From Bacteroidota bacterium (GTDB lineage: Bacteria; Bacteroidota; Ignavibacteria; Kryptoniales; JAKASW01), in the NCBI GenBank assembly GCA_021845665.1, contig JAJZVO010000013.1:17823-81822 (forward strand): a DNA stretch of 64,000 nt, read 5' to 3'. Of this stretch, positions 1 through 64,000 are shown one piece after another. The translations under genes were made by a program, and so were the position numbers. The notes beneath the pieces are model-generated. The model did no database searches. It was given only the letters and a program-made list of their open reading frames with translations, and was not told the DNA's origin. The first letter of the stretch is position 1, and every line of letters starts with the position of its first letter.

Positions 1-1
1 A

Positions 2-982
2 GCGTTTATAGATTCTGTAGCACAGTCAGATATCGGCACGCAGATCAACAATATCGTCCCCTTGACAACGCTATCCAGCCTCATCACAATCAACGAGTAC
101 CTCGTACCCCTCGACCCGACCAAGCTTTCGTCGCTCGCGTGGGATGTTAGCCTCAGCCTCAATTACCTCAACACTTTTGCGAAAGTTGGATACATCTACC
201 GGGGACCAGACTACACGTCTTTCGGTCAGCCGTTCATAAATACGGACGTCCGCGGGGTGAACGTCTTCCTGCGCCCGCGATTGTTCAGTAACCAGGTGCT
301 CCTTTCCATTTCCTACGAGAACCTGTTCGATAACTTGCAGCATCAAAAAGTCACCACGACGAATTTCGTCAACTCTAACGTCTCCCTCTCTTATTTCCCA
401 ATTGCATCCCTCCCGGGACTGACGTTGGGGTACTCCTCTTATTACAATACGAATTCGATCTCTCCAGATTCCGCGTACGCAGTCGACAACCTGACTTACA
501 GATACTATGTAGAGTCGGACTATTCATTCCAATGTCTCGGGCAGCAAAATCTTGCCGTGAGCGTCGGGATCAGTAAGCGACGGGACAAGGTCCTCCTCGG
601 CACGAACATAAATAACTCCAACGTGTCTTTAATGCTCAACTCAAATTTCGGTGTCGCCCCTCTGAAAACGTCGGTAGGCTTCAACTTGAACGGCAACAGG
701 AGTGCCATGAAGGACACTACAGCTCTAGCACTTTACGAACAAATCCAGACTTTCAACTACACATTCATCACGATCGGGGCCACTTATGGATTGTTCCACG
801 AAAGGCTGAGCGTCGGAGCCAACTACACGCCCACCTTCGGCGCGTTCACAAGGAACGGCTACGGTTTCATCGCAATCCTCCTGGTCGCAAAAGCCCAATC
901 CATCGATCTCAACATCAACTATTTTGCCTCTACCAGTTCGAATGACCTCATAGGTTCCCTCGTCTATGCCGTGGATTTTTGA
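2..982 (+). CDS. Outer-membrane beta-barrel protein, 3' part (5' end outside window)
   Basis: The reading frame is already open at base 2 and stays open to the stop at 980-982, so the gene begins before the window. The first possible in-window start (TTG at 62) has no supporting context. The 326 visible residues alternate polar and hydrophobic positions, are rich in Asn, Ser, Tyr and Thr, and end in phenylalanine, all typical of outer-membrane beta-barrel strands. No signal peptide or plug domain is visible in the remaining part. It could be the barrel of a TonB-dependent receptor-like protein or of a smaller porin-like protein; the family cannot be settled from this fragment. The next gene follows after 25 bases on the same strand. 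Confidence 0.6.
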   Translation, partial: AFIDSVAQSDIGTQINNIVPLTTLSSLITINEYLVPLDPTKLSSLAWDVSLSLNYLNTFAKVGYIYRGPDYTSFGQPFINTDVRGVNVFLRPRLFSNQVLLSISYENLFDNLQHQKVTTTNFVNSNVSLSYFPIASLPGLTLGYSSYYNTNSISPDSAYAVDNLTYRYYVESDYSFQCLGQQNLAVSVGISKRRDKVLLGTNINNSNVSLMLNSNFGVAPLKTSVGFNLNGNRSAMKDTTALALYEQIQTFNYTFITIGATYGLFHERLSVGANYTPTFGAFTRNGYGFIAILLVAKAQSIDLNINYFASTSSNDLIGSLVYAVDF

Positions 983-1007
983 TGGGCCCAGTTGTTAGAT
1001 TTAAACG

Positions 1008-3209
1008 ATGAAGACGATCGGCAGCACAATTACGAGGACCCGAAAGTTCCTTTTGCCGCTTCTTATCGCCTTACTTTCCTCGGGTATCGCTTTCCTTCTT
1101 TCGCGTGATATTCCCTTCGACGTTCCATTTTTGAAGACGGCTCAACTGAGGACGTTGGACCAGAGATTCGAAGCGAGAGGGCCGGTGGACATCATGGACA
1201 GTTCCAAAGTGGTGATAGTGGCCCTGGACGATCAGTCGTTCCGCGCGCTGCCCGACGAGATAGTCTTCCCGCGGAGCTATTACGCAATGGCGATAGCGAA
1301 CTTGTACGCCGCAGGGGCAAAGGTGGTTTGCGTGGACGTTGTCTTTGATGGCCGCTCGCCTCTTAAAGGAGATGACAGCACATTGGCAGCGGTCCTGAAA
1401 AAGTACCCGTCGACGGTGCTCGCTGTCCGAAATACTATTTCAATTTCTGGCAGGGTAACGGTTCTTAAGAGCCGCGATTACTTCCATAATTTATTTCTCA
1501 AGTATGACAGTTCAATGGGGTCCGTATTACTTCCGAACGACCCTGATGGCGTTTACCGGAGATATATGCCATACGTCGATTTCCGCACCGGGGCGGGCAG
1601 CTATACTCAGGTGCCTTCTTTCGGCTTCGAAGCTGTATCGAAATATTTGGGACTCGGGAATCGCGTGGCCTCGAACCGCCCGGCGTTTTTCAAGTTGGGA
1701 GGGATAAGAATTCCTAAGTACAACCGTTCATCAATGCTCATTAACTTTCCGGGGCCGGCAGGGAGTTTCCCTACGTACGATTTCTGGCAGGTGCTCGATG
1801 ATTCTTCTTTCCAGACCCGGGACGAGAAAGACTTCGGACTCCAGATAAACGCTTATTATCCGCTGAAACAGAGCGGAGTGTTCAAGAACAAAATCGTCCT
1901 CATAGGTGCCGAGTATCCGGAGTCGGGAGATCTACGCCCGATACCTTTCTTGAAGAACAAATTAAACGACCAGAGCAACATGGCTTACGGAGTTGAGATT
2001 CATGCCGCGGCTATTCAGACTCTTTTGGACGGACACTTCTATCATACTTCTGCTGTCTGGGTGGATTTCCTCGAGATGTTTCTTGGAGCATCCTTGATTG
2101 CTCTGACATCCTTTCTCTTCAAGTCCGCCAAACACTCGAGGATGTTCCTCGTCATTTTCATCCCCCTCATTGTAACAGCAGGAGTCGTAGCAGCGTCCTA
2201 TGAGGCCGCCTTCGCACTTTTCATCAGGAACAGGCTGATCCTGAAGATCATATATCCCATTCTCGCGTATTCGTTCAGCTATGTCGCAGTAGTGGTTTAT
2301 CAGTTTGTGTCCGAGCGAAAAGCTAAAGCTGCGATCAAGTCCCTCTTCAGCAGGTATGTCGATCCCTCCGTCGTGAATCAGCTTGTCGGTAACCCCGACC
2401 TCGTTCGACTCGGAGGAGAACGCAAGGAGCTTACCGTACTCTTTTCAGATATTGCTAGTTTCACATCTGTAAGTGAGAAGCTCTCCCCCGAGGATCTAGT
2501 TACCCACCTGAACGATTACCTGACTTCCATGACGGAAGTTGTCTTCAAGAATTCGGGAACTCTCGATAAATACATCGGGGATGCGATAATCGCTTTCTGG
2601 GGAGCACCGCTGGATGTTAAAGATCATGCCTGCCGTGCTTGTCAGACGGCGATCGAGATGACGAGGAGGCTGGACAAGCTCCACGAGAAATGGACAAGCG
2701 AAGGGAAGCCTCTCCTGAACTTCAGGATTGGTATAAATTCCGGTGAGATGGTCGTCGGAAATGTCGGCGGCCGGGATCGTTTCGATTATACCGTCATCGG
2801 CGACAATGTTAACCTTGCCTCGCGGCTTGAATCCGCAAATAAGATGTACCGCACCAGGCTGCTCATGAGCGAATACACCTACGAGCTCGTAAAGGATACG
2901 GTCTATGTTCGTGAACTGGATCTGATTATCGTGAAAGGGAAGACCAGGCCGGTAAAAATATACGAGCTCATATCGGACCGAACTGACAATGTATCCGAAG
3001 AAAAGAAAAACCTCGTCGACATCTATTGCGCCGGGTTGGCGGCATATCGCAAACGCCGATGGAAGGCGGCGAAAGACCTGTTCGAAAGAGTCCTTTCAAA
3101 AGATCCCGCAGACTATCCTTCCGAAATGTATCTGGAAAGGTGCATGCTCTACGAAATGGAACCGCCGCCTGACGAATGGAACGGCGTGTTCATAATGCAG
3201 ACAAAGTAA
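1008..3209 (+). CDS. CHASE2-domain class III adenylate cyclase
   Basis: This is a membrane-bound nucleotide cyclase of 733 residues, expected to make cAMP in response to an extracytoplasmic signal. After an N-terminal membrane segment (about 15-35) comes a CHASE2 sensor (about 45-330), recognisable from the LRTLDQRFEARGP and FPRSYYAMAIANLYAAGAKV segments. A hydrophobic region with several helices follows (about 345-435), and then the catalytic domain (about 455-650). The metal-binding aspartates are in LFSDIASFT (D481) and IGDAIIAFW (D525). The lysine of LDKYIGD favours ATP over GTP. DYTVIGDNVNLASRLE has Thr where class IIIa enzymes have Asp, as in class IIIb cyclases. A short TPR-like tail closes the protein. 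CHASE2 ligands are generally unknown, so the signal cannot be named. Confidence 0.88.
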   Translation: MKTIGSTITRTRKFLLPLLIALLSSGIAFLLSRDIPFDVPFLKTAQLRTLDQRFEARGPVDIMDSSKVVIVALDDQSFRALPDEIVFPRSYYAMAIANLYAAGAKVVCVDVVFDGRSPLKGDDSTLAAVLKKYPSTVLAVRNTISISGRVTVLKSRDYFHNLFLKYDSSMGSVLLPNDPDGVYRRYMPYVDFRTGAGSYTQVPSFGFEAVSKYLGLGNRVASNRPAFFKLGGIRIPKYNRSSMLINFPGPAGSFPTYDFWQVLDDSSFQTRDEKDFGLQINAYYPLKQSGVFKNKIVLIGAEYPESGDLRPIPFLKNKLNDQSNMAYGVEIHAAAIQTLLDGHFYHTSAVWVDFLEMFLGASLIALTSFLFKSAKHSRMFLVIFIPLIVTAGVVAASYEAAFALFIRNRLILKIIYPILAYSFSYVAVVVYQFVSERKAKAAIKSLFSRYVDPSVVNQLVGNPDLVRLGGERKELTVLFSDIASFTSVSEKLSPEDLVTHLNDYLTSMTEVVFKNSGTLDKYIGDAIIAFWGAPLDVKDHACRACQTAIEMTRRLDKLHEKWTSEGKPLLNFRIGINSGEMVVGNVGGRDRFDYTVIGDNVNLASRLESANKMYRTRLLMSEYTYELVKDTVYVRELDLIIVKGKTRPVKIYELISDRTDNVSEEKKNLVDIYCAGLAAYRKRRWKAAKDLFERVLSKDPADYPSEMYLERCMLYEMEPPPDEWNGVFIMQTK

Positions 3210-3264
3210 CCTGCCGGGGTTCAAAACCTTGACAAGGTTGGCCGCTCGGGTTTAAATTGATACC

Positions 3265-4356
3265 ATGAGTAAGTCAAAAGAAAGAAGTCCGAAGGACGCG
3301 AGAACGGACCGCGGTGTGTCACCGGAACAGGTCGGCGACGACGTCAACTTCGACAGGGCGCTTCGCCCGAGGTTCCTGAACGAGTTTGTCGGACAGAAGA
3401 AGATCGTCGACAAACTCGAAGTTTTTATCAAGGCCGCGCGGAAGCGCCGCGAAGCTCTCGACCATGTTCTTCTGATGGGGCCGCCCGGGCTCGGCAAGAC
3501 CACGCTGGCGAACATAATAGCCAACGAGCTTGAGTGTGAAATCATCTCCACAACCGGACCGTCGCTCGAAAAGGCGGGCGATCTGGCGGGTATACTTACA
3601 TCGATCAGCGGGAAGGTCGTCGTGTTCATCGACGAGGTACACAGGATGCCGGCCGCTGTCGAGGAGATGCTCTACGGCGCGATGGAAGACTACAAGCTTT
3701 CCATAGTCGTGGACCGCGGACCGGGCGCCAGAAATGTTCAGCTGAACGTAAGCCCGTTCACGCTTGTCGCAGCAACTACGAGGGCCGGACTCCTCAGCAA
3801 TCCTTTCAGGTCGCGATTCGGAATCATCGAGCGGCTGGAGTATTATGACGACGAATATCTCGAGAAAATTGTCAAAAGATCCGCCTCGATACTTAAAGTC
3901 AGTATCGAGGGCGACGCCGCCTTCGAGATAGCCAGGAGAAGCAGGGGAACGCCTAGGGTTGCCAACAGGCTTCTTCGGCGCACGAGGGATTATTCCGACG
4001 TGAAGGGAAAAAACTCGATAGACATCGAAATTGCCAGGCACGCTCTCGACCAGCTCGAAGTAGACAAGACCGGTCTCGACGAGATGGACAGGAAAATTCT
4101 TGCCACAATTGTCGATTACTACAAAGGAGGTCCTGTCGGCGTCAATTCCATAGCCGCCGTTGTCAGCGAAGACGCCGGTACAATCGAAGAGGTTTACGAA
4201 CCGTTTCTTCTCCAAAAGGGCTACTTAAGAAGGACTATGAGGGGGCGTGAAGCTACGGAGAAGGCCTACGAATTCCTCGGGAAAGAAAAGAGAAACGTCG
4301 CTTCCCGGCAGGAAGAACTCCCGATTAGCGACCCGGCAAAAAAGCCGGATGCCTGA
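3265..4356 (+). CDS. ruvB: Holliday junction branch-migration ATPase RuvB
   Basis: RuvB is the hexameric motor that, with RuvA, drives branch migration of Holliday junctions in recombination repair. The 363-residue protein shows the family order: RFLNEFVGQ near residue 33, Walker A GPPGLGKTT (about 72-80), Walker B FIDEVHR (D123), sensor 1 in LVAATTRAGLLSNPFRSRFG, the arginine region RSRGTPRVANRLLRR, and a winged-helix DNA-binding end with FLLQKGYLRRTMRGR. Length is slightly above the usual 330-350 because of a charged 25-residue N-terminus and a short polar C-terminal tail. ATG at 3265 is the only sensible start. ruvA and ruvC are not in the window; the DNA glycosylase gene follows after 30 bases, giving a small DNA-repair pair. 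Confidence 0.97.
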   Translation: MSKSKERSPKDARTDRGVSPEQVGDDVNFDRALRPRFLNEFVGQKKIVDKLEVFIKAARKRREALDHVLLMGPPGLGKTTLANIIANELECEIISTTGPSLEKAGDLAGILTSISGKVVVFIDEVHRMPAAVEEMLYGAMEDYKLSIVVDRGPGARNVQLNVSPFTLVAATTRAGLLSNPFRSRFGIIERLEYYDDEYLEKIVKRSASILKVSIEGDAAFEIARRSRGTPRVANRLLRRTRDYSDVKGKNSIDIEIARHALDQLEVDKTGLDEMDRKILATIVDYYKGGPVGVNSIAAVVSEDAGTIEEVYEPFLLQKGYLRRTMRGREATEKAYEFLGKEKRNVASRQEELPISDPAKKPDA

Positions 4357-4386
4357 TCCGGATATTCGATTCCCAAAATCAAGCTG

Positions 4387-5031
4387 ATGCCCACCCGATC
4401 ATCTGACAAAGTTGAGAACGGCCGGCGTTCGTTCAACGAATACAAGCCGCTCCCTCTCGAATTTTACCGGCAGGATACTTTCGCGCTTGTTCCAAAGATT
4501 CTCGGCAAAGTCCTGGTACACAGAATCGGGAGGAGGGCCCTGGCGGGGAGAATAGTCGAGGTTGAAGCCTACGTCGGGAGCGATCCCGCCAGCCACGCCG
4601 CCAACGGGATGACCGAAAGAAACAAGGTGATGTTCGAAGCCGGCGGCGTTGCGTACGTCTACTTCACGTACGGAATGCATTTCTGTTTCAACATCGTCAC
4701 TGGTAGAGAGGGATTTCCGGCGGCACTGCTGGTTCGTGCACTTGAACCGTTGGAAGGTTTCGAGGAAATGAAGCGGCGAAGAGGAACCGATCTCCTGACA
4801 AATCTGACGAATGGTCCGGCGAAGCTGTGCCAGGCTATGGGGATCGACCGTAAATGTAATGGGATGAGACTCGATGGCAAAGGTATCTTTATTCTGGACG
4901 ATGGATTCGTGATTGATGAGAGCTACGTGTTATCCTCCACGAGGATAGGCATAAGGGTAGGGACGGAATCCGAATGGAGATACTTCCTGCGTGGGAACGA
5001 GTTCGTCAGCAGGCGTCAACCGAGGAAATAA
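4387..5031 (+). CDS. mpg: 3-methyladenine DNA glycosylase (AAG/MPG type)
   Basis: This is a monofunctional base-excision enzyme that removes alkylated purines such as 3-methyladenine. The 214-residue protein matches the AAG/MPG fold: FYRQDTFALVPKILGKVL at the start, VEVEAYVG (about 57-64) carrying the catalytic glutamate, ASHAANGMTERNKVMFEAGG, YVYFTYGMHFCFNIV around the nucleotide-flipping pocket, and NGPAKLCQAMGI near residue 142. It lies 30 bases after ruvB and is probably cotranscribed with it. Its last 16 bases overlap the 3' end of the convergent membrane kinase gene, so the two transcripts overlap tail to tail. The N-terminal 20 residues are polar and poorly conserved in this family. 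Confidence 0.93.
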   Translation: MPTRSSDKVENGRRSFNEYKPLPLEFYRQDTFALVPKILGKVLVHRIGRRALAGRIVEVEAYVGSDPASHAANGMTERNKVMFEAGGVAYVYFTYGMHFCFNIVTGREGFPAALLVRALEPLEGFEEMKRRRGTDLLTNLTNGPAKLCQAMGIDRKCNGMRLDGKGIFILDDGFVIDESYVLSSTRIGIRVGTESEWRYFLRGNEFVSRRQPRK

Positions 5032-5750
5032 ACGTTGACGTGCGGCAGGAATATGATATACAGCGCCCACATGCTTAGCCCGAATGCAATCGGCACCGCG
5101 ATGTTGTCATCTACGATATTGTAGGACAATGCTTCTGCCGCTGCTGCGACAATAGCGGCAGTGATTCCAATCAAAAATTCAACCGGTAAGTAATCCGCCT
5201 TGGGTGTGAGTGCTACTGCCGCTATGCCGGCTATCACGAAGGCCAGACTTCCCTCGTAGCTTTTCGGGATTGCCTTGTCGGGAAATATCCTGTGCCTGCC
5301 GAACCTCTTCCCGAAAACGGCTGATGACGCGTCTGCCAGTATCAGGACGGTGAAACTGCTTATCATTATGAACTTTGGAAATATGATGATGCAGATAACG
5401 GCAGAGATCAGCAGGTTCGTGGCACCGTTGAGTGCGCGCTTTTTGCGGTCCATCTCGTGCCTCCTGAGGAGGAAGCCAAAGAACCTGTAGAAGAATTTTG
5501 AGATTACGGGGACGTCATAACGGGCGAGGTCTATCGCTACGAAAACGAGAGTCATAGGGACGATGATGCACAGTGCTGCCGTCTTCGGGATGAAATAGTA
5601 GGCCGCCGGGATTATCAGCGAGAAAAGGTGAATCCCCTTTCTCACCAGCTCTGCCTTGAAGTCGATGGTGTCCTGTACCACGGCCTGCTCCATCAGATTA
5701 TTCGATGAGTCCGCACTCGTAAATCTCGCCCGTAGATGCCCGCTGTCCAT
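5016..5750 (-). CDS. Membrane CTP/lipid kinase of the SEC59/DGK1/VTE5 family
   Basis: This is a polytopic inner-membrane protein of up to 244 residues resembling dolichol, phytol and CTP-dependent diacylglycerol kinases. Visible family marks are RKGIHLFSLIIPAAYY near residue 37, LADASSAVFGKRFG (about 138-151), KSYEGSLAFVIAG, and EALSYNIVDDNIAVP near the end. About seven hydrophobic segments can be counted. The first 19 residues are polar and unconserved, so the start could instead be the methionine at 5693 (MEQAVVQDT); neither has a strong ribosome binding site. It sits 25 bases downstream of ftsH at the end of the tilS-hpt-ftsH run and may be cotranscribed. The substrate lipid cannot be read from the sequence. 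Confidence 0.78.
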   Translation of the reverse strand: MDSGHLRARFTSADSSNNLMEQAVVQDTIDFKAELVRKGIHLFSLIIPAAYYFIPKTAALCIIVPMTLVFVAIDLARYDVPVISKFFYRFFGFLLRRHEMDRKKRALNGATNLLISAVICIIIFPKFIMISSFTVLILADASSAVFGKRFGRHRIFPDKAIPKSYEGSLAFVIAGIAAVALTPKADYLPVEFLIGITAAIVAAAAEALSYNIVDDNIAVPIAFGLSMWALYIIFLPHVNVYFLG

Positions 5751-5775
5751 TAGAGAATGAGGTCCGGTGAGCGCC

Positions 5776-7830
5776 TCAGACGGTCTTGGCCGTGCCCGGA
5801 GCAGAAGCGACTTTGATTTCTGAAATCGCTTCCTGGTTCTTGCCGTTGCCGTTGGGCTGCTTCACGAACGGAGGGAGTTCCTCGTCCTTGATGCACTTAT
5901 TGATTTCATCCGCATCCAGTATTTCTCGTTCGAGCAGTGCATTCGCAAGTCTGTTCAGGGCATCCTTGTGCTCCACGATAATTCCTTCAGCGCGATTCAT
6001 GCATTTGAGAACGAGCGACCTTATTTCCTCGTCGATCTCGATGGCGGTCTTCTCGCTGTAATTGCGGTGCTTCGTTATTTCCCGCCCGAGGAAGATTTCC
6101 TGCTCGTTTTCTCCCCAGGTTAGCGGGCCGAGCTTGTCGCTCATTCCCCATTCACATACCATCTTCCGTGCGATATTAGTCGCCTTCTCGATATCGTTGC
6201 CGGCTCCGGTGGTGAACTTATCAAAAATGATTTTCTCTGCGGCACGCCCGCCAAGAGCATACGTTATCATGGCCAGTAGATATTCGCGCGAATACGTGTG
6301 CTTCTCGTCTATCGGGAGATAGGTCGTCACGCCGAGAGCTCTGCCGCGAGGTATGATCGTGACCTTGTGAACAGGGTCTGCCTCGGGAACCATCCGCGCC
6401 ACGAGCACGTGACCAGATTCATGGAATGCCGTGACCCTTTTTTCTTCGTCGGAAATGATGGTGCTCTTTCTTTCGGGACCCATCATCACTTTGTCCTTGG
6501 CCTCTTCCAAATCCGTCATGGTAACACTTGCGCTGTTCTTCCGTGCAGCGAGGAGCGCCGCCTCGTTGACAAGATTCGCGAGTTCTGCACCGGCAAATCC
6601 CGGCGTCTCCTTCGCTATGATGCCCAGATCGACGTCCGGTCCAAGCGGTATGTTGCGCGTATGAACTTTGAGTATCCCTTCTCTTCCCTTGACATCCGGC
6701 CGGTCCACAACCACTTGTCGGTCGAATCTACCGGGGCGGAGAAGGGCAGGGTCGAGCACGTCGGGGCGGTTTGTCGCGGCGATGATGATCGTACCGCTGT
6801 TCTGTTCGAAGCCATCCATCTCGACGAGGAGCTGGTTCAGAGTCTGCTCACGCTCGTCGTGGCCGCCTCCGAGGCCCGCGCCTCGGTGCCTGCCGACAGC
6901 ATCGATCTCATCTATGAATACGATGCACGGTGAATTCTTCTTCGCAGTATCGAATAGGTCTCTCACACGGCTGGCTCCGACGCCGACAAACATCTCGACG
7001 AAGTCTGCACCGCTGATCGAGAAGAATGGAACTCCCGCTTCGCCGGCAACCGCGCGCGCAAGGAGCGTTTTTCCGGTTCCTGGAGGGCCAAGGAGCAATA
7101 CGCCGCGCGGGATCTTGCCGCCAAGACGCTGGAACTTGGCCGGCTCTTTCAGAAACTCTATTATTTCCGCCAGCTCTTCCTTCGCTTCATCAGCACCGGC
7201 AACATCATGGAACGTCACTTTCACCTGGTTTTCGGTCATCAATTTCGCGCGGCTCTTCCCGAAACTGAATATCCCTTTCGTGTTGTTCCCCTGCATCCTG
7301 CGCATGAAAACCAGCCATATCCCGAGGATGAGCACCCACGGGAGGAAATTGATCAGACCGTTTACCCATTCGTCGCTTTCTTTGACGAAGTTAAATTTCA
7401 CCCCGGCCTTTTCCCACGAATCTATAACGTTCTGGTCTGAGGCCTGCGGGAGGAACACGACGAAGCGTGTTATCTTGATTCTCTTTCCGGTGTCCGTCGT
7501 GATTTCGGTTGGCTCCTTCAACACGCCGTGAAAGTCATAATTGTTGACACCGGATTTTTTAATGACCGCCTCTTTGATGAGGTTTGAATCTAGAAGAGTC
7601 TGGTACTGAGTATATGTTATCTCTGTCTCAGGGTTGCTGTTCCCGCGAAAGAGTGTCATTATAAGAAAAACCGCCAGAATAATTGTCGCCCACCCGATGA
7701 TAATCTTGCCTGTCCGCCAGTTGAAATCGTCCTCAGGCGGCTGGTTTTGTTTTCGCTTAAGGTTCGGAGGTGCAACCCGTCTCTTCTGCTGTTGGCCGCT
7801 CTTATTCTTGTCGTTCTGCGAATTTGGCAT
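5776..7830 (-). CDS. ftsH: ATP-dependent zinc metalloprotease FtsH
   Basis: FtsH is the membrane-anchored AAA+ protease that degrades misassembled membrane proteins and selected regulators. The 684-residue protein has a polar Lys/Gln-rich N-terminal tail, a first membrane segment (about 45-62), a small periplasmic domain, and a second membrane segment (about 160-176) ending in [10 protein letters not shown]. The AAA module carries Walker A GPPGTGKT (about 248-255), Walker [14 protein letters not shown] and the second region of homology [20 protein letters not shown]. The zinc-binding HESGH is near residue 470. An AGGAG sequence lies about 9 bases before the ATG. It follows hpt by 42 bases, and tilS-hpt-ftsH is a well known conserved gene order. 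Confidence 0.97.
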
Positions 7831-7872
7831 TTAAGAAAAACTCCTGTTTATATCCCGCCTTTTGCGGTCGAG

Positions 7873-8436
7873 CTATTTATCCAATATATATATAGATCGT
7901 AGGTTTCTTGCTCTCTGCGCATAATCCAGTCCGTAGCCGATGACGAAGTGGTTGGGAATTTGGAAACCTATATAATCTACCTTAAAATCGATTTTAACGC
8001 AATCACTCTTGTAAAGGAGGGTTACGACCGCGAATGACCGCGGATTCTGTTTGCTAATCAGCTTCTTAATGAAGTCCATCGATAAACCGGAATCGATGAT
8101 GTCCTCCACTATTATTATATCCCTTTCAGTAACTTGACAGTTCAGGTCCTTCAAAAGTTTCACGTTTCCTGAAGAAATTTTCGCATCTCCGTAACTTGAC
8201 AGCTTGAAAAAATCGATTTCGCAGTCCACTTCTATGTTGCGGATCAAATCGGAAAAAAATATGAAGGATCCATTTAAGACGCCGATAAATATTGGTGTCC
8301 GTGAGGAATAATCATTGTTGATCTGCACAGCAAGGTCTTTAACGCGTTTTTGGATTTCTTCTTCCGTGATGAAGACACGAAATCTTTCGTTGTTGACGGT
8401 TATTGTGCGCACGGGATCATTTGTAACCGAATTCAA
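7873..8436 (-). CDS. hpt: Hypoxanthine phosphoribosyltransferase
   Basis: This is a purine-salvage enzyme that joins hypoxanthine (and usually guanine) to PRPP to form IMP or GMP. The 187-residue protein has the type I PRTase signature VEDIIDSGLSM (about 106-116), an upstream flexible-loop segment with LSSYGD, GVLNGSFIFFSDLI for PPi binding, and the KVDYIGFQIPNHFVIGYGLDYA end typical of Hpt. The best start is a TTG at 8436, which overlaps the last 20 bases of tilS in another frame; a GAGGAG sequence sits about 14 bases upstream. The overlap implies translational coupling with tilS. Confidence 0.95.
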   Translation of the reverse strand: MNSVTNDPVRTITVNNERFRVFITEEEIQKRVKDLAVQINNDYSSRTPIFIGVLNGSFIFFSDLIRNIEVDCEIDFFKLSSYGDAKISSGNVKLLKDLNCQVTERDIIIVEDIIDSGLSMDFIKKLISKQNPRSFAVVTLLYKSDCVKIDFKVDYIGFQIPNHFVIGYGLDYAQRARNLRSIYILDK

Positions 8437-9793
8437 GTTTTAGTATTCTCCTCGTTTCATCTTTGAGTTTAAACCGCTCATCTACCCTGAGACCGCAGAC
8501 CCAGATTATTCCATCCTTGTTAGATAATACAAACACGCTATTCTTCTGATACAGCGGCATCTTCGAGTCGATCAAAAAATCGCTTATCTTCTTGTGCCCT
8601 GTCATTCCGAGGGGGATAAACCAGTCGCCCGGATGCCAGTTTCGTAAGGTGAGTACCTCGCCGGCCCCATCTGCATCAATAAACTCAACAACCGGAGAGA
8701 GAGAAAAGTGCACTTCTTCACGCCCGACTACTTCGCTGCTAAAGTAGAAGTCGTCAAACTCGTACTTTTTTCCCGGGATAATCTCGGCAACGAATCCCGA
8801 TGGCTCCTTCGGATTTCTGATGAAGACGAGATTATGCCTGTCACGGTAAATCACTACTTCATTACCGATTTCGATCGATGTTCCCGTCTCCGCTTCGAGG
8901 AGATCCATGATGGCGTGAACCCTGGCGCGGTCAATCTCGCCGTGTACGAAATTGCGAAGCGCCTGGATTATGACGTTCTCCTGGATGAACAGGAGAGAGT
9001 TCCGCAGCTTGAAGATATCTAGAACGAGCTTTCCCTCTCCGAAATCCTTCGCGAGATTCTGGTACAGCGACCTTACTTCATTGTTGACGAAGGTGCCGAG
9101 CTCCTGGAAGATTTCTCCCGTCCGGTTCAGTGTATTGATCACCCCGGGATTTACCTTTTCTTTTATCTGGGGAAGTATGGAGTGCCGGATGAAGTTACGC
9201 GTGTAATAACTCTTGAGATTGGATGAGTCTTCTCTGAACTGCAGGCTCTTTAGTTTCGCATACCGTTCGATCTCGCTTCTCTCGGCGAACAACAAAGGGC
9301 GTATGATGGCTTCCCGCTTGACCGGAATTCCGCCCAGACCGTTTGCACCTGAACCGCGGATGAGATTGAAGAGTATTGTCTCTGCGTTATCGTTGGCGTT
9401 ATGCGCCGTGGCAATCCTGGTGAAATTCTTGAGAATCTTCACCGTCTCGAAAAATTTGTATCTGATATCCCTTGCCCCTGCCTGGAGGGAAGCCTTATGC
9501 TCGAGCATGTATGCCCTCGTGTCGGCGCCATGAACGAAACACTCTATTCCGTAGCCGTCCGCGAGTGTCTTCACGAAGGTCTCGTCTTCGTCCGATTCCT
9601 TTTCCCTGAGATGGTGGTTGATGTGTGCGACCGATATTTCGGTATTCCGGTGGCTTTTCATTTCCATGAGAAGGTCGAGCAAGACTACCGAATCTATTCC
9701 ACCCGAAACGCCCGCAAGTATCCTGTCTCCGTCAGAAATAAGCTGATGCTTTCTGCAGAAAGCATCGAATCTATTGTAAAAGTCGCGCAACAT
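8417..9793 (-). CDS. tilS: tRNA(Ile)-lysidine synthetase TilS
   Basis: TilS attaches lysine to cytidine 34 of the CAU-anticodon tRNA-Ile, changing it to read AUA. The 458-residue protein has the N-type ATP-pyrophosphatase loop SGGIDS at about 28-33, HINHHLREKESDEDETFV (about 77-94), ATAHNANDNAETILFNLIRG (about 131-150) and YTRNFIRHSILPQI, all diagnostic of TilS. A middle domain and a C-terminal domain with LTLRNWHPGDWFIPLGM complete the long form of the family. The ATG at 9793 opens the sequence MLRDFYNRFDAF; no clear ribosome binding site is seen. It is first in the tilS-hpt-ftsH run. The tRNA that it modifies is not among the three tRNA genes in this window. Confidence 0.95.
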   Translation of the reverse strand: MLRDFYNRFDAFCRKHQLISDGDRILAGVSGGIDSVVLLDLLMEMKSHRNTEISVAHINHHLREKESDEDETFVKTLADGYGIECFVHGADTRAYMLEHKASLQAGARDIRYKFFETVKILKNFTRIATAHNANDNAETILFNLIRGSGANGLGGIPVKREAIIRPLLFAERSEIERYAKLKSLQFREDSSNLKSYYTRNFIRHSILPQIKEKVNPGVINTLNRTGEIFQELGTFVNNEVRSLYQNLAKDFGEGKLVLDIFKLRNSLLFIQENVIIQALRNFVHGEIDRARVHAIMDLLEAETGTSIEIGNEVVIYRDRHNLVFIRNPKEPSGFVAEIIPGKKYEFDDFYFSSEVVGREEVHFSLSPVVEFIDADGAGEVLTLRNWHPGDWFIPLGMTGHKKISDFLIDSKMPLYQKNSVFVLSNKDGIIWVCGLRVDERFKLKDETRRILKLEFGYK

Positions 9794-9899
9794 CGTCCAT
9801 TGAAAAAAATGTCCCGCATGGCGGGGGATAAGTTTTTTATGAAGTTATTAATCGGATGCGTGAATTGCAATTTAGGGGCCGTTCCTGGACTGACTATCG

Positions 9900-9972
9900 C
9901 ACACGGATTACACGGATAGGAGCACGGATTCCCGCTGATATGAATTGAGTAGAATAATATCCGTGGTCATCT
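9900..9972. repeat. Degenerate CACGGATTACACGGAT-type intergenic repeat
   Basis: In the gene-free 300 bases between tilS and tRNA-Pro there is ACACGGATTACACGGAT (9901-9917), another GCACGGATT (9922-9930) and an opposing ATATCCGTGGTC (9957-9968). Together they form short direct copies followed by an imperfect inverted copy. Sequences of this look occur as dispersed intergenic repeats in many environmental bacteria. No coding potential is seen here. The remaining bases up to 10093 are AT-rich and hold only the weak TATATT at 10071-10076 upstream of tRNA-Pro. Confidence 0.5.
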
Positions 9973-10093
9973 CGAGCTTCTTACCATGTGATCACGTTTG
10001 TTTCTCTTATGCGTCTGCGCATTGCCGATGTCGAAAAGGGGAATTGCTTTCGATTTTGGTGATGGAAGGTTATATTAATTGGTAATTTCTATT

Positions 10094-10168
10094 CGGGGTG
10101 TGGCTCAGTCCGGTTAGAGCACCTGCCTTGGGCGCAGGGGGTCGGAGGTTCGAATCCTCTCACCCCGA
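10094..10168 (+). tRNA. tRNA-Pro (anticodon TGG)
   Basis: The 75 bases fold as a full cloverleaf. The acceptor stem CGGGGTG pairs with CACCCCG, the D stem is GCTC/GAGC, the anticodon stem is CCTGC/GCAGG around the loop CTTGGGC, and the T arm is GGAGG-TTCGAAT-CCTCT. The anticodon TGG reads CCA and, with wobble, other proline codons. The discriminator base is A. CCA is not encoded (the next bases are CTA), so it must be added after transcription. A TATATT 18 bases upstream is a plausible -10 element without a good -35. Confidence 0.97.
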
Positions 10169-10315
10169 CTAGCTATAAATTCTGAATTGTTGAAAGCAGA
10201 AGACTCTGAAGAAATACCGATTCCAATGGATGCGGGTGAGATGCTACAACGTCTGCCCGTCGGTGGCTGTTACAGAAGTATCCACCCGATGAATCGGACG
10301 GTTGCCAACAGCGCA

Positions 10316-10345
10316 TCCCGATAAGTTGGACTCAACTTATCGGGA
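10316..10345. repeat. Perfect 13-bp inverted repeat between tRNA genes
   Basis: TCCCGATAAGTTG at 10316-10328 and CAACTTATCGGGA at 10333-10345 are exact reverse complements around a 4-base loop (GACT). There is no T-run on either side, so it is not a simple intrinsic terminator. It lies in the 313-base gap between tRNA-Pro and tRNA-Gly, which otherwise shows no gene. A REP-like mobile palindrome, a processing signal or a protein-binding site are all possible. Confidence 0.6.
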
Positions 10346-10441
10346 CGTGTATCGAGGTGTCTATTTCAATAGAAGCCACTTTTGAGACGGCCTCTCGCGC
10401 CTGTTCTTCATTAGACACGCTGCTGCGCTGCCCGCAAGTTC

Positions 10442-10470
10442 TTGACTTTTCTTCGCTTTACGGCTATATT
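10442..10470 (+). promoter_or_regulatory. Sigma-70-type promoter for tRNA-Gly
   Basis: TTGACT at 10442-10447 and TATATT at 10465-10470 are separated by exactly 17 bases, close to the vegetative consensus. Transcription would start near 10477, a few bases before the tRNA-Gly 5' end at 10482. This is inferred from sequence only. Confidence 0.65.
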
Positions 10471-10481
10471 TTTACCACAAC

Positions 10482-10554
<73 letters not shown>

Positions 10555-10651
10555 CGAAAGGTAGCTCATAGCTGATATCCTCCTGGCTCATGGCAATGTG
10601 CCCCGTATGTTGTGAGTACTGGTGTCGACTGTGGGCTATTAATATAATGAC

Positions 10652-10723
10652 GGCGACGTACCCAAGTGGTAAGGGAGAGGTCTGCAAAACCTTTATGCGG
10701 CGGTTCGAATCCGCCCGTCGCCT
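10652..10723 (+). tRNA. tRNA-Cys (anticodon GCA)
   Basis: The 72-base cloverleaf has acceptor stem GGCGACG/CGTCGCC, a 3-bp D stem CCC/GGG, anticodon stem GAGGT/ACCTT around CTGCAAA, and T arm GGCGG-TTCGAAT-CCGCC. Anticodon GCA is cysteine, and the U73 discriminator expected for tRNA-Cys is present. CCA follows directly at 10724-10726, so this one may have its 3' end encoded, unlike the other two tRNA genes here. It is probably cotranscribed with tRNA-Gly, 97 bases upstream. Confidence 0.96.
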
Positions 10724-10808
10724 CCAAACTTCACACCGGATCAGGTAGTGAAGAAGCGGAACCGGCCAGTACCCCCATCCTCTTGCCCTTCAACTAAAGG
10801 AGTCTCTT

Positions 10809-11492
10809 ATGAAAAGTGTCCTCGTAGTTGACGATGAGAAGGACATCGTCCAGTTGATTCGGTACAACCTCGAACGGGAGGGATTCAAGGTCGAATCCGC
10901 CTCTGACGGCATCGAAGCTCTTAAGAAAGCAGCCGAAGTCAAGCCGGATCTCATCCTCCTCGACATAATGCTCCCCGGAAAGGACGGATACGAAGTCATG
11001 AAATCGCTCAATCAAAGCGAGAAGACAGCCAACGTCCCTGTGATTTTCCTTACCGCCAAGAGCGCGGAATTTGATGAGGTGCTCGGTCTCGAGCTGGGCG
11101 CGGATGATTACATCGTGAAGCCGATCAGTCCCAGGAAACTGATTTCTCGAATACGTGCCGTCCTCAGACGCTACGAGGGAGTGAAGTCTGAAGAGGGAAA
11201 GAATCTCGACTTCGGCCCGGTTATTATCGACAGGGAAAGTTACATGGTGAAGATCGGCGGAGAGCAGGTCTTCTTCCCGCGAAAGGAATTTGAGATACTG
11301 TATTACCTGGCTTCTCACGAGGGGAAGGTGATCTCCCGCGAAACTCTCCTCAGCAGGGTATGGGGTGCCGACGTTTACGTCGGCGACCGGACGGTCGATG
11401 TCCACATCCGGAAAATCCGCGAGAAGCTCGGCAGCCATGCTGAGATGATCGAGACAATTAAGGGTGTAGGCTACAAATTCAAAATCGAATGA
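10809..11492 (+). CDS. phoB: PhoB/PhoP-type response regulator
   Basis: This is a two-component DNA-binding regulator of 227 residues, most likely controlling the phosphate-starvation response. The receiver domain (1-120) has VVDDEKD, the phospho-accepting D52 in LILLDIMLPG, T in IFLTAK and K in DYIVKP. The OmpR-type winged helix follows (about 130-225) with FPRKEFEILYYLASHEGKVISR and DRTVDVHIRKIREKL. An AAAGGAG lies 6 bases before the ATG. The stop overlaps the start of the histidine kinase by 4 bases and phoU follows, which supports the Pho assignment over other OmpR regulators. No pho box was identified in the upstream tRNA spacer. Confidence 0.9.
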   Translation: MKSVLVVDDEKDIVQLIRYNLEREGFKVESASDGIEALKKAAEVKPDLILLDIMLPGKDGYEVMKSLNQSEKTANVPVIFLTAKSAEFDEVLGLELGADDYIVKPISPRKLISRIRAVLRRYEGVKSEEGKNLDFGPVIIDRESYMVKIGGEQVFFPRKEFEILYYLASHEGKVISRETLLSRVWGADVYVGDRTVDVHIRKIREKLGSHAEMIETIKGVGYKFKIE

Positions 11493-12541
11493 ACACGCTG
11501 ATCTATTCGTACAAAGCCAGGACTGCACTGGCGCTTTTGGTTGGGATGGTGGTCTATTTCCTCTTCCTGGGTGTGGAGAATGCCTTCCGGCTCCAGCCGT
11601 CACTTCTGGAGCACCATCTCTTCATAACGGCGGCTGTGAGCACCGTGATTTTCTTTTTCTTCGAAGAAGTCCTTGTCGCGTTCAGGCGAAGGCAGACGAA
11701 GATCCTCAACATGATTGTCGATGCTCTCCGGCGAATAAGTGCCGGCGATCTTTCTGTCCAGCTCCCCGAAACGGGGGCGGTAGAGCTGAGACAGGTAAGC
11801 GTCCTGACCAATCAGATTGTCGGAAACCTTAAGGCCGATATCGGAAAACTCGAGAAGCTGGAGAGGGTTAGGAGCGAGTTCCTTGCAAACGTCTCACATG
11901 AACTTCGCACACCGATCTTCAGTATACAGGGCTTCATCGAGACTCTCATAGACGGCGCGATCGATGACCCGAAGGTCAACAGGGAATTCCTTCAGAAGGC
12001 GTACGAGCACTCGGAACGATTGAATACTCTGTTAAACGACCTCATCGAGATTTCCCGCATAGAAAGCGGAGAAATGAGGATGAGTTTCAGGTATTTCAAT
12101 ATCTCGGAATTTCTGACGAATGTTGTTGATGAGATGCGGCCGAAGGCGGAGAAGAAATCGATTAAGCTCTCCACGACTGTTGGTTCGAATGAACTGCTTG
12201 TGCTGGGAGACAAAGACAGGCTACGGCAGGTGATGTCGAACCTTATCGACAATTCCATCAAGTACACCGACGAAGGTGGGGCAGTCGAAGTCGGGGCTAT
12301 TGAGCTCCGGAACTCGGTCAGAGTCTACGTCAGAGACAATGGCAGCGGAATCGGCAAGGAGCATCTCGGCAGGATTTTCGAGAGGTTCTACAGAGTGGAC
12401 AAGGACCGCAGCAGGAAGGTGGGAGGCACCGGTCTGGGATTGGCGATAGTCAAGCACATTGTCGAAGCTCACAACGGTAAAATAGAGGTCAAGAGTGAGC
12501 TCGGAAAAGGGTCCGAATTCGGTTTTCTTTTGAAAAAATAG
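11489..12541 (+). CDS. phoR: PhoR-type sensor histidine kinase
   Basis: This is the membrane sensor kinase partner of the preceding regulator, 350 residues long. Two hydrophobic segments (about 12-31 and 43-60) have almost no periplasmic loop between them, so there is no extracellular sensor domain, as in PhoR of many bacteria. A HAMP-like linker leads to the HisKA box FLANVSHELRTP with phospho-accepting H137. The ATPase domain has an N box (LIDNSIKYT), DNGSGIG, ERFYRVD and GGTGLGLAIVKHIV. Unlike many PhoR proteins there is no clear PAS domain between HAMP and HisKA. Its start overlaps phoB by 4 bases, implying coupled translation, and phoU follows after 54 bases. Confidence 0.9.
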   Translation: MNTLIYSYKARTALALLVGMVVYFLFLGVENAFRLQPSLLEHHLFITAAVSTVIFFFFEEVLVAFRRRQTKILNMIVDALRRISAGDLSVQLPETGAVELRQVSVLTNQIVGNLKADIGKLEKLERVRSEFLANVSHELRTPIFSIQGFIETLIDGAIDDPKVNREFLQKAYEHSERLNTLLNDLIEISRIESGEMRMSFRYFNISEFLTNVVDEMRPKAEKKSIKLSTTVGSNELLVLGDKDRLRQVMSNLIDNSIKYTDEGGAVEVGAIELRNSVRVYVRDNGSGIGKEHLGRIFERFYRVDKDRSRKVGGTGLGLAIVKHIVEAHNGKIEVKSELGKGSEFGFLLKK

Positions 12542-12595
12542 GATGGAAATTTAGCGGACAGGAATTATGTTCCTATCATTGTAGAGGAGAGAGTA

Positions 12596-13261
12596 ATGCA
12601 CAGACATTTTGAAGATTTGCTGGAGGAGTTGAGGGTAAACCTGATCAAGATGGGAAGTCTTGTCGACGAACAGCTTGATCTGGCTTTTCGCGCGCTTCAC
12701 GACGGCGACCTCGAGGCGACAAAGAGAGTCTACGATACAGAAAAAAGAGTCAACAACTTCGACAACCTGCTCGATCAGCAGGTGGACGAGATAATGGCAC
12801 TTGAGCAGCCTGTGGCTACCGACTTGAGGCTTGTGGTATCGGCCATCAAGATGAACCACGAGCTTGAACGCATCGGCGACGTCGCCGTGAACATAGCGCA
12901 GCGGGTCGAGCCGTTGAAAAATTACCACGACCTTGTACAGAGTGTCGCCCTTCTCGAGATGGGAGATGTCGCCCGCAGAATGGTTCATGACAGCATAGAT
13001 GCCTTCATACACGCCGACGCGGAACTTGCCCGGCGAATATGCAGGCAGGACGATATCGTGGATGAGATGAACAGGCAGAAATTTCGACTGGTTATTGTCG
13101 AGATGAAGAAGAACCCGGACATCGTGGAACCCGGCGCTCATCTCATAGTTGCACTGAAACATATCGAGCGGGTAGCCGACCATGCTACAAACATTGCGGA
13201 AGACGTTGTTTTTCTCGTCGACGCGAAGGTCATCAAGCATCACGCCGCCGACAAGGGCTAA
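12596..13261 (+). CDS. phoU: Phosphate-signalling protein PhoU
   Basis: PhoU is a cytoplasmic negative modulator linking the phosphate transporter to PhoR. The 221-residue protein is a tandem of two three-helix bundles. Each repeat carries the metal-binding E(K)xxxD-type motif: near 36-55 (DTEKRVNNFDNLLDQQVDEI) and near 140-160, with ELERIGDVAVNIA (about 85) and HIERVADHATNIAEDVVFL (about 190) as the classic PhoU signatures. GAGGAGAG lies 7 bases before ATG 12596. No pst transporter genes are in the window, so only the regulatory half of the Pho system is here. Confidence 0.95.
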   Translation: MHRHFEDLLEELRVNLIKMGSLVDEQLDLAFRALHDGDLEATKRVYDTEKRVNNFDNLLDQQVDEIMALEQPVATDLRLVVSAIKMNHELERIGDVAVNIAQRVEPLKNYHDLVQSVALLEMGDVARRMVHDSIDAFIHADAELARRICRQDDIVDEMNRQKFRLVIVEMKKNPDIVEPGAHLIVALKHIERVADHATNIAEDVVFLVDAKVIKHHAADKG

Positions 13262-13388
13262 GCCGTACTATCTATCAGTTCCTGACGGAAAAGTTCGCTG
13301 GAATTTCGTGCTGATTTATCGCGCAAGGGCATTTGTTGCTAATCAAGGGGGCCTTTCATAACTTGTTTCAGGATTCTGCGGAGTAACG

Positions 13389-15503
13389 ATGCTTTTTAAG
13401 AAAACTCAAAGCCCTAGAACAGGTTCACCACAACCTCAGGATAACGCACGGCAGGAAGTAGCGGCCCATCTGCGCATGGCCGACAAGTATATCAGGGAAG
13501 GAAAATTCTCGGAAGCGAAGGACGAGCTCGATGCCGTAAGGTCGAATGAGCCTAACAATGTCTATGCCTTAGCTCTTGAAGAAAGAAGACAAGCAATGGA
13601 AGCTGCTGCTTCCAAAGGACAACAGCAGAAACAACCTCTGCAAAACCAGCCATCTAAAACATCCCAACCTTCGCAGTCCCCCCTGCCAGGTGGGGCGCCG
13701 GTCTCACAAGTCGTGGCCGTAACACCGGAGCCCGCTCCCGTAGAACCACCAACTCCTGCTGTCGATGAGGAGGCTATCAGGCGGGACATTGAAGCGCGTC
13801 TTAAAAGCGAGTATGACAAGAAATTTACCGACGAGATCAGGAAAGCTGAACAGCGAATCGCCGACGCTTTGAAGAAAGAGCGCGAGTGGCAGGAGGCAGA
13901 AAGGGCTTCCTTGATAACGAACCTCCAGAAAGAAAAGGAGAAGTTCAAGCAGGAACTCGAAAAGCAGTCCAAGCAAAAGCTTGAAATGGAAATTGGCAAG
14001 ATGGAGGCCACTTACAGGCAGCAGCTTGCGAGCGAACGAAAGAAGGCCGAGGAAGATACACGGGCCGAAATGAGCGCCCTGTATGAGAAGTCGATGCTCG
14101 ATCTGAAAGAGGCTGCCGTCAGGGAAAAGCGCGCCCTCCTTGAGAAGGAGCGTAAAGCCATTGCCGACAGCAGAAAGCAGATGGAAGCCGATTTCGAGAA
14201 GCAGCTTGCAGCCGAGCTCGCGAGAGTTAAAACCTCGAGCCAGGAAGAGCAGGAGAAAGAACGCGAGAAACTTGCTGAGATGGCCCGCGTGAGGCTCCAG
14301 AAAGAGTTTGAGGAAAAACTCGAAACCGAAAAGGCCAAGATCGAAGAACAGATCAAGTCCCAGCAGACCGACGTCGAGAAATCCTACGATGAACGTTACA
14401 GGACACTCCAGGCACAGACTGAGACGGAATTGCAGAAGCGACTGGAAGAGCTGAGGAAGAAAGAACAACTCGAGTTTGACCGGAAGTATTATGACATGCG
14501 AAAGCAGCTCGAAAACGATTATGAGCAAAAGCTTGTGAATGAGCTCGCCTCTCAGCGCGAAAAAATAGAAAAAAAGATCGAAAGTGAAATTAAGGACCAG
14601 CAGTCAAGACTGGAAGACGACCGAAAGAAAGTAGTCGAAGAAGAACAGCAGAAGCTCAACGAAGCAAGATCCTCGATGCGGTTCGAGATGGAGAAAGAGA
14701 TCGAAAGAAGAATCGCGGACGCTCGCTTTTCTGTCGCTGCCAGCTACGAAGAGAAACTTAAACTGCTCGGCGTCAAACTCCCTGATACCCGTGAAGAGAA
14801 ACTTCGCATCTACATGACTCGCCTCCGTGAAGCCTGGGCCCATCCTCCGATCACGCCGGATGTCGCACGGGAATTGATGCAGCTGAGGGATGTCCTTGAG
14901 CTCTCCTTCGAGGATCATATCGAATGCGAAGGCGATATTAGACTCCAGGTCTACGTTACCGAGGTGGAAAAGGAAATAAAAAGGGGAAAAGTCAAGCCGG
15001 GCGACGACAAGACCCTGAACGATCTTAAGCAGAAATACCAGATCACCATCGAAGAGTCGAGCAAGCTCGAACCTCACATACTGACGGCCTTCCAAAGAGC
15101 CGTCATGAAGGCGGTAATACTGGTCGTCGACGACGAGCAAAGCTTCCTCGATACGGTAAGACCCGTTCTGGAAGGATACGGTTACAGCGTTCTTACGAAG
15201 CAGAGCCCGACTGACGCGTTGAAGCTTCTTGAAACCACAAACGTTGACATGATCATCGCAGACGTCATGTTCTCTGGTACCGAGGGCGACGGCTTCTCGT
15301 TCTATGAGAGGGTACAGAAGGTCCCCCATCTTAAGAAGGTACCGTTCATTCTGATGAGCGGAATGCACGAAAGCTTCTTCGTGCGCACGGGTATCCAGCT
15401 CGGCGTCGATGATTACCTGACGAAGCCGGTCGACCCTGATATGCTGGCAGCTGTTGTTGAAGGGAAACTGAAGAAATACCGCTCTCTTATGGAAAAAGAT
15501 TAA
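13389..15503 (+). CDS. Long coiled-coil protein with C-terminal response-regulator receiver domain
   Basis: This is a 704-residue soluble protein of unusual build. Residues 25-75 look like one tetratricopeptide-type helix pair (AADKYIREGKFSEAKDEL-like). A Pro/Gln-rich linker runs to about 130. Residues 130-480 form an almost uninterrupted Glu/Lys/Arg/Gln-rich coiled coil. A conserved helical segment follows (about 480-570). The last 130 residues are a receiver domain with VVDDEQS, phospho-accepting D625 in IIADVMF, S in LMSG and K in YLTKP, so it should be phosphorylatable. There is no membrane segment or DNA-binding domain. Position directly after phoBRU suggests, but does not prove, input from a histidine kinase. 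The role is unknown; a polar scaffold or a filament-like regulator are possible. Confidence 0.75.
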   Translation: MLFKKTQSPRTGSPQPQDNARQEVAAHLRMADKYIREGKFSEAKDELDAVRSNEPNNVYALALEERRQAMEAAASKGQQQKQPLQNQPSKTSQPSQSPLPGGAPVSQVVAVTPEPAPVEPPTPAVDEEAIRRDIEARLKSEYDKKFTDEIRKAEQRIADALKKEREWQEAERASLITNLQKEKEKFKQELEKQSKQKLEMEIGKMEATYRQQLASERKKAEEDTRAEMSALYEKSMLDLKEAAVREKRALLEKERKAIADSRKQMEADFEKQLAAELARVKTSSQEEQEKEREKLAEMARVRLQKEFEEKLETEKAKIEEQIKSQQTDVEKSYDERYRTLQAQTETELQKRLEELRKKEQLEFDRKYYDMRKQLENDYEQKLVNELASQREKIEKKIESEIKDQQSRLEDDRKKVVEEEQQKLNEARSSMRFEMEKEIERRIADARFSVAASYEEKLKLLGVKLPDTREEKLRIYMTRLREAWAHPPITPDVARELMQLRDVLELSFEDHIECEGDIRLQVYVTEVEKEIKRGKVKPGDDKTLNDLKQKYQITIEESSKLEPHILTAFQRAVMKAVILVVDDEQSFLDTVRPVLEGYGYSVLTKQSPTDALKLLETTNVDMIIADVMFSGTEGDGFSFYERVQKVPHLKKVPFILMSGMHESFFVRTGIQLGVDDYLTKPVDPDMLAAVVEGKLKKYRSLMEKD

Positions 15504-15582
15504 TCCTCCGGGGCTCCGTGTAGCTCAAATCTCTTCGTGTCGTTGATTGCTTTCAGCAGTGTTTATTCATGGGGAAAGTAGG

Positions 15583-15774
15583 ATGACAAAATTCCATCGC
15601 TCCACCACGGACAAGAAAATTGCGGGCTTATGCGGGGGACTCGCGCAGATGCTCGATGTGGACCCAACACTTGTAAGACTCGGAGTTGTATTTACCTGCT
15701 TTATCACGGGAGTGTTGCCCGTCGTGATCACTTACCTGATCGCCTGGTGGATAGTCCCGCTCAGGAACGACTGA
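15583..15774 (+). CDS. PspC-domain small membrane protein
   Basis: This is a 63-residue protein matching the PspC family: an N-terminal [20 protein letters not shown], then [11 protein letters not shown] leading into one long hydrophobic segment (about 33-57) ending in WWIVPLR. An AAGTAGG sequence precedes ATG 15583, which fits better than any upstream start. PspC proteins sit in the inner membrane and take part in envelope-stress (phage-shock) responses in some bacteria; stand-alone copies like this one are common and less well understood. Neighbours are the coiled-coil receiver protein (80 bases upstream) and a tiny lipoprotein. Confidence 0.85.
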
Positions 15775-15921
15775 AAAACCGATCATAAACAGGGTATAAA
15801 ATTCCCCGCTCAACTTCCCGCCTCAGGCATTTGCCTGGAAACGTGGGGACGACCGGGAGCGCTCAGGGGTATTGAGCTTCTGACTTCGGCAATTTATTTT
15901 CACGTGAAATCAGGAGGTGTT

Positions 15922-16062
15922 ATGCGAGGGAAAATGACGGCGGCAATACTTCTCGTCGCGATATCTGCGCTGGCTGGATGCGACATTGCAGGTTTGAGCA
16001 CCCTGATGGCGTACTTCCATCACGTTTCGGAAAGGACCATGGAAAAGGGGTATCGTATCTGA
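15922..16062 (+). CDS. Small lipoprotein (46 aa)
   Basis: A perfect AGGAGGTG lies just before ATG 15922, opening a 46-residue frame. Its N-terminus has Arg and Lys, a hydrophobic core and a lipobox LAGC with the cysteine at position 20. The mature part would be only 27 residues (CDIAGLSTLM... ending GYRI). The strong ribosome binding site and clear lipobox make it a credible gene in spite of its size. Function unknown; it is similar in size to entericidin-like or other small envelope lipoproteins, but no family is recognised. Confidence 0.65.
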   Translation: MRGKMTAAILLVAISALAGCDIAGLSTLMAYFHHVSERTMEKGYRI

Positions 16063-16074
16063 ACCCTTCATGGT

Positions 16075-17985
16075 TCAGCTTCTCAGGAGATATTGCAGTT
16101 TTACGAAAAACTCTCTGCCGGTCTGAACGAAACCGTAAGGCGCTCCGTACCCTTCAAGAGTGTGCGTTGAGCCCGCGTAGAAAATAGCAAATGCATTCAG
16201 CTTGAAACTGAATAACGGATCGATCTCGATCTCCTTCTGGAACTCATCGTACTGACCGATCAGCCGGACGAAAAGTTTTGTGTTGAATTGGTAGATGCTG
16301 ACGATTCTTGAGATGTATCCGTCGAAAAGGAGCTGTCCGCCGACAATGTTTGATAACCGCGACCTCGAATAGTCCAGAGTTACGGAGAGCTTGTTTGTTG
16401 GTTTTAGGATGACCTCCGCGCTGATGTCGTGGCCGCGTCCGATGGCCGGCGGGTCGGCGAGGTATACGAAACTTCCGATCGCAGCGTTCAGACTTAAAGT
16501 GATCGAGCTTGTTGGAACCGAGTAAACGCTGAAGTTCCAGCGATGAACGCCCTTGAAGTCCACGGAGTTGAACATCTCATTGTTTACGAGCAAATAACTG
16601 ACATAAATATTAGTCTGGCTTTTCAGATTCAAATAAAAATCCGGTACGACGAATTCATGCTTCCTCGTCCCCTGGTAGTCGAATTGTATCGCCGATTCAA
16701 CATCGGCGCCCCAGTTGTCCAGCAGCCCGTCGTTAGGGTAGAACTCCAGGCTGTGAATCATGTCCAAATTTCTCAGGTCGTTCGAAAAAACATAACCGTC
16801 TTCTGCCTGAAAGGTCGGAGAGTAGTCCGTATATGTCAGGCTGAAACTGTACGTCCGCGCAAGTCTCCTTATCCTGGCAAGGAAGCCGGTCCCGTCATAC
16901 TCCTGCCCGTTGCATGCCTTTTTTAAATGCTTGTTGCCGTAATAGCTCCGATCTGAAACGAGGCTCGTGTCATTCAACTCGCGGGTGTTCGAAAGGAGGA
17001 ATTGTCCTTCGAAAGTATAGCTGTGGTCGAAGAACAGGCTCCAATCGACACCTCCGACGTAATTGTGTGCCTTCGTGAAGTTCCTCACCGTGGCAAGCGC
17101 GCCGACGTATGAATCGATACCGAAATTGTAGCTGGCGCGGAGTATGTTTGAGAATGATCTGAATGGCGTCAGGAACGTGTTGTTGCCGCTGTTGTCCGAT
17201 ACGCTTCCTTCCTCTCCTGCAACGATGAAGGGGGAATTCCTGTCCTCGGCCCCGAGATAGGCAATCGAGAGTGGCCCTGTCTTTTCGACTACTTTAGCTG
17301 CCCCAACGGGATCGTTGATTGTCCTGGAATAATAAGCGTGTATCAGGGTCGAGAAAATATCGCTGCCGTCCATGAAGAACGGCCTCTTCTCTGGATAGAA
17401 GAGGGCAAATGTGTTGTTGACGCTTATCTGCGCCGCATCCGATTCGACCTGGCTGAAGTCAGGATTTACAACGCCTTCCAAAGACAGAGTCGGATTCGGG
17501 ACGAACTTCAAGCCGACGCCGAATCTCCCCTGGACGGCTCCGTTGGAAAAGCCGGAGGTCGGTATTGTGTTGTTGTTTATGCTGCCACTCTCGAGCCCCA
17601 TTGCGTAGGGAAGGATTTCCGCCGACCCAGTAGATTCGAGCCCCTTCAATCCTTTCAGCGTTCCCATCTGGCAAAGGAGACATGGATCATTCATATTGAG
17701 TTTCACCCAGGATATCTGGATCCTGCTTGCTCTCGGAATGTTCCTGATGAATTCTATTCCCCAGTTCTGAACTTTCTTTGCGGGAAAACGGAGGCTGGCG
17801 AATGGGATCGCCATTTCCGCCGTGTAGGCGCTGTCGTTCATGCCGGCTCTCGAATGCCACAGCATATCGAAGCTCATGTCTTCATTGTTACCGTTCCTGA
17901 GGCCGTCCATCTGAACTCCAAAAGGGTTTTCAAACACCTCGTAAGCCCGCTGGTGGTCGTCGTATGTATCCATTATCACGCCCAC
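16075..17985 (-). CDS. DUF5916-type outer-membrane beta-barrel protein, N-terminally truncated
   Basis: The first residues (VGVIMDTYDDHQRAYEVFEN) match the middle of CBM9-like/DUF5916 proteins, whose usual signal peptide and first ~120-150 residues are absent. The rest (IPFASLRFPAKKVQNWGIEFIRNI, then PNPTLSLEGVVNPDFSQVESD and FFMDGSDIF) is the normal family body: half a carbohydrate-binding-like domain and a beta-barrel. The barrel should lie in the outer membrane. Upstream the frame stays open to the TAA that ends the M1 peptidase gene (18034-18036), and PSPPFDDDFVG in that stretch also fits the family. No ribosome binding site precedes the GTG at 17985. Without a signal peptide, export is doubtful; this is probably a pseudogene created by deletion, or an assembly join. 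Confidence 0.65.
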   Translation of the reverse strand: MGVIMDTYDDHQRAYEVFENPFGVQMDGLRNGNNEDMSFDMLWHSRAGMNDSAYTAEMAIPFASLRFPAKKVQNWGIEFIRNIPRASRIQISWVKLNMNDPCLLCQMGTLKGLKGLESTGSAEILPYAMGLESGSINNNTIPTSGFSNGAVQGRFGVGLKFVPNPTLSLEGVVNPDFSQVESDAAQISVNNTFALFYPEKRPFFMDGSDIFSTLIHAYYSRTINDPVGAAKVVEKTGPLSIAYLGAEDRNSPFIVAGEEGSVSDNSGNNTFLTPFRSFSNILRASYNFGIDSYVGALATVRNFTKAHNYVGGVDWSLFFDHSYTFEGQFLLSNTRELNDTSLVSDRSYYGNKHLKKACNGQEYDGTGFLARIRRLARTYSFSLTYTDYSPTFQAEDGYVFSNDLRNLDMIHSLEFYPNDGLLDNWGADVESAIQFDYQGTRKHEFVVPDFYLNLKSQTNIYVSYLLVNNEMFNSVDFKGVHRWNFSVYSVPTSSITLSLNAAIGSFVYLADPPAIGRGHDISAEVILKPTNKLSVTLDYSRSRLSNIVGGQLLFDGYISRIVSIYQFNTKLFVRLIGQYDEFQKEIEIDPLFSFKLNAFAIFYAGSTHTLEGYGAPYGFVQTGREFFVKLQYLLRS

Positions 17986-18033
17986 GAAATCGTCATCGAA
18001 CGGTGGACTTGGAACAACCTCCGGCGAATCCGG

Positions 18034-20457
18034 TTACTTCGCTCTGCTTTTGATTTCAGCGATAGCTTCTTTCACCATTTGGACGAGGCGGCCGTCGGAC
18101 TCGACTTTCATTCGCTCCTTCAGAAGAGGTATCACAGACCTCCCTCCGATTTTACCGAGACCCTTGATTGCCCCCGCCCGGACCCATATGTAAGGATCGG
18201 TGAGGTATTTCGAGAGCAATGCCACCGTCTCCTTGTGGTCCATATCCATGTCTGCCAGCACCGCTATTCCGGCAGTTCGCAAATATTCAGGCTCACCGTA
18301 TAATGAATAGTTTACCGCGATCTCGTGTGCCATATTGGGCCGGATACTTGTCAGGTCACGGAGAGCCGTTGTGCGCAGAATCTGATGGTAGGACCGCCTG
18401 TCTAGAGCAGTATATATGACGTGAAGAGCCATGTGGGGATCGACTTCCGAGATAGCGTTGATGGCGGCAGCTCTGACAAAATAGTTTGTCCTGTTGTAGA
18501 AGATTCCCCACATGAGCCTGGCGATCGCCTTGTCGTTTTTGAACTCGCCGAGAGCCTCTATCGCCGCTGTCTGAACCCTCGGATCTTTATCGTTGACCGC
18601 CGCGAGCAACGAGGTCTTCGCCTCATCATTCCTGTATTTCCCGAGCAGCGTAGCGCACTCTTGCCTCACCGCCCAGAAGTCGTCGTCCTTAAGGGAACTC
18701 GCGAGCGCAGTCTCGGCAGTATCCTTGTAGTCGCGCTCAAGCTCCTCGGCGGCACGGATCCTTCCTACGACATCCGCGTCGTGCATGAGCTGGTATTTCA
18801 GCATCGCAGCCGATTTTGAGAAGTAAACCTGGTCAAGCAGCCAGTGCCCCTGGTCGAAGTTTAACATCAGTGGTTTTCCATTAACGTGGAATAGGTATGT
18901 GTTCGAAAGGGAATCGAGCCATACCCTTTTCAGATATGTGGAAAGTGGAGTGACTATCTGGATGTCCACAGGCATTTTATAGACGGGAGTCAGGCTGTCG
19001 ACAGTTTGAATTTGTTCGACGCGCATCTTGACGGTTTCACTTCCCGGGTGGTAGGAGTAGCTGACGTTGAAATCGGGATGGCCTCCCTTGTAAAGCCACT
19101 CTCTGAAGAACCAGTTCATGTTGTAGCCGGTCGCCTCCGTAATTGCCTGGGCGAAATCGTGCGTATCGACGTTTCTGTATTTGTACTCTTTGACATACAG
19201 GCGAATCGCCCTGTCGAAGAGCGTGTCACCGAGGAAAAATCTCAGCATGTTGAGCATCGAGGCGCCGCGCGGATAAATGTATGTAGTGAAGACGTCGACC
19301 GGTCTGGCGTAATGTCTCCAAACTGTCGGCTGGCGCCGGACATTGTCGGCAGCTATTACCTGCTTATGATTGTTATACATCTCATATTCGAATTCCTGTT
19401 TTCCAAAAGCGTGTTCCTGGTAAAGCGCTTCGAAATATGTTGCGAAACCTTCGTTCAACCACGAGTTAGCCCAATTTCGTGTGGTCAGGAGATCGCCGAA
19501 CCACTGGTGCGCAGTCTCATGGGCTATAAGCGGAACGCTCGAAATCTGTGGCTCCGCATATTCGTCATGAAGCGTGGCGTCCGTCAATGTGATGGCTGAA
19601 ACGTTTTCCTCGCCCCCCCAGGTGAAGTCGGTTACCGTTGTAAGTGCGAGTTTCTCCCATGGGAAAGGCTGTCCTGTTATGTGCGAATAGAATCTTACGA
19701 TATCCGGCTCACGCTCGAAGTCGGTCTTGATGAGCGATCCATAGCTTGGGTCGCAGTAAAAGTCGATCGGGAGCCTTCCGAGGTGATCCGTAAATTCTTC
19801 GAACTTTCCGGCAATTATGGAGATCAGGTAAACTACGTGTGGTCTCGGCTCGACCCAATCGAATCTCTTTTCAGTACCGCCATTGACAGCAGTGACCCTC
19901 TTCAAGTAGCCGTTGGAGATTACGGTCCAGCTTGCCGGTACTGTCGCGATCATTTCACTTGCCGTGAAGTCGTCAGGATAGTCGTGACAGGGGAACCAGT
20001 ATCTGGCGTCTTCCGGTTCGCTCATGCTCCAGACCTCTGGATTTCTCTTGGGATATCCCTTGTCGGGTGAAATGAAGAACAATCCGCGCGACGGCTGCGT
20101 CGAATAGGTAATTGTGTAAGTGAGCCTCGCATTTAATCCGTATGGTCTCGGGAAAAATATCGTCAATACTTTCCCGTCGTACCGGTAATCAAGGGAGACT
20201 CCTCTCATAGTAACCCTGTTGATCTTCATGTCCACGGCATTGAGATGAATCGAGTCGAGGGAAGTCCGAAACGGTGTAATTGTTTCGGAGACTTTTCCGA
20301 ATACCGTCTTTGTCGTCATATCAAAGTGCAGCCGTATGATCACGTTGGACATGTGAAATTCCCTGTTGGGTGCGTGATGCGCTGGCGGGAGTGTATGGGC
20401 AGATGCGATTGAAACTGCCAGGATCACAAATAAGGGCAAAAGGTACTTCTTCATCAC
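18034..20457 (-). CDS. M1-family metallopeptidase with C-terminal HEAT repeats
   Basis: This is an exported zinc peptidase of 807 residues. A signal peptide (about 1-20, ending ASA) precedes the N-terminal beta domain of the M1 family. The zinc site is H313-E-T-A-H317 with the third ligand E336 in NEGF, exactly 18 residues after the second His, as in aminopeptidase N/LTA4 hydrolase enzymes. The substrate-amine motif is GGEEN near residue 283 rather than the usual GGMEN/GAMEN. After the catalytic part, residues 590-800 are HEAT-like helical repeats (DPRVQTAAIEALGEF, DPYIWVRAGAIKGLGKIG). The gene lies 52 bases downstream of the prenyltransferase gene. It probably trims peptides in the periplasm or outside the cell. 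Confidence 0.9.
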   Translation of the reverse strand: MMKKYLLPLFVILAVSIASAHTLPPAHHAPNREFHMSNVIIRLHFDMTTKTVFGKVSETITPFRTSLDSIHLNAVDMKINRVTMRGVSLDYRYDGKVLTIFFPRPYGLNARLTYTITYSTQPSRGLFFISPDKGYPKRNPEVWSMSEPEDARYWFPCHDYPDDFTASEMIATVPASWTVISNGYLKRVTAVNGGTEKRFDWVEPRPHVVYLISIIAGKFEEFTDHLGRLPIDFYCDPSYGSLIKTDFEREPDIVRFYSHITGQPFPWEKLALTTVTDFTWGGEENVSAITLTDATLHDEYAEPQISSVPLIAHETAHQWFGDLLTTRNWANSWLNEGFATYFEALYQEHAFGKQEFEYEMYNNHKQVIAADNVRRQPTVWRHYARPVDVFTTYIYPRGASMLNMLRFFLGDTLFDRAIRLYVKEYKYRNVDTHDFAQAITEATGYNMNWFFREWLYKGGHPDFNVSYSYHPGSETVKMRVEQIQTVDSLTPVYKMPVDIQIVTPLSTYLKRVWLDSLSNTYLFHVNGKPLMLNFDQGHWLLDQVYFSKSAAMLKYQLMHDADVVGRIRAAEELERDYKDTAETALASSLKDDDFWAVRQECATLLGKYRNDEAKTSLLAAVNDKDPRVQTAAIEALGEFKNDKAIARLMWGIFYNRTNYFVRAAAINAISEVDPHMALHVIYTALDRRSYHQILRTTALRDLTSIRPNMAHEIAVNYSLYGEPEYLRTAGIAVLADMDMDHKETVALLSKYLTDPYIWVRAGAIKGLGKIGGRSVIPLLKERMKVESDGRLVQMVKEAIAEIKSRAK

Positions 20458-20509
20458 TCTTCTCCTGGTTTTTGTCGGGCGAGAACCGGACGTAAGTTGT
20501 GAATAATTA

Positions 20510-21331
20510 TCAGACTTTTCCCACTATCAGCGCCACAAGGCCGAAAATCATCATCAGCTTGTAGCCGAAGCTCGCTTCCGAAAAGTCGTCTCTCATGATA
20601 AGCAGGTATGTTATGTAAATTCCGATTGGGAAAATCGTCAGACCACAGACTGTTAGAAACTGGATCGGCAGGATTCCCAACTGAAAAGCCCCCCAAGCCA
20701 CGATCAGAAGTATAACTGTCAGAATAATTGAAAGCCACGCGGATGTTCTGGTCCCATACCTGGTGGCTATCGTCCGAACACCGATTTCACCGTCGCCTTT
20801 AACGTCTTCTGCATCCTTGATTATTTCGCGAATGAGGTTTGCTAGGAAAGCGAAGGCGGCAGCGGGGTACACGTCACGGATATCCCCCACCGCTGCGCCG
20901 CCGTAGAGAAATGCGAGACCGGTAACCGCTGCTACAACAAAGTTGCCGAGGAAGATCACCCGCTTGAATTTGAAACTGTACATGAACACCAGCACGCCGG
21001 CGGCTAATGCAATCGATAGTGTCCAGACATTTACCGCCGCGCTGATGACAAGACCCGACAATGTGGTAATGATATAGAAATTCGCCGCCTGTCTCGTCGT
21101 GAGTTTTCCGGAAACGATGGGACGCTGAGGTCGATTGATCGTATCAATGTCCACGTCGAAGAGATCATTGACGGCGTTCCCACCGGCGGTAATTAATGAT
21201 GCGGCGAGCGCAGCCGCAAAAACCGGCAAGCTCCGGCCGATGTCAATTCCGCATAGTATGCTGGCGACTTCCACACTGAGGAAAGCTATTACTACGTTCC
21301 CGATGCGAGCGAGCTTTAAGTACGCTGCCAT
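20510..21331 (-). CDS. UbiA-family prenyltransferase
   Basis: This is an integral membrane enzyme of 273 residues with about eight hydrophobic helices. The first Asp-rich site is NDLFDVDIDTINRPQRP (55-71) and the second is DAEDVKGD (about 175-182), the two diphosphate-Mg2+ binding motifs of UbiA enzymes. The DxxDxxxDxxNxPxRP spacing and REIIKDAEDVKGD resemble the geranylgeranylglycerol-phosphate geranylgeranyltransferase branch that is often annotated in Bacteroidota-related genomes. A menaquinone or other lipid-quinone role cannot be excluded from sequence. It is followed after 52 bases by the M1 peptidase gene and lies 17 bases downstream of the Omp85-family gene. Confidence 0.88.
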   Translation of the reverse strand: MAAYLKLARIGNVVIAFLSVEVASILCGIDIGRSLPVFAAALAASLITAGGNAVNDLFDVDIDTINRPQRPIVSGKLTTRQAANFYIITTLSGLVISAAVNVWTLSIALAAGVLVFMYSFKFKRVIFLGNFVVAAVTGLAFLYGGAAVGDIRDVYPAAAFAFLANLIREIIKDAEDVKGDGEIGVRTIATRYGTRTSAWLSIILTVILLIVAWGAFQLGILPIQFLTVCGLTIFPIGIYITYLLIMRDDFSEASFGYKLMMIFGLVALIVGKV

Positions 21332-21348
21332 TTATTCCCTTTGTGTTT

Positions 21349-23109
21349 TCAAAACCGGTTGACCAGCCCGAAATGTATTTTCCCTTGGGTGAAGGAATCC
21401 CCTTTTCCCAGGGCAAAGCTGGCTTTCAGAATGCCGAGCCCCGTTTCCACTTGTGCGCCGATGCCGTAGCCGTAAAGCGTGAACGATGTGGCCGGCGTAT
21501 CCGCTAGCGGATCGGCCTGCTCGTAAATGTACCCGGCATCGACGAATGTGAACAGGAATGACTCGCGGCCGGTGGCGAACCTGTACTCAATGTTTGTCCA
21601 GGCGGCCTTCGAGGCGAGAAACTGGTTTTCCAGGTAGCCGCGTATCGTGTTCGTGCCGCCTATCCTGTACATGTCGGTCTGATCGAGCTCGGTGCCGGTG
21701 ACCTGCTCGCCATGTAAGCTGATCGCCAGAATCTGCCTCGGCAGAAACTCGTGGTAAATTGAAAGATCGACGTTCAGGTGCTGTACGTAGTTGGTCAGTC
21801 TTGTGTCGGGCTGGATTAGCTGCGATGGCCCGTAAATTCTCTTTTCACCGAATTGGACTTGCGTGTCGTACAGTATGCCTTTTGTGGGACTGTAAAAATC
21901 GTTTCTGGTATCGTAGGTTATGCCGATACCAAGATTGAGAACGCTGCTTTCGTAAACGGAGTAATTGCTTTCGGAACTAAGTAGCGGCGTTGTGGCAAGG
22001 TCACTGACGGAGAGGTTGGCGTTAAGGTTATCGTTGAACGAGAAGATGCCGCTGACGCCGAAGTCTCTTGTGACCGAGGTGGAATCCTGCTGGCGCTGAG
22101 TGAAGCTCAACTGTGCCGTTATCGGCAATCCGAAAATGTAAGGCTCCGCGTACGCAATCTGAAGCTGTTGTGTAAGCTTCGTTTCCTGGTGCCACTGCGC
22201 ACTGAACTTCCTTCCGGTCCCGAAAAGGTTCAGCATTGAAATGTTGATCATTCCAGTGAAATATCCCGGTTGGCCGAACTGGCCGGGCATATATCCGATT
22301 ATTCCGTCGAATGTATTTGTATTTCCCTCGGCGACCCTCATCAATATCCCGGTCGTGTCGCCGCTCTCGAAAAGCTCGGGCTCGCTGACGCTCCTGAAGA
22401 ACCCGAGTTTCTCGACGCGCTGTCTCGCCTGACTCAATTCATTCTCATTGTAGTAAGAACCTGGCGGAATGCTCAGCGCCCTGAGAATAACGTAGCTCCT
22501 AGTCTCTGTGTTTCCTTCGATACGGACCGCCTCGATGCGTATCCGTTTACCTTCGTGAACGCCGAGCGATACACAGAGAGAATCATGGCCGTCGTTCCTG
22601 TATATATACAGGCTGTCGATGGATATCCTTGCAAGCGGAAATCCGTCCGCATTGTATCTCTTAAGGATATAGTCGAAGTCACCTTCAAGTACGGCCTGGT
22701 CGAATGGTTGCCCTCGTCTCGTGTTCATCTCTTCAGTGAGCCTCGCGTAGGACATGAATTTGTTTCCATGGATTAGAATCCTGCCGACGACGATGCGCGG
22801 ACCTTCCGTCACAAAAATTTCGAGGCGGGACTGGCCGGAGTCTTGCGGTACTTCGACACGGAACGAATCGACTCTGAAGAGTAAGTATCCGTGTGAGTAA
22901 TATGTCTCGCTCAGTTGAGAAATGCCGGATCTTATTCGTGAAGTATCGGTGGCGCTGAAGCCGAGCGGCTGGAAATCTTCTGCAAGCGTAGGATCGCTGA
23001 ATGCAGAGGTCCCTACAAACTTCAGCGATGTTATTTTCGGTTGCGCTCTCAAGTCCGCCGCAAAAACAAAAATGATACATAAAAAAACGACTGCTAAAGG
23101 AAACTTCAT
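21349..23109 (-). CDS. Omp85/BamA-TamA-family outer-membrane protein
   Basis: This protein has a signal peptide ending in RAQ, then about three POTRA domains (KITSLKFVGTSAFSD; GRILIHGNKFMSYARL; RIRIEAVRIEGNTETRSYVI), then a 16-strand-type barrel. GGTNTIRGYLENQF near residue 500 is the conserved RGY/F lid-lock loop of Omp85 proteins, and the chain ends in phenylalanine. Length (about 586 residues) with three POTRAs is shorter than BamA (five POTRAs) and fits a TamA-like or lineage-specific Omp85 protein involved in inserting or exporting outer-membrane components. The start at 23109 (MKFPLAVVFL) gives a normal signal peptide; an in-frame ATG at 23136 would add nine polar residues. Confidence 0.9.
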   Translation of the reverse strand: MKFPLAVVFLCIIFVFAADLRAQPKITSLKFVGTSAFSDPTLAEDFQPLGFSATDTSRIRSGISQLSETYYSHGYLLFRVDSFRVEVPQDSGQSRLEIFVTEGPRIVVGRILIHGNKFMSYARLTEEMNTRRGQPFDQAVLEGDFDYILKRYNADGFPLARISIDSLYIYRNDGHDSLCVSLGVHEGKRIRIEAVRIEGNTETRSYVILRALSIPPGSYYNENELSQARQRVEKLGFFRSVSEPELFESGDTTGILMRVAEGNTNTFDGIIGYMPGQFGQPGYFTGMINISMLNLFGTGRKFSAQWHQETKLTQQLQIAYAEPYIFGLPITAQLSFTQRQQDSTSVTRDFGVSGIFSFNDNLNANLSVSDLATTPLLSSESNYSVYESSVLNLGIGITYDTRNDFYSPTKGILYDTQVQFGEKRIYGPSQLIQPDTRLTNYVQHLNVDLSIYHEFLPRQILAISLHGEQVTGTELDQTDMYRIGGTNTIRGYLENQFLASKAAWTNIEYRFATGRESFLFTFVDAGYIYEQADPLADTPATSFTLYGYGIGAQVETGLGILKASFALGKGDSFTQGKIHFGLVNRF

Positions 23110-23215
23110 CCTATTTTGAAAATAAGGCGAGAACATGAGAAGAAACAGGGGCGAACATCGGGCAATGCTCGCTTATCCTCAAGAAGGGTGCCCGGGCCGA
23201 TTCTCCCGGACTTTC

Positions 23216-25003
23216 CTACCTATGATAATTCTGGATCGGCTTCACCCCGAGCTGGCCTGCCTGCAGCGATTTGATCGCCTTCACCGCCGCGGATGCCGCC
23301 GAGAGGGTAGTCGCAAATGAGACCTTGTGCTCGATTGCTGCCCATCCGATCGCGTATTCGTCGTAACGCGCCTCTTCTCCGAAAGGCGTGTTTACTATGA
23401 ACTGTATCTTCCCGTTCTTTATGAAGTCGACTATGTTCGGCCTTCCTTCGCTAACCTTGAATATCTTCTCGTTAGCTATGCCATGCTCACTGAAAAATCT
23501 GGCAGTCCCCTCGGTGGCTATAACTTTGAAGCCGAGTCCGATGAAATCGCGAGCGATCTCGATCGTCGATCCATTCTTGTCATTGTCGTTCACGCTGAAC
23601 AGAACGCACCCTGTCTTCGGAAGGGGATTGCCCGCAGCCGCCTGCGACTTTGCGTACGCTGCCCCGAAATTTGTGTCGATCCCCATGACCTCCCCAGTGG
23701 ATCTCATCTCGGGCCCGAGGAATACTTTGACGCGCGTGAACCTGTTGAAGGGAAACACCGCCTCCTTTATCGCTATGTGCTTGAAATCGCCGTTAACGGG
23801 TCCGACTCCCATCTCTTTGAGTTTCTTTCCGAGCATTATCTTCGCGGCGATCTTGGCAAGCGGCAGCCCGATGCTCTTGCTTACAAAAGGCACGGTCCGG
23901 CTTGCTCGAGGGTTGACTTCGATGACGTATACGACATCGTCTTTCATCGCAAACTGAATGTTCATCAGCCCGACGACGTTCAGCCCTTTCGCCAGCATGT
24001 GTGTGTAATCCTTCAGCTCCTGAAGACACTTGTCGGTTATCATATATGGAGGGATCACCGCTGCGCTGTCGCCGGAATGTATCCCTGCTTCCTCGATGTG
24101 TTCCATTATGGCGCCGATCACTACATCGTCGCCATCCGCGACGGCGTCTACATCGAACTCGAACGCATCCTCCAGGAACCTGTCGATCAGCACCGGCTTG
24201 CCGGGGGAGATGTCTGCCGCGGTCTGCATGTATTGCCTGAGAGACTCTTCGTTGTAGCAGATTTCCATGGCGCGGCCTCCAAGCACATACGATGGGCGAA
24301 CCAGCACAGGGTATCCAATAAGCGAAGCCACGTCTGTCGCCTCTGCCACCGAGTATGCGGTCCCGAATTCCGGGTGTGGTATCTTCAGCTTCCTGAGAAG
24401 CTCACCGAACCGTTTCCTGTCCTCCGCCACGTCTATTCCATCCGAGCTCGTGCCGAGAATCTTTACGCCGGCCTCTTCCAGGGGCTTTGCAAGCTTGAGG
24501 GGTGTCTGTCCGCCGAAGCTCACGATGATCCCATCGGGCTTCTCGACGTCGATCACGTTCATGACATCCTCGAATGTCAGAGGCTCGAAGTAAAGCTTGT
24601 CGGCTGTATCGTAATCCGTCGATACCGTCTCGGGGTTGCAGTTGAGCATGATCGCCTCGTAACCCTCTTCGCGGGCGGCTATCACGCCGTGTACGCAGCA
24701 GTAGTCGAATTCGATTCCCTGGCCGATCCTGTTGGGGCCGCTCCCGAGAATGATCACTTTCTTCTTCGCGCTCTGGACAGACTCGGTCTCCTCCTGGTAT
24801 GTCGAAAAATGGTATGGCGTCTCTGCTTCGAATTCAGCTGCACATGTGTCCACCGTCTTGAAGACCGGAATGATGTTGTTCTTCTTGCGAAATTCCCTTA
24901 TTGCATTTTCCGATCTCCCGAGCATCTCCGCGATTTGCCGGTCCGAGTAACCGAGACGCTTGGCTTTCAACAAAATTTCCGTATCGAGGGGTTTCTTCTT
25001 CAT
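23216..25003 (-). CDS. carB: Carbamoyl-phosphate synthase large subunit, C-terminal half (split CarB)
   Basis: This is the second half of CarB as its own gene. The 595-residue product starts with the end of the oligomerisation domain (AKRLGYSDRQIAEMLGRSENAIREFRKK), then VDTCAAEFEAETPYHFSTY. The second ATP-grasp domain follows (IILGSGPNRIGQGIEFDYCC; EVNPRASRTVPFVSK), which phosphorylates carbamate. The MGS-like allosteric domain closes the chain (about 460-595, IATEGTARFFSEHG, NTPFGEEARYDEYAI). An AGGAT precedes ATG 25003; an in-frame TTG lies 15 bases further upstream. It is 45 bases downstream of the N-terminal half, so both are probably cotranscribed and their products must associate to make carbamoyl phosphate for pyrimidines and arginine. 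Confidence 0.93.
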   Translation of the reverse strand: MKKKPLDTEILLKAKRLGYSDRQIAEMLGRSENAIREFRKKNNIIPVFKTVDTCAAEFEAETPYHFSTYQEETESVQSAKKKVIILGSGPNRIGQGIEFDYCCVHGVIAAREEGYEAIMLNCNPETVSTDYDTADKLYFEPLTFEDVMNVIDVEKPDGIIVSFGGQTPLKLAKPLEEAGVKILGTSSDGIDVAEDRKRFGELLRKLKIPHPEFGTAYSVAEATDVASLIGYPVLVRPSYVLGGRAMEICYNEESLRQYMQTAADISPGKPVLIDRFLEDAFEFDVDAVADGDDVVIGAIMEHIEEAGIHSGDSAAVIPPYMITDKCLQELKDYTHMLAKGLNVVGLMNIQFAMKDDVVYVIEVNPRASRTVPFVSKSIGLPLAKIAAKIMLGKKLKEMGVGPVNGDFKHIAIKEAVFPFNRFTRVKVFLGPEMRSTGEVMGIDTNFGAAYAKSQAAAGNPLPKTGCVLFSVNDNDKNGSTIEIARDFIGLGFKVIATEGTARFFSEHGIANEKIFKVSEGRPNIVDFIKNGKIQFIVNTPFGEEARYDEYAIGWAAIEHKVSFATTLSAASAAVKAIKSLQAGQLGVKPIQNYHR

Positions 25004-25048
25004 TTTATCCTGGTTCAATGCTTACTCTTGTCTGTTGGGGGTACCATT

Positions 25049-26530
25049 TCAAGCCTCAAGGAAGTAGTTTTCACGAAGAGTGGTTTCGAAATCCACGATC
25101 TCCTTTATGTTTTCCAGGAACCAGGGATCGATCTTAGTCAGATCGTGAATCTCTTCGACGGTCAGACCTGCCTGGAGCGCGTAACGAATGTAGAATATGT
25201 TGTCTGATTTCGGTTGCTTAAGCTTGTTGGTGATCGCCTTCTTCGCCTCGGAAGACTTGGAGCTTCTCAGCTTGCCGTATTCATATACATCTTTCCCGTC
25301 ACTTCCAATTCCGAACCGTCCTTGTTCGAGTGACCTCAGACCTTTCTGGAGTGCCTCCTTAAACGTGCTTCCGAAAGCCATCGCCTCGCCGACCGATTTC
25401 ATCTGGACACTCAGCGTGTCGTCCGCACCCTTGAACTTCTCGAAGTCCCAGCGCGGTATCTTGACTACAACGTAGTCTATCGACGGCTCGAATGACGCCG
25501 GGGTCTTCTTGGTGATATCATTCGGGATTTCGTCAAGTGTGTAGCCTACGGCGAGCATAGCCGCTATCTTCGCAATGGGAAAGCCGGTAGCTTTCGAGGC
25601 CAGCGCGCTTGAACGCGATACTCGCGGATTCATTTCAATCACCACCATTCGGCCGCCTTTCGGGTCCACGGCGAACTGGATGTTCGATCCACCTGTCTCA
25701 ACACCGACCGCGCGTATAATCTTCTTTGCCCAATCTCTCATCTGCTGGTACTCGCGGTCTGTCAAAGTCTGAGAAGGTGCCACGGTTATCGAGTCGCCCG
25801 TGTGAACTCCCATCGGATCGACATTTTCGATGGAGCAGACTATCACGACATTGTCGCGCCGGTCCCTCATCACTTCGAGCTCGAATTCCTTCCAGCCCAA
25901 AACCGACTCCTCTATCAGTATCTCGCTGATAGGGCTGGACGTCAGTCCGTGTCGTGCGATTTCGCCGAACTCTTCGATGTTATATGCGATCCCGCCTCCC
26001 ATTCCACCGAGAGTGTATGACGGGCGGATGATCGCCGGGAACCCGACATGACCGATGATGTCCATAGCCTGTTCCATCGTCCTTACGAAACCGCCCTTGG
26101 GAACGTCGAGCCCGATACCTGTCACCGTATCCTTGAAGAGCTCTCTATCCTCGGCTTTCTGGATAGCCTGCAGGTTCGCGCCAATCATCTCAATACCGTA
26201 CTTCTCCAGCAGTCCGGATTCGGCAAGATTGACTCCGATGTTAAGGGCAGTCTGTCCTCCCATCGTAGGGAGTATCGCGTCGGGTCTTTCGGCTTCAATG
26301 ATCTTGGCAACAAACTCCGGCGTCAGCGGCTCGATGTAGGTTACGTCCGCAAGTTCCGGATCCGTCATGATCGTCGCAGGGTTGCTGTTGACAAGTATTA
26401 CCTTGTAACCGAGCTTACGCAAAACTTTGCACGCTTGCGTCCCAGAGTAGTCGAACTCACATGCCTGTCCTATTACGATCGGTCCGCTACCTATTATCAG
26501 TATTGATTTTATATCTTCGCGTCTAGGCAA
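25049..26530 (-). CDS. carB: Carbamoyl-phosphate synthase large subunit, N-terminal half (split CarB)
   Basis: This is the first half of CarB, 493 residues, holding the carboxyphosphate-forming ATP-grasp domain: [20 protein letters not shown], the GMGGGIAYN loop, [20 protein letters not shown], and most of the oligomerisation domain ([19 protein letters not shown] at the end). The start is a TTG at 26530 preceded by AGGATAATAA. The break falls in the linker inside the oligomerisation domain, a position where split CarB proteins are known (Aquifex, Methanocaldococcus). Each half has its own start and ribosome binding site, and the reading frames are intact. That argues for a true split rather than a sequencing error. 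carA is not in the window. Confidence 0.93.
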
Positions 26531-26815
26531 TTATTATCCTGGGTTTATATACACTTCACCACGCAGAATGTTTTACAGTGATTGCGTAGCTCCTCGTGAA
26601 TTGTCGATTAAAAAGTTAAGAATTGGAGAAGGTTGAATCAACCCTGGCCGATAACTATTTGCGGTCGGGTTTTTACCTGTGTCGTATAACCATTCCTTCC
26701 CATGAGTGGTTGGATACTCATTTGCCTTTCGCAGTCAGGCGGATTAAAATGTCCTTGAAGGCGGCAATTCATAATGCATTGTCAGCCTACTCAGTTGTCG
26801 GAGGGGATCGTTGAA

Positions 26816-27229
26816 ATGAAGAGTCCGCAAGCATCTCAGGTTCTTACATCGCTGAAGGGAATGGCCGACGCCGGCAACGTAAAGGGCATGGCACGCTTCG
26901 GCATAAATTCCAAAAACACTCTCGGTGTCCCGGTCCCGGCCGTGAGAGCGCTGGCAAGCGAAATTGGGAGGAGCCACCAGCTTGCTCTCGAACTTTGGAG
27001 GTCAGGCATTCATGAAGCGAGACTTCTCGCGGGCTTCATCGACGAGCCTGCAGCCGTAACGCCGAGCCAAATGGAAAGTGGGCACTCGACTTCGATTCTT
27101 GGGACGTCTGCGATCAGAACGGCAAACGAAATTCTACGGATCGACTCGAAAGTTGCAAAATGGATCGCATCTGATGCACTCAGGGAACTGCAAGGCCCGG
27201 CAGTCGTACGCAAATTGGCCAAACGATAA
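26816..27229 (+). pseudogene. AlkD-like DNA alkylation repair protein, internally deleted and frameshifted
   Basis: The frame from ATG 26816 reads as the N-terminal HEAT-like repeats of an AlkD-family DNA glycosylase (FGINSKNTLGVPVPAVRALA; ARLLAGFIDEPAAVTPSQME). Near 27070 the expected continuation WALDFDSWDVCDQ is present but in another frame (27078-27116). About 85 residues of the middle of the family are then missing. The original frame resumes with the family's C-terminal end (EILRIDSKVAKWIASDALREL). So the gene has lost an internal piece and is frameshifted, although a 137-codon frame remains open by chance. The missing middle contains residues needed for DNA binding, so no repair activity is expected. 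Confidence 0.7.
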
Positions 27230-27557
27230 AATGCTGCATATCGATGGCAGCCAATTGAGGGATTGTCCGCTAATTAAGTCGACACTGCCAATTCTGTATT
27301 GAATACGAGCGCAATACTAACCCTCTCCATTTTCTGGTCCAAAAGCCGACATCCATCAATAACGCTTGCGGTTTCGCCGTGCGAGATGCCGGTTGCTCCC
27401 TAACTTCATTCACGAGTCTCTCGTTGATGTGATGGTACTTCCAGGTGAATTTTGTCGTCTCGTCGGCGGAGATTGTTCGCAGTAGCTGCGCCGATCCTTC
27501 CAAGCTTCAACTTTCCTGGATTGGCGAGAGGTGGACTGCTGTCTTGGTGCAGCCGTC
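27230..27557. other. Gene-free 328-base stretch
   Basis: Between the decayed AlkD-like gene and the 3' end of sucB nothing convincing is seen. A 77-codon minus-strand frame (27270-27503) has no ribosome binding site and resembles no family. It may be further debris of the neighbouring pseudogene region. No hairpin followed by a T-run was found for sucB termination. Confidence 0.5.
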
Positions 27558-28814
27558 TTATTCCAGCAGCATAGACGCGGGGTCCTCGATGAATTCCTTG
27601 ACCTTCACCAGGAATTGCACCGACTCGCGGCCGTCAACAATCCTGTGATCGTAAGTGAGTGCAACATACATCATGGGGCGCACGGATATCTGCCCGTCGA
27701 TTACGACCGGTCGCTCGGTAATTTTATGGAGCCCGAGTATCCCGACCTGAGGCGGATTGAGTATCGGCGTGCTCATCATCGATCCGAAGACTCCCCCGTT
27801 CGTGATGGTGAATGTACCCCCGCGAAGGTCGTCCAGCGTGAGAGTCCCCTTAGTTGACTTGTCGGAGAAGTCCTTTATCGTCCTGTCGATCTGTGCGAAC
27901 GACATCCGGTCCGCGTTCCTGAGCACGGGTACAACGAGGCCTTCCTCGGCCCCGATGGCTACGCCGATGTCGTAGTAGTACTTGTAGAGAATTTCCTCCC
28001 CGTCGATCTCCGCATTTAGACGTGGAAACTCATTCAGTGCAGCGACGACTGCCCTGACGAAGAATGACACGATCCCGAGGCTGATCCCATGTTTCTGTTT
28101 GAAGTATTCTTTGTATTTCTTCCTAAGCTCCATCACGCGGCTCATGTCGATCTCATTGAAAGTGGTAAGCATCGCCGCATTCTGCTGCGCCTCCACCATC
28201 CTTCGGGCTATAGTTTTCCGGCGCATAGACATCTTCACTCGCTCTTCATCTCCCGCTCTATGGGGGACTCCAGAAGGCTGTGATTTTCCGTTTCTGCCTT
28301 TCGGTGCAGGGACTGGCGACGGTGAAGGCGCACTCCGGCTCGTGATAAACGTCTCCACATCATGCCTTGTGACCCGGCCGCCAGATCCTGAGCCTGCAAT
28401 CTGAGAAATTGCCAAACCGCTCTCCTCGGCGACGCGTTTCGCGAGGGGGGTCGCCTTATCTTTTGACGCCGCCTCCGCAACGGCATGAGCCTCGGCTCCA
28501 TTTTGTGACGTTTTGGCCTGCGCTTCGGCCTTTGGTGCAGCCTGTTCCTTTTTCGAGGACACTTCAACCGGTTGCGCCGAGGAATCAATCTCAGCGATCG
28601 CATCACCTATGTGTACCATAGCGTCCTCTGCAGAGATTATCCTGGTGAGAACTCCGTCGCTTTGCGCCGCAACCTCGACGTTGACTTTTTCCGTTTCAAG
28701 CTCGACGAGTATATCGCCGACATTTACCTTTTCACCCTCTTTTTTCAACCAGTGTGCTATGCGTGCTTCTACTACCGATTCTCCCAGTGCGGGAACTACA
28801 ACCTTGTTCTTCAT
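27558..28814 (-). CDS. sucB: 2-oxoglutarate dehydrogenase E2, dihydrolipoamide succinyltransferase
   Basis: This is the E2 core of the 2-oxoglutarate dehydrogenase complex; it transfers succinyl groups from E1 to CoA on a swinging lipoyl arm. The 418-residue protein has one lipoyl domain (1-75) with the lipoylated lysine K43 in ETEKVNVEV and an Ala/Lys-rich linker. A peripheral-subunit-binding domain follows (about 117-155, TPLAKRVAEESGLAISQI). The catalytic domain ends in DHRIVDG (H390). ERPVVIDGQISVRPMMYVAL is typical of SucB rather than AceF. It lies 12 bases after sucA. The E3 lipoamide dehydrogenase gene is elsewhere. Confidence 0.96.
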   Translation of the reverse strand: MKNKVVVPALGESVVEARIAHWLKKEGEKVNVGDILVELETEKVNVEVAAQSDGVLTRIISAEDAMVHIGDAIAEIDSSAQPVEVSSKKEQAAPKAEAQAKTSQNGAEAHAVAEAASKDKATPLAKRVAEESGLAISQIAGSGSGGRVTRHDVETFITSRSAPSPSPVPAPKGRNGKSQPSGVPHRAGDEERVKMSMRRKTIARRMVEAQQNAAMLTTFNEIDMSRVMELRKKYKEYFKQKHGISLGIVSFFVRAVVAALNEFPRLNAEIDGEEILYKYYYDIGVAIGAEEGLVVPVLRNADRMSFAQIDRTIKDFSDKSTKGTLTLDDLRGGTFTITNGGVFGSMMSTPILNPPQVGILGLHKITERPVVIDGQISVRPMMYVALTYDHRIVDGRESVQFLVKVKEFIEDPASMLLE

Positions 28815-28826
28815 ATACTATAGCCT

Positions 28827-31655
28827 TTATGAATTTAACAGACTCTTTGCGGCTTTGACCTGTGCGGCTCCTTCTTTTACCGGTCCTCCCTTGAAAGCCG
28901 TCTCTATGACGATAGCATGATGGGCCGAATGGAGCGCCGTAGAGCCTTCCGCCGGACTCGCGTTCGGAGTCCTGCCGACATACCCGAGTGGAACATCATC
29001 GCCAAGTATGTTCTCTAGTCTCGGTCGTATGAAATTCCATGCCCCCATGTTCTCGGGCTCCTCCTGAACCCAAACCACCTCTTCAACTTTCTTGTAGCTT
29101 GAAATTACCGCGCTGACCTCATCGGACGGGAAAGGATAAAGCTGCTCGATCCTGATTATTGCCGTCTCGTGGTTTCCCTCTCTGTATTTGCTGTCCACGA
29201 GGTCGACGAAGATTTTGCCGCTGCAGAGGAGCAGACGCTCAGCTGTGTTCTTCAGCGTCGATGAATCGGGATCGTCAAGCACCGGCTCCCACTTTCCGGA
29301 CGCAAATTGATTCGGGGCGGAAGCCGTCTTCGGATGCCTCAGAAGGCCTTTCGGTGTCATCACGACTAGCGGGAGTGGATCGGTTTTCAACAGAAGGGCC
29401 TGTCGTCTGAGTAAATGAAAGTATTGAGCTGACGTTGTACAATTAGCTACGCGCATGTTCGTCTCGGCGGCAAGGTCGAGGAAACGCTCCAGCCTCCCGC
29501 TCGAATGATCCGGGCCCTGGCCTTCGTAGGCGTGAGGGAGTAGGAGTACAAGCGATGGGGTCTGTCCCCATTTCGCCCTCGCGGAAGTTATGAACTCGTC
29601 CACCATTAACTGGGCGCCATTGATGAAATCTCCATATTGGGCTTCCCATATGACGAGTCTGCCCGGTTCCTGTACGTTGTAACCGTATTCGAAACCGATC
29701 GCGGCATTTTCTGTAAGAGGGCTGTTGTGTCCCTCGAATGACGCCTTTGCCGAATCGAGAGCTTCGAGGGAAGTGTAGACAGCCCCGGTCTTTACGTCGT
29801 GGTACTTCATATGCCTGTGGCTGAACGTACCGCGTTCCACGTCCTGGCCGGTAAACCGGATCGGTATCCCATCCTCCAGGATCGATGAGAAGGCAAACAG
29901 CTCGGCAGTGGCCCAATCCACCGTGGGAGCGCCGTTGTCCTCGAATATGTGCTTTCGCTTTTCGACGAGGCGCTCGAGCTTTGGATGAAGCGAGAATCCT
30001 TCTGGAAGTCTCAACAACTTGTTGTTTATTGCCTGTAGCCGGTCGATGTCTACCTGAGTCTTGATCCTTCTCGCAGCGCCGGTAGGCGGGGCGGTAGGCC
30101 GTGATTCGATGCGCGCCTTGTCGGCATCCAGAGACGAGAGAGCATTCTGTAGCTTGTCGAACTGCGCCTTCACCATGTCGGATGCCTCTGTCGCTGTAAC
30201 TATCCCGCGCTCCTCGAGCACGGTAGCCCACTTTTGGCGAACTGTCGGCATATTCTTGATCGTCTCGTACATGAGCGGCTGCGTGAAGGTCGGCTCGTCG
30301 CTTTCATTGTGGCCGTGACGCCGGTAACCTACCAGGTCGATTAGAAAATCTCTGTGGAATCTTTCCCTGTAGGCCGACGCGATCCTGATCGATTCGATGC
30401 AGGCGATTGGGTCGTCGGCATTCACGTGGATTATCGGGATTTCGAAACCCTTTGCCAGGTCACTTGCATATTTCGTGCTTCTCGTCTCGTCGGGAGAGGC
30501 TGTGTAGCCGAGTTGGTTGTTCGTAATTACATGAATCGTCCCTCCAGCGGAATACCCCTGCAGCATGGAGAGGTTGAGCGTCTCTGCGACGATTCCCTGG
30601 CCGGGGAATGATGCGTCGCCGTGGATGAGAATGGGAAGCGTGATTCCCGGGTCGAATACCGGCTTGCCCGGCTTGTGCGCGTCCGTTCCGGCGGCTCTCG
30701 CCATCCCTTCGATGACCGGATCTATCGCTTCAAGGTGGCTCGGATTCGGCGCGAGGAATATCGAGAGGCCGTGTTCCGTGCCGTTCTTCTGCACTTTGAT
30801 TGCCCCGCGGTGATACTTCACATCGCCGGTCCAGTCAAGATCCGCGCGCGAGTGCTTTTGTGGAGTCGGATCCTTGAACTCCGCGAGTATGGCGGTGTAG
30901 GGAAGCTGAAGAACGTGGGCGAGCACATTGAGTCTCCCGCGATGCGCCATCCCAATCACGATTGCGCCTATCCCGGATTGCGAGGCGAGCTGGACTACTT
31001 CGCCGAGCATCGGTACAAGCATATCGACGCCTTCTCCTGAAAATCTGAATTTGCCTGGGAAAGACCTCTGCAGGAACTGCTCGAAAACTTCAGCTTCAGT
31101 CAGGCTCTGCAGGAGGGCCTTCTCATCTATGTGTAGGTTCGGAGGCGCAAGTTGTTTTCCCTCTATCACGTCGCGTAGCCAGAGCCGCTCGGCCGCGACG
31201 TTCACGTGTTCAAAATCGAATCCGATCGTTGAGGTGTAAATTCTAGTGAGCGCCTCGATAGCTTCGAGCGCGTTCTGCGACCGGACCGTAATAGGCCCGC
31301 CCACGAGATCCGCGGGAAGGGCGCGCAACTCGCGGTCAGTTAAACCGTGCGAGTCTTTCCCGGGGATTACGCTGCCGAGCGGTAACAGGCCCAGTGGATC
31401 GATCTTCGCCGCCAGGTGGCCGAACTGTCTGATATCCTGCGCCAGCTTCGCTACTGACAGTATGGTCTGCCAATTCTCAGCCGCTGCCTGACCGGAAGTT
31501 GCTGGTTGCGCAGTCGTCTGATCCTGGGTCGGTTTCCAATTCTGGAAAAACTTCTTTGTTTCCGGCTCTACTGAAGATGGGTCGTTGAGAAATCTGTCAT
31601 AAAGTTCCAGGACATAACCGGCATTTGGTCCATAGAACTCTCGTAGTGTATCCAT
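28827..31655 (-). CDS. sucA: 2-oxoglutarate dehydrogenase E1 component
   Basis: This is the thiamin-diphosphate E1 subunit that decarboxylates 2-oxoglutarate and succinylates the lipoyl group of SucB. The 942-residue chain has the N-terminal LREFYGPNAGYVLELYDRFL segment, IGMAHRGRLNVLAHVL, the ThDP motif around GDASFPGQGIVAETLNLS (about 345), DLVGYRRHGHNESDEP (about 435), and the transketolase-like C-terminal half with FEYGYNVQEPGRLVIWEAQYGDF cut by normal spacing. It is a single full-length polypeptide, without the E2 fusion seen in some actinobacteria. The start ATG 31655 has no Shine-Dalgarno sequence. It is divergent from the sdh operon across 345 bases. Confidence 0.96.
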   Translation of the reverse strand: MDTLREFYGPNAGYVLELYDRFLNDPSSVEPETKKFFQNWKPTQDQTTAQPATSGQAAAENWQTILSVAKLAQDIRQFGHLAAKIDPLGLLPLGSVIPGKDSHGLTDRELRALPADLVGGPITVRSQNALEAIEALTRIYTSTIGFDFEHVNVAAERLWLRDVIEGKQLAPPNLHIDEKALLQSLTEAEVFEQFLQRSFPGKFRFSGEGVDMLVPMLGEVVQLASQSGIGAIVIGMAHRGRLNVLAHVLQLPYTAILAEFKDPTPQKHSRADLDWTGDVKYHRGAIKVQKNGTEHGLSIFLAPNPSHLEAIDPVIEGMARAAGTDAHKPGKPVFDPGITLPILIHGDASFPGQGIVAETLNLSMLQGYSAGGTIHVITNNQLGYTASPDETRSTKYASDLAKGFEIPIIHVNADDPIACIESIRIASAYRERFHRDFLIDLVGYRRHGHNESDEPTFTQPLMYETIKNMPTVRQKWATVLEERGIVTATEASDMVKAQFDKLQNALSSLDADKARIESRPTAPPTGAARRIKTQVDIDRLQAINNKLLRLPEGFSLHPKLERLVEKRKHIFEDNGAPTVDWATAELFAFSSILEDGIPIRFTGQDVERGTFSHRHMKYHDVKTGAVYTSLEALDSAKASFEGHNSPLTENAAIGFEYGYNVQEPGRLVIWEAQYGDFINGAQLMVDEFITSARAKWGQTPSLVLLLPHAYEGQGPDHSSGRLERFLDLAAETNMRVANCTTSAQYFHLLRRQALLLKTDPLPLVVMTPKGLLRHPKTASAPNQFASGKWEPVLDDPDSSTLKNTAERLLLCSGKIFVDLVDSKYREGNHETAIIRIEQLYPFPSDEVSAVISSYKKVEEVVWVQEEPENMGAWNFIRPRLENILGDDVPLGYVGRTPNASPAEGSTALHSAHHAIVIETAFKGGPVKEGAAQVKAAKSLLNS

Positions 31656-31780
31656 TTTGGTTCGTCAATTCTTTATTTTTTTCCGTTAGACGGTGCGAAT
31701 CTCGGTATCTGCTCATTTGCACGAAAGAAGATGCAATAAGGGCCAGCGAGGCCATTCGTATCCCGTCGCACAGAACTATC

Positions 31781-31808
31781 TTTCGCTTTCGTCCGGGTCT
31801 AGTATAAT
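31781..31808 (+). promoter_or_regulatory. Possible sdh operon promoter in the sucA-sdhC intergenic region
   Basis: The 345 bases between sucA and sdhC hold a consensus TATAAT at 31803-31808, with a weak TTTCGC at 31781-31786, 16 bases before it. If used, it would give an mRNA leader of about 185 bases ahead of sdhC. The rest of the region has AT-rich tracts (31668-31685 and 31915-31935) but no gene. The promoter for sucA on the other strand could not be picked out. Confidence 0.35.
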
Positions 31809-32000
31809 AAAAAGATTCCTCTTTTTCATCTGATTTGACAAGCCTCCGGCAGCTAGTGGATGTCATAAGTGCCGTCAATTTATCCCACCGTCTCTCCGAA
31901 TTAGGTCGAAGACGTTTATTTCTCCAAAAAAGGTGGAATCGTTGCATAAAAAGGGGGTGTTCGTTAACTTTTTCCAGCAAAAATTTTCAAGGAGATAACG

Positions 32001-32417
32001 ATGGCATACCAACCAAAACCGCCCGATGGATGGGTTAAAACTAATATTAAGTACACGAAAGAACGTGGAAGTGTGGCATGGATCCTTCACCGGATCACCG
32101 GACTCGGTCTTACGGCATACATCTTTGTCCACATTTATGCGCTCACCTCTCTCACTCAGGGGCCGAAAGCATTTGACGACGAAATGAAATTGTTTCAGAC
32201 CCCCGTATTTCATGTTCTGGAATGGCTCCTTTTTTCGCTGGTCATATATCACGCGCTCAACGGTATGAGGATAGTAATTGTCGACTGGGCAAACGGGGCA
32301 AGGTATCACAAAAAGTTGCTCGCGGTAGTCTACGGACTTGGAGTTGTTCTCTTCATCGGGATGGGAATCCTTATGTTCAGGGAACCTATTGCTAACATGT
32401 TTGCATCGTTAAGGTGA
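32001..32417 (+). CDS. sdhC: Succinate dehydrogenase cytochrome b subunit SdhC
   Basis: This is one of two membrane anchors of complex II, 138 residues with three hydrophobic helices. SVAWILHRITGLGL (about 25-38) carries the conserved Ser and Arg that line the quinone site, and VIYHALNGMRIV (about 86-97) has the likely heme b histidine. AAGGAGATAACG directly precedes ATG 32001. It opens the sdhCDAB operon, the next gene following after 8 bases. Four-gene sdhCDAB with two small anchors points to a type C/E. coli-like arrangement rather than the single long cytochrome of Bacteroidales. Confidence 0.93.
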   Translation: MAYQPKPPDGWVKTNIKYTKERGSVAWILHRITGLGLTAYIFVHIYALTSLTQGPKAFDDEMKLFQTPVFHVLEWLLFSLVIYHALNGMRIVIVDWANGARYHKKLLAVVYGLGVVLFIGMGILMFREPIANMFASLR

Positions 32418-32425
32418 GGTGAAAA

Positions 32426-32776
32426 ATGTATAATCACACTGGTTCGAGAGGGAGCGGCGCTCCCGGATGGGTACTCCAAAGAATCACGGGAGTCCTTCTG
32501 TTCGTCGTAGTACTCACACATTTTTTCGTAATGCATGCCAACCCTGCCAGCGGCCACACATATGCCGCGGTCCTCGCGAGAATGCACGATCCGTTCTGGA
32601 AAATGTTCGATCTGACTTTCATAACCGTTGGACTGTGGCACGGTTTGAATGGGACGTGGGGAGTGTTCCGCGACTATAAGATGAAGCCCGCCGTCAGCCT
32701 GACAATTTACGGCGCAATCATTCTGTCTGGGATCGCTTTCTGGGTTCTCGGAGTCAATACAATTCTTTCTTTCTAA
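32426..32776 (+). CDS. sdhD: Succinate dehydrogenase hydrophobic anchor SdhD
   Basis: This is the second complex II membrane anchor, 116 residues with three predicted helices. GWVLQRITGVLLFVVVLTHFFVMH echoes the SdhC pattern, and TVGLWHGLNGTWGVFRDY (about 70-87) holds the second-anchor His. The two anchors are clearly paralogous in layout. AGGTG precedes ATG 32426. It is 8 bases after sdhC and 18 before sdhA. Its role is quinone reduction and membrane attachment of SdhAB. Confidence 0.9.
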   Translation: MYNHTGSRGSGAPGWVLQRITGVLLFVVVLTHFFVMHANPASGHTYAAVLARMHDPFWKMFDLTFITVGLWHGLNGTWGVFRDYKMKPAVSLTIYGAIILSGIAFWVLGVNTILSF

Positions 32777-32794
32777 ATCGAAAAGGAATTCATA

Positions 32795-34552
32795 ATGATC
32801 AAGCATCAATATGATGTGGTTATAGTCGGAGCGGGCGGGGCGGGACTCCGCGCAGCGCTGGAAATACCGGAAGGATTTAGCTGCGCCGTCCTTTCCAAAG
32901 TATTCCCAACCCGTTCGCACACCGGGGCGGCGCAGGGGGGTATCGGCGCCTCGCTCGGTAATGAGGAGGAAGATAGCTGGGAATGGCACATGTTCGATAC
33001 CGTGAAGGGAAGTGATTACCTCGGTGACCAGGATGCAATCGAGATAATGGCGAAGGATGCCGTCAGGGCAATCATCGAACTCGAACATATGGGCATGCCT
33101 TTCTCCAGAACCCCTGAAGGAAAAATCGCGCAACGGAAATTCGGTGGTCACACCCGGCCAGAAGATCCCAATGACCCTGATTCCAAAAGGATCGCGGTAA
33201 AACGCTCATGCTATTCCGCCGACAGGACGGGGCACGTAATGCTGCACACCCTTTACGAGAACTGCATCAAGCAGAAGGTACATTTCTTCTCGGAATTTTT
33301 CGTCACCGATCTGGTGATGTCCGGCAAATCCTGTGCTGGCGTCGTTGCCATGGATATAGCGACAAATGAGATCCATGTGTTCCATGCCAAGGCCGTTATG
33401 CTTGCCACCGGTGGATATGGAAGGGTCTTCAGGATTACTTCAAACGCGCACGTCGGTACAGGAGACGGATTCTCTTTCGTCTACAATAACGGTTTGCCTC
33501 TTCAGGATATGGAGTTCGTGCAATTTCACCCGACCGGGCTCTGGAAGCTCGGCATATTGATCTCAGAAGCGGCCCGCGGCGAAGGAGGAATACTCCTGAA
33601 CAACAAGGGAGAGCGTTTCATGGAACGCTACGCTCCCACAGTGAAAGACCTGGCGCCGAGGGACATGGTATCACGTGCTATCATAACCGAGATTCGGGAG
33701 GGAAGGGGCTTCAAGGGAAGCGATGGAACAAGCTATGTCCAACTGGACGTCTCGCATCTCCCTAAGGAAGTCCTCAACGACAAGCTCCCTGAGATAACCG
33801 GGTTCGCGCGCACTTATCTCGGCGTGGAGCCAACCAAAGAACCGATACCGGTTCAGCCGACTGCTCACTACGCAATGGGCGGAATACCGACTACGGTTGA
33901 CGCCGAAGTTACTCGCGATAAGAAGGGCACAAAGGTCACTGGCTTGTACGCTGCGGGCGAGGCCGCCTGCGTCTCCGTACACGGTTCGAACCGGCTTGGT
34001 ACGAACTCTCTTCTCGACCTGATCGTCTTCGGGCGTAGGGGCGGAAAGGCGATCGCGAAATTCATCAAGGATGCTGAATTCCCTCCGCTTCCGGAAGACG
34101 CGGCTGACAGGACCATTGCGAGAATCGATACTCTCATGAATTCCAAGGGTAAAGAAAAAGTCGGTGCCCTTCGTACAGAGCTTCAGGAAAAGATGATGGA
34201 AAAGGTAGGGGTCTTCAGGAACGAGAAAGACCTTACCGAAATGACTGCTGAAATAAAGAGCCTGCGTGAGCGATACAAAGAAGTCTCCATAGACGACAAG
34301 GGAAAAATCTTCAACACAGATCTCATGGAAGCTTTGGAGCTCGGTAACCTCATCGACACGGCCGAACCTATCATACATGGTGCGCTGGTGAGACAGGAAT
34401 CGCGTGGCGCACATTCGCGCGAAGATTTCCCGAATCGGGACGATAAGAAGTGGCTCAAGCATACCCTTATCTATAAGACCGACGGGAAACCTAAAATAGA
34501 TCTCAAGCCTGTCTCCATCACTCGTTTCCAGCCAAAGGAAAGAAAGTACTGA
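32795..34552 (+). CDS. sdhA: Succinate dehydrogenase flavoprotein subunit SdhA
   Basis: This is the FAD-carrying catalytic subunit, 585 residues. The dinucleotide motif [14 protein letters not shown] (8-21) and the covalent-FAD histidine H42 in [10 protein letters not shown] are present. Also seen are [33 protein letters not shown] and the active-site region [15 protein letters not shown], followed by [21 protein letters not shown]. The C-terminal helical domain with [14 protein letters not shown] is complete. It oxidises succinate to fumarate and passes electrons to SdhB. AAAGGAA precedes ATG 32795. Sequence alone does not exclude operation as a fumarate reductase. Confidence 0.97.
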
Positions 34553-34567
34553 AAGGACGGCCGAATA

Positions 34568-35275
34568 ATGAAAGTAACCTTACGTATACAGAGATATAAT
34601 CCCGAGAGGGATTCCGAGCCCTATTATCAGGAATTCATTGTCGAGGCCGGCGACGAAAAAGAGAGGATACTCGATCTCCTTCTCCAGGTCAAATGGAAAT
34701 TCGACGGCACCCTTACTTTCCGGCGGTCGTGCGCCCACGGTATCTGCGGCTCCGACGGTATGAGGATAAACGGAAAGAACAGGCTGGCTTGCTCGAGTCT
34801 CCTGAGAGACGTCAATTTCAAGAAGCCGATCGTTATCGAGCCCCTTCCTTCGATCCCGATAATCAAGGACCTCGTTGTCGACATGTCGGACTTCTATAAG
34901 AAGTATGAAGCGGTGAAGCCTTATCTCGTCAATAATTCACCGCCGCCGGAACATGAACGCTACCAGAGCAACGAGGACGCTGAAAAATTGTTTGAGTCCG
35001 CTAAGTGCATACTCTGCGGTTGTTGCACGACCTCGTGTCCGTCGTCCTGGTCCGATGAGAACTACATCGGGCCGGCAGCCCTCTTGAAGGCTTACAGATT
35101 CGTCTTCGATACGCGCGACGAGGCCGCAGATGAAAGACTCGACGTTGTGGATACTCCGGACGGTGCCTGGCGATGTCATACAATATTCAATTGTGTAGAA
35201 GCGTGCCCGAAGGAAATAAACATCACATGGCACATTTCGAAGCTGAAGAAGCGCCTCGCCGAAAGAGAAATGTAA
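34568..35275 (+). CDS. sdhB: Succinate dehydrogenase iron-sulfur subunit SdhB
   Basis: This is the electron-transfer subunit of complex II, 235 residues. The [2Fe-2S] ligands are C55, C60, D63 and C75 in RRSCAHGICGSDG and RLAC, with Asp as third ligand as in E. coli SdhB. The [4Fe-4S] ligands are C147, C150, C153 and C157 in KCILCGCCTTSCPS, and the remaining cysteines for the [3Fe-4S] cluster are in CHTIFNCVEACPKEINI. AAAGGACGG lies upstream of ATG 34568. It is the last gene of the operon, followed by a clear intrinsic terminator. Confidence 0.96.
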   Translation: MKVTLRIQRYNPERDSEPYYQEFIVEAGDEKERILDLLLQVKWKFDGTLTFRRSCAHGICGSDGMRINGKNRLACSSLLRDVNFKKPIVIEPLPSIPIIKDLVVDMSDFYKKYEAVKPYLVNNSPPPEHERYQSNEDAEKLFESAKCILCGCCTTSCPSSWSDENYIGPAALLKAYRFVFDTRDEAADERLDVVDTPDGAWRCHTIFNCVEACPKEINITWHISKLKKRLAEREM

Positions 35276-35303
35276 GCCATGGCTTCAAGTAAGTGAAGCG
35301 AAA

Positions 35304-35328
35304 GGCGGGCCCTTTGCCCGCCTTTTTT
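35304..35328 (+). terminator. Rho-independent terminator after sdhB
   Basis: GGCGGGC (35304-35310) and GCCCGCC (35316-35322) form a perfect 7-bp GC stem with loop CCTTT, followed at once by six T (35323-35328). It is 29 bases after the sdhB stop and should end the sdhCDAB transcript. Confidence 0.93.
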
Positions 35329-35459
35329 GCGCTAAACTCCCACTTACCTCCTTTCCTAGTGCGACTTACCTTCTTTGTAATTATGAAGAAATCTTCCGTT
35401 CTCCTGTTGAGTCGCACTTTCAGCCTTTCGCAATCCTCCGTAACCATTTATATTATTCC

Positions 35460-38400
35460 ATGTTAAAGAGAACGCTTTTGCCGATCACGCTATTCATGAT
35501 GCTGGTCTCCATTTCATATGCACAGCAAAATCAGTCCGACTCCGACCTGAAATTCGGAATGGAACTTTACCAGAACAAAATGTATGACCTCGCCGAGGAA
35601 CAATTCACCAAGTTTCTTCAGGAGTATCCTGCCTCAACCTCCGCTGGACAGGCGAGATATTATCTTGCGATGTCGCAGTACCAGGAAAACAAGTTTGGCA
35701 GTGCTGCCGCAAACTTTCAGGCTTTCGCTGTACAGTACCCGAACGATCCTCTCGCCCCGAAAGCATGGCTGACCGCCGGCGAATCGTACGCGAAAGTAAA
35801 AGACTATATGAACGCCGCCCTCTCTTACCAGAGATTCCGCGTGTTTTACCCCACCGACGTAAAGGCGCCGGGAGCGCTTCTCAAGGCAGCGAAATATTTT
35901 GAGCTCGCCGGCGATACCGCTCGTGCGGAGGAGTCGCTCGTCGCGATCGTTCAGAACTACACAACTACTTCAAGCTACTTCGGTGCCACGCTCTGGCTCG
36001 GCAATCTCTACTTCCTCTCCGGTGAGCTTTCCAAGGCCGAAGACCAATACAAAGCTCTGCTTACTTCGGACGACGACTCCGTGCGCGTCATGGGGCTGCT
36101 CGCACTGGGCAAAGTCGACCGGCTGAGAGGAAGGCCGCAGCAGGCCGAAGCCTTTCTGCAGGATGCCGCCGACCTGAATATTGCACCGCAAAGCTTCGAC
36201 GCGATGCTGGAATCGATAGAGATCGACCTCTCTGCCGGAAGCTACACGCTCGCCGACCGCCAGGCCGCCATGATCGATACAACGGAATTGTCACAGCCCC
36301 AGAAAGAATGGCTCCTTTTCGAGAAGGCGTATTCGAGAATCGCCCTCGGCAATCAGTCCTCTTATCCGGCAAGTACGCTGAACACCCTTCCGTTGAAGTA
36401 CAGGGTGAGGCTCGCCCACCTGCTGAATACTACGGGGAGGTACAATGCAGGCATTTCAATTCTCGGCAACCTCGCGGAGAACGAATCGACAGAATCTATC
36501 CTGAGACTCTATTCTGAACTTGCTTTTAGAGCCGGGCGGATGCGGCTGGCGGATTCGCTGCTTACAATAGCCATCGGTGAGTCGAAACCCGTCGATGTCA
36601 GGCTTGTTGTGAAACTGCTCGAGATCGAGAACCGCTATCTCAATGATCCAGAGAAAATCAGGGAGACCTTCTACCGCTACGAAAATGTACTGAAGCAGCG
36701 CCCCGATCTTTATGATTTCTACAAGGCGCGATCCGAGGAAGAGGTTGGCGATTATGAGGCAGCCATTCGCGACTTCGAAGGTTTGACGGCCGAATATCCT
36801 GAATCGGATTACGCCGGGGCCGCAGACAGCCTCTCGAGATACGACAAGAATTACAAGGTCGTGAACTACCGCGATGCCGTCGTCACGATGGCAGACATTC
36901 TTCTCGAGCAAGGATCGGCAGACAGGATAAGCGCATTGTTCCATTTGGGCAATCTTTATGAAAATGAATTGAAAGATTACAGCAAGGCCGCAAGAGTTTA
37001 TAAACAACTCGCTTCGATCTCAGCGGGAGATACCGAGAGGGTCGCGGAATTCAAATATGCGGAGGCGTTGGAGAAAATGCCTGGAGACGGAAGGGGCGAG
37101 TCTTCACAAGCATACCCGATCTATCAGCAACTATCGACCGGACTCCAGAAGGACAGCGTCGCAGAACGCTCGCTTCTCAGGCTCGCGGAGATGCAGGCTC
37201 TATCAGGCGATTCTCTTGCGGCGGAAGGCTCGGCACTGAGCTTCCTGAAACGATTCCCCACTTCGCAGGAGACGCCTCGTGCCTACACGATTCTGGCTGA
37301 GTCCCTCTACGGGAGCGGGGCCTATCACGAGGCTATGGCGCAGGGTATACTCGCAGGAAACCGGCCTGAAGCGCAACTGATTGTGGCAAGGGCTGAGATC
37401 GCGCTCGATTCCCTCCGGGACGCGCAACAAACTCTGCAAGTTTTTATCGGCGCAAACCCTCCTAAGAAGTATTGGCTGGAAGGAAGCATGCTTTATGCCC
37501 ACGTCCTCCAGAAGATGGGCAAGGACGCGGTGCCGACTTACTCCGGGATGCTCGAACAGCTGCAGCCTTCCCACTATAAGGATGAAGTCGCCGCTCACCT
37601 GGCAAATTATCTCTACGCGACAGGCCGCTACGACAGCGCTTACACCGTCTACAAGAGTATCGGGGAGGACGAGCTTTGGTACAGCAAACCTCCGTCGATC
37701 CTGTACAAGATGGCCTACTGTAAACTCAATTCAGGCGACCTTGACAACGCAAAGGATCTTTTCCAGGAAGTTGCGACTACTTCCGCCGACTCGTCACGCG
37801 TTCTCGAATCATATTATCAGCTCGGGAATATCTACGCTACACTTGGCGACCGGAAGATGAGCGCTTCGTTTTACGAGCGTGCAGGGAGTTCGATGCCAGA
37901 CGCCTTGGTGAAGGCGGCTGATATTTATTTTGCCTTGAAAGATTACGCAGATGCCGCCAGGGTATACGGTGAGGAAGTATCTGAAGCAAGTTCCGACACG
38001 CTCAGGGCATATTCAGCGGCCAGGCTTGTAGACATCGATTACCTCGGAGGCAATCTCAAGACCGCAGATCTCGATGCGGCAAGGTTCAGGCGAACCTATC
38101 AGGACCCGGGAGGAAAATATTGGGCGCGCTTCCTCGTCGACAAGGCGGAATACTTCATACACGGTAAGAATTATGCCGAAGCCGAACGTCTCCTGGCAGA
38201 TGTAGGACGTAATTACAAGAAGACTCCGGCTTATCCGCGCTCGCTTCTTGACGAAGCCAGGATATCAGTTGCTCTCGGCGAGCTTGATGTGGCCGAACAA
38301 AGGCTGAAGTCGCTCATCGCGAAATTTCCGGACGCCGATGCCGCCCCCGAGGCACATCTGGAACTCGGCAATATTTACTATGCTAAACAGAAGTACCAGG

Positions 38401-38960
38401 ATGCGGCCGATAATTTCCGGGCCGTTTATCTCGATTCGCTCGCCGAGCAAACGCTGGTGCGCGACGCGATGAGCCGCCTTATCAGCTCTTATGAGTCGGT
38501 CGGCATGTACGACGCCGCGCTCGACATCACGCGGAAATTCATAAAGATGTTTCCCGAAGACAAATCGATCATGGACAAACGGATACAGGTCGGAATTCTC
38601 TATGAGGAACTGAGATATTTCGACCAGGCGCTTCTCACTTTCAAGGGCCTCATAAAGGAAGCAAACCGTGATTATCAGGCGGAACTTCACTATTATGTCG
38701 GAGCGATATATGATGACAAGGGCGAATATGCAAACGCGATCCTGGAATTCCTGAAGGTCCCTTACCTGGTCAGACGAAACGCCGTTGTCGACTGGGCCGC
38801 ACAGTCATACTACATGGCAGGGAAGTGTTATGAGAAGCTGAACAAGCCGAACGAAGCGATTGCCATGTACGAGAAGATAGTTCACAAACCGAACACCGAT
38901 CCGACTTTCATTGCCGGAGCGGAAAGAGAGATAAACAGAGTAAAGGCGCTGCTGAAATAA
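35460..38960 (+). CDS. Large exported tetratricopeptide-repeat protein
   Basis: This 1166-residue protein has a signal peptide ending SYAQ (about residue 21). It is then built almost wholly of TPR-like helical repeats from about 30 to the end; clear units include MYDLAEEQFTKFLQEYPAST, NKFGSAAANFQAFAVQYPND, KNYAEAERLLADVGRNYKKTP and GEYANAILEFLKV. The many repeats of the YPxS/D type resemble BamD/YbgF-like envelope TPR proteins. No catalytic domain or membrane anchor is visible, so it is probably a periplasmic scaffold. Its stop codon shares one base with the start of the next gene, implying coupled expression with the unknown 418-residue protein. Confidence 0.82.
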   Translation: MLKRTLLPITLFMMLVSISYAQQNQSDSDLKFGMELYQNKMYDLAEEQFTKFLQEYPASTSAGQARYYLAMSQYQENKFGSAAANFQAFAVQYPNDPLAPKAWLTAGESYAKVKDYMNAALSYQRFRVFYPTDVKAPGALLKAAKYFELAGDTARAEESLVAIVQNYTTTSSYFGATLWLGNLYFLSGELSKAEDQYKALLTSDDDSVRVMGLLALGKVDRLRGRPQQAEAFLQDAADLNIAPQSFDAMLESIEIDLSAGSYTLADRQAAMIDTTELSQPQKEWLLFEKAYSRIALGNQSSYPASTLNTLPLKYRVRLAHLLNTTGRYNAGISILGNLAENESTESILRLYSELAFRAGRMRLADSLLTIAIGESKPVDVRLVVKLLEIENRYLNDPEKIRETFYRYENVLKQRPDLYDFYKARSEEEVGDYEAAIRDFEGLTAEYPESDYAGAADSLSRYDKNYKVVNYRDAVVTMADILLEQGSADRISALFHLGNLYENELKDYSKAARVYKQLASISAGDTERVAEFKYAEALEKMPGDGRGESSQAYPIYQQLSTGLQKDSVAERSLLRLAEMQALSGDSLAAEGSALSFLKRFPTSQETPRAYTILAESLYGSGAYHEAMAQGILAGNRPEAQLIVARAEIALDSLRDAQQTLQVFIGANPPKKYWLEGSMLYAHVLQKMGKDAVPTYSGMLEQLQPSHYKDEVAAHLANYLYATGRYDSAYTVYKSIGEDELWYSKPPSILYKMAYCKLNSGDLDNAKDLFQEVATTSADSSRVLESYYQLGNIYATLGDRKMSASFYERAGSSMPDALVKAADIYFALKDYADAARVYGEEVSEASSDTLRAYSAARLVDIDYLGGNLKTADLDAARFRRTYQDPGGKYWARFLVDKAEYFIHGKNYAEAERLLADVGRNYKKTPAYPRSLLDEARISVALGELDVAEQRLKSLIAKFPDADAAPEAHLELGNIYYAKQKYQDAADNFRAVYLDSLAEQTLVRDAMSRLISSYESVGMYDAALDITRKFIKMFPEDKSIMDKRIQVGILYEELRYFDQALLTFKGLIKEANRDYQAELHYYVGAIYDDKGEYANAILEFLKVPYLVRRNAVVDWAAQSYYMAGKCYEKLNKPNEAIAMYEKIVHKPNTDPTFIAGAEREINRVKALLK

Positions 38961-40216
38961 TGTTCGAGAAAGAAATCACAAGCTACGCGTTCAACGTCAC
39001 GAAGCGCTATACGGGCGACCGCGTGAAGCTGAGCGGTCTCATGTCTGACGTGGAACTCCCCGAAGCATTCAGGAAATTTGCCGAGGCTGAGGTCGACGAC
39101 ATCATCGACATGGAGGAGTTCGACAGGAGCAGAACCGGGAAATTCGACCTGTCCAAGCCTGAGATCCAGGCGCTGTTGAAGGAAGTAAGACATATACTCA
39201 AGATCTCTCACGAATTCACCCGCGAGGAATTCATGGAACTCGCCGACAAAGCCTCCAAGTTCCTGTTCAATTACGTGATTCGCCCGAAGTGGACTCTGGA
39301 GAAATTTCTGTTCAAAGGCGAGAATTCCGTCGATGCGGTTTCCATCCGGAAAGCGTCCAGGTTCTTTCATTACTACGCCTACTATCCGAAAGGGATAATG
39401 GAGTATCTCGATTTTCACGGCAAAACTACTCTCGATATCGAAACTTGGAAGAAACTGCACGCGAAGATCGACGAACACCTCGTAAGCACGCTTCCGGCCA
39501 AGCTGAATACGCTCGCTGCACCGCTGTTCGGGATGTTCAAGTTCTCATCCGACACGGATCGGATACCAACGGATGCCGCTGCTCTCTTTTTCAAGGACAA
39601 GTCGGCAAACGAAATCGTGGACAGACTGGAATTTGCCAGGGAAGTCAAGAGTATACGTTCCGTCGATCTCATGACACTCGCGATGATTCTCGAAGCCACG
39701 TCACGCGATGTCGACCAGAACATTGCGGTGCTTCCGAAGAACGAAGAGCCGGCGAAAGAGTTCAGAAGCTTCGAGCGCCAGAAGGTCACGCATCCGCTCC
39801 ACCCCGAAGCGCCGCCCACGCCGCATATCCCGGACGTCGTGCTGAATGAGACTCCAGGCGGCCCAACCCCACCTGAGCCGGCTATGCCTGTAACCCGGCA
39901 GCCTCAGCCGCCGCGAGTTGAGCAGCCCCGCCGCCAGGAGCCCCACCGGAACACCGCAAGCACATCCGTGCGTAACTATATGTCGGCCAAACTCGAAGAC
40001 AAAATCATCAAGAAGATATTCCGGGGCAGCAGGTCCGCTTACCAGATTTGTCTCCACAAGCTGGATGAGAGTACAGATTGGCACAACGCTTCGAGGCTTG
40101 TCGAGGGAGTGTTCATAGATAACGACATCGATCCTTTTTCCAAGTATGCGGTCGCGTTCACCGACGCCGTGAGCGCGAAGTTCCGCGGACCCCGATCCAT
40201 CGACAAGAAATCCTGA
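38960..40216 (+). CDS. Conserved-looking protein of unknown function (418 aa)
   Basis: No family is recognised. There is no signal peptide or membrane segment, so it should be cytoplasmic. Residues 1-260 are a largely helical domain, with many Lys/Glu/Phe and aromatic motifs such as RKASRFFHYYAYYPKG. Residues 265-340 are a Pro/Glu/Gln/Arg-rich linker. Residues 345-418 form a small second domain (VRNYMSAKLEDKIIKKIFRG, then KYAVAFTDAVSAKF). Its ATG overlaps the last base of the TPR gene's stop and obgE follows after 14 bases, so it belongs to a three-gene run. The linker between two folded parts suggests an adaptor, but that is only an inference. Confidence 0.75.
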   Translation: MFEKEITSYAFNVTKRYTGDRVKLSGLMSDVELPEAFRKFAEAEVDDIIDMEEFDRSRTGKFDLSKPEIQALLKEVRHILKISHEFTREEFMELADKASKFLFNYVIRPKWTLEKFLFKGENSVDAVSIRKASRFFHYYAYYPKGIMEYLDFHGKTTLDIETWKKLHAKIDEHLVSTLPAKLNTLAAPLFGMFKFSSDTDRIPTDAAALFFKDKSANEIVDRLEFAREVKSIRSVDLMTLAMILEATSRDVDQNIAVLPKNEEPAKEFRSFERQKVTHPLHPEAPPTPHIPDVVLNETPGGPTPPEPAMPVTRQPQPPRVEQPRRQEPHRNTASTSVRNYMSAKLEDKIIKKIFRGSRSAYQICLHKLDESTDWHNASRLVEGVFIDNDIDPFSKYAVAFTDAVSAKFRGPRSIDKKS

Positions 40217-40230
40217 TCGAAAAGTAGCCG

Positions 40231-41214
40231 ATGGCACATTTTGTAGACGAGGCGGTTATTCTTGTCAAGGCCGGCAACGGTGGGAACGGCTGCGTCAGCT
40301 TTAGAAGGGAAAAGTTCATCCCGCGCGGCGGGCCGGATGGGGGAAACGGCGGCCGGGGGGGAAGCATCATACTTGTCGCAGACAAGAGCCTGACCACGCT
40401 TCTCGATTTTCATTACAGGGCTTCCTTTAAGGCGAACCGCGGCCAGCATGGGCAGGGCTCGAATAAGTACGGCAGGAGCGCCGAGGATCTTATTATAAAG
40501 CTTCCGACGGGTACCCTGGTAATGGATGCTGAAACGGAACAAACGATAATCGATATGGTCGAAGACGGCCAGGAATTTATCATCGCCAGGGGCGGGAGAG
40601 GCGGAAGAGGCAATGCGGAGTTCGCAACTCCGACTGACCGCGCACCGAGAAGGGCAGACCCTGGTGAGACCGGAGAGGAGAAAACCCTCAAACTCGAGCT
40701 GAAGCTTCTCGCAGATATCGGTCTTGTCGGGTTTCCCAATGCGGGGAAGTCGACTATGCTTTCCGTCATATCGGCCGCAAAACCGAAAATAGCAGACTAT
40801 CCTTTCACTACACTTGCACCTATTCTCGGGATAGCCAGCTTCCGCGACAAGTCGTTCGTCGTTGCCGACATGCCGGGGCTCATCGAAGGTGCAAGCAGCG
40901 GAAAAGGTCTCGGTATCTCCTTCCTTAAACACATTGAGAGGACAAAGGCGATAGCCGTGCTGATCGAATCGACCTCAACTGATCCGGAAGGGGATTATGC
41001 CAAACTTATGGAGGAAATGCGGCTCCACAGCAGGGACCTTCCTAAGAAAGTAATGACAGTCGTCTTCACAAAGACCGATCTCGTCGACCAGGATGCGTTG
41101 AAAGAACTCCGGAAGATTGCCTTTCCGAAAAAGCTTAAGATACATTTTGTCAGCGCGGTTACCGGGAGCGGAATAGAAGATCTCCTCAAAAGATTTTGGG
41201 AATCGTTGAAGTAG
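40231..41214 (+). CDS. obgE: Obg-family GTPase ObgE/CgtA
   Basis: This is an essential ribosome-assembly and stress-related GTPase, 327 residues. The glycine-rich Obg fold is at 1-158 (GGNGCVSFRREKFIPRGGPD, GGRGGRGNAEFATP). The G domain (about 159-327) has G1 GFPNAGKS, G2 with YPFTTL, G3 DMPGLIEG, G4 FTKTDLVD and G5 SAVTGSG. The length fits the short Obg form without the extra C-terminal OCT domain. Start ATG 40231 follows the previous gene by 14 bases. Confidence 0.96.
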   Translation: MAHFVDEAVILVKAGNGGNGCVSFRREKFIPRGGPDGGNGGRGGSIILVADKSLTTLLDFHYRASFKANRGQHGQGSNKYGRSAEDLIIKLPTGTLVMDAETEQTIIDMVEDGQEFIIARGGRGGRGNAEFATPTDRAPRRADPGETGEEKTLKLELKLLADIGLVGFPNAGKSTMLSVISAAKPKIADYPFTTLAPILGIASFRDKSFVVADMPGLIEGASSGKGLGISFLKHIERTKAIAVLIESTSTDPEGDYAKLMEEMRLHSRDLPKKVMTVVFTKTDLVDQDALKELRKIAFPKKLKIHFVSAVTGSGIEDLLKRFWESLK

Positions 41215-41696
41215 CGGCCCCCTCGCGTTTCTTTCACACACAAGACCCTGAAAAGGGCGCCATTCCCGGGGATAAGGATTCAATCGAGAATTGTCCTTGA
41301 TTCTCCCCTGTTAGTTCCACTTCATCGACGTGCGAATCATTTCGTTCCGACCACCCCAACTCGCAATGCAAGACTATCTTGATTTTCCCTCAAGCCGGAG
41401 ATAAATTCTTCTGCAACGGTCGTCTGGACTGCCGGCTTGAATCTAAAGGCCAGAACCTCACAATGTAGCACCTCTTACCATTATGCGACATCAAACGATT
41501 CACGTTGAGAACGTCGAACTCAGTGATTCGTCACCTTTACTCGTGTACAGATTGGAAGGAACATTCTTCTTGCTGCTGACATGTTGTCCTCTGCTGCCTG
41601 ATCGAGAAGACCGCGTATTGTCCGTTGACGGCTAAAATCTGGACTCCGACAGCTTCCTATCATTTCTGTCCTTTTCCGCTGAAGAGGGAGGGAAAT
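41215..41696. other. Gene-free 482-base stretch upstream of the PAS proteins
   Basis: No credible gene is seen on either strand between obgE and the PAS-domain protein. Frames through it lack ribosome binding sites and family resemblance. The following protein begins in the middle of a PAS domain, so this stretch may contain the decayed 5' part of an older, longer sensor gene. No terminator with a T-run was found after obgE. Confidence 0.4.
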
Positions 41697-42275
41697 ATGA
41701 CACAAGGATACGAAGAGTCTTCGTTGGACACGCTGGCAAAAGTGCGATTCGGAAGGATCCATACGGCACTCGATCACGTGAGACCTGATGGGAAACTGAG
41801 GTGGATTCACAACAGGGGAGTCGCACTTGTCGAGGCGGGTGAGGGAACCATTACCATGGCAGGAATAGCCGAGGACATAACCGACCGCAAGGTTACCGAG
41901 GAAGACCTTATCCAATCCCGTGAGCGCTACAAGAGCGTCCTCGATAGCATGCTGGAGGGATGCATGGTGATAGGATTCGACTGGACATACATTTACGTGA
42001 ACGAGGCTGCCGCCCGTCACGGATACCAGGAGAGAGACAACCTCCTCGGACGAAAAATGACGTCGGTGTATCCCGGCGTCGAGAAATCCGAAGTATTCAT
42101 GCAGTACAGACATTGCATGGATGAACGCGTTCCCCAACGTTTTGAGTCGAGCGATACTTTCGAGGACGGCACGACGAACTGGCATGAGTTCAGGGTTACG
42201 CCTGTCCCGGAAGGCATCTTCGTCCTCTCACTCGATATCACAGACCGTATCAAATCGAAGATTGAAAAAGGTTAG
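41697..42275 (+). CDS. PAS-domain protein without output domain
   Basis: GAGGGAGGGAAAT precedes ATG 41697, giving 192 residues. The first ~55 residues are the second half of a PAS domain plus PAC motif (VRPDGKLRWIHNRGVALVE, then GIAEDITDRKVTEEDL), with no first half. A complete PAS domain follows (about 65-185, RERYKSVLDSMLEGCMVIGF and TPVPEGIFVLSLDITDRIK). There is no kinase, cyclase or DNA-binding part. It is therefore a remnant of a larger sensor kinase or a stand-alone sensory adaptor. The next gene, another sensor without output, starts 8 bases later. Confidence 0.7.
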   Translation: MTQGYEESSLDTLAKVRFGRIHTALDHVRPDGKLRWIHNRGVALVEAGEGTITMAGIAEDITDRKVTEEDLIQSRERYKSVLDSMLEGCMVIGFDWTYIYVNEAAARHGYQERDNLLGRKMTSVYPGVEKSEVFMQYRHCMDERVPQRFESSDTFEDGTTNWHEFRVTPVPEGIFVLSLDITDRIKSKIEKG

Positions 42276-42283
42276 GAGAATAA

Positions 42284-43870
42284 ATGAGACTTGGCTCAGG
42301 CGCGGGCATACGGGTCAGGATATTTATCGGCTTCGGCGCTCTTGTCGTCGTACTTCTCGTGATTTTGATAACGGCCTATCTGGCTCTTGACGAATCCCAG
42401 CGGGCACAGAGAAGGATTCTTGAGTATAACTTCGGAAACCTGTACGATCTTCCGGATTTCAGGTCGAATCTTAACGAGCAACGCCTCGCGGTAGCGCTTA
42501 TTCTGGAGAGCCCGAAAGAGAGCTGGGACACGCTCGCGGCTCAGTTCGATAGTTGCCGCAAGAAGGCCGACAGCCTAATCAACAATCTCATCCTTAGATT
42601 CCGCGACTTTCCTGTTGAGTCGGAGCGGCTCGGGGTGCTCATTGCCGCAAGGGATAGGTACAATAGGGTACAGGATTTCCAGTTGAAGCTGCTGGCAGAC
42701 GGAAAACTGGACGAGGCAAAAGCATTATTCCTTGGGGCTCAAATGGATAACTATGCCAGGATACGCCTCCTCGCTGGAGAACTGGAAACCATGGAGTTGC
42801 GCGGGGCGCGTGAGATAGTCGGTCGCGCTGAAGATGATGCCGCTCTGAGGTCTCGTGAATTCCTGATCCTTGGGATCATAGGTGTCCTTATTGCCGCTGT
42901 GCTCGTCGTCTATTTGAACCGAACGATCTCATCTTATGTGCTGGAGGCCGGTTCGGCAGGAATCGCAAGATCAAAGGCAAACAGAGCGCTGAGGATGATG
43001 AACGCCTGCAGGTCTGCGGCAATCCGTGCCGCTGACGAGAGCCAGCTGCTTGAGAGTGTTTGCCGCGCCATCATCGAGATTGGAAGTTACAGAATGGCTT
43101 GGGTAGGTTATGCCGACGGCGATAAGGATAAGTCGGTTCGCCCGATGGCTTATGCGGGCGATGACGGCGATTACGTGGAACATGCGAAGATCTCGTGGGG
43201 AGACAACGAAAGAGGGCACGGACCGACCGGTACTTGTATAAGGACCGGTGAATTGGTGATTGCGAGGGATACTTCGACAGAGCCCGGCTACGAACCCTGG
43301 CGGTTCCGTGCGGCAGAAAAGGGGTATCGCTCGTCCGCAACACTTCCACTAAAAAACGATGGAAGGACTTACGGTGCGCTGATGGTATACTCCTCCGTTG
43401 CGGATGCTTTCGATGATCGTGAAGTGGAGCTTCTGAAGGAATTAGCGGATGATCTTGCTTACTCTACGGCTTCGCTCAGGGATCAATCGGCGCGTTCGAT
43501 GGCGGAAAAGAAAGGGCGCGAGTCCACCGCATATGCCCGAAGTCTGCTGGAAGCAAGTGTCGACCCGCTTATCGCCGTCAGCCCATCCGGAAAGATCACG
43601 GATGTCAATCTCGCTATGGAGGAAGCGACAGGTAAAAGGCGGGCGGAGCTCCTCGGATTCGATTTCTCAGCTTGTTTCTTCGATCCCGAAAAGGCGGCGG
43701 AAGGACACAAAAGAGTGCTTTCAGAAGGGAGTGTTCGTGATTTGCCCCTGACTCTCAGGCACAGGTCGGGGCTGCCCGTCAGCGTTGTCTACAGTGGGAG
43801 CGTTTATCGTAATGATTTGGGCGAACCACAGGGAGTCTTCGCCGCTGTAAGGGAAAACTCTAAGCGTTGA
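42284..43870 (+). CDS. Membrane sensor with four-helix-bundle, GAF and PAS domains, no output domain
   Basis: This 528-residue protein has a membrane helix (about 10-32), a helical periplasmic domain (about 35-190) of the chemoreceptor four-helix-bundle type, and a second membrane helix (about 195-212). A GAF domain follows (about 240-395, MNACRSAAIRAADESQLLESV, then GYRSSATLPLKNDGRTYGALMVYS). A PAS domain ends the chain (about 415-525, SLLEASVDPLIAVSPSGKITDVN). The chain stops just after the PAC segment (VFAAVRENSKR), where histidine kinases of this type continue into HisKA. A TTAGGAGA sequence precedes ATG 42284. It may act on a separate kinase, or be a truncated kinase. Confidence 0.75.
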   Translation: MRLGSGAGIRVRIFIGFGALVVVLLVILITAYLALDESQRAQRRILEYNFGNLYDLPDFRSNLNEQRLAVALILESPKESWDTLAAQFDSCRKKADSLINNLILRFRDFPVESERLGVLIAARDRYNRVQDFQLKLLADGKLDEAKALFLGAQMDNYARIRLLAGELETMELRGAREIVGRAEDDAALRSREFLILGIIGVLIAAVLVVYLNRTISSYVLEAGSAGIARSKANRALRMMNACRSAAIRAADESQLLESVCRAIIEIGSYRMAWVGYADGDKDKSVRPMAYAGDDGDYVEHAKISWGDNERGHGPTGTCIRTGELVIARDTSTEPGYEPWRFRAAEKGYRSSATLPLKNDGRTYGALMVYSSVADAFDDREVELLKELADDLAYSTASLRDQSARSMAEKKGRESTAYARSLLEASVDPLIAVSPSGKITDVNLAMEEATGKRRAELLGFDFSACFFDPEKAAEGHKRVLSEGSVRDLPLTLRHRSGLPVSVVYSGSVYRNDLGEPQGVFAAVRENSKR

Positions 43871-43936
43871 TATGGAACGAAGGGTGACCGCCGGATTCCT
43901 GCAATCGAGAGCGACGGTCACTCTTCTAAACGTTTC

Positions 43937-45352
43937 CTAAGGCTCCATTTCTGAAAGCGACCTCCTGATAATCTCAATCCCTTCATCGACCTCAGGCTGG
44001 CTCAGGTTCAACGGCGGTCTGAAGCGTATCGTGCGTTCACCGCATCCGATCAATAGCAGTCCCTTGTCGAATACCCTTCGCCTTAGTTCAAGTCTCTTTT
44101 CAGCTGAAGGCATGTCGAATGCACAGAACAATCCGAGACCGCGAGGATTGATTATCAGCGATGGGAACTCCTCACCCAGCTCCGATATCTTTTTCGACAA
44201 ATGGACTCCTACCTTTTCTGCATTCTCAACAAGCCGCTCTTCATGAATGATTTCCAGGAACTTTGTAAAGCGTACCATATCAGTGAGATTCCCGCCGAAT
44301 GTGCTGTTGAGCCTTCCCGGGGTCGTGAACACATTGTCCTTTACTTCGTCAAATTTTCTTCCCGCGAGCATACCGCAGACCTGAGTTTTCTTTCCGAACG
44401 ATATCGCATCGGGCTCGACGAAATGCTGGTGTGCCCACATCCTGCCCGTCAGGCCGATGCCTGTCTGGACTTCGTCCATTATCATGATTATGTCGTCCTC
44501 GGAGCAAATCTCGCGGAGCTTTTCGAAGAACTCCTTTCGGAAATGGTTGTCGCCTCCTTCCGCCTGTATCGGCTCGATTATCAGGGCCGCCAGGTCTTTG
44601 CCGAATTCCGATACCGCCTGTTTCAGCTGGTTAACAGAAATTTCTTCCTCGTGCTTTACGAAGTTCAGGTTTTCATCGTTGAGCGGGAAACGGACCGCGG
44701 GATTGTGAATTCGCGGCCACCTGAATTTAGGAAAATATTTCGTCTTCACGGGGTCGGTGTTTGTCAGCGAGAGTGTGTAACCGGTGCGTCCGTGGAATGC
44801 GCGCCTGAAGTGAACGACTTTCAGTCTGTCTTCATCGTTGTCCGATCTATATATTCCCGCCTCGAGATTCTTTCTCATCCTGTAGTCGAAGGCAGCCTTC
44901 AATGCATTCTCGACCGCGAGTCCGCCTCCCTCGATGAGAAAAGCATGAGGGAGATAGTCCGGGATCGCGATCCTGGAAAATGTCTCCATAAACTCGGCCA
45001 TCTCGACCGTGTATGAGTCCGAGCTCGACGGCTTGTGTACCGAGACTCTCGCGAGTTTCTCCAGAAACTCCGGAGAAGTCATTTTGGGATGGTTGAATCC
45101 GACCGGGGACGATGCAAAGAACGTGAAGAAGTCGAGGAAATACTTCTTCCTTCTTGAATCGAACACATAAGAGCCTTTGCTTCGTTTCAGGTCGAAGACT
45201 AGGTCGAAACCGTCGACAAGAAGATGCCTGCGGAGAACATCCATCACCCTCTCCGGAGTTACGCTCTCGGAGTATGCGATTGTGCCGGCACTGACATCGT
45301 GCTCCTTTTCTCTCGCTCCGGATGCTCTGTTTCGTGTGTCATTGATAATCAT
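43937..45352 (-). CDS. lat: L-lysine 6-transaminase
   Basis: This is a PLP-dependent class III aminotransferase of 471 residues that moves the epsilon-amino group of lysine to 2-oxoglutarate, giving alpha-aminoadipate semialdehyde. Family marks are FDLKRSKGSYVFDSRRKKYF at the N-terminus, FFASSPVGFNHPK, EGGGLAVENALKAAFDYR for PLP phosphate binding, FRRAFHGRTGYTLSLTNTD, IIEPIQAEGGDNHFR, MIMDEVQTGIGLTG, and the Schiff-base lysine in ISFGKKTQVCG (about residue 320). The FFASSPVG and KKTQVCG segments point to lysine 6-transaminase rather than ornithine or GABA transaminases. It lies 18 bases after an aldehyde dehydrogenase gene that would take its product. Confidence 0.9.
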   Translation of the reverse strand: MIINDTRNRASGAREKEHDVSAGTIAYSESVTPERVMDVLRRHLLVDGFDLVFDLKRSKGSYVFDSRRKKYFLDFFTFFASSPVGFNHPKMTSPEFLEKLARVSVHKPSSSDSYTVEMAEFMETFSRIAIPDYLPHAFLIEGGGLAVENALKAAFDYRMRKNLEAGIYRSDNDEDRLKVVHFRRAFHGRTGYTLSLTNTDPVKTKYFPKFRWPRIHNPAVRFPLNDENLNFVKHEEEISVNQLKQAVSEFGKDLAALIIEPIQAEGGDNHFRKEFFEKLREICSEDDIIMIMDEVQTGIGLTGRMWAHQHFVEPDAISFGKKTQVCGMLAGRKFDEVKDNVFTTPGRLNSTFGGNLTDMVRFTKFLEIIHEERLVENAEKVGVHLSKKISELGEEFPSLIINPRGLGLFCAFDMPSAEKRLELRRRVFDKGLLLIGCGERTIRFRPPLNLSQPEVDEGIEIIRRSLSEMEP

Positions 45353-45370
45353 AAATCACCTTTTGGGAGT

Positions 45371-46891
45371 TTAGTCTTTCTTCCGGTTGTTGCCGGGTTT
45401 GGCTGAATAAGTGTCTATTTGTGCTCGCTGCAGCTTGTCGCTGTAATCGACGTACACGGTCTTTGTCTCCGTGAAGAAGTCGAAAGCGCCGGCGCCGCCC
45501 TCGCGGTGGCCGTTCCCGGTCTGTTTGACTCCGCCGAACGGCATGTGTGTTTCCGCACCGATCGTCGGCGCGTTTATGTATGTTATTCCCGCTTTGATGT
45601 CTCGTATCGCTCTGAACGCGTCGTTTATGTCCCTCGTGTAAACCGCTGAGCTCAATCCGTAGATGGTCCCGTTGAGAAGTTCGATCGCATGGTCGATCGA
45701 ATGTGCCTTCATCACGCTGAGAACCGGCCCGAAGATCTCTTCGCGGGCTATCGTCATCTCCGGCGTAACATCGGCGAATATTGTCGGTTTGTAAAACCAC
45801 CCCTTCTTAAGATCGCCGCCGGTCGCTGCCTCGCCTCCGATTACAAGCTTTGCGCCCTCTTCCTTTCCGATCTCGACGTAGGAGTGCACCTTCGCCCGCT
45901 GTGCTTCGTTGACGCAAGGGCCGACTTCCACCGATTCGTCAAGCCCGTTTCCGAGCTTGAGTCTTGATGCCCGCTCGGCCAGCATGTCCACAAACTTCTC
46001 ATATATCTTCTCGTGAACGATCAGGCGGCTGGTTGCTGTGCACCGCTGCCCGGTTGTCCCGAATGCCCCCCACAAAATACCATCCAGAGCCAAATCAAGG
46101 TTCGCGTCGTCCATGACTATCTCCGCGTTCTTCCCGCCAAGTTCCAATGAAACGCGTTTGAGGGACTTCGACGCGATTCCGGAAATTTTCTTCCCCACTT
46201 CCGTCGACCCCGTGAAACTTACCAGCTCGACGTCCTTGTGTTCTACAATCGCCATCCCGACTTCACTGCCTCCGCCATGGACAATGTTTACGACACCGTC
46301 GGGCACTCCTGCCTCGACGAGAATTTCGACGAGCGTTGCGGCGGTTCCTGGCGTGTCCGATGCCGGCTTGAATACGATTGTATCGCCCGATACGAGCGCA
46401 GGAAATATCTTCCACGTCGGGATCGCCATAGGGAAGTTCCACGGACTTATCACTCCCGCGACACCGACCGGAACCTTCATAGACATCGTGAACTTGTCCT
46501 TCAGCTCGCTTGGTGCCGTAACCCCGAACATCCTTCTTCCTTCGCTCGCTGAATAGTATGCAGTATCTATCCCTTCCTGGACATCGCCGCGGGTCTCGAG
46601 AAGCACTTTCCCCATCTCTTGCGTCATTTCCCTGGCGATTTCGTCCTTGCGGGCGACCATGATGTCACCCGCTTTCTTGACAATGTCTCCTCTTCGTGGA
46701 GCAGGGTAAAGGCTCCACTCTCTGAAGGCTTGCTTAGCAGCGTCCACTGCCGCGTCGACGTCCCTCGCGTCGCTTTTCGGAAATATCCCTACAACTTCGT
46801 CCCATTCGGCCGGATTTCGGTTCTCGAATGTTCTCCCCGACAAGGTCTCTGTTTCCTTGCCGCCGATGAGATTTCTAAATGCTTTTAGCAT
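45371..46891 (-). CDS. Aldehyde dehydrogenase, probably for aminoadipate semialdehyde
   Basis: This is an NAD(P)-dependent aldehyde dehydrogenase of 506 residues. The Rossmann and catalytic signatures are VISPWNFPMAIPTWKIFPAL, FKPASDTPGTA, SFTGSTEVGKKI, the general-base region LELGGKN (about 255-262), the nucleophile in GQRCTATSR (about residue 293) and EEIFGPVLSV. It precedes lat by 18 bases. With lat it forms a two-step route from lysine to alpha-aminoadipate, which is the basis for the proposed substrate. Sequence alone does not rule out another aldehyde. The upstream 233 bases (46892-47124) hold no gene. Confidence 0.88.
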   Translation of the reverse strand: MLKAFRNLIGGKETETLSGRTFENRNPAEWDEVVGIFPKSDARDVDAAVDAAKQAFREWSLYPAPRRGDIVKKAGDIMVARKDEIAREMTQEMGKVLLETRGDVQEGIDTAYYSASEGRRMFGVTAPSELKDKFTMSMKVPVGVAGVISPWNFPMAIPTWKIFPALVSGDTIVFKPASDTPGTAATLVEILVEAGVPDGVVNIVHGGGSEVGMAIVEHKDVELVSFTGSTEVGKKISGIASKSLKRVSLELGGKNAEIVMDDANLDLALDGILWGAFGTTGQRCTATSRLIVHEKIYEKFVDMLAERASRLKLGNGLDESVEVGPCVNEAQRAKVHSYVEIGKEEGAKLVIGGEAATGGDLKKGWFYKPTIFADVTPEMTIAREEIFGPVLSVMKAHSIDHAIELLNGTIYGLSSAVYTRDINDAFRAIRDIKAGITYINAPTIGAETHMPFGGVKQTGNGHREGGAGAFDFFTETKTVYVDYSDKLQRAQIDTYSAKPGNNRKKD

Positions 46892-47124
46892 CGTGAGCTC
46901 CCGGTTAAGTATGAAACCGATTTTTTTCTTTGTCGATATTCTACATCTTTATCGCCTTAGTTCCCTTGCTTGAAATCGTACTATGTGTTTCGAAGAGCGG
47001 AACTGCCGGGCGAGGCATTCCCCCCGTTCGAGGTGATCGGATTAAATTCAATACCAGGCGCATGTTATTCATGATCATTCGGCGCGGCAACCGGGATCTT
47101 CCGGCCCGTCGCGCACCCGTTCTC

Positions 47125-47442
47125 CTAGTCGGGACTGAAAAAAAGTACTATGGAAAGTATCAGCACTAGTATCGGAAGCAGCGAGAAGAAAAGGATATAA
47201 TGGAGCGGCCTGCTGAGCACCAGTTCGTCGTCCCGGAAAAGATGCTTGCTTACAAGGTGAGAACCGGCAACTGAAGAACCCGCGGCAAGAACTACAAGTG
47301 TAATAGACTTGATCGGTCCCATCGAAAACTTCAGGAATGTTATTTGCGCCGCCATTGCAATAGTCAGTCCGGCCAGTAGCCCGTAGAATCCACCTAGCCA
47401 CACCAGGAAAGGCTTGTTTTGCATCAGCGACGAAGATTTCAT
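47125..47442 (-). CDS. Small membrane protein of unknown function
   Basis: The 105-residue product has three or four hydrophobic helices (about 12-32, 43-60, 80-102) and short charged loops; no family is recognised. Its start (ATG 47442) overlaps the purB stop by 4 bases, so it is translationally coupled and very likely real. It ends the plsY-htrA-purB run. The layout resembles small DUF-type membrane proteins often found as operon tails. Function unknown. Confidence 0.7.
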   Translation of the reverse strand: MKSSSLMQNKPFLVWLGGFYGLLAGLTIAMAAQITFLKFSMGPIKSITLVVLAAGSSVAGSHLVSKHLFRDDELVLSRPLHYILFFSLLPILVLILSIVLFFSPD

Positions 47443-48737
47443 TCTGTCAAACCAAGACTCTTGTAAACATAATCCACGTTTCCGAGAAGCGACTTCAGAT
47501 CGAAGACTTTCTCCAACTCATTACGCGGGATTTTCTCACTGACTTCGGAATCGCTGGAAAGCGCAGTCAGAAAATCCTCGCCGGTCTCCCAGCAATGCAT
47601 TGCGTTCCTCTGTACGAGTGCGTATGCCTGTTCGCGGGTAAGCCCTTTTTCGATCAGTTTCAGGAGAACGTCTTCGGAGAAAAAGAGTCCGTGTGTGATC
47701 TGAAGATTCCTCTGCATTTTCTCAGGGTAGACTACGAAGTCTTTGAATATCTTCTGTGACTCCAGTATCATGAAATCCAGACCGAGCGTAGCATCCGGGA
47801 ATATAACCCGCTCGACCGAAGAGTGAGAAATGTCGCGCTCGTGCCAGAGTGCCTGGTTTTCCAGCGCAGACATGGCATAAGACCTGATAAGGCGCGCTAT
47901 CCCGCAGATCCTTTCCGCGTTGACAGGGTTACGCTTGTGTGGCATCGCGGAAGATCCCTTCTGTCCCCTCGTGAAAGGCTCCTCCGCTTCCAATACCTCA
48001 GTACGCTGGAGGTGTCTGACTTCGAGTGCCATCTTTTCGAGCGTGCCCGCGACGACGGCGAGAATAGTCATGAATTGCGCATGCCGGTCCCGCTGAATCA
48101 CTTGTGTAGATGCAATTGAAGGGCGGAGGCCGAATTTTCCGGCAACATACTTCTCGACTTCGGGCGAAATGTGTGAGTAAGTGCCGACCGCACCCGATAT
48201 CTTTGCTACCGCAACTTCCTCGTTGGCATTCCTGATCCGCTCCACGTCGCGGCCGAGCTCATCGTACCAGACGGCCATCTTCAACCCGAATGTCACAGGC
48301 TCGGCATGGATCCCGTGCGTTCGTCCGATCATCGGGGCATCCTTGTATTTCAGGCTCAGTTTCCCGACCATCCCTCGAAGCTCCGACAGGTGCTTCTCGA
48401 TTATCTCTCCGGCCTGCTTCAACTGGATGGCGGAAGCTGTGTCGAGCACGTCGGACGATGTCATCCCGAGGTGCACAAAGCGCGCCGACGGTCCGACATT
48501 CTCGCTGACGTTCGTCAGAAAAGCTATGACGTCGTGCTTGACGGTTCTTTCGATCTCGTCAATCCTCGCGACCTCGAACTTTGCCTTTCGCTTCACTTCC
48601 TCGACCGCCTCTTTCGGGACTCTTCCGAGATTTGCCTGTGCTTCCATGGCTGCAATTTCTACGTCCAGCCAAATCCTGAATTTGTTCTCTTCACTCCAGA
48701 CCCCGCTCATCTCCGCGGGGGAGTATCTCTTTATCAT
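47439..48737 (-). CDS. purB: Adenylosuccinate lyase
   Basis: PurB makes AMP from adenylosuccinate and also cleaves SAICAR in purine synthesis. The 432-residue protein has the fumarase-superfamily signature GSSAMPHKRNP (about 265), TSSDVLDTASAIQL, GRTHGIHAEPVTFG with the catalytic His, KISGAVGTYSHISPEVE, and ENQALWHERDISHSSVERV. The length is normal for the short bacterial form. ATG 48737 overlaps the htrA stop by 4 bases and its own stop overlaps the next gene, so the run is tightly coupled. Confidence 0.97.
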   Translation of the reverse strand: MIKRYSPAEMSGVWSEENKFRIWLDVEIAAMEAQANLGRVPKEAVEEVKRKAKFEVARIDEIERTVKHDVIAFLTNVSENVGPSARFVHLGMTSSDVLDTASAIQLKQAGEIIEKHLSELRGMVGKLSLKYKDAPMIGRTHGIHAEPVTFGLKMAVWYDELGRDVERIRNANEEVAVAKISGAVGTYSHISPEVEKYVAGKFGLRPSIASTQVIQRDRHAQFMTILAVVAGTLEKMALEVRHLQRTEVLEAEEPFTRGQKGSSAMPHKRNPVNAERICGIARLIRSYAMSALENQALWHERDISHSSVERVIFPDATLGLDFMILESQKIFKDFVVYPEKMQRNLQITHGLFFSEDVLLKLIEKGLTREQAYALVQRNAMHCWETGEDFLTALSSDSEVSEKIPRNELEKVFDLKSLLGNVDYVYKSLGLTE

Positions 48738-49939
48738 TTCGCAGGTTTCCTTCCAACCGTAAGTGTTATAGTCAAAAGCCTATTGTCGCGCAAGATCTCG
48801 AAACGGATCCTTTCTCCGGGTCTCAAGTCGTCCAACTGGGACTGCAGGGACCCGGCACTTCTCACCGGGCGGCCCTGATACTTCAATATCAGGTCTCCGG
48901 CTTCAAAGCCGCTTCTTCTCGCCGGGCTGTCAGGGGCGACGTTGCTCACCAGGGCGCCCGTAGGTTCGCTGAGTCCGAAATATCTTGCCATCTGTTCGTC
49001 GAGAGATTGAAGCTGTAAACCCGTCCACGCGTCATGTATTACCTTCCCATATTTTCTGAGTTCTTCCACGACACGCGTCACTCTGTTTATCGGGATCGCG
49101 AAACCGTAACCTATGTAAGCGTTGCTGACACCAGCCGTGTATATCATCGTATTCATTCCGATGACCCTCCCGTTGGCATCGACTAGCGGCCCTCCTGAAT
49201 TACCGGGATTTATCACGGCGTCCGTCTCGATCATATTGCTGTAATTCCTCGAGCCGATCCTTGCCAGGCTCATTCCGAGAGAACTCACAACACCGACCGT
49301 GACGGTCGGCTTGTCGTTTATGTCGAAAAGTCCGAATGGATTTCCGAAGGCAACCACCCATTCACCGACAAGTATACTGTCGCTGTCGCCGAGTTTGCAG
49401 TAGGGAAGGTTGTGTCCGTCGATCTTCAGAAGGGCTACATCTGCCTGATCGTCCTGACCGATTATCTTGGCGCTTCGCTTGCTGCCATCGGTCATCGTGA
49501 CGATGATCTTCGTGGCATTTTTCACAACGTGTTCGTTCGTGACTATGTAGCCGTCCGGCGATATCACGAACCCCGATCCGAGGCTCCGTACCTCTATCTT
49601 TTGTGAACCGAAGAACTGCCTGAAGAAGGGGTCGTTTCCGAAAAACTCGCGGAGCATCGGGTCGTTCATGGAAAACGGGCTCCGCTGTTCCTGGACCGCC
49701 GTAACATTTATTCCGACCACCGCCGGACTAATCTCCTTCACGGCTTTCGTTATTGCGGTCTGCCTGCTGCTCGTAGGATCTCCGTCGTCGGATGGGCGCT
49801 GTGCCGCAAAAAGATTTCCTGTCAGAAGCCAGACAAAAAGAATAAGCACAACAAGCCGCGAAGGAAGGAACTCCTGTGGGCCCGGAGTTCGGCGGATCCT
49901 GCTGGAGGCAAAGTGTGTAAGTGAAGTTTCTTTATGCAT
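48734..49939 (-). CDS. DegP/HtrA-family periplasmic serine protease
   Basis: This is a trypsin-fold quality-control protease with one PDZ domain, 401 residues. A membrane-targeting segment (about 27-47) ends in FAAQ, so it is exported or anchored. The catalytic triad is H137 in TNEHVV, D167 in ADVALLKID and S248 in NPGNSGGPL. The PDZ domain covers about 305-395 (GALVSNVAPDSPARRSGFEAGDLIL). One PDZ makes it DegS/HhoB-like rather than DegP-like in build. Its start overlaps the plsY 3' end by 8 bases. Confidence 0.92.
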   Translation of the reverse strand: MHKETSLTHFASSRIRRTPGPQEFLPSRLVVLILFVWLLTGNLFAAQRPSDDGDPTSSRQTAITKAVKEISPAVVGINVTAVQEQRSPFSMNDPMLREFFGNDPFFRQFFGSQKIEVRSLGSGFVISPDGYIVTNEHVVKNATKIIVTMTDGSKRSAKIIGQDDQADVALLKIDGHNLPYCKLGDSDSILVGEWVVAFGNPFGLFDINDKPTVTVGVVSSLGMSLARIGSRNYSNMIETDAVINPGNSGGPLVDANGRVIGMNTMIYTAGVSNAYIGYGFAIPINRVTRVVEELRKYGKVIHDAWTGLQLQSLDEQMARYFGLSEPTGALVSNVAPDSPARRSGFEAGDLILKYQGRPVRSAGSLQSQLDDLRPGERIRFEILRDNRLLTITLTVGRKPAK

Positions 49940-50501
49940 TACCTATTTCGGTCCTCAATGGTGATAAATGTTTCGAAAGCACGACAACAATCAGCCCGGC
50001 GGAAAGAATGAACGCCAACGGTGCATGATATGTCTTCATGAACAACGGTATAGACGCAAGTACTATCCCGATTACGCTTGATAAATACAACTTGAGCCCG
50101 ACCATTCTCAACAGGAAATATATGAACAAGTATAACAACACAGCCAATGGTTGAACCACCAGCAGTGTTCCCGCCGCAGTTGCGAGACCCCTCCCACCTT
50201 TAAATCGGACATACACTGAATAGTTGTGTCCGACGACAACAAAAAGCGCGGCGATCATGCCTACTACGATTCCAAAATTCCAGAAAGAAAGCGAGGTTAC
50301 CAGAAATCCCTTCGATATGTCGATCGAAGCGACAATGATCCCTATGGATTTTGAACCTGTGACTTCATAAGCATTCATGGCGCCTAAATTCCCGCTTCCG
50401 TTCCTTGAAAGATCGACTTTGCGGAAGTGATTCGCAATCACGTACGCCGTCGGAAATGATCCAACCAGGTAAGAAACGAGAGCGGCGCTTAGTCCTAACA
50501 T
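49932..50501 (-). CDS. plsY: Glycerol-3-phosphate acyltransferase PlsY
   Basis: PlsY is an integral membrane enzyme that acylates glycerol 3-phosphate from acyl-phosphate, the first step of phospholipid synthesis. The 189-residue protein has about five helices and the family motifs YLVGSFPTAYVIA, RNGSGNLGAMNAYEVTG (the usual GATN is GAMN here), VVVGHNYSVYVRFKGGRGLATAAG (split by a normal turn) and a hydrophobic C-terminus. It heads the plsY-htrA-purB-membrane protein run. The partner plsX is not in the window. Confidence 0.93.
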   Translation of the reverse strand: MLGLSAALVSYLVGSFPTAYVIANHFRKVDLSRNGSGNLGAMNAYEVTGSKSIGIIVASIDISKGFLVTSLSFWNFGIVVGMIAALFVVVGHNYSVYVRFKGGRGLATAAGTLLVVQPLAVLLYLFIYFLLRMVGLKLYLSSVIGIVLASIPLFMKTYHAPLAFILSAGLIVVVLSKHLSPLRTEIGNA

Positions 50502-50643
50502 TTGCCATATTAGGCAAAATGTGACTGAATTTCAATGATATGCGACGCGTCGTAGCGGGCCGCTTTGTTCCGGAATAGGAATTGCCGCTAATAGCTTGGG
50601 ATCTGCTTTCCTTTTATCGCTTAGAAGTGCATCTCGAAGTGGC

Positions 50644-50665
50644 TCCATCTGAATTCTCAGATGGA
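50644..50665. other. Perfect 9-bp hairpin downstream of a DUF4402 gene
   Basis: TCCATCTGA (50644-50652) and TCAGATGGA (50657-50665) pair perfectly around ATTC. It lies 38 bases beyond the stop of the minus-strand DUF4402 gene and 143 bases upstream of plsY. There is no T-run on either strand, so it may be an mRNA-stabilising 3' hairpin or a protein-binding palindrome rather than an intrinsic terminator. Confidence 0.5.
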
Positions 50666-50702
50666 CATTCCGTATATGCCGCAATAACTTTGAGAATTGA
50701 GC

Positions 50703-51230
50703 CTAATACGCGATGGTCATGGTGAAATTACCTGTATAGAAGCCCAGCGGTTGATCGGGAGAAAGTTTCGCCGAACCCCCTACCCAGAAATGGTACTGAC
50801 CCTTTGCATTTGTGACGAGGCCGGTACCGTTCTTAATAATAATGGACTGAGCCTGTACGGGAGATGGGCTTCCTGCCAGTTCACCGGAAAATTCTATCGA
50901 GTTACCGTCGAACGTCAATCGAGTTGATGAGAAAGTCACGATGATCGGAGTATGCGGTGAAGATGCGAATGTGAAGTAGGCCGCCGAGCCGCCCCCGGTT
51001 ATCGGGTTGACTTGAATCTGCGTTATTCCCTGTACGACCGTCCCAAGCTCAAGATTGCGTAAAGCGGACAATGAGACCAGCCCCTTGACAACGATGTTTG
51101 CCGATGCGAAGGCGGTTGTTGTTTGGGCATTCGCATTCGTCCCGCTCACGACGAGCATGGCCGCGATCAACGCCTGTCCGACAAAGCTGCTCTCTCTGTT
51201 GAAATGGAACGGTGGGTGTTCTTTTTCCAT
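50703..51230 (-). CDS. DUF4402-family exported protein
   Basis: The 175-residue product has a signal-peptide-like segment ending NANAQ near residue 36, then a beta-rich domain of the DUF4402 type (LSALRNLELGTVVQG, GGGSAAYFTF, then GQYHFWVGGSAKL and GNFTMTIAY at the end). Such proteins are small secreted, fimbria-like beta-sandwiches of unknown role. A second DUF4402 gene lies 121 bases upstream on the same strand, so the two are a tandem pair with diverged sequences. Confidence 0.82.
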   Translation of the reverse strand: MEKEHPPFHFNRESSFVGQALIAAMLVVSGTNANAQTTTAFASANIVVKGLVSLSALRNLELGTVVQGITQIQVNPITGGGSAAYFTFASSPHTPIIVTFSSTRLTFDGNSIEFSGELAGSPSPVQAQSIIIKNGTGLVTNAKGQYHFWVGGSAKLSPDQPLGFYTGNFTMTIAY

Positions 51231-51351
51231 CGTTCTGAATATCAGTGATTAGTCCGGTTTAAACAAGGAGTGTCCGGAGCGACAGCTTCCCGGAGAAAAC
51301 AAATCCGTTTGTCGCTGCTGATCTCAGGGATGGAAAGATGTTATCCGTGCT

Positions 51352-51846
51352 TCAGTAAGTCACCGTAAGGTCGAACGTCCCCTGGTAAGCTCCGGCTGGA
51401 AGTGTATTTGTAATTGGAGCTGTTGTACCGCCCACCCAGAAATAATAGTAACCGGTCGCATTGGTTGTTACGCTTGACCCGCTGGAGATTGCAGTGGCGG
51501 AAGTCTGACTCGATGACGAGGTAGCTCCTACAACCGATGGTGACCAGCTGATGCTTCCGGTGGCAAAGGTCATCGGAGTGCTGGTATATGAGATTGTGCA
51601 GGAGTGGTTTGCCGATGTCTGCAGCGTGAAGTAAGCCGCTTCCGTTCCATCATTGTTGGGATTCACTACCGCTGCGGTTGAATCCTGAACATGGGAAGGG
51701 AAATTCAGATCCCGCACTGTCGTGACTGTTACCTGGGCGTTAACAGTAAGGTTTACAGCGGCAGAGGCAGATCCCGAGACCTGGGCAAAGGAACTAGTTT
51801 CCCAAAAAGCAACGAGAAGAAAGGCGATTGAAAGATATTTTTTCAT
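51352..51846 (-). CDS. DUF4402-family exported protein
   Basis: The start at 51846 (MKKYLSIAFLLVAFW) follows GGAGATAAG and gives a normal signal peptide ending SSFAQ; an in-frame ATG 15 bases further upstream is less likely. The mature 140-odd residues are Ser/Thr-rich and beta-stranded, with RDLNFPSHVQ, GTEAAYFTLQ, and YYYFWVGGT then GTFDLTVTY at the end, the DUF4402 pattern. The C-terminal motif is nearly the same as in the downstream paralogue. Likely a secreted or surface structural protein. Confidence 0.84.
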   Translation of the reverse strand: MKKYLSIAFLLVAFWETSSFAQVSGSASAAVNLTVNAQVTVTTVRDLNFPSHVQDSTAAVVNPNNDGTEAAYFTLQTSANHSCTISYTSTPMTFATGSISWSPSVVGATSSSSQTSATAISSGSSVTTNATGYYYFWVGGTTAPITNTLPAGAYQGTFDLTVTY

Positions 51847-52254
51847 CTTATCTCCGCGCAATTTGGTAAGTTACATTCCATAAATTCCGCATCACAATCA
51901 TGTGATAACTAACCGATGCCGCTTCCTCCAAGGACTCGAAAGTCTTTGCACGGTCTCAAGTAGACCGCCGTGTGCCGGCCGGCGCGTACGGTGGAGAGCG
52001 TCCGCGTATTATTATGCAACGCGTATGCCGAGATCAACGCGAGTAATTCTTCCAAATTGATGCGTGTTGAATATCATGTCGACGATTTCCGTAACATTTC
52101 TGTAATTGTATGTTACTCTTTCCCTACGCCAAAGTGGCGTCTATTGAAACCGACGCTTCTAAGAACACCAAACTCGGAAGGTCTTCCGAAGTTGGCATCT
52201 GTCCGAATCATCGGATGGCTACTTTTGGGACCGCCTCATTCGACTGTTACAAAT
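51847..52254. other. Gene-free 400-base stretch between rho and the DUF4402 pair
   Basis: No credible gene is seen. The only structured element is a short perfect hairpin ACGCCA-AAG-TGGCGT (52136-52150), with no T-run. The region must hold the promoter for the DUF4402 pair and the 3' end of rho; no motif for either was distinct. Confidence 0.4.
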
Positions 52255-53382
52255 CTAAAAATTAGAAAGAAGCTTTTCGTTTGTCGGATATCGGTGGATT
52301 AGCTTAAGGACATTCTGCATCGCTTCGCGGGGCGACATTCGGGCGATAGATCTCCGCAGCTCCTGATGCTCTCTAAGAGATTCTCCGAAGAGCAACTCTT
52401 CCCGCCGCGTACCTGAGACGCCGAGGTTGATCGCAGGAAATATCCTTTCATTTGCGAGATTCCTCTCGAGGACGAGCTCCATGTTGCCGGTTCCCTTGAA
52501 TTCCTGGAATATCAGCTCGTCCATCCGAGAGTTCGTGTCCACAAGTATAGTGGCGATTATGGTGAGCGAGCCGGCTCCTTCGAATTTTCTCGCTGCTCCG
52601 AATATTCTCTTGGGAACTTCGAGTGCCCTTATATCGACTCCGCCGGACATGGTCCTGCCGCTGCTTTTTTGATGGACATTAAAGGCGCGGCCGAGCCTCG
52701 TCAAAGAATCCAGGAGGAGGACTACATCTTTGCCTGTTTCGACTTTTCTCTTCGCGTATTCGGGAACCAGTTGTGCCAGCCGAACGTGGCTCGAAAGGTC
52801 GTTGTCGTTGGAACTGGCAAAGACTTCTCCGCGCACCGACCGTCTCATGTCTGTAACTTCTTCGGGACGTTCATCGATAAGAAGAACGATCAATTCGACA
52901 TCTGGATTGTTCTGACTTACGGCGTGGGCGATCTGCTGCATCAGAATGGTCTTTCCCGCTTTCGGCGGTGAGACAATCAATGCACGCTGTCCTTTCCCGA
53001 GAGGGCAGAAGAGATCGACTATGCGCATCGCAGGATCAGAAGCCGGCCCTTCGAGTCTGATCATTTCACTCGGTGAAACCGCCTCGTGCTGCGAGAACTC
53101 TGCAATCGTTTTCCATTCATCGGGATTGACTCCATTGACCATATCGATATTCTTTGCTTCTAGCCCCTTGCCGTTTCCGTTGGCTGCACTTCCGGAGATG
53201 ACAACTCCCTGACGAAGCTTAAACCGCGAGATGATCGATTCAGGTACGAAAATGTCGCTCTTGTTCGCGCCGAGGGAGAGGGTCAGGTTCCTTACGAAAC
53301 CCATTTCGCGAGGCTGTCGGCTGTGTCTTTCGCCGCGCATATGGTCCGGACCCTTGGGACGGCCTCTTTCAATTTCGAGCAT
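52255..53382 (-). CDS. rho: Transcription termination factor Rho, short form
   Basis: Rho is the hexameric RNA-dependent ATPase that ends transcription. This 375-residue copy begins almost at the cold-shock-like RNA-binding domain (GFVRNLTLSLGANKSDIFVP; SRFKLRQGVVISG). It lacks the usual N-terminal helical domain (roughly the first 50 residues of E. coli Rho), and the primary-site residues look diverged. The motor is complete: Walker A PPKAGKTIL (about 137-145), VLLIDERPEEVTDM, Walker B VVLLLDSLTRLGRAFN with SGGVDIRAL, the Q/R-loop region TIIATILVDTNSRMDE and the arginine-finger region. Start ATG 53382 gives MLEIERGRPKG, which looks like the start of the RNA-binding fold. It could be the main Rho of this lineage or a paralogue. 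Confidence 0.9.
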   Translation of the reverse strand: MLEIERGRPKGPDHMRGERHSRQPREMGFVRNLTLSLGANKSDIFVPESIISRFKLRQGVVISGSAANGNGKGLEAKNIDMVNGVNPDEWKTIAEFSQHEAVSPSEMIRLEGPASDPAMRIVDLFCPLGKGQRALIVSPPKAGKTILMQQIAHAVSQNNPDVELIVLLIDERPEEVTDMRRSVRGEVFASSNDNDLSSHVRLAQLVPEYAKRKVETGKDVVLLLDSLTRLGRAFNVHQKSSGRTMSGGVDIRALEVPKRIFGAARKFEGAGSLTIIATILVDTNSRMDELIFQEFKGTGNMELVLERNLANERIFPAINLGVSGTRREELLFGESLREHQELRRSIARMSPREAMQNVLKLIHRYPTNEKLLSNF

Positions 53383-54069
53383 TCCCGAAAATGTTATCGT
53401 TGCTTACCTCCAGTTAAGGTATATATCATTGTTCTGCGCACATCGCGGTTTATGGTCTAGAGTGATTCGCAATTTAGCCGCTGGTTTTATATTCATCGCG
53501 ACTTTCATGCATCCTGAGCCGCAGGGCGATTAGAACCGAGGATTTTCCGGCCTCACATGAGTGGAATATTCGGCATTCGTTGAAAGCGGATCGCTTTATC
53601 GGATCCGAGCGTACGGATGTTAATCCCTGTTCCTTCTGCTACCGACGAACCAAAGATATTCGATTGCACATTGTTTTTCAAGGCAGGGTAGCAAGCTATG
53701 TTGAAAATGAGTATTCGAGCGGACATGCGCCAATGTCCAAATTGAAACACCGAGTACACGGGTGGCAACAGATTCACAAGGGGTAATATCGGCACAACGA
53801 AGATACCTGAGTCTATCCGTTCTATCCGCATCAAAGGTGAGCGCCAGCGAGTAGATCGGGATTCAAGGCAATTTATTAGGCCGATAAACCGTATGGGAGG
53901 CGGTTCTTGCAACCCGATGGATGGTCGGTAGGGAGTACGATTTTGCTGACTTTCTTCCACCAGTTTGTTACCTTAATTGACATCGGGCGCATACCTTCCG
54001 GTATGCGGGATATTTGACTATGCAAACATCGACCTATATCGAACGGGTTGACTTCTCAAGGAGAAGAGC
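53383..54069. other. Gene-free 687-base stretch with a hairpin at 53988-54007
   Basis: Between rho and the giant kinase gene no credible coding region is seen; a 135-codon minus-strand frame (53553-53960) has no ribosome binding site and no family look. Near the kinase start there is a perfect 8-bp hairpin, CGCATACC/GGTATGCG around TTCC (53988-54007), 62 bases before the ATG. It would lie in the mRNA leader and could be a regulator-binding palindrome or a leader structure. CAAGGAGAAGAGC just before ATG 54070 is the ribosome binding site. Confidence 0.5.
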
Positions 54070-57000
54070 ATGAAAAAGAACGAGCCTTCCATCTCGTACC
54101 GAGCATACTCTAGAGAGATAATTTACGCGACACTGAACGTCGGCCAGGATTCGGAGCAGTCTCTCGACTACGTCGGCGGGAACGCCGAAAAGGTACTCGG
54201 ATACAATCCCGGGCATCTGTCAGGGGAAGAGAACGCGTGGATTTCTTCCGTACATCCAGATGATAGAAAGAAAGTTGCGGGGAACTGGCGCAAGGTGTAT
54301 GAGTCGAAAAAACCACGGACAATTGAATACCGCATGAAGGCGGCCGTGGATTCGAGGTATTTATGGATAGAGGACCGCACGGCTCCCCGTTTCGATGCGG
54401 GTGATAAAGTGGTGGGGGTTGTCGGTTCTGTCGTAGATATCTCATCGTCCAAAGGGCGATCGGGTAAGAAGAGCCGAGCTGAAACGGTCAAAGAAGCGCC
54501 GCACTCAACAGCATCAAACGAGAAGACTGCCCGGTTGAACCGGATTCTTCGAATGCTGTCGAATGTGAATCGGCTGATTCTCCGTGAAGAGAACCGCGAC
54601 TCGCTATTTCAGGAGGTGTGCAACGCAATCGTGGATGGCGGTGAATACCGGCTGGCCTGGATAGGACTTGTCGGCGACGGCGGCAGAAGGGTAACACCTG
54701 TAACCTGGAGCGATGGAGGCGAAGAACTTCTGAAGGGGAAGGAGATTCCTCTCGGGCCGGGAAAGGCGGGCGAGGTACTGTTACAGGCCGCGGTGGATTC
54801 AAAAGAAGCTTCCATATGCAACGACCTGACCGACGGCTCGGCCGGCGAAGGTTGGTGCTTGAAATACCTGGAACGCGGCTATCTTTCGGCGGGGTTCTTT
54901 CCGATGCATATCCGGGGTTCCGTGGAAGGTGTCGTCGGGATATGTTCCGATGAAAAAAAATCCTTTGGTCGGGAAGAATCCCTTCTTCTCTCGGAACTTG
55001 CCGACGACATCGGCTGTGCACTCTGGGCGATAGGATCAAGGACAGAACAGGCGGCAGCCACGGAAGCTATTCTCGACCGGGAATTCTGGTTGAATGAATC
55101 GCAGCGGGTTGCGCATATCGGCTCTTATGTCTACGACTTTGGGAAACGAAAGTGGTCGGGTACAATGGAACTCGGTGATCTGCTCGGTCTTGGCGGGGTT
55201 TCTGATCGTGAGCCGGACTCCCTGCTGAATATAATCCATCCGGATGACAGGGAGTGGCTCAACGCAAAAGTAAGAAATCTGTCGGGACCGAATAACCGGC
55301 TGGAGGAGGCGTTTAGAGTTGTAAGGGCTTCGGACAAACAGGTAAGGTGGGTGTGGGCAACCGCAGAGATTCGCACCGACGCCTCGGGAAAGCCCGCGAA
55401 GTTGTTCGGTACGATGCAGGACATAACGGGGCGCAAACAGACCGAGGATGCATTGGCTCAAAGTGAAAACCTGTTTCACACCTCCTTCGAGAATTCATCT
55501 ATAGGGATAGCATTGCTCGCTCCCTACGGGAGATATCAATGGGTGAACGCGAAGTTCAGCCAGATGATGGGATACGCAAAAGAAGAGCTGATGAACTTGA
55601 GCTGCAAGGATCTCACTTTTCCCGATGATGCAGCAGCGACTGACGTTGTACTATCCGACGCGTTTGCAGGGAAGACCGTCGGTGTCTTGGAGAAACGCTA
55701 TGTCAGAAAGGACGGACAGATAATATGGGTAGAGTTTTCCGTATCGCTGGTACGGAATTTCAATGATGAGCCCGGATACCTGATTGCCAATTTCAACGAC
55801 ATAACCGAGCGAAAGCGTGCGGAGGAGGATTTCAGGAATGAGCACATCCTCTTGATGACCCTTATCGACAATCTTCCCAACTCGATTTACGTGAAGGACA
55901 CGCAATGCAGGAAGACCCTCGCAAACCCGGCTAATGTACAGCACGCTGGAAAGAAATCGGAATCGGAAGTGCTTGGCAGGACGGATTTTGAACTTTATCC
56001 GTTCGAACTTGCGCAGAAATACAGCGAGGACGATCAGACCGTTCTCCGCGACGGGAAGGCGATACTTATAACGGAAGAATACGGATTCACGGGAAGCGGA
56101 GAGAAGAAGTGGCAGTTGACGTCGAAGATACCGCTGCGCGATAAGAACGGTAAGATAGTGGGATTAATTGGAATCGGCACAGACATTACAGAAAGAAAGC
56201 ACCTTGAAGAGACGCGTGAAGAGGAGCGCCGTCTCCTGCGCACTTTGATTGATAATCTTCCAAGCTCAGTATTCGTCAAGGACACGGATTACCGGAAGAC
56301 CGTGGCAAACAAGGAGCATTTGCGGCATATCTCTGCTCAACTTGGAGCAGAGAAACAGCTCGAAGAATTTCAGGTCCTGGGTAAGACCGACTTTGAACTA
56401 TTGCCGAAGGAATTGGCTGAGCGCCATTTCCAGGAAGACCAGAAGGTGATCCGAAACGGCGAGGCGATCCTGGAACAGGAAGAATTGGAATTCGACTCGG
56501 AAGGAAAAAGGCACTGGAGCCTTGTGTCCAAGATACCGCTGCGAGATTCAAACGGAAACATCTCGGGTTTGTTAGGTATCAAGACCGATATCACAGCGAG
56601 GAAGCTTGCTGAGGAGGCCATGTCCCGCGAACGATTGCTCCTCCGGACTATCATCGATCGCCTTCCCGCTTCAGTGTGGGTCAAGGATAAGGCGTACAGA
56701 AAGACTCTGGTTAACCGCGCCCACATCGGACGCATGTCGCTTTTCGCAGTAAAAAAAATCACGTCGGAGTTCGATCTACTCGGCAAAACCGACTCAGGTT
56801 TGTACCCGCCGGACAAGGCGAAGATTTACAATCTTGAAGACAGAGAAGTGATAGTAAATGGGAAGTCGGTCATCGACCGGGAAGAGCTGGTAGTGGACAT
56901 AGATGGCAACAGACACTGGCAGCTCGTTTCGAAAGTCCCTTTGCTCGACGAATACGGACTGACTACAGGACTCGTGGGAATTGTCACCGATATCACGAAA

Positions 57001-60000
57001 CAGAAAGAGGCCGAGGAAGAGAGTGCGAGGGGGATGGAGCTCCTCAGGACGCTCATCGATAACCTCCCTAACGCCGTCTTTGTGAAAGATAGGAATTTAT
57101 GCAAGGTGATTGCCAATCCGTCTCACGTCAAAAGGATCAGTCTTCTGACCGGGGGAAAAATTGCCACCGAGTCCGACATCATCGGTAAGACTGATATTGA
57201 AATCCTTTCGCCTACTGTTGCGAGGAGTCTGATGGACGAAGATCAGCGGGTGATAAATGAAGGGGTTGCGATACTGAACAGGGAGAATCATTCGATCGAT
57301 CCGGACGGCGAAGAACGCTGGGAGCTTGTCTCGAAAATACCTTTACGCGACAAGGCCGGTGAGATAACGGGGTTGGTAGGGATCACAACCGAAATCACCG
57401 AACAGAAGCGCGTCCAGAAGGAGTTGAGAACTTCCGAGGAGACCCTTGCAAGGATCACCGGTTCGATAAGCGATATCATTTATAGTGTTAATGGAAGGAC
57501 AGGCGAGTTCGAATACCTGAGTCCGGCGTTCGAGAAAGCGCTCGGTTATTCGTCAAGCGACATAAAAGCCATGGGCGGGAGGTGGGCTTTTCTCTTAGCG
57601 GTTATCGAGGGTGCAGACCCGACCGCGGCAGATCCGGTCATGGAAGAGATGCAATATGAAAACGCGGAGTACCAGGCTACATGGGAGAACTGGTGGAAGT
57701 GCAAAGACGGGGCGAGGCGTTTCATCGAAGACGAGTCCGTTCCGGTCTATGAAGAAGGCCGCCTGGTCAGGATCGACGGCGTACTAAGAGACTTCACCGT
57801 AAGAAAACTCGCCGAGGAAGAGATCGAGAAAGAGCGCGTGCTTCTCAGAACACTGATCGATAACATCCCGCACGCAATTTACGTCAAAGACAGAAATTAC
57901 AGGAAGGTGATAGCGAACCCGGTGGACGTTCGGCTGTTCGCGGGCCTGTCATCTGAAGCTGAGATCGTCGGTATGACGGATTTCGATGTCTATCCCCGGG
58001 AGACTGCGGAAAAGTATTTCGAAGACGACCGCAGGGTGATAGAAAATGGCGAGTCTATAGTTGCCAAACAAGAATTCCTGCCCGACGTAGACGGGAAAGA
58101 GCATTGGATTTTGACAACGAAGGTCCCGTTGCGCGGGAATGACGGTGCCGTCAATGGACTGGTGGGCATCGGGCTCGACGTTACCGAGATACGCACAGTT
58201 GATGAAGCATTGAAACGTTCTGAAGCGGAACTCCGCGCAATCTTCGAATCGATGCACGACGTGGTGATGGCGATAGACTCCGAGGGGAGGTACGTTAAGG
58301 TAGCCCCGACCGATCCTTCGCTCTTATATAAACCCGCCGCTGAAATCGTCGGCAAGACGCTCTTCGACGTTTTACCCGGGGACCAGGCTAACCAGTTCTT
58401 CAACGTCATCAAAGAGACTCTCCTGACAAGTAAGATACATACACTCGAGTATAGGATGGTTGTCAAAGGACAAGAGCGATGGCGGTCGGCAACTGTCTCC
58501 CCCATGAACGAGAGCACCGTTCTCTGGGTCGCGCGCGATGTAAGCGAGCGGAAGAAAATGGAAAAGGAAATTACGGACTCTGAGAAGAAATACCGGGAGC
58601 TGGTCGAAAATGCCCTCGTCGGGGTGTACAAGATCAACCTCAGCGGCACCATAGTCTATATTAACAAGGCTATGGCAGACATGCTGGAGTACGATTCTCC
58701 CCAGGAGCTGATGTCCGTCAGTTTCTCGTCATTATATAATGATCTCGAAGACAGTGCCGGGCTCATAGACGAGCTGCGTAAATTCGGAAAGACGGATCAG
58801 AACAGGGAAATAGAGCTGAAGACCAAGACCGGCAAAGTGCGGAATGTCCTGATAAATGCGTCGCTCGAGAAGGACGTCATCTCCGGAATGGCTAAGGACA
58901 TTACGGAGATACGGACGCTTGAGCGTCAATTCATACAGACTCAGAAGCTCGAGGGCCTCGGCAACATTGCGGCAGGCATTGCCCACGACTTCAACAACAT
59001 ACTCGGCGTCATACTCGGCTATTCGGATCTCCTCGGACAGTCGGAGTATAGCAGGGAGAGATTTCAGAGGGGCATGGAGGCAATCGCGAAATCCGCCGAC
59101 AGGGGGAAGTCCCTCGTTCGTCAGCTGCTGACATTTGCGCGCAAAACGGAAGTCGAGTTCGAGTCGGTCGATCTCAACAATTCCGTTGCGGAGATGGAAA
59201 AGCTTATGCGCGAGACGTTTCCGAAGACAGTGGAAGTGTGCACGAAACTCGCCACCGACCTTCCTCCCGTCTTCGCCGATGCGACTCAGATCCACCAGGT
59301 CATCTTGAACATCTGCCTTAATGCACGAGATGCGATGCCGAAAGGGGGAATACTCTCCATTTCCACGGATGTCGTTTCCGGTTCCACTCTCAGCCAATTC
59401 CATCACGAAGCTGCATCGGATAAATATATTGAGCTCCGCATTGCAGATAACGGAACCGGGATGGACGAAGCGATCAGGCAAAAGATCTTCGAGCCCTTCT
59501 TCACGACTAAAGGCGTCGGGAAGGGAACCGGGCTTGGTTTGTCCGTTGTCTACGGGATAGTCGAGAGCCACAGAGCTTTCATCGATGTGCAAACGGAGCC
59601 GGGGAACGGAACTGCGTTCCGCATATACTTCCCGGTCCTGAAGCACGAGACGGTCGATGCCGCTCACCAGGACGATGCATCCGGCTCCGACCGCGGCAAG
59701 AGGGGAAATATACTGGTGATCGAAGATGAGGAAATGCTCAGGGAGCTTCTTCGTTCAATACTGACTGCGAGAGGGCACAACGTGATCTTTGCCAACGACG
59801 GTGAGGAAGGGCTCTCGACATTCGTCGAGCAGAAGGACGGGATAGATATTGTCCTCACTGACCTCGGCCTGCCCAAGTTGGGCGGCGAGGAAGTGGTCAG
59901 ACGGATCAGGGATATATCTCGCACGGCAAAGGTGGTGGTGGCAAGCGGCTTTATTGCGCCGGAAGTGAGGGATGAATTGGAGGAGATGGGCGTCAGCTAC

Positions 60001-60069
60001 TTCATTCAAAAACCTTACAGGACGGCGGAGGTACTCAAAGTCGTGGACGCAATACTCTCTACGAAGTAG
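54070..60069 (+). CDS. Giant hybrid sensor histidine kinase with about eleven PAS domains and a GAF domain
   Basis: This is a 1999-residue soluble kinase without membrane segments. Order: PAS (1-130), GAF (about 155-325), PAS (about 337-460), PAS (465-590), then PAS units near 591, 723, 857, 992, 1126, 1258, 1386 and 1509. The kinase core carries phospho-accepting H1639 in [10 protein letters not shown], an N box [10 protein letters not shown] (about 1750), DNGTGMD and [18 protein letters not shown]-terminal receiver (about 1878-1995) has VIEDEE, D1931 in LTDLGLP and K in FIQKPY. Five PAS units (591, 723, 857, 992, 1258) are close copies, each starting [14 protein letters not shown] and containing VKD, then KVPLRD-like and GLVGI-like segments. 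GGAGAAGAGC precedes the ATG. It should phosphorylate an unidentified partner; stimulus unknown. Confidence 0.93.
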
Positions 60070-60165
60070 GTAAAAGCGCTTCGGCTATTCCTGCACACGG
60101 AGGACGCTGACGGGATACGGGTTCCGACAGATAGAGTGAAACGTATTCTCATTAGCGCTGATGTT

Positions 60166-60193
60166 GAGGCGTGCTCCGCCGTGCTCACGCCTC
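60166..60193. other. Perfect 8-bp GC hairpin after the giant kinase gene
   Basis: GAGGCGTG (60166-60173) and CACGCCTC (60186-60193) pair perfectly around a 12-base loop, 97 bases beyond the kinase stop. The following bases are TTCGAC, not a T-run, so an intrinsic terminator is only possible. It marks the border between housekeeping chromosome and the accessory end of the window. Confidence 0.45.
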
Positions 60194-60249
60194 TTCGACA
60201 GAACGCGTCGGCAGCTTCCGAACGTGATTTTGCTTTGTGGGAGGGTTTG

Positions 60250-60285
60250 AAATGAACCGCCAAGACCGCGAAGAAACGCAAAGCC
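60250..60285. repeat. Degenerate GAACCGCCAAGACCGC-type intergenic repeat
   Basis: TGAACCGCCAAGACCGC, followed by GAAGAAACGCAAAG, is a worn copy of the short-period CCGCCAAGACGCCAAG sequence commonly scattered in environmental bacterial genomes. It lies in the gene-free 310 bases after the giant kinase. No function is implied. Confidence 0.4.
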
Positions 60286-60379
60286 CTTCACACCCAAAAT
60301 AGCCATTGCGGCGGAACATGGGGTTGGAGCGGGCTGATAGCGCCGCGCTTCTTGACATGTTCCATGAAAGGATATAAAT

Positions 60380-60890
60380 TCAGATAACGTCCGGCGGCAG
60401 TCTTGCCGGGCGAAGTGCCTTAGCAGGACGGAAAGAGATAGCTAACCTGATGCCGGCAAGGTGAGTGCCGGCGAACATCTTCTACCAAATCAAACACATT
60501 GTTCGTACAACGGGCTTATTGCCCATTCTTTCGCAGAGCGATCGATAAGGCTCTTTGAGGGAACCATTCCCTGAGAGGGCCGTTGAAGCCGGAACGGGTT
60601 CAGTGCAACGAGGAAACTCACTGCCTGAGCCAGTGGTAATGCATGGATGGTTTCGCCAGTCGATGAATGCCAGCACGTGGAGCATGATGAAGGAAATGCT
60701 GAGCATCTTTTTTCAGGATGCCACAAGCAAAGCCGGTGGTAGTTCAGTGTCGCCATTTACGATGATGAACGGCGGCATGAGTGTCGCAGCAAGAGTCCGG
60801 GCGTGAGCCTTATCCGCTCGAGTCCGGGTTTGGAGATAGAAAAGCGCAGCTCTGCCGTAAGGTAACTGCGGTGCGACAAATGTGCAAAGT
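60380..60890 (+). ncRNA. Candidate large structured RNA
   Basis: About 500 bases without a credible gene are dense in short perfect stems. CGTCCGGC/GCCGGGCG (60386-60410) is followed by TTAGC/GCTAA, GCCGGC/GCCGGC (around 60452-60472), a GAG-GAAA-CTC tetraloop hairpin inside CAGTG/CACTG (around 60602-60624), CACTG/CAGTG (around 60620-60637), and a helix closing GTCCGG with CCGGGT (around 60796-60835) that contains GAGC/GCTC. GAAA tetraloops and nested stems are typical of large ribozymes such as group II introns, or of large ornate RNAs. No reverse transcriptase or intron-boundary pair was found, so the class stays open. Strand is assumed from the direction of the downstream genes. Confidence 0.35.
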
Positions 60891-60902
60891 AAGGAGTTAT
60901 GA

Positions 60903-61255
60903 ATGGGTTTTCCTAATCGTGTAAGCGCCAAGCTCCCGCAGGAGGATGTCGGCGTAGTACTGGGCGGATTCGCAACCGCCAGAGGTAAGATGCCCTTTCT
61001 CATCGAGCTGACCAAGGAGCAGCGGAAGCGGCTTGTAAGAATCTATGAGAGTGCCCAGCCGTGGTGGGAGAAGGTGCTGCAGTTCGTGACGCAGCATCCC
61101 GAGATCGTCCCTCCGATGCACTGGCTGTCTACCAACTGGGGCAGAACAGCGGTCTGAGGGGAGAAGGATTGGAAGACCTGATGAACGAGTTCGGACAATG
61201 TTTCGTGCGTAAGTCCGGGAAGTCCGTCTCTGCCGTCCAACCCGCGCGGAAGTAG
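60903..61255 (+). pseudogene. Decayed small conserved protein gene
   Basis: AAGGAGTT precedes ATG 60903. The first ~70 residues (RVSAKLPQEDVGVVLGGFAT; KMPFLIELTKEQRKRL; FVTQHPEIVPPM) resemble the N-terminal part of a widespread small protein family of about 125-160 residues, known to me only as hypothetical. The frame then hits a stop at 61157. A segment resembling the family's C-terminal end (GEGLEDLMNEFGQCFVRKSG, then polar tail) is present in another frame up to 61255, with the middle part apparently missing. This looks like an internal deletion plus frameshift. The family resemblance is from memory, so the diagnosis is moderate. Confidence 0.5.
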
Positions 61256-61630
61256 GCCGAAAAGGAGCCTTAAGAGGGTTCCGGAAGTGACTCGATCCTC
61301 CCCGAGCAAAAACAGTGGCTTTGAGCCAAAAATGATTACGAGGTGATTGCCGGAAGTCACGGCGTGATCATGGGAGATCAGGATGGTGATCAATTTCGGT
61401 CAGGTGGTAACCGGCAGAGAAACAGGATGGAATCAACGGAGACCGAATGTGAGTCGATGGAGGCTGAAGTTCGACCGGTTGAGGCCGGGCGGTGACCATC
61501 GGATACCGGCACGTAACCGGTGGTGGTTACCCGGCATCTTTCAGAGGGGAGGGCGTGTTCGGCGCGCGCCAGGGATTCCGGAATTTGGACGGATTGGAGT
61601 CAAGATAAACAAAGAGAGCGAGGTGGGACA
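61256..61630. other. Gene-free stretch upstream of the recombinase
   Basis: No credible gene is seen in these 375 bases. Short structures include TGGCT-TTG-AGCCA (61317-61329), a perfect GTAACC-GGTGGT-GGTTAC hairpin (around 61513-61530), and a purine-rich run around 61425-61475. AGGTGGG at 61621-61627 is the ribosome binding site of the recombinase gene. The recombinase promoter was not identified. Confidence 0.45.
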
Positions 61631-62539
61631 ATGAACGTGGCGACGGAGGGATCGGGAGGAGATGCCGGTTCGGGAAAAGGGCCGGGGCTCTTCGAGGTAT
61701 TGAGGCGGGAGTTGAAATTGAGGAATTATTCCAACAAGACATTTAAAGCTTACAGGAGTCATCTGCGAGAGTTTACGAAGTACATTTCGCCGAAGCATCC
61801 GAGAGAGCTGAACGAGCAAGACGTTCGCGACTACCTTTTGCACCTCATCCATGATAGGAATTTCACCTCAGGCACGATAGGTCAGGTGATCAGTGCGATA
61901 AGGTTTCTGTATGTAGAGCTTTACAAGCGCCCCTTTGCAATTGCAGGGATTCCCCGGCCATTGAAGGAGCGGAAATTGCCGGTAGTTTTATCGCTCGATG
62001 AAGTGAAGAGCATATTTGCAGCATTGGGAAATGAAAAGCATAGAATAATGCTGATGCTGGTATACTCTGCCGGGCTCAGGGTAGGCGAGGTTGTGCGATT
62101 GAAGCCGGAAGATATCGACAGCGACCGTATGATGATTCACATTCATAGCGGTAAAGGCAAGAAGGACAGGTACACAGTGCTTTCCGGGGTAGTATTGGAA
62201 GGATTGCGCGATTATTGGGTTGCGTATCATCCGAAGAGATGGCTATTCGAAGGGCAGACTGAAGGGAAGCCATATTCGATAAGGAGTGCGGAGCGTGTTT
62301 TTGAGAAAGCAGCGGCGAAGGCCGGGATAATCAAAGATGTGTCGATACATTCGCTCAGGCATGCATTCGCTACGCATTTGCTCGAACAGGGGACTGATAT
62401 TAAATTCATCCAGGAATTGCTAGGCCATCAAAGCGTGAGGACGACGGAGATATACACGCATGTTAGCAGGAAGGAGATCGGTCAGATACGGAGTCCGATA
62501 GAGTCTATAATACAGCCGAAAGGTACAAAAACGAAATAA
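61631..62539 (+). CDS. Tyrosine recombinase next to a cassette array (integron-integrase-like, without the IntI patch)
   Basis: This is a 302-residue site-specific recombinase. ATG 61631 follows AGGTGGG and gives a normal SAM-like N-terminal DNA-binding domain (about 18-105, LRRELKLRNYSNKTFKAYRS). The catalytic set is complete: R150 in YSAGLRVGEVV, K in GKGKKDR (about 175), H240 and R243 in HSLRHAFATH, H266 in LLGHQSVRTT and the nucleophile Y275 in EIYTH. Between the lysine and HxxR there are only about 62 residues, as in XerC/D; classical IntI proteins have some 30 or more extra residues here that bind folded attC. The tail RSPIESI resembles the end of IntI. It is followed after 55 bases by an attI-like crossover point and two attC sites, with the gene reading toward them. 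Confidence 0.85.
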   Translation: MNVATEGSGGDAGSGKGPGLFEVLRRELKLRNYSNKTFKAYRSHLREFTKYISPKHPRELNEQDVRDYLLHLIHDRNFTSGTIGQVISAIRFLYVELYKRPFAIAGIPRPLKERKLPVVLSLDEVKSIFAALGNEKHRIMLMLVYSAGLRVGEVVRLKPEDIDSDRMMIHIHSGKGKKDRYTVLSGVVLEGLRDYWVAYHPKRWLFEGQTEGKPYSIRSAERVFEKAAAKAGIIKDVSIHSLRHAFATHLLEQGTDIKFIQELLGHQSVRTTEIYTHVSRKEIGQIRSPIESIIQPKGTKTK

Positions 62540-62600
62540 ATGTTCGTTTTTTATACCACAAGTTGCGTAAAAACGCAATACGTTGTTCAAGGAGTTAGGC
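62540..62600 (+). mobile_element. attI-like site
   Basis: Between the recombinase stop and the first cassette lies GTTAGGC (62594-62600), which fits the integron core site GTTRRRY. Strand exchange would fall between 62594 and 62595. Upstream is a perfect small hairpin TTGCGT-AAAA-ACGCAA (62563-62578) that could be an additional recombinase-binding arm or a leftover terminator. TTAGGC is complementary to the R'' box of the first cassette's attC (GCCTAAC), as expected for a cassette inserted at attI. Confidence 0.7.
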
Positions 62601-62658
62601 GCAACGCGTGGCTACTGACACTTAACAACTAACTCTCAACTTGAAAGGAGTACAAACA

Positions 62659-63093
62659 ATGAAGCGAAGCTCAACCAAATTGATTCACATTACCTCGTTC
62701 CTCACTTTTGTGGCACTCGCAGTAAGCGGATGTTCCTGGAGCGTTGGACAGTTCACGATGATAACAACCCGGAGTTACGACCCCAACACCAAGTATGTAT
62801 TCGTTGGGCGTTATACGGGGGAAGATGTCCGCGCTTTTGGACGCCCTAGTCTTGCTACCGCTGTCAATAGAGCTCTGGAAGCTGGTAAAGGTACTTACTT
62901 GGCGAACGTTGACATTAGGTGGTACAGCGGAATTTCAGCGGGGTATGAAGTAACGGGCGACGTTTACGCACCCGCCACCCAAAGCGACCTCATCAATCCG
63001 AATGTGAAATTGTACCACCTAAAGACACTGAATGGCAAGATAGTGTTGCAAAGTGGCAACACGACCTTAATGGTACAGGGAAACACTCATTGA
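62659..63093 (+). CDS. Cassette-borne lipoprotein of unknown function
   Basis: ATG 62659, 8 bases after AAAGGAG, gives 144 residues; an in-frame TTG at 62641 overlaps the ribosome binding site and is unlikely. The N-terminus is a lipoprotein signal (MKRSSTKLIH, hydrophobic core, VSGC with C25), so the product should be lipid-anchored in the envelope. The mature part is about 120 residues, beta-rich in appearance (TKYVFVGRYTGEDV; YEVTGDVYAP; TTLMVQGN), with no recognised domain. It is the only gene of cassette 1. Cassette genes of sedentary integrons are often secreted or membrane proteins without homologues, which fits. Confidence 0.8.
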   Translation: MKRSSTKLIHITSFLTFVALAVSGCSWSVGQFTMITTRSYDPNTKYVFVGRYTGEDVRAFGRPSLATAVNRALEAGKGTYLANVDIRWYSGISAGYEVTGDVYAPATQSDLINPNVKLYHLKTLNGKIVLQSGNTTLMVQGNTH

Positions 63094-63133
63094 GTCGTGT
63101 AGGCCTTCATGTCAAAACTCAACCACGCGCTGC

Positions 63134-63254
63134 GCCTAACACGCCGGACAAAGACGCTCGTGATTTGTATATGTGGAGCTCGCTTCATGGCGCGCTCATT
63201 ATGGTACCCCAACAAAGGGTGCGCGCCACGACTTTGTCCGGCAGGACGTTATCT
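63134..63254 (+). mobile_element. attC site of cassette 1
   Basis: R'' is GCCTAAC (63134-63140) and L'' is CGCCGGACAAAG (63142-63153). An inner inverted repeat pairs TGGCGCGC (63188-63195) with GCGCGCCA (63222-63229). L' is CTTTGTCCGGC (63232-63242), and the crossover G is 63248 followed by TTATCT of the next cassette. The arms pair over most of the site, giving the long imperfect hairpin of attC. Total about 115 bases. It starts 40 bases after the lipoprotein stop. Confidence 0.8.
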
Positions 63255-63292
63255 GTCATGCGCGGCGTAGCTAAACCAGAAGGATAATCTGA

Positions 63293-63643
63293 ATGACATT
63301 CGTGCTCATTTCAATATTATCTCTCGTCCCCTTCAGAAGACTCGGTTGGTTCCTATCCAAGAACATCCTTTACTGGGTCCCAAACATATTTACTGTGCCC
63401 GCCTGCCTTTTGTGGGGAGTATCTATCGCCTATTTACTTCATCTCCTGATATTGTGGCAAGACCCAGGCCTGGTCGTGAAAATCATTTTCGGTTACCTCT
63501 TAGCCGCCTACCTATCGATACCCGACTACGGCCTATTTGACGAAAGCACCATGCCAGCCGATGCTGTTATAAAGAACGCGACCATATCGTTCTCGTCACT
63601 CGGTTCCTATATAGTGACTTCAATCATCTTAGCATTCGCATAA
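63293..63643 (+). CDS. Cassette-borne small membrane protein
   Basis: ATG 63293 follows AAGGATAA and opens a 116-residue product with three or four hydrophobic segments (about 2-12, 27-56, 60-74 and 97-116) and few charges. Hence it is an integral inner-membrane protein. No family is recognised. It fills cassette 2 between its start at 63249 and its attC, which begins 37 bases after the stop. Expression would depend on read-through from upstream or an internal promoter, which was not identified. Confidence 0.72.
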   Translation: MTFVLISILSLVPFRRLGWFLSKNILYWVPNIFTVPACLLWGVSIAYLLHLLILWQDPGLVVKIIFGYLLAAYLSIPDYGLFDESTMPADAVIKNATISFSSLGSYIVTSIILAFA

Positions 63644-63679
63644 AGGGGGTCTCCACTATACCATGCGCCGCGCACGAAC

Positions 63680-63795
63680 AGATAACATGCGGAAGAAAGA
63701 CGCTCCTCATTATATATGCAAGGTGGTCGCTTCATGGCGCGCACATTATAGCCCCCAAGGAGCGCGCCACAACTTTCTTCCGCAACACGTTAAAC
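63680..63795 (+). mobile_element. attC site of cassette 2
   Basis: R'' is AGATAAC (63680-63686), L'' is GCGGAAGAAAG (63689-63699), and the inner stem pairs TGGCGCGC with GCGCGCCA. L' is CTTTCTTCCGC (63773-63783), and the crossover core is GTTAAAC (63789-63795), an exact GTTRRRY. Its inner part is nearly the same as that of the first attC (shared AAAGACGCTC, CGCTTCATGGCGCGC and GCGCGCCAC), as in chromosomal integrons where attC sites are homogeneous. Confidence 0.8.
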
Positions 63796-64000
63796 GTCAT
63801 GGTCGAGGTCGGGATTCATAAGAGGGAGCAAGAACGTCGTCCCGCGAGGCGGAACGCCGAGCGAGTAGGCATCAAAAAAATGGTGGGGACAGAGTTGCGT
63901 AACTACTGAGCAAAGTGTCGAAGAGAGGTGAGTGGCGATCAGGGGAAGATGAAAGGGAAGAAGGAATTCTGAGATAGGAGAAGGATTGAGGCACCTGAAG
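63796..64000. other. Start of a third cassette or array end
   Basis: After the core at 63789 the sequence begins TTAAACGTCATGG, like the start of cassette 2 (TTATCTGTCATGC). No gene with a ribosome binding site opens before the window ends, and the R'' box predicted for this cassette (GTTTAAC) is not present yet. AGTTGCGTAA at 63894-63903 repeats ten bases found in the attI region (62561-62570). Either a long cassette continues or the array ends here. Confidence 0.4.

Follow-up and report, generated by a model that had tools for sequence, protein, structure and literature searches.

The locus considered here lies at the 3' end of the window, that is, the whole stretch of 64,000 nucleotides that was analysed, and comprises a recombinase gene, an attI-like site and the beginning of an array of gene cassettes, with the recombinase pointing in the same direction as its cassettes. 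The features are as follows:

61631-62539 (including the stop codon), + strand: patchless integron-type tyrosine recombinase of 302 aa, with Phage_integrase and SAM_4 domains
62527-62552, no strand assigned: outer palindrome over the stop codon, AAAAACGAAATAAATGTTCGTTTTTT, recognized by eye; a possible accessory recombinase site
62569-62600, + strand: attI-like insertion site, an imperfect palindrome followed by GTTAGGC (62594-62600), recognized by alignment of loci
62595-63248, + strand: cassette 1, with an ORF at 62659-63093 (144 aa)
63134-63254, - strand (the bottom strand folds): attC site 1, R'' GCCTAAC and R' GTTATCT, folding z -4.53
63249-63789, + strand: cassette 2, with an ORF at 63293-63643 (116 aa)
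63680-63795, - strand (the bottom strand folds): attC site 2, R'' AGATAAC and R' GTTAAAC, folding z -5.17
63790-64000, + strand: cassette 3, start only, very likely going on in contig C64

The array begins at GTTAGGC, 54 bases 3' of the recombinase stop codon, and the R'' box of the first attC, GCCTAAC, matches this motif; in each cassette of the window, R'' exactly reverse-complements the bases with which that cassette itself begins. A sequence-only reading of this DNA had proposed two attC-like hairpins next to a complete tyrosine recombinase, and both are borne out by the chain of boxes and by the folding of their bottom strands. The hairpins are not a product of chance, since their folding z-scores reach -4.5 and -5.2 and the chain detector finds two cassettes within 1.46 kb after the gene and none in ten shuffles. 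The sites score 124.4 and 105.1 bits, respectively, against the attC model R1, in whose training set both were included. Of the two conserved cores named in that reading, GTTAAAC is indeed the R' box of the second hairpin, whereas GTTAGGC lies outside any hairpin and is the attI-type core with which cassette 1 starts. The products of the two complete cassettes, judged by eye to be lipoprotein-like (cassette 1) and membrane-like (cassette 2), have no match in Pfam or NCBIfam, and promoter-like sites, candidates for a cassette promoter Pc, are no more frequent than in shuffled sequence. Since the window stops at a contig end, the visible array amounts to cassettes 1 and 2 plus the first part of cassette 3. 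The final 127 bases of the window are identical to the start of contig C64, whose first R'', GTTTAAC, matches GTTAAAC, and the array very likely continues across this overlap.

Textbook integron integrases grip their folded sites through a patch located between the catalytic lysine and the HxxR box. The recombinase of the window, in which the catalytic residues R150, K175, H240, R243, H266 and Y275 are all intact, lacks this patch, as had been claimed from its sequence; its K175-to-H240 distance is 65 residues (the earlier estimate was about 62), against 106 in 33/33 rows of canonical IntI. The IntI model TIGR02249 gives 223.1 bits, under its cut-off of 265, and aligns in two stretches that leave profile positions 176-241 without a match, so that the patch is not scored as present. 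The same absence is found in all 12 enzymes of set A (those of the window's own genus plus that of L023) and at 98 of 98 loci sampled across the phylum, the lysine-to-histidine interval being 61-70 residues in every patchless row. A dN/dS of 0.12 between the window recombinase and that of L020, and the same value in two pairs, was obtained. An AF2 model of the enzyme is of moderate quality (pLDDT 79, pTM 0.59), and in a Foldseek search the first solved fold is that of VchIntIA (2a3v).

By descent, the enzyme belongs on the integron-integrase side. In the tree, the patchless enzymes group with IntI to the exclusion of XerA, XerC and XerD with support of 100/99, a placement that overturns the earlier description of the enzyme as Xer-type; a Xer identity was rejected on this ground and because the enzyme falls below all three Xer cut-offs, and far under those of XerC and XerD. 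The short lysine-to-HxxR interval is shared with the Xer enzymes (68 residues in E. coli XerC and 72 in XerD by the same measure), but the window enzyme is outside their clade and lies beside attC arrays. Neither is it a member of IntI proper, as it lacks the patch, stays below the TIGR02249 cut-off and lies outside the IntI clade, in which the 14 IntI rows group at 100/100 without any patchless row. The tree is compatible with IntI branching inside or outside the patchless grade. Against NF040815 the window enzyme obtains 218.5 bits (cut-off 220), a threshold that its relatives from L118 and L132 just exceed.

Most of the attC sites also differ from those of canonical integrons. In the latter, extrahelical bases contact IntI, and all 17 canonical sites have such bases in the L helix, whereas none are seen there in 105 of 135 patchless sites; an internal L-helix bulge is missing from 21/22 sites of the window's own genus and 84/113 of the phylum, as compared with 0/17 canonical sites. 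Internal bulges do occur in the other 29 of the 113 phylum sites, and predominate at 7/40 loci. The bottom strand is predicted to be the more stable in 20/22 own-genus and 95/113 phylum sites, figures with which the canonical set, whose strand is arbitrary, is not comparable. Compensatory change is seen at 22 of the 31 base pairs of attC, and the boxes match in 46 of 77 pairs of neighbouring attC sites (after shuffling, 10.9 on average and 21 at most).

Both the enzyme and the sites recur in relatives. The recombinase was found in 9 of 13 genomes of the genus, all nine of which also carry R1 attC sites, in accordance with the co-occurrence expected if the two belong together; attC sites are present in 12/13 of these genomes and in 0/7 of the order's other genus, and in three genomes (G001, G004 and G009) attC is present although the recombinase was not detected at E 1e-40. 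The attI-like site behind the recombinase gene is conserved in the genus, and 11 loci align at it with GTTA invariant. Among the 98 patchless phylum loci, cassette logic was detected downstream of the gene at 45, starting at most 400 bases away in 41 of these. The first cassette core lies less than 400 bases from the gene at 28/67 phylum loci, versus 7/89 upstream controls, and linked chains of at least two are found downstream at 29/98 loci versus upstream at 2/98. Chains of at least three occur at 20 loci, 15 of which are in genomes that were searched and gave no IntI match. The detector found no array at 38/98 loci, and 15 loci offered less than 1.5 kb to test. Since numerous relatives throughout the phylum show this pairing too, it likely represents a second kind of integron. 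We consider it quite probable, on these comparisons of sequence, that a patchless integrase from the integron-integrase side captures and shuffles the cassettes of the array downstream of it, and that it stands for a lineage in Bacteroidota.

An alternative, also raised by the sequence-only reading, is that the recombinase is a bystander and that a canonical IntI, either working in trans or lost in the meantime, assembled the array or moves it still. Two of the 13 genus genomes (G007 and G008) do carry genes or fragments of canonical IntI, some contigs bear attC arrays yet yield no recombinase match (for example G003 C182, G007 C3 and G002 C37), and a review names off-target insertion by an IntI located elsewhere as one source of such arrays (PMC8618304). 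However, no IntI over the cut-off was found in the window's own genome (95.6% complete) or, apart from these two, in the genus as a whole (11/13 genomes), and R1 detects no such attC in the regions (L110-L113) that surround the canonical IntI loci in G007 and G008. In the wider phylum, where canonical IntI occurs in 84 of 296 sampled genomes, 28 of 37 array-bearing genomes, 8 of them single-contig, gave no IntI match at E 1e-60, a check for which seven candidates or fewer were scored in each genome, and nine have both a patchless array and IntI. The attI-like site, moreover, sits behind the patchless gene in locus after locus, and most sites are devoid of the extrahelical bases of canonical ones. 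From sequence comparison, the bystander reading thus appears improbable, and the competing suggestion, that the recombinase itself runs these cassettes by another mode of recognition, is the better supported of the two, leaving aside its Xer-type label.

Traces of cassette exchange bear on a second alternative, according to which the hairpins are conserved intergenic repeats spread by homologous rather than site-specific recombination. The precedent would be rAID (recombinase-associated acquired interbacterial defence) of Bacteroidales, in which a predicted tyrosine recombinase is likewise found together with short genes in one orientation and with intergenic motifs that are conserved (PMC12247911); a relative on a Parabacteroides plasmid, 48% identical to a Chryseobacterium enzyme, stands upstream of immunity genes, where no attC box chain was found, and two shared cassette bodies stop at R'' and are followed there by different hairpins. 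rAID is marked by arrays of orphan immunity genes; the proteins of the window's two complete cassettes are without a database match. However, dispersed repeats would not need an R'' that matches the start of its own cassette. Near-identical attI flanks carry different first cassettes, the divergence beginning within a base or so of GTT; the ends of cassettes common to different species fall at the boxes; and the stretch shared by L197 and L201 comprises a cassette together with its hairpin, up to the next R'. Spread as repeats is therefore very improbable. Cassette 2 itself turns up, over 63245-63687 and with a single mismatch, in an array of a second species, the recombinases of the two species being 72% identical. 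To an even smaller degree do we credit a degenerate IntI, stripped of its patch, with relic arrays that no longer move, since this would suit the failed box matches in 11/13 pairs of L127 and 10/14 of L128 and the broken recombinase copies of L032 and L126, but not the separate IntI clade, the uniformly short interval, the low dN/dS or the one-mismatch cassette.

If the patchless integrase does move these cassettes, the bottom strand of attC would be extruded as a hairpin, the enzyme would bind the R and L helices in duplex form, and the cassette would be joined to attI at G|TT. Since most sites have none of the extrahelical bases that contact IntI, strand and orientation are likely read from the remaining features. 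One of these is the one-sided R/L junction of 3 or 4 bases, which does not distinguish the patchless kind, as it is also present in 14/17 canonical sites; the other, in phylum-type sites, is a set of G-T wobble pairs by which the bottom strand is favoured, own-genus sites showing no such bias in the L helix.

Like canonical integrons (IntI1, IntI2, VchIntIA and the IntI of the phylum), the system has an attI next to the integrase gene and attC sites in tandem, with R''/L''/L'/R' boxes; its cassettes begin with a match to R'', and hairpins, the GTT core and the one-sided junction are likewise common to both. The canonical systems differ in having the patch and extrahelical L-helix bases and in forming a separate clade. 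An early survey picked integrases by the patch (PMC2426708), a later one counts the patch, or additional domain, among the defining traits of integrons (PMC9668308), and Smyshlyaev et al. 2021 (PMC8138268) regard integrons as unable to function without the insertion, the members of their integron-like subgroup without it not being tied to attC arrays in the parts of that paper drawn on here. Patch-based surveys would therefore have filed a patchless lineage as arrays without integrase, or not seen it; the window array would presumably be entered as a CALIN (attC cluster without integron integrase), from which it differs by its conserved recombinase and attI. Partial precedents are rAID and a survey reporting that the insertion is not fully conserved.

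In Riemerella, homology-free gene uptake has been described together with attC-like hairpins (PMC13148043), for which a patchless integrase, if active, may provide a candidate mechanism. Folded single-strand cassette recombination would then require neither patch nor extrahelical bases, the origin of integrons would become testable, and cassette exchange would extend more widely in Bacteroidota than known so far. A bolder proposal, to which we lend slightly less than even credence, is that this second great lineage of Bacteroidota is the older form, the IntI patch and extrahelical bases being a later joint invention, and that it constitutes a hidden reservoir of mobile genes, among them resistance genes that plasmids now carry next to recombinases of this kind. 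The common layout of class 1 integrons differs from that of the window, where integrase and cassettes point the same way; the class 1 arrangement was, for its part, seen in L130.

Over its final 2.4 kb the window carries a tyrosine recombinase gene, followed by an attI-like site and a pair of gene cassettes; the gene and the attI-like site are placed as follows:

61631-62539: tyrosine recombinase, 302 residues
62594: attI-like site at which the array starts, GTTAGGC (sequence reading)

Cassette 1 closes with an R'' box, GCCTAAC, which repeats the cassette's own start in reverse-complement form, and its attC ends in the R' box GTTATCT; cassette 2 closes with the R'' box AGATAAC, and its attC finishes in GTTAAAC. 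This is the cassette logic of an integron, and the two attC-like hairpins that the sequence-only reading placed beside the recombinase are borne out by this chaining of boxes and by bottom-strand folding (z of -4.5 and -5.2). The window ends where its contig, C92, ends; since contig C64 of the same genome starts with a stretch identical to the window's last 127 bases, and its first attC carries the R'' box GTTTAAC, partner of the window's GTTAAAC, the array very likely runs on into C64. An R1 search (R1 being an attC covariance model built from sites of the genus) detected 10 further attC sites within 13.4 kb of the start of C64, box matches breaking down towards the distal end. On the other side, approximately 1.5 kb (60070-61630) separate the recombinase from a sensor-kinase-like ORF (1999 residues, by eye), and in this stretch the recombinase's own frame is the only listed ORF above 120 aa.

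The recombinase retains all six catalytic positions, and its lack of the IntI patch, the extra segment between the catalytic lysine and HxxR, was confirmed: the integron integrase model TIGR02249 scores 223.1 bits (cut-off 265), in a match split in two that skips the patch region, profile positions 176-241. The interval is of Xer-like shortness, as had been claimed, but measures 65 residues (K175 to H240) rather than about 62, versus 106 in 33/33 IntI rows, 68 in E. coli XerC and 72 in XerD. The archaeal XerA model reaches 218.5 bits (cut-off 220), and those for XerC and XerD about 184 bits (cut-offs 330-335). The best sequence match among solved structures is VchIntIA (2a3v), the alignment being again split around the patch; with an AF2 model (pLDDT 79, pTM 0.59), Foldseek ranks 2a3v first, and VIA-align places XerA 4a8e and 2a3v near-equal. 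dN/dS is 0.12 in both pairs where it was computable.

The suggestion that this is a Xer-type enzyme did not survive tree placement. In a 70-row tree comprising 50 patchless enzymes, 14 IntI and six XerA, XerC or XerD, patchless enzymes and IntI form one clade against XerA/XerC/XerD (support 100/99), excluding a stray Xer that happens to lie beside an array; IntI constitutes a separate clade (100/100), which excludes membership of the known IntI clade. The topology therefore makes the enzyme neither of the two, and it is compatible with IntI having arisen either within a patchless grade or beside it. IntI is likewise one group in a quick tree of 157 rows.

The remaining alternative, that a canonical IntI encoded elsewhere moves the array, finds no candidate above cut-off in the window's genome, which is 95.6% complete. 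Within the genus, the recombinase was found in 9/13 genomes (E 1e-40), and 9/9 of these carry attC sites; the four others hold 3 (G001), 8 (G004), 12 (G009) and 0 (G005). Canonical IntI genes or fragments are present in 2/13 genus genomes (G007:C66, G007:C4, G008:C7 and G008:C4), where they coexist with patchless arrays, and an R1 search of the stretches fetched around them revealed no attC of the genus type.

The sites themselves form a coherent family. Folded on the bottom strand, 16 sites (four loci) share a 31-pair consensus, with compensatory changes seen at 22 pairs, and R1 detects sites in 12/13 genus genomes and in 0/7 of the order's other genus (E up to 1e-4 in each case). Among 77 pairs of adjacent sites, the variable part of R'' exactly matches the preceding R' in 46 (mean 10.9, maximum 21 in 2000 shuffles); two decayed arrays, L127 and L128, account for 21 of the 31 misses. 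A cassette array in G003 harbors an 89-base attC (L020:14072-14160) with a quite different hairpin and boxes still chained (GTTGAAC/GTTCAAC in, GTTAGCC/GGCTAAC out), as well as a second relative of the recombinase (L020:11804-12597), 47-54% identical and matched in two pieces.

According to PMC6393395, strand choice in canonical integrons depends chiefly on extrahelical bases of the folded attC, which contact IntI. With sites detected independently of the stem, internal bulges of the L helix occur in 17/17 canonical sites (8 loci of this phylum) and are absent from 21/22 own-genus and 84/113 phylum patchless sites (p 2e-10, sites of one locus not being independent); loci with a majority of bulged sites number 8/8, 0/9 and 7/40, respectively. 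Between the R and L boxes, 20/22 own-genus and 97/113 phylum sites have 3 or 4 extra bases on one side only, a junction that is not special to them, since 14/17 canonical sites have one. L-helix mismatches in the phylum patchless sites run A/G 141 versus T/C 27, wobble pairs on the bottom strand, a bias that own-genus sites do not show. The bottom strand is predicted to be the more stable in 95/113 phylum and 20/22 own-genus sites, the canonical set being of arbitrary strand and hence not comparable. Together, junction and wobble may be enough to set strand choice where extrahelical bases are missing.

The pairing extends across the phylum. A relative on a Chryseobacterium plasmid, 46.6% identical, is followed downstream by the chain GTTATACG, CGTATAAC, GTTACCTA, TAGGTAAC, GTTGGGAA; used as query (E 1e-55), it retrieved relatives in 111/395 phylum genomes, from which 98 loci were analyzed. 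For a cassette to be called, a GTT heptamer had to recur as its exact reverse complement after 120-4000 bases, with a hairpin that ends in GTT; by this rule there are 246 cassettes in 803 kb downstream, versus 32 upstream (369 kb) and 16 in shuffles. The first core lies at most 400 bases from the gene in 39/82 loci with at least 1 kb, and, in a like-for-like 4 kb comparison, in 28/67 downstream versus 7/89 upstream (p 6e-7); linked chains of at least two occur downstream in 29/98, upstream in 2/98 and in none in one shuffle of each. Site lengths cluster at 131-134 bases (111/177), and a Rufibacter plasmid has a shorter type of about 68 bases. If a linked chain of two, or a core no more than 400 bases from the gene, is taken to mark an array, 45 loci have one, 38, including a subclade of 24 (22 testable), do not, and 15 offer too little sequence. 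Assemblies often break just past the recombinase (for example G008:C38, G010:C1, L184, L185 and L219), the contig ending less than 1 kb behind it in 16/98, so that arrays may be under-counted. In 37 array genomes that an IntI search also covered (matched by handle), with at most seven scored candidates each, no IntI was found at E 1e-60 in 28, eight of them single-contig. With 84/296 genomes above cut-off, canonical IntI is common across this phylum, which therefore houses both kinds. In Mucilaginibacter arboris and a relative, two tandem palindromic copies of about 29 bases, like AAAAAnCGAAGTACGnATTTTGTATTG, sit between recombinase and first cassette (L028:10844-10925, L029:10806-10879).

That cassettes move is suggested by natural end points. 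Window positions 63245-63687 (cassette 2 with boxes) show one mismatch to a cassette in the array of G002 (L123), whose recombinase is 72% identical, the likeness beginning at R' and stopping at R''. L178 and L250 share a body (94.4%) that also stops at R'', another hairpin lying behind; L197 and L201 share their first cassette (97.6%) from the attI GTT to the next R', hairpin included. Two of these three cassettes shared between species (at least 94%) thus stop at R'', with different hairpins after, as if cassette bodies moved without their own attC hairpin. The attI sites of four related loci (L192-L195), and those of two Chryseobacterium plasmids (L132/L264), agree as far as GTT, or a few bases past it, and then lead into different cassettes. 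In 61 loci, attI has A (39), C (12), T (8) or G (2) as the base preceding GTT, and the base preceding R' in attC is C in 124/128; identical attI flanks in L022/L032 and L030/L031 differ just at the base before GTT (A vs C), a hint either that exchange takes place one base earlier or that repair has acted.

We infer a mechanism in which the attC bottom strand would fold, the enzyme would bind the R and L helices, and the cassette would be joined at G|TT to the attI behind the enzyme's own gene. Cassettes and recombinase gene share one orientation, and the former may be read from the latter's promoter; examination of promoter and terminator at the locus demonstrated none. More speculatively, exchange may take place at R'' as well, as the swapped hairpins suggest; sites free of extrahelical polarity marks might allow this.

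The rAID systems were reportedly first described by Ross et al. (2019). PMC12247911 presents those of Bacteroidales as a predicted tyrosine recombinase with short co-oriented genes and conserved intergenic motifs; the integron-like subgroup of Smyshlyaev et al. 2021 (PMC8138268) also counts among the precedents, as does a resistance gene whose 140-base 3' region has been compared to attC sites and which Riemerella takes up without flanking homology (PMC13148043). The literature searched yielded no paper linking patchless integrases to attC arrays. Judged from its sequence, the window's system is an integron by logic, whose integrase and attC sites fall outside the known kind on two defining tests. 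Some relatives are annotated as 'site-specific tyrosine recombinase/integron integrase' (model NF040815). Patchless relatives lie directly upstream of tet(X3) on an Acinetobacter indicus plasmid (L263:4139-6160) and of blaVEB-3 on a Klebsiella michiganensis plasmid (L265:4142-5763), with an attI-like GTT core in between (by eye) and no box chain found behind either gene. On a Parabacteroides distasonis plasmid (L266:3716-8810), where no box chain was found, a relative precedes Tdi1-type and SMI1/KNR4 immunity genes, an arrangement resembling a rAID island.
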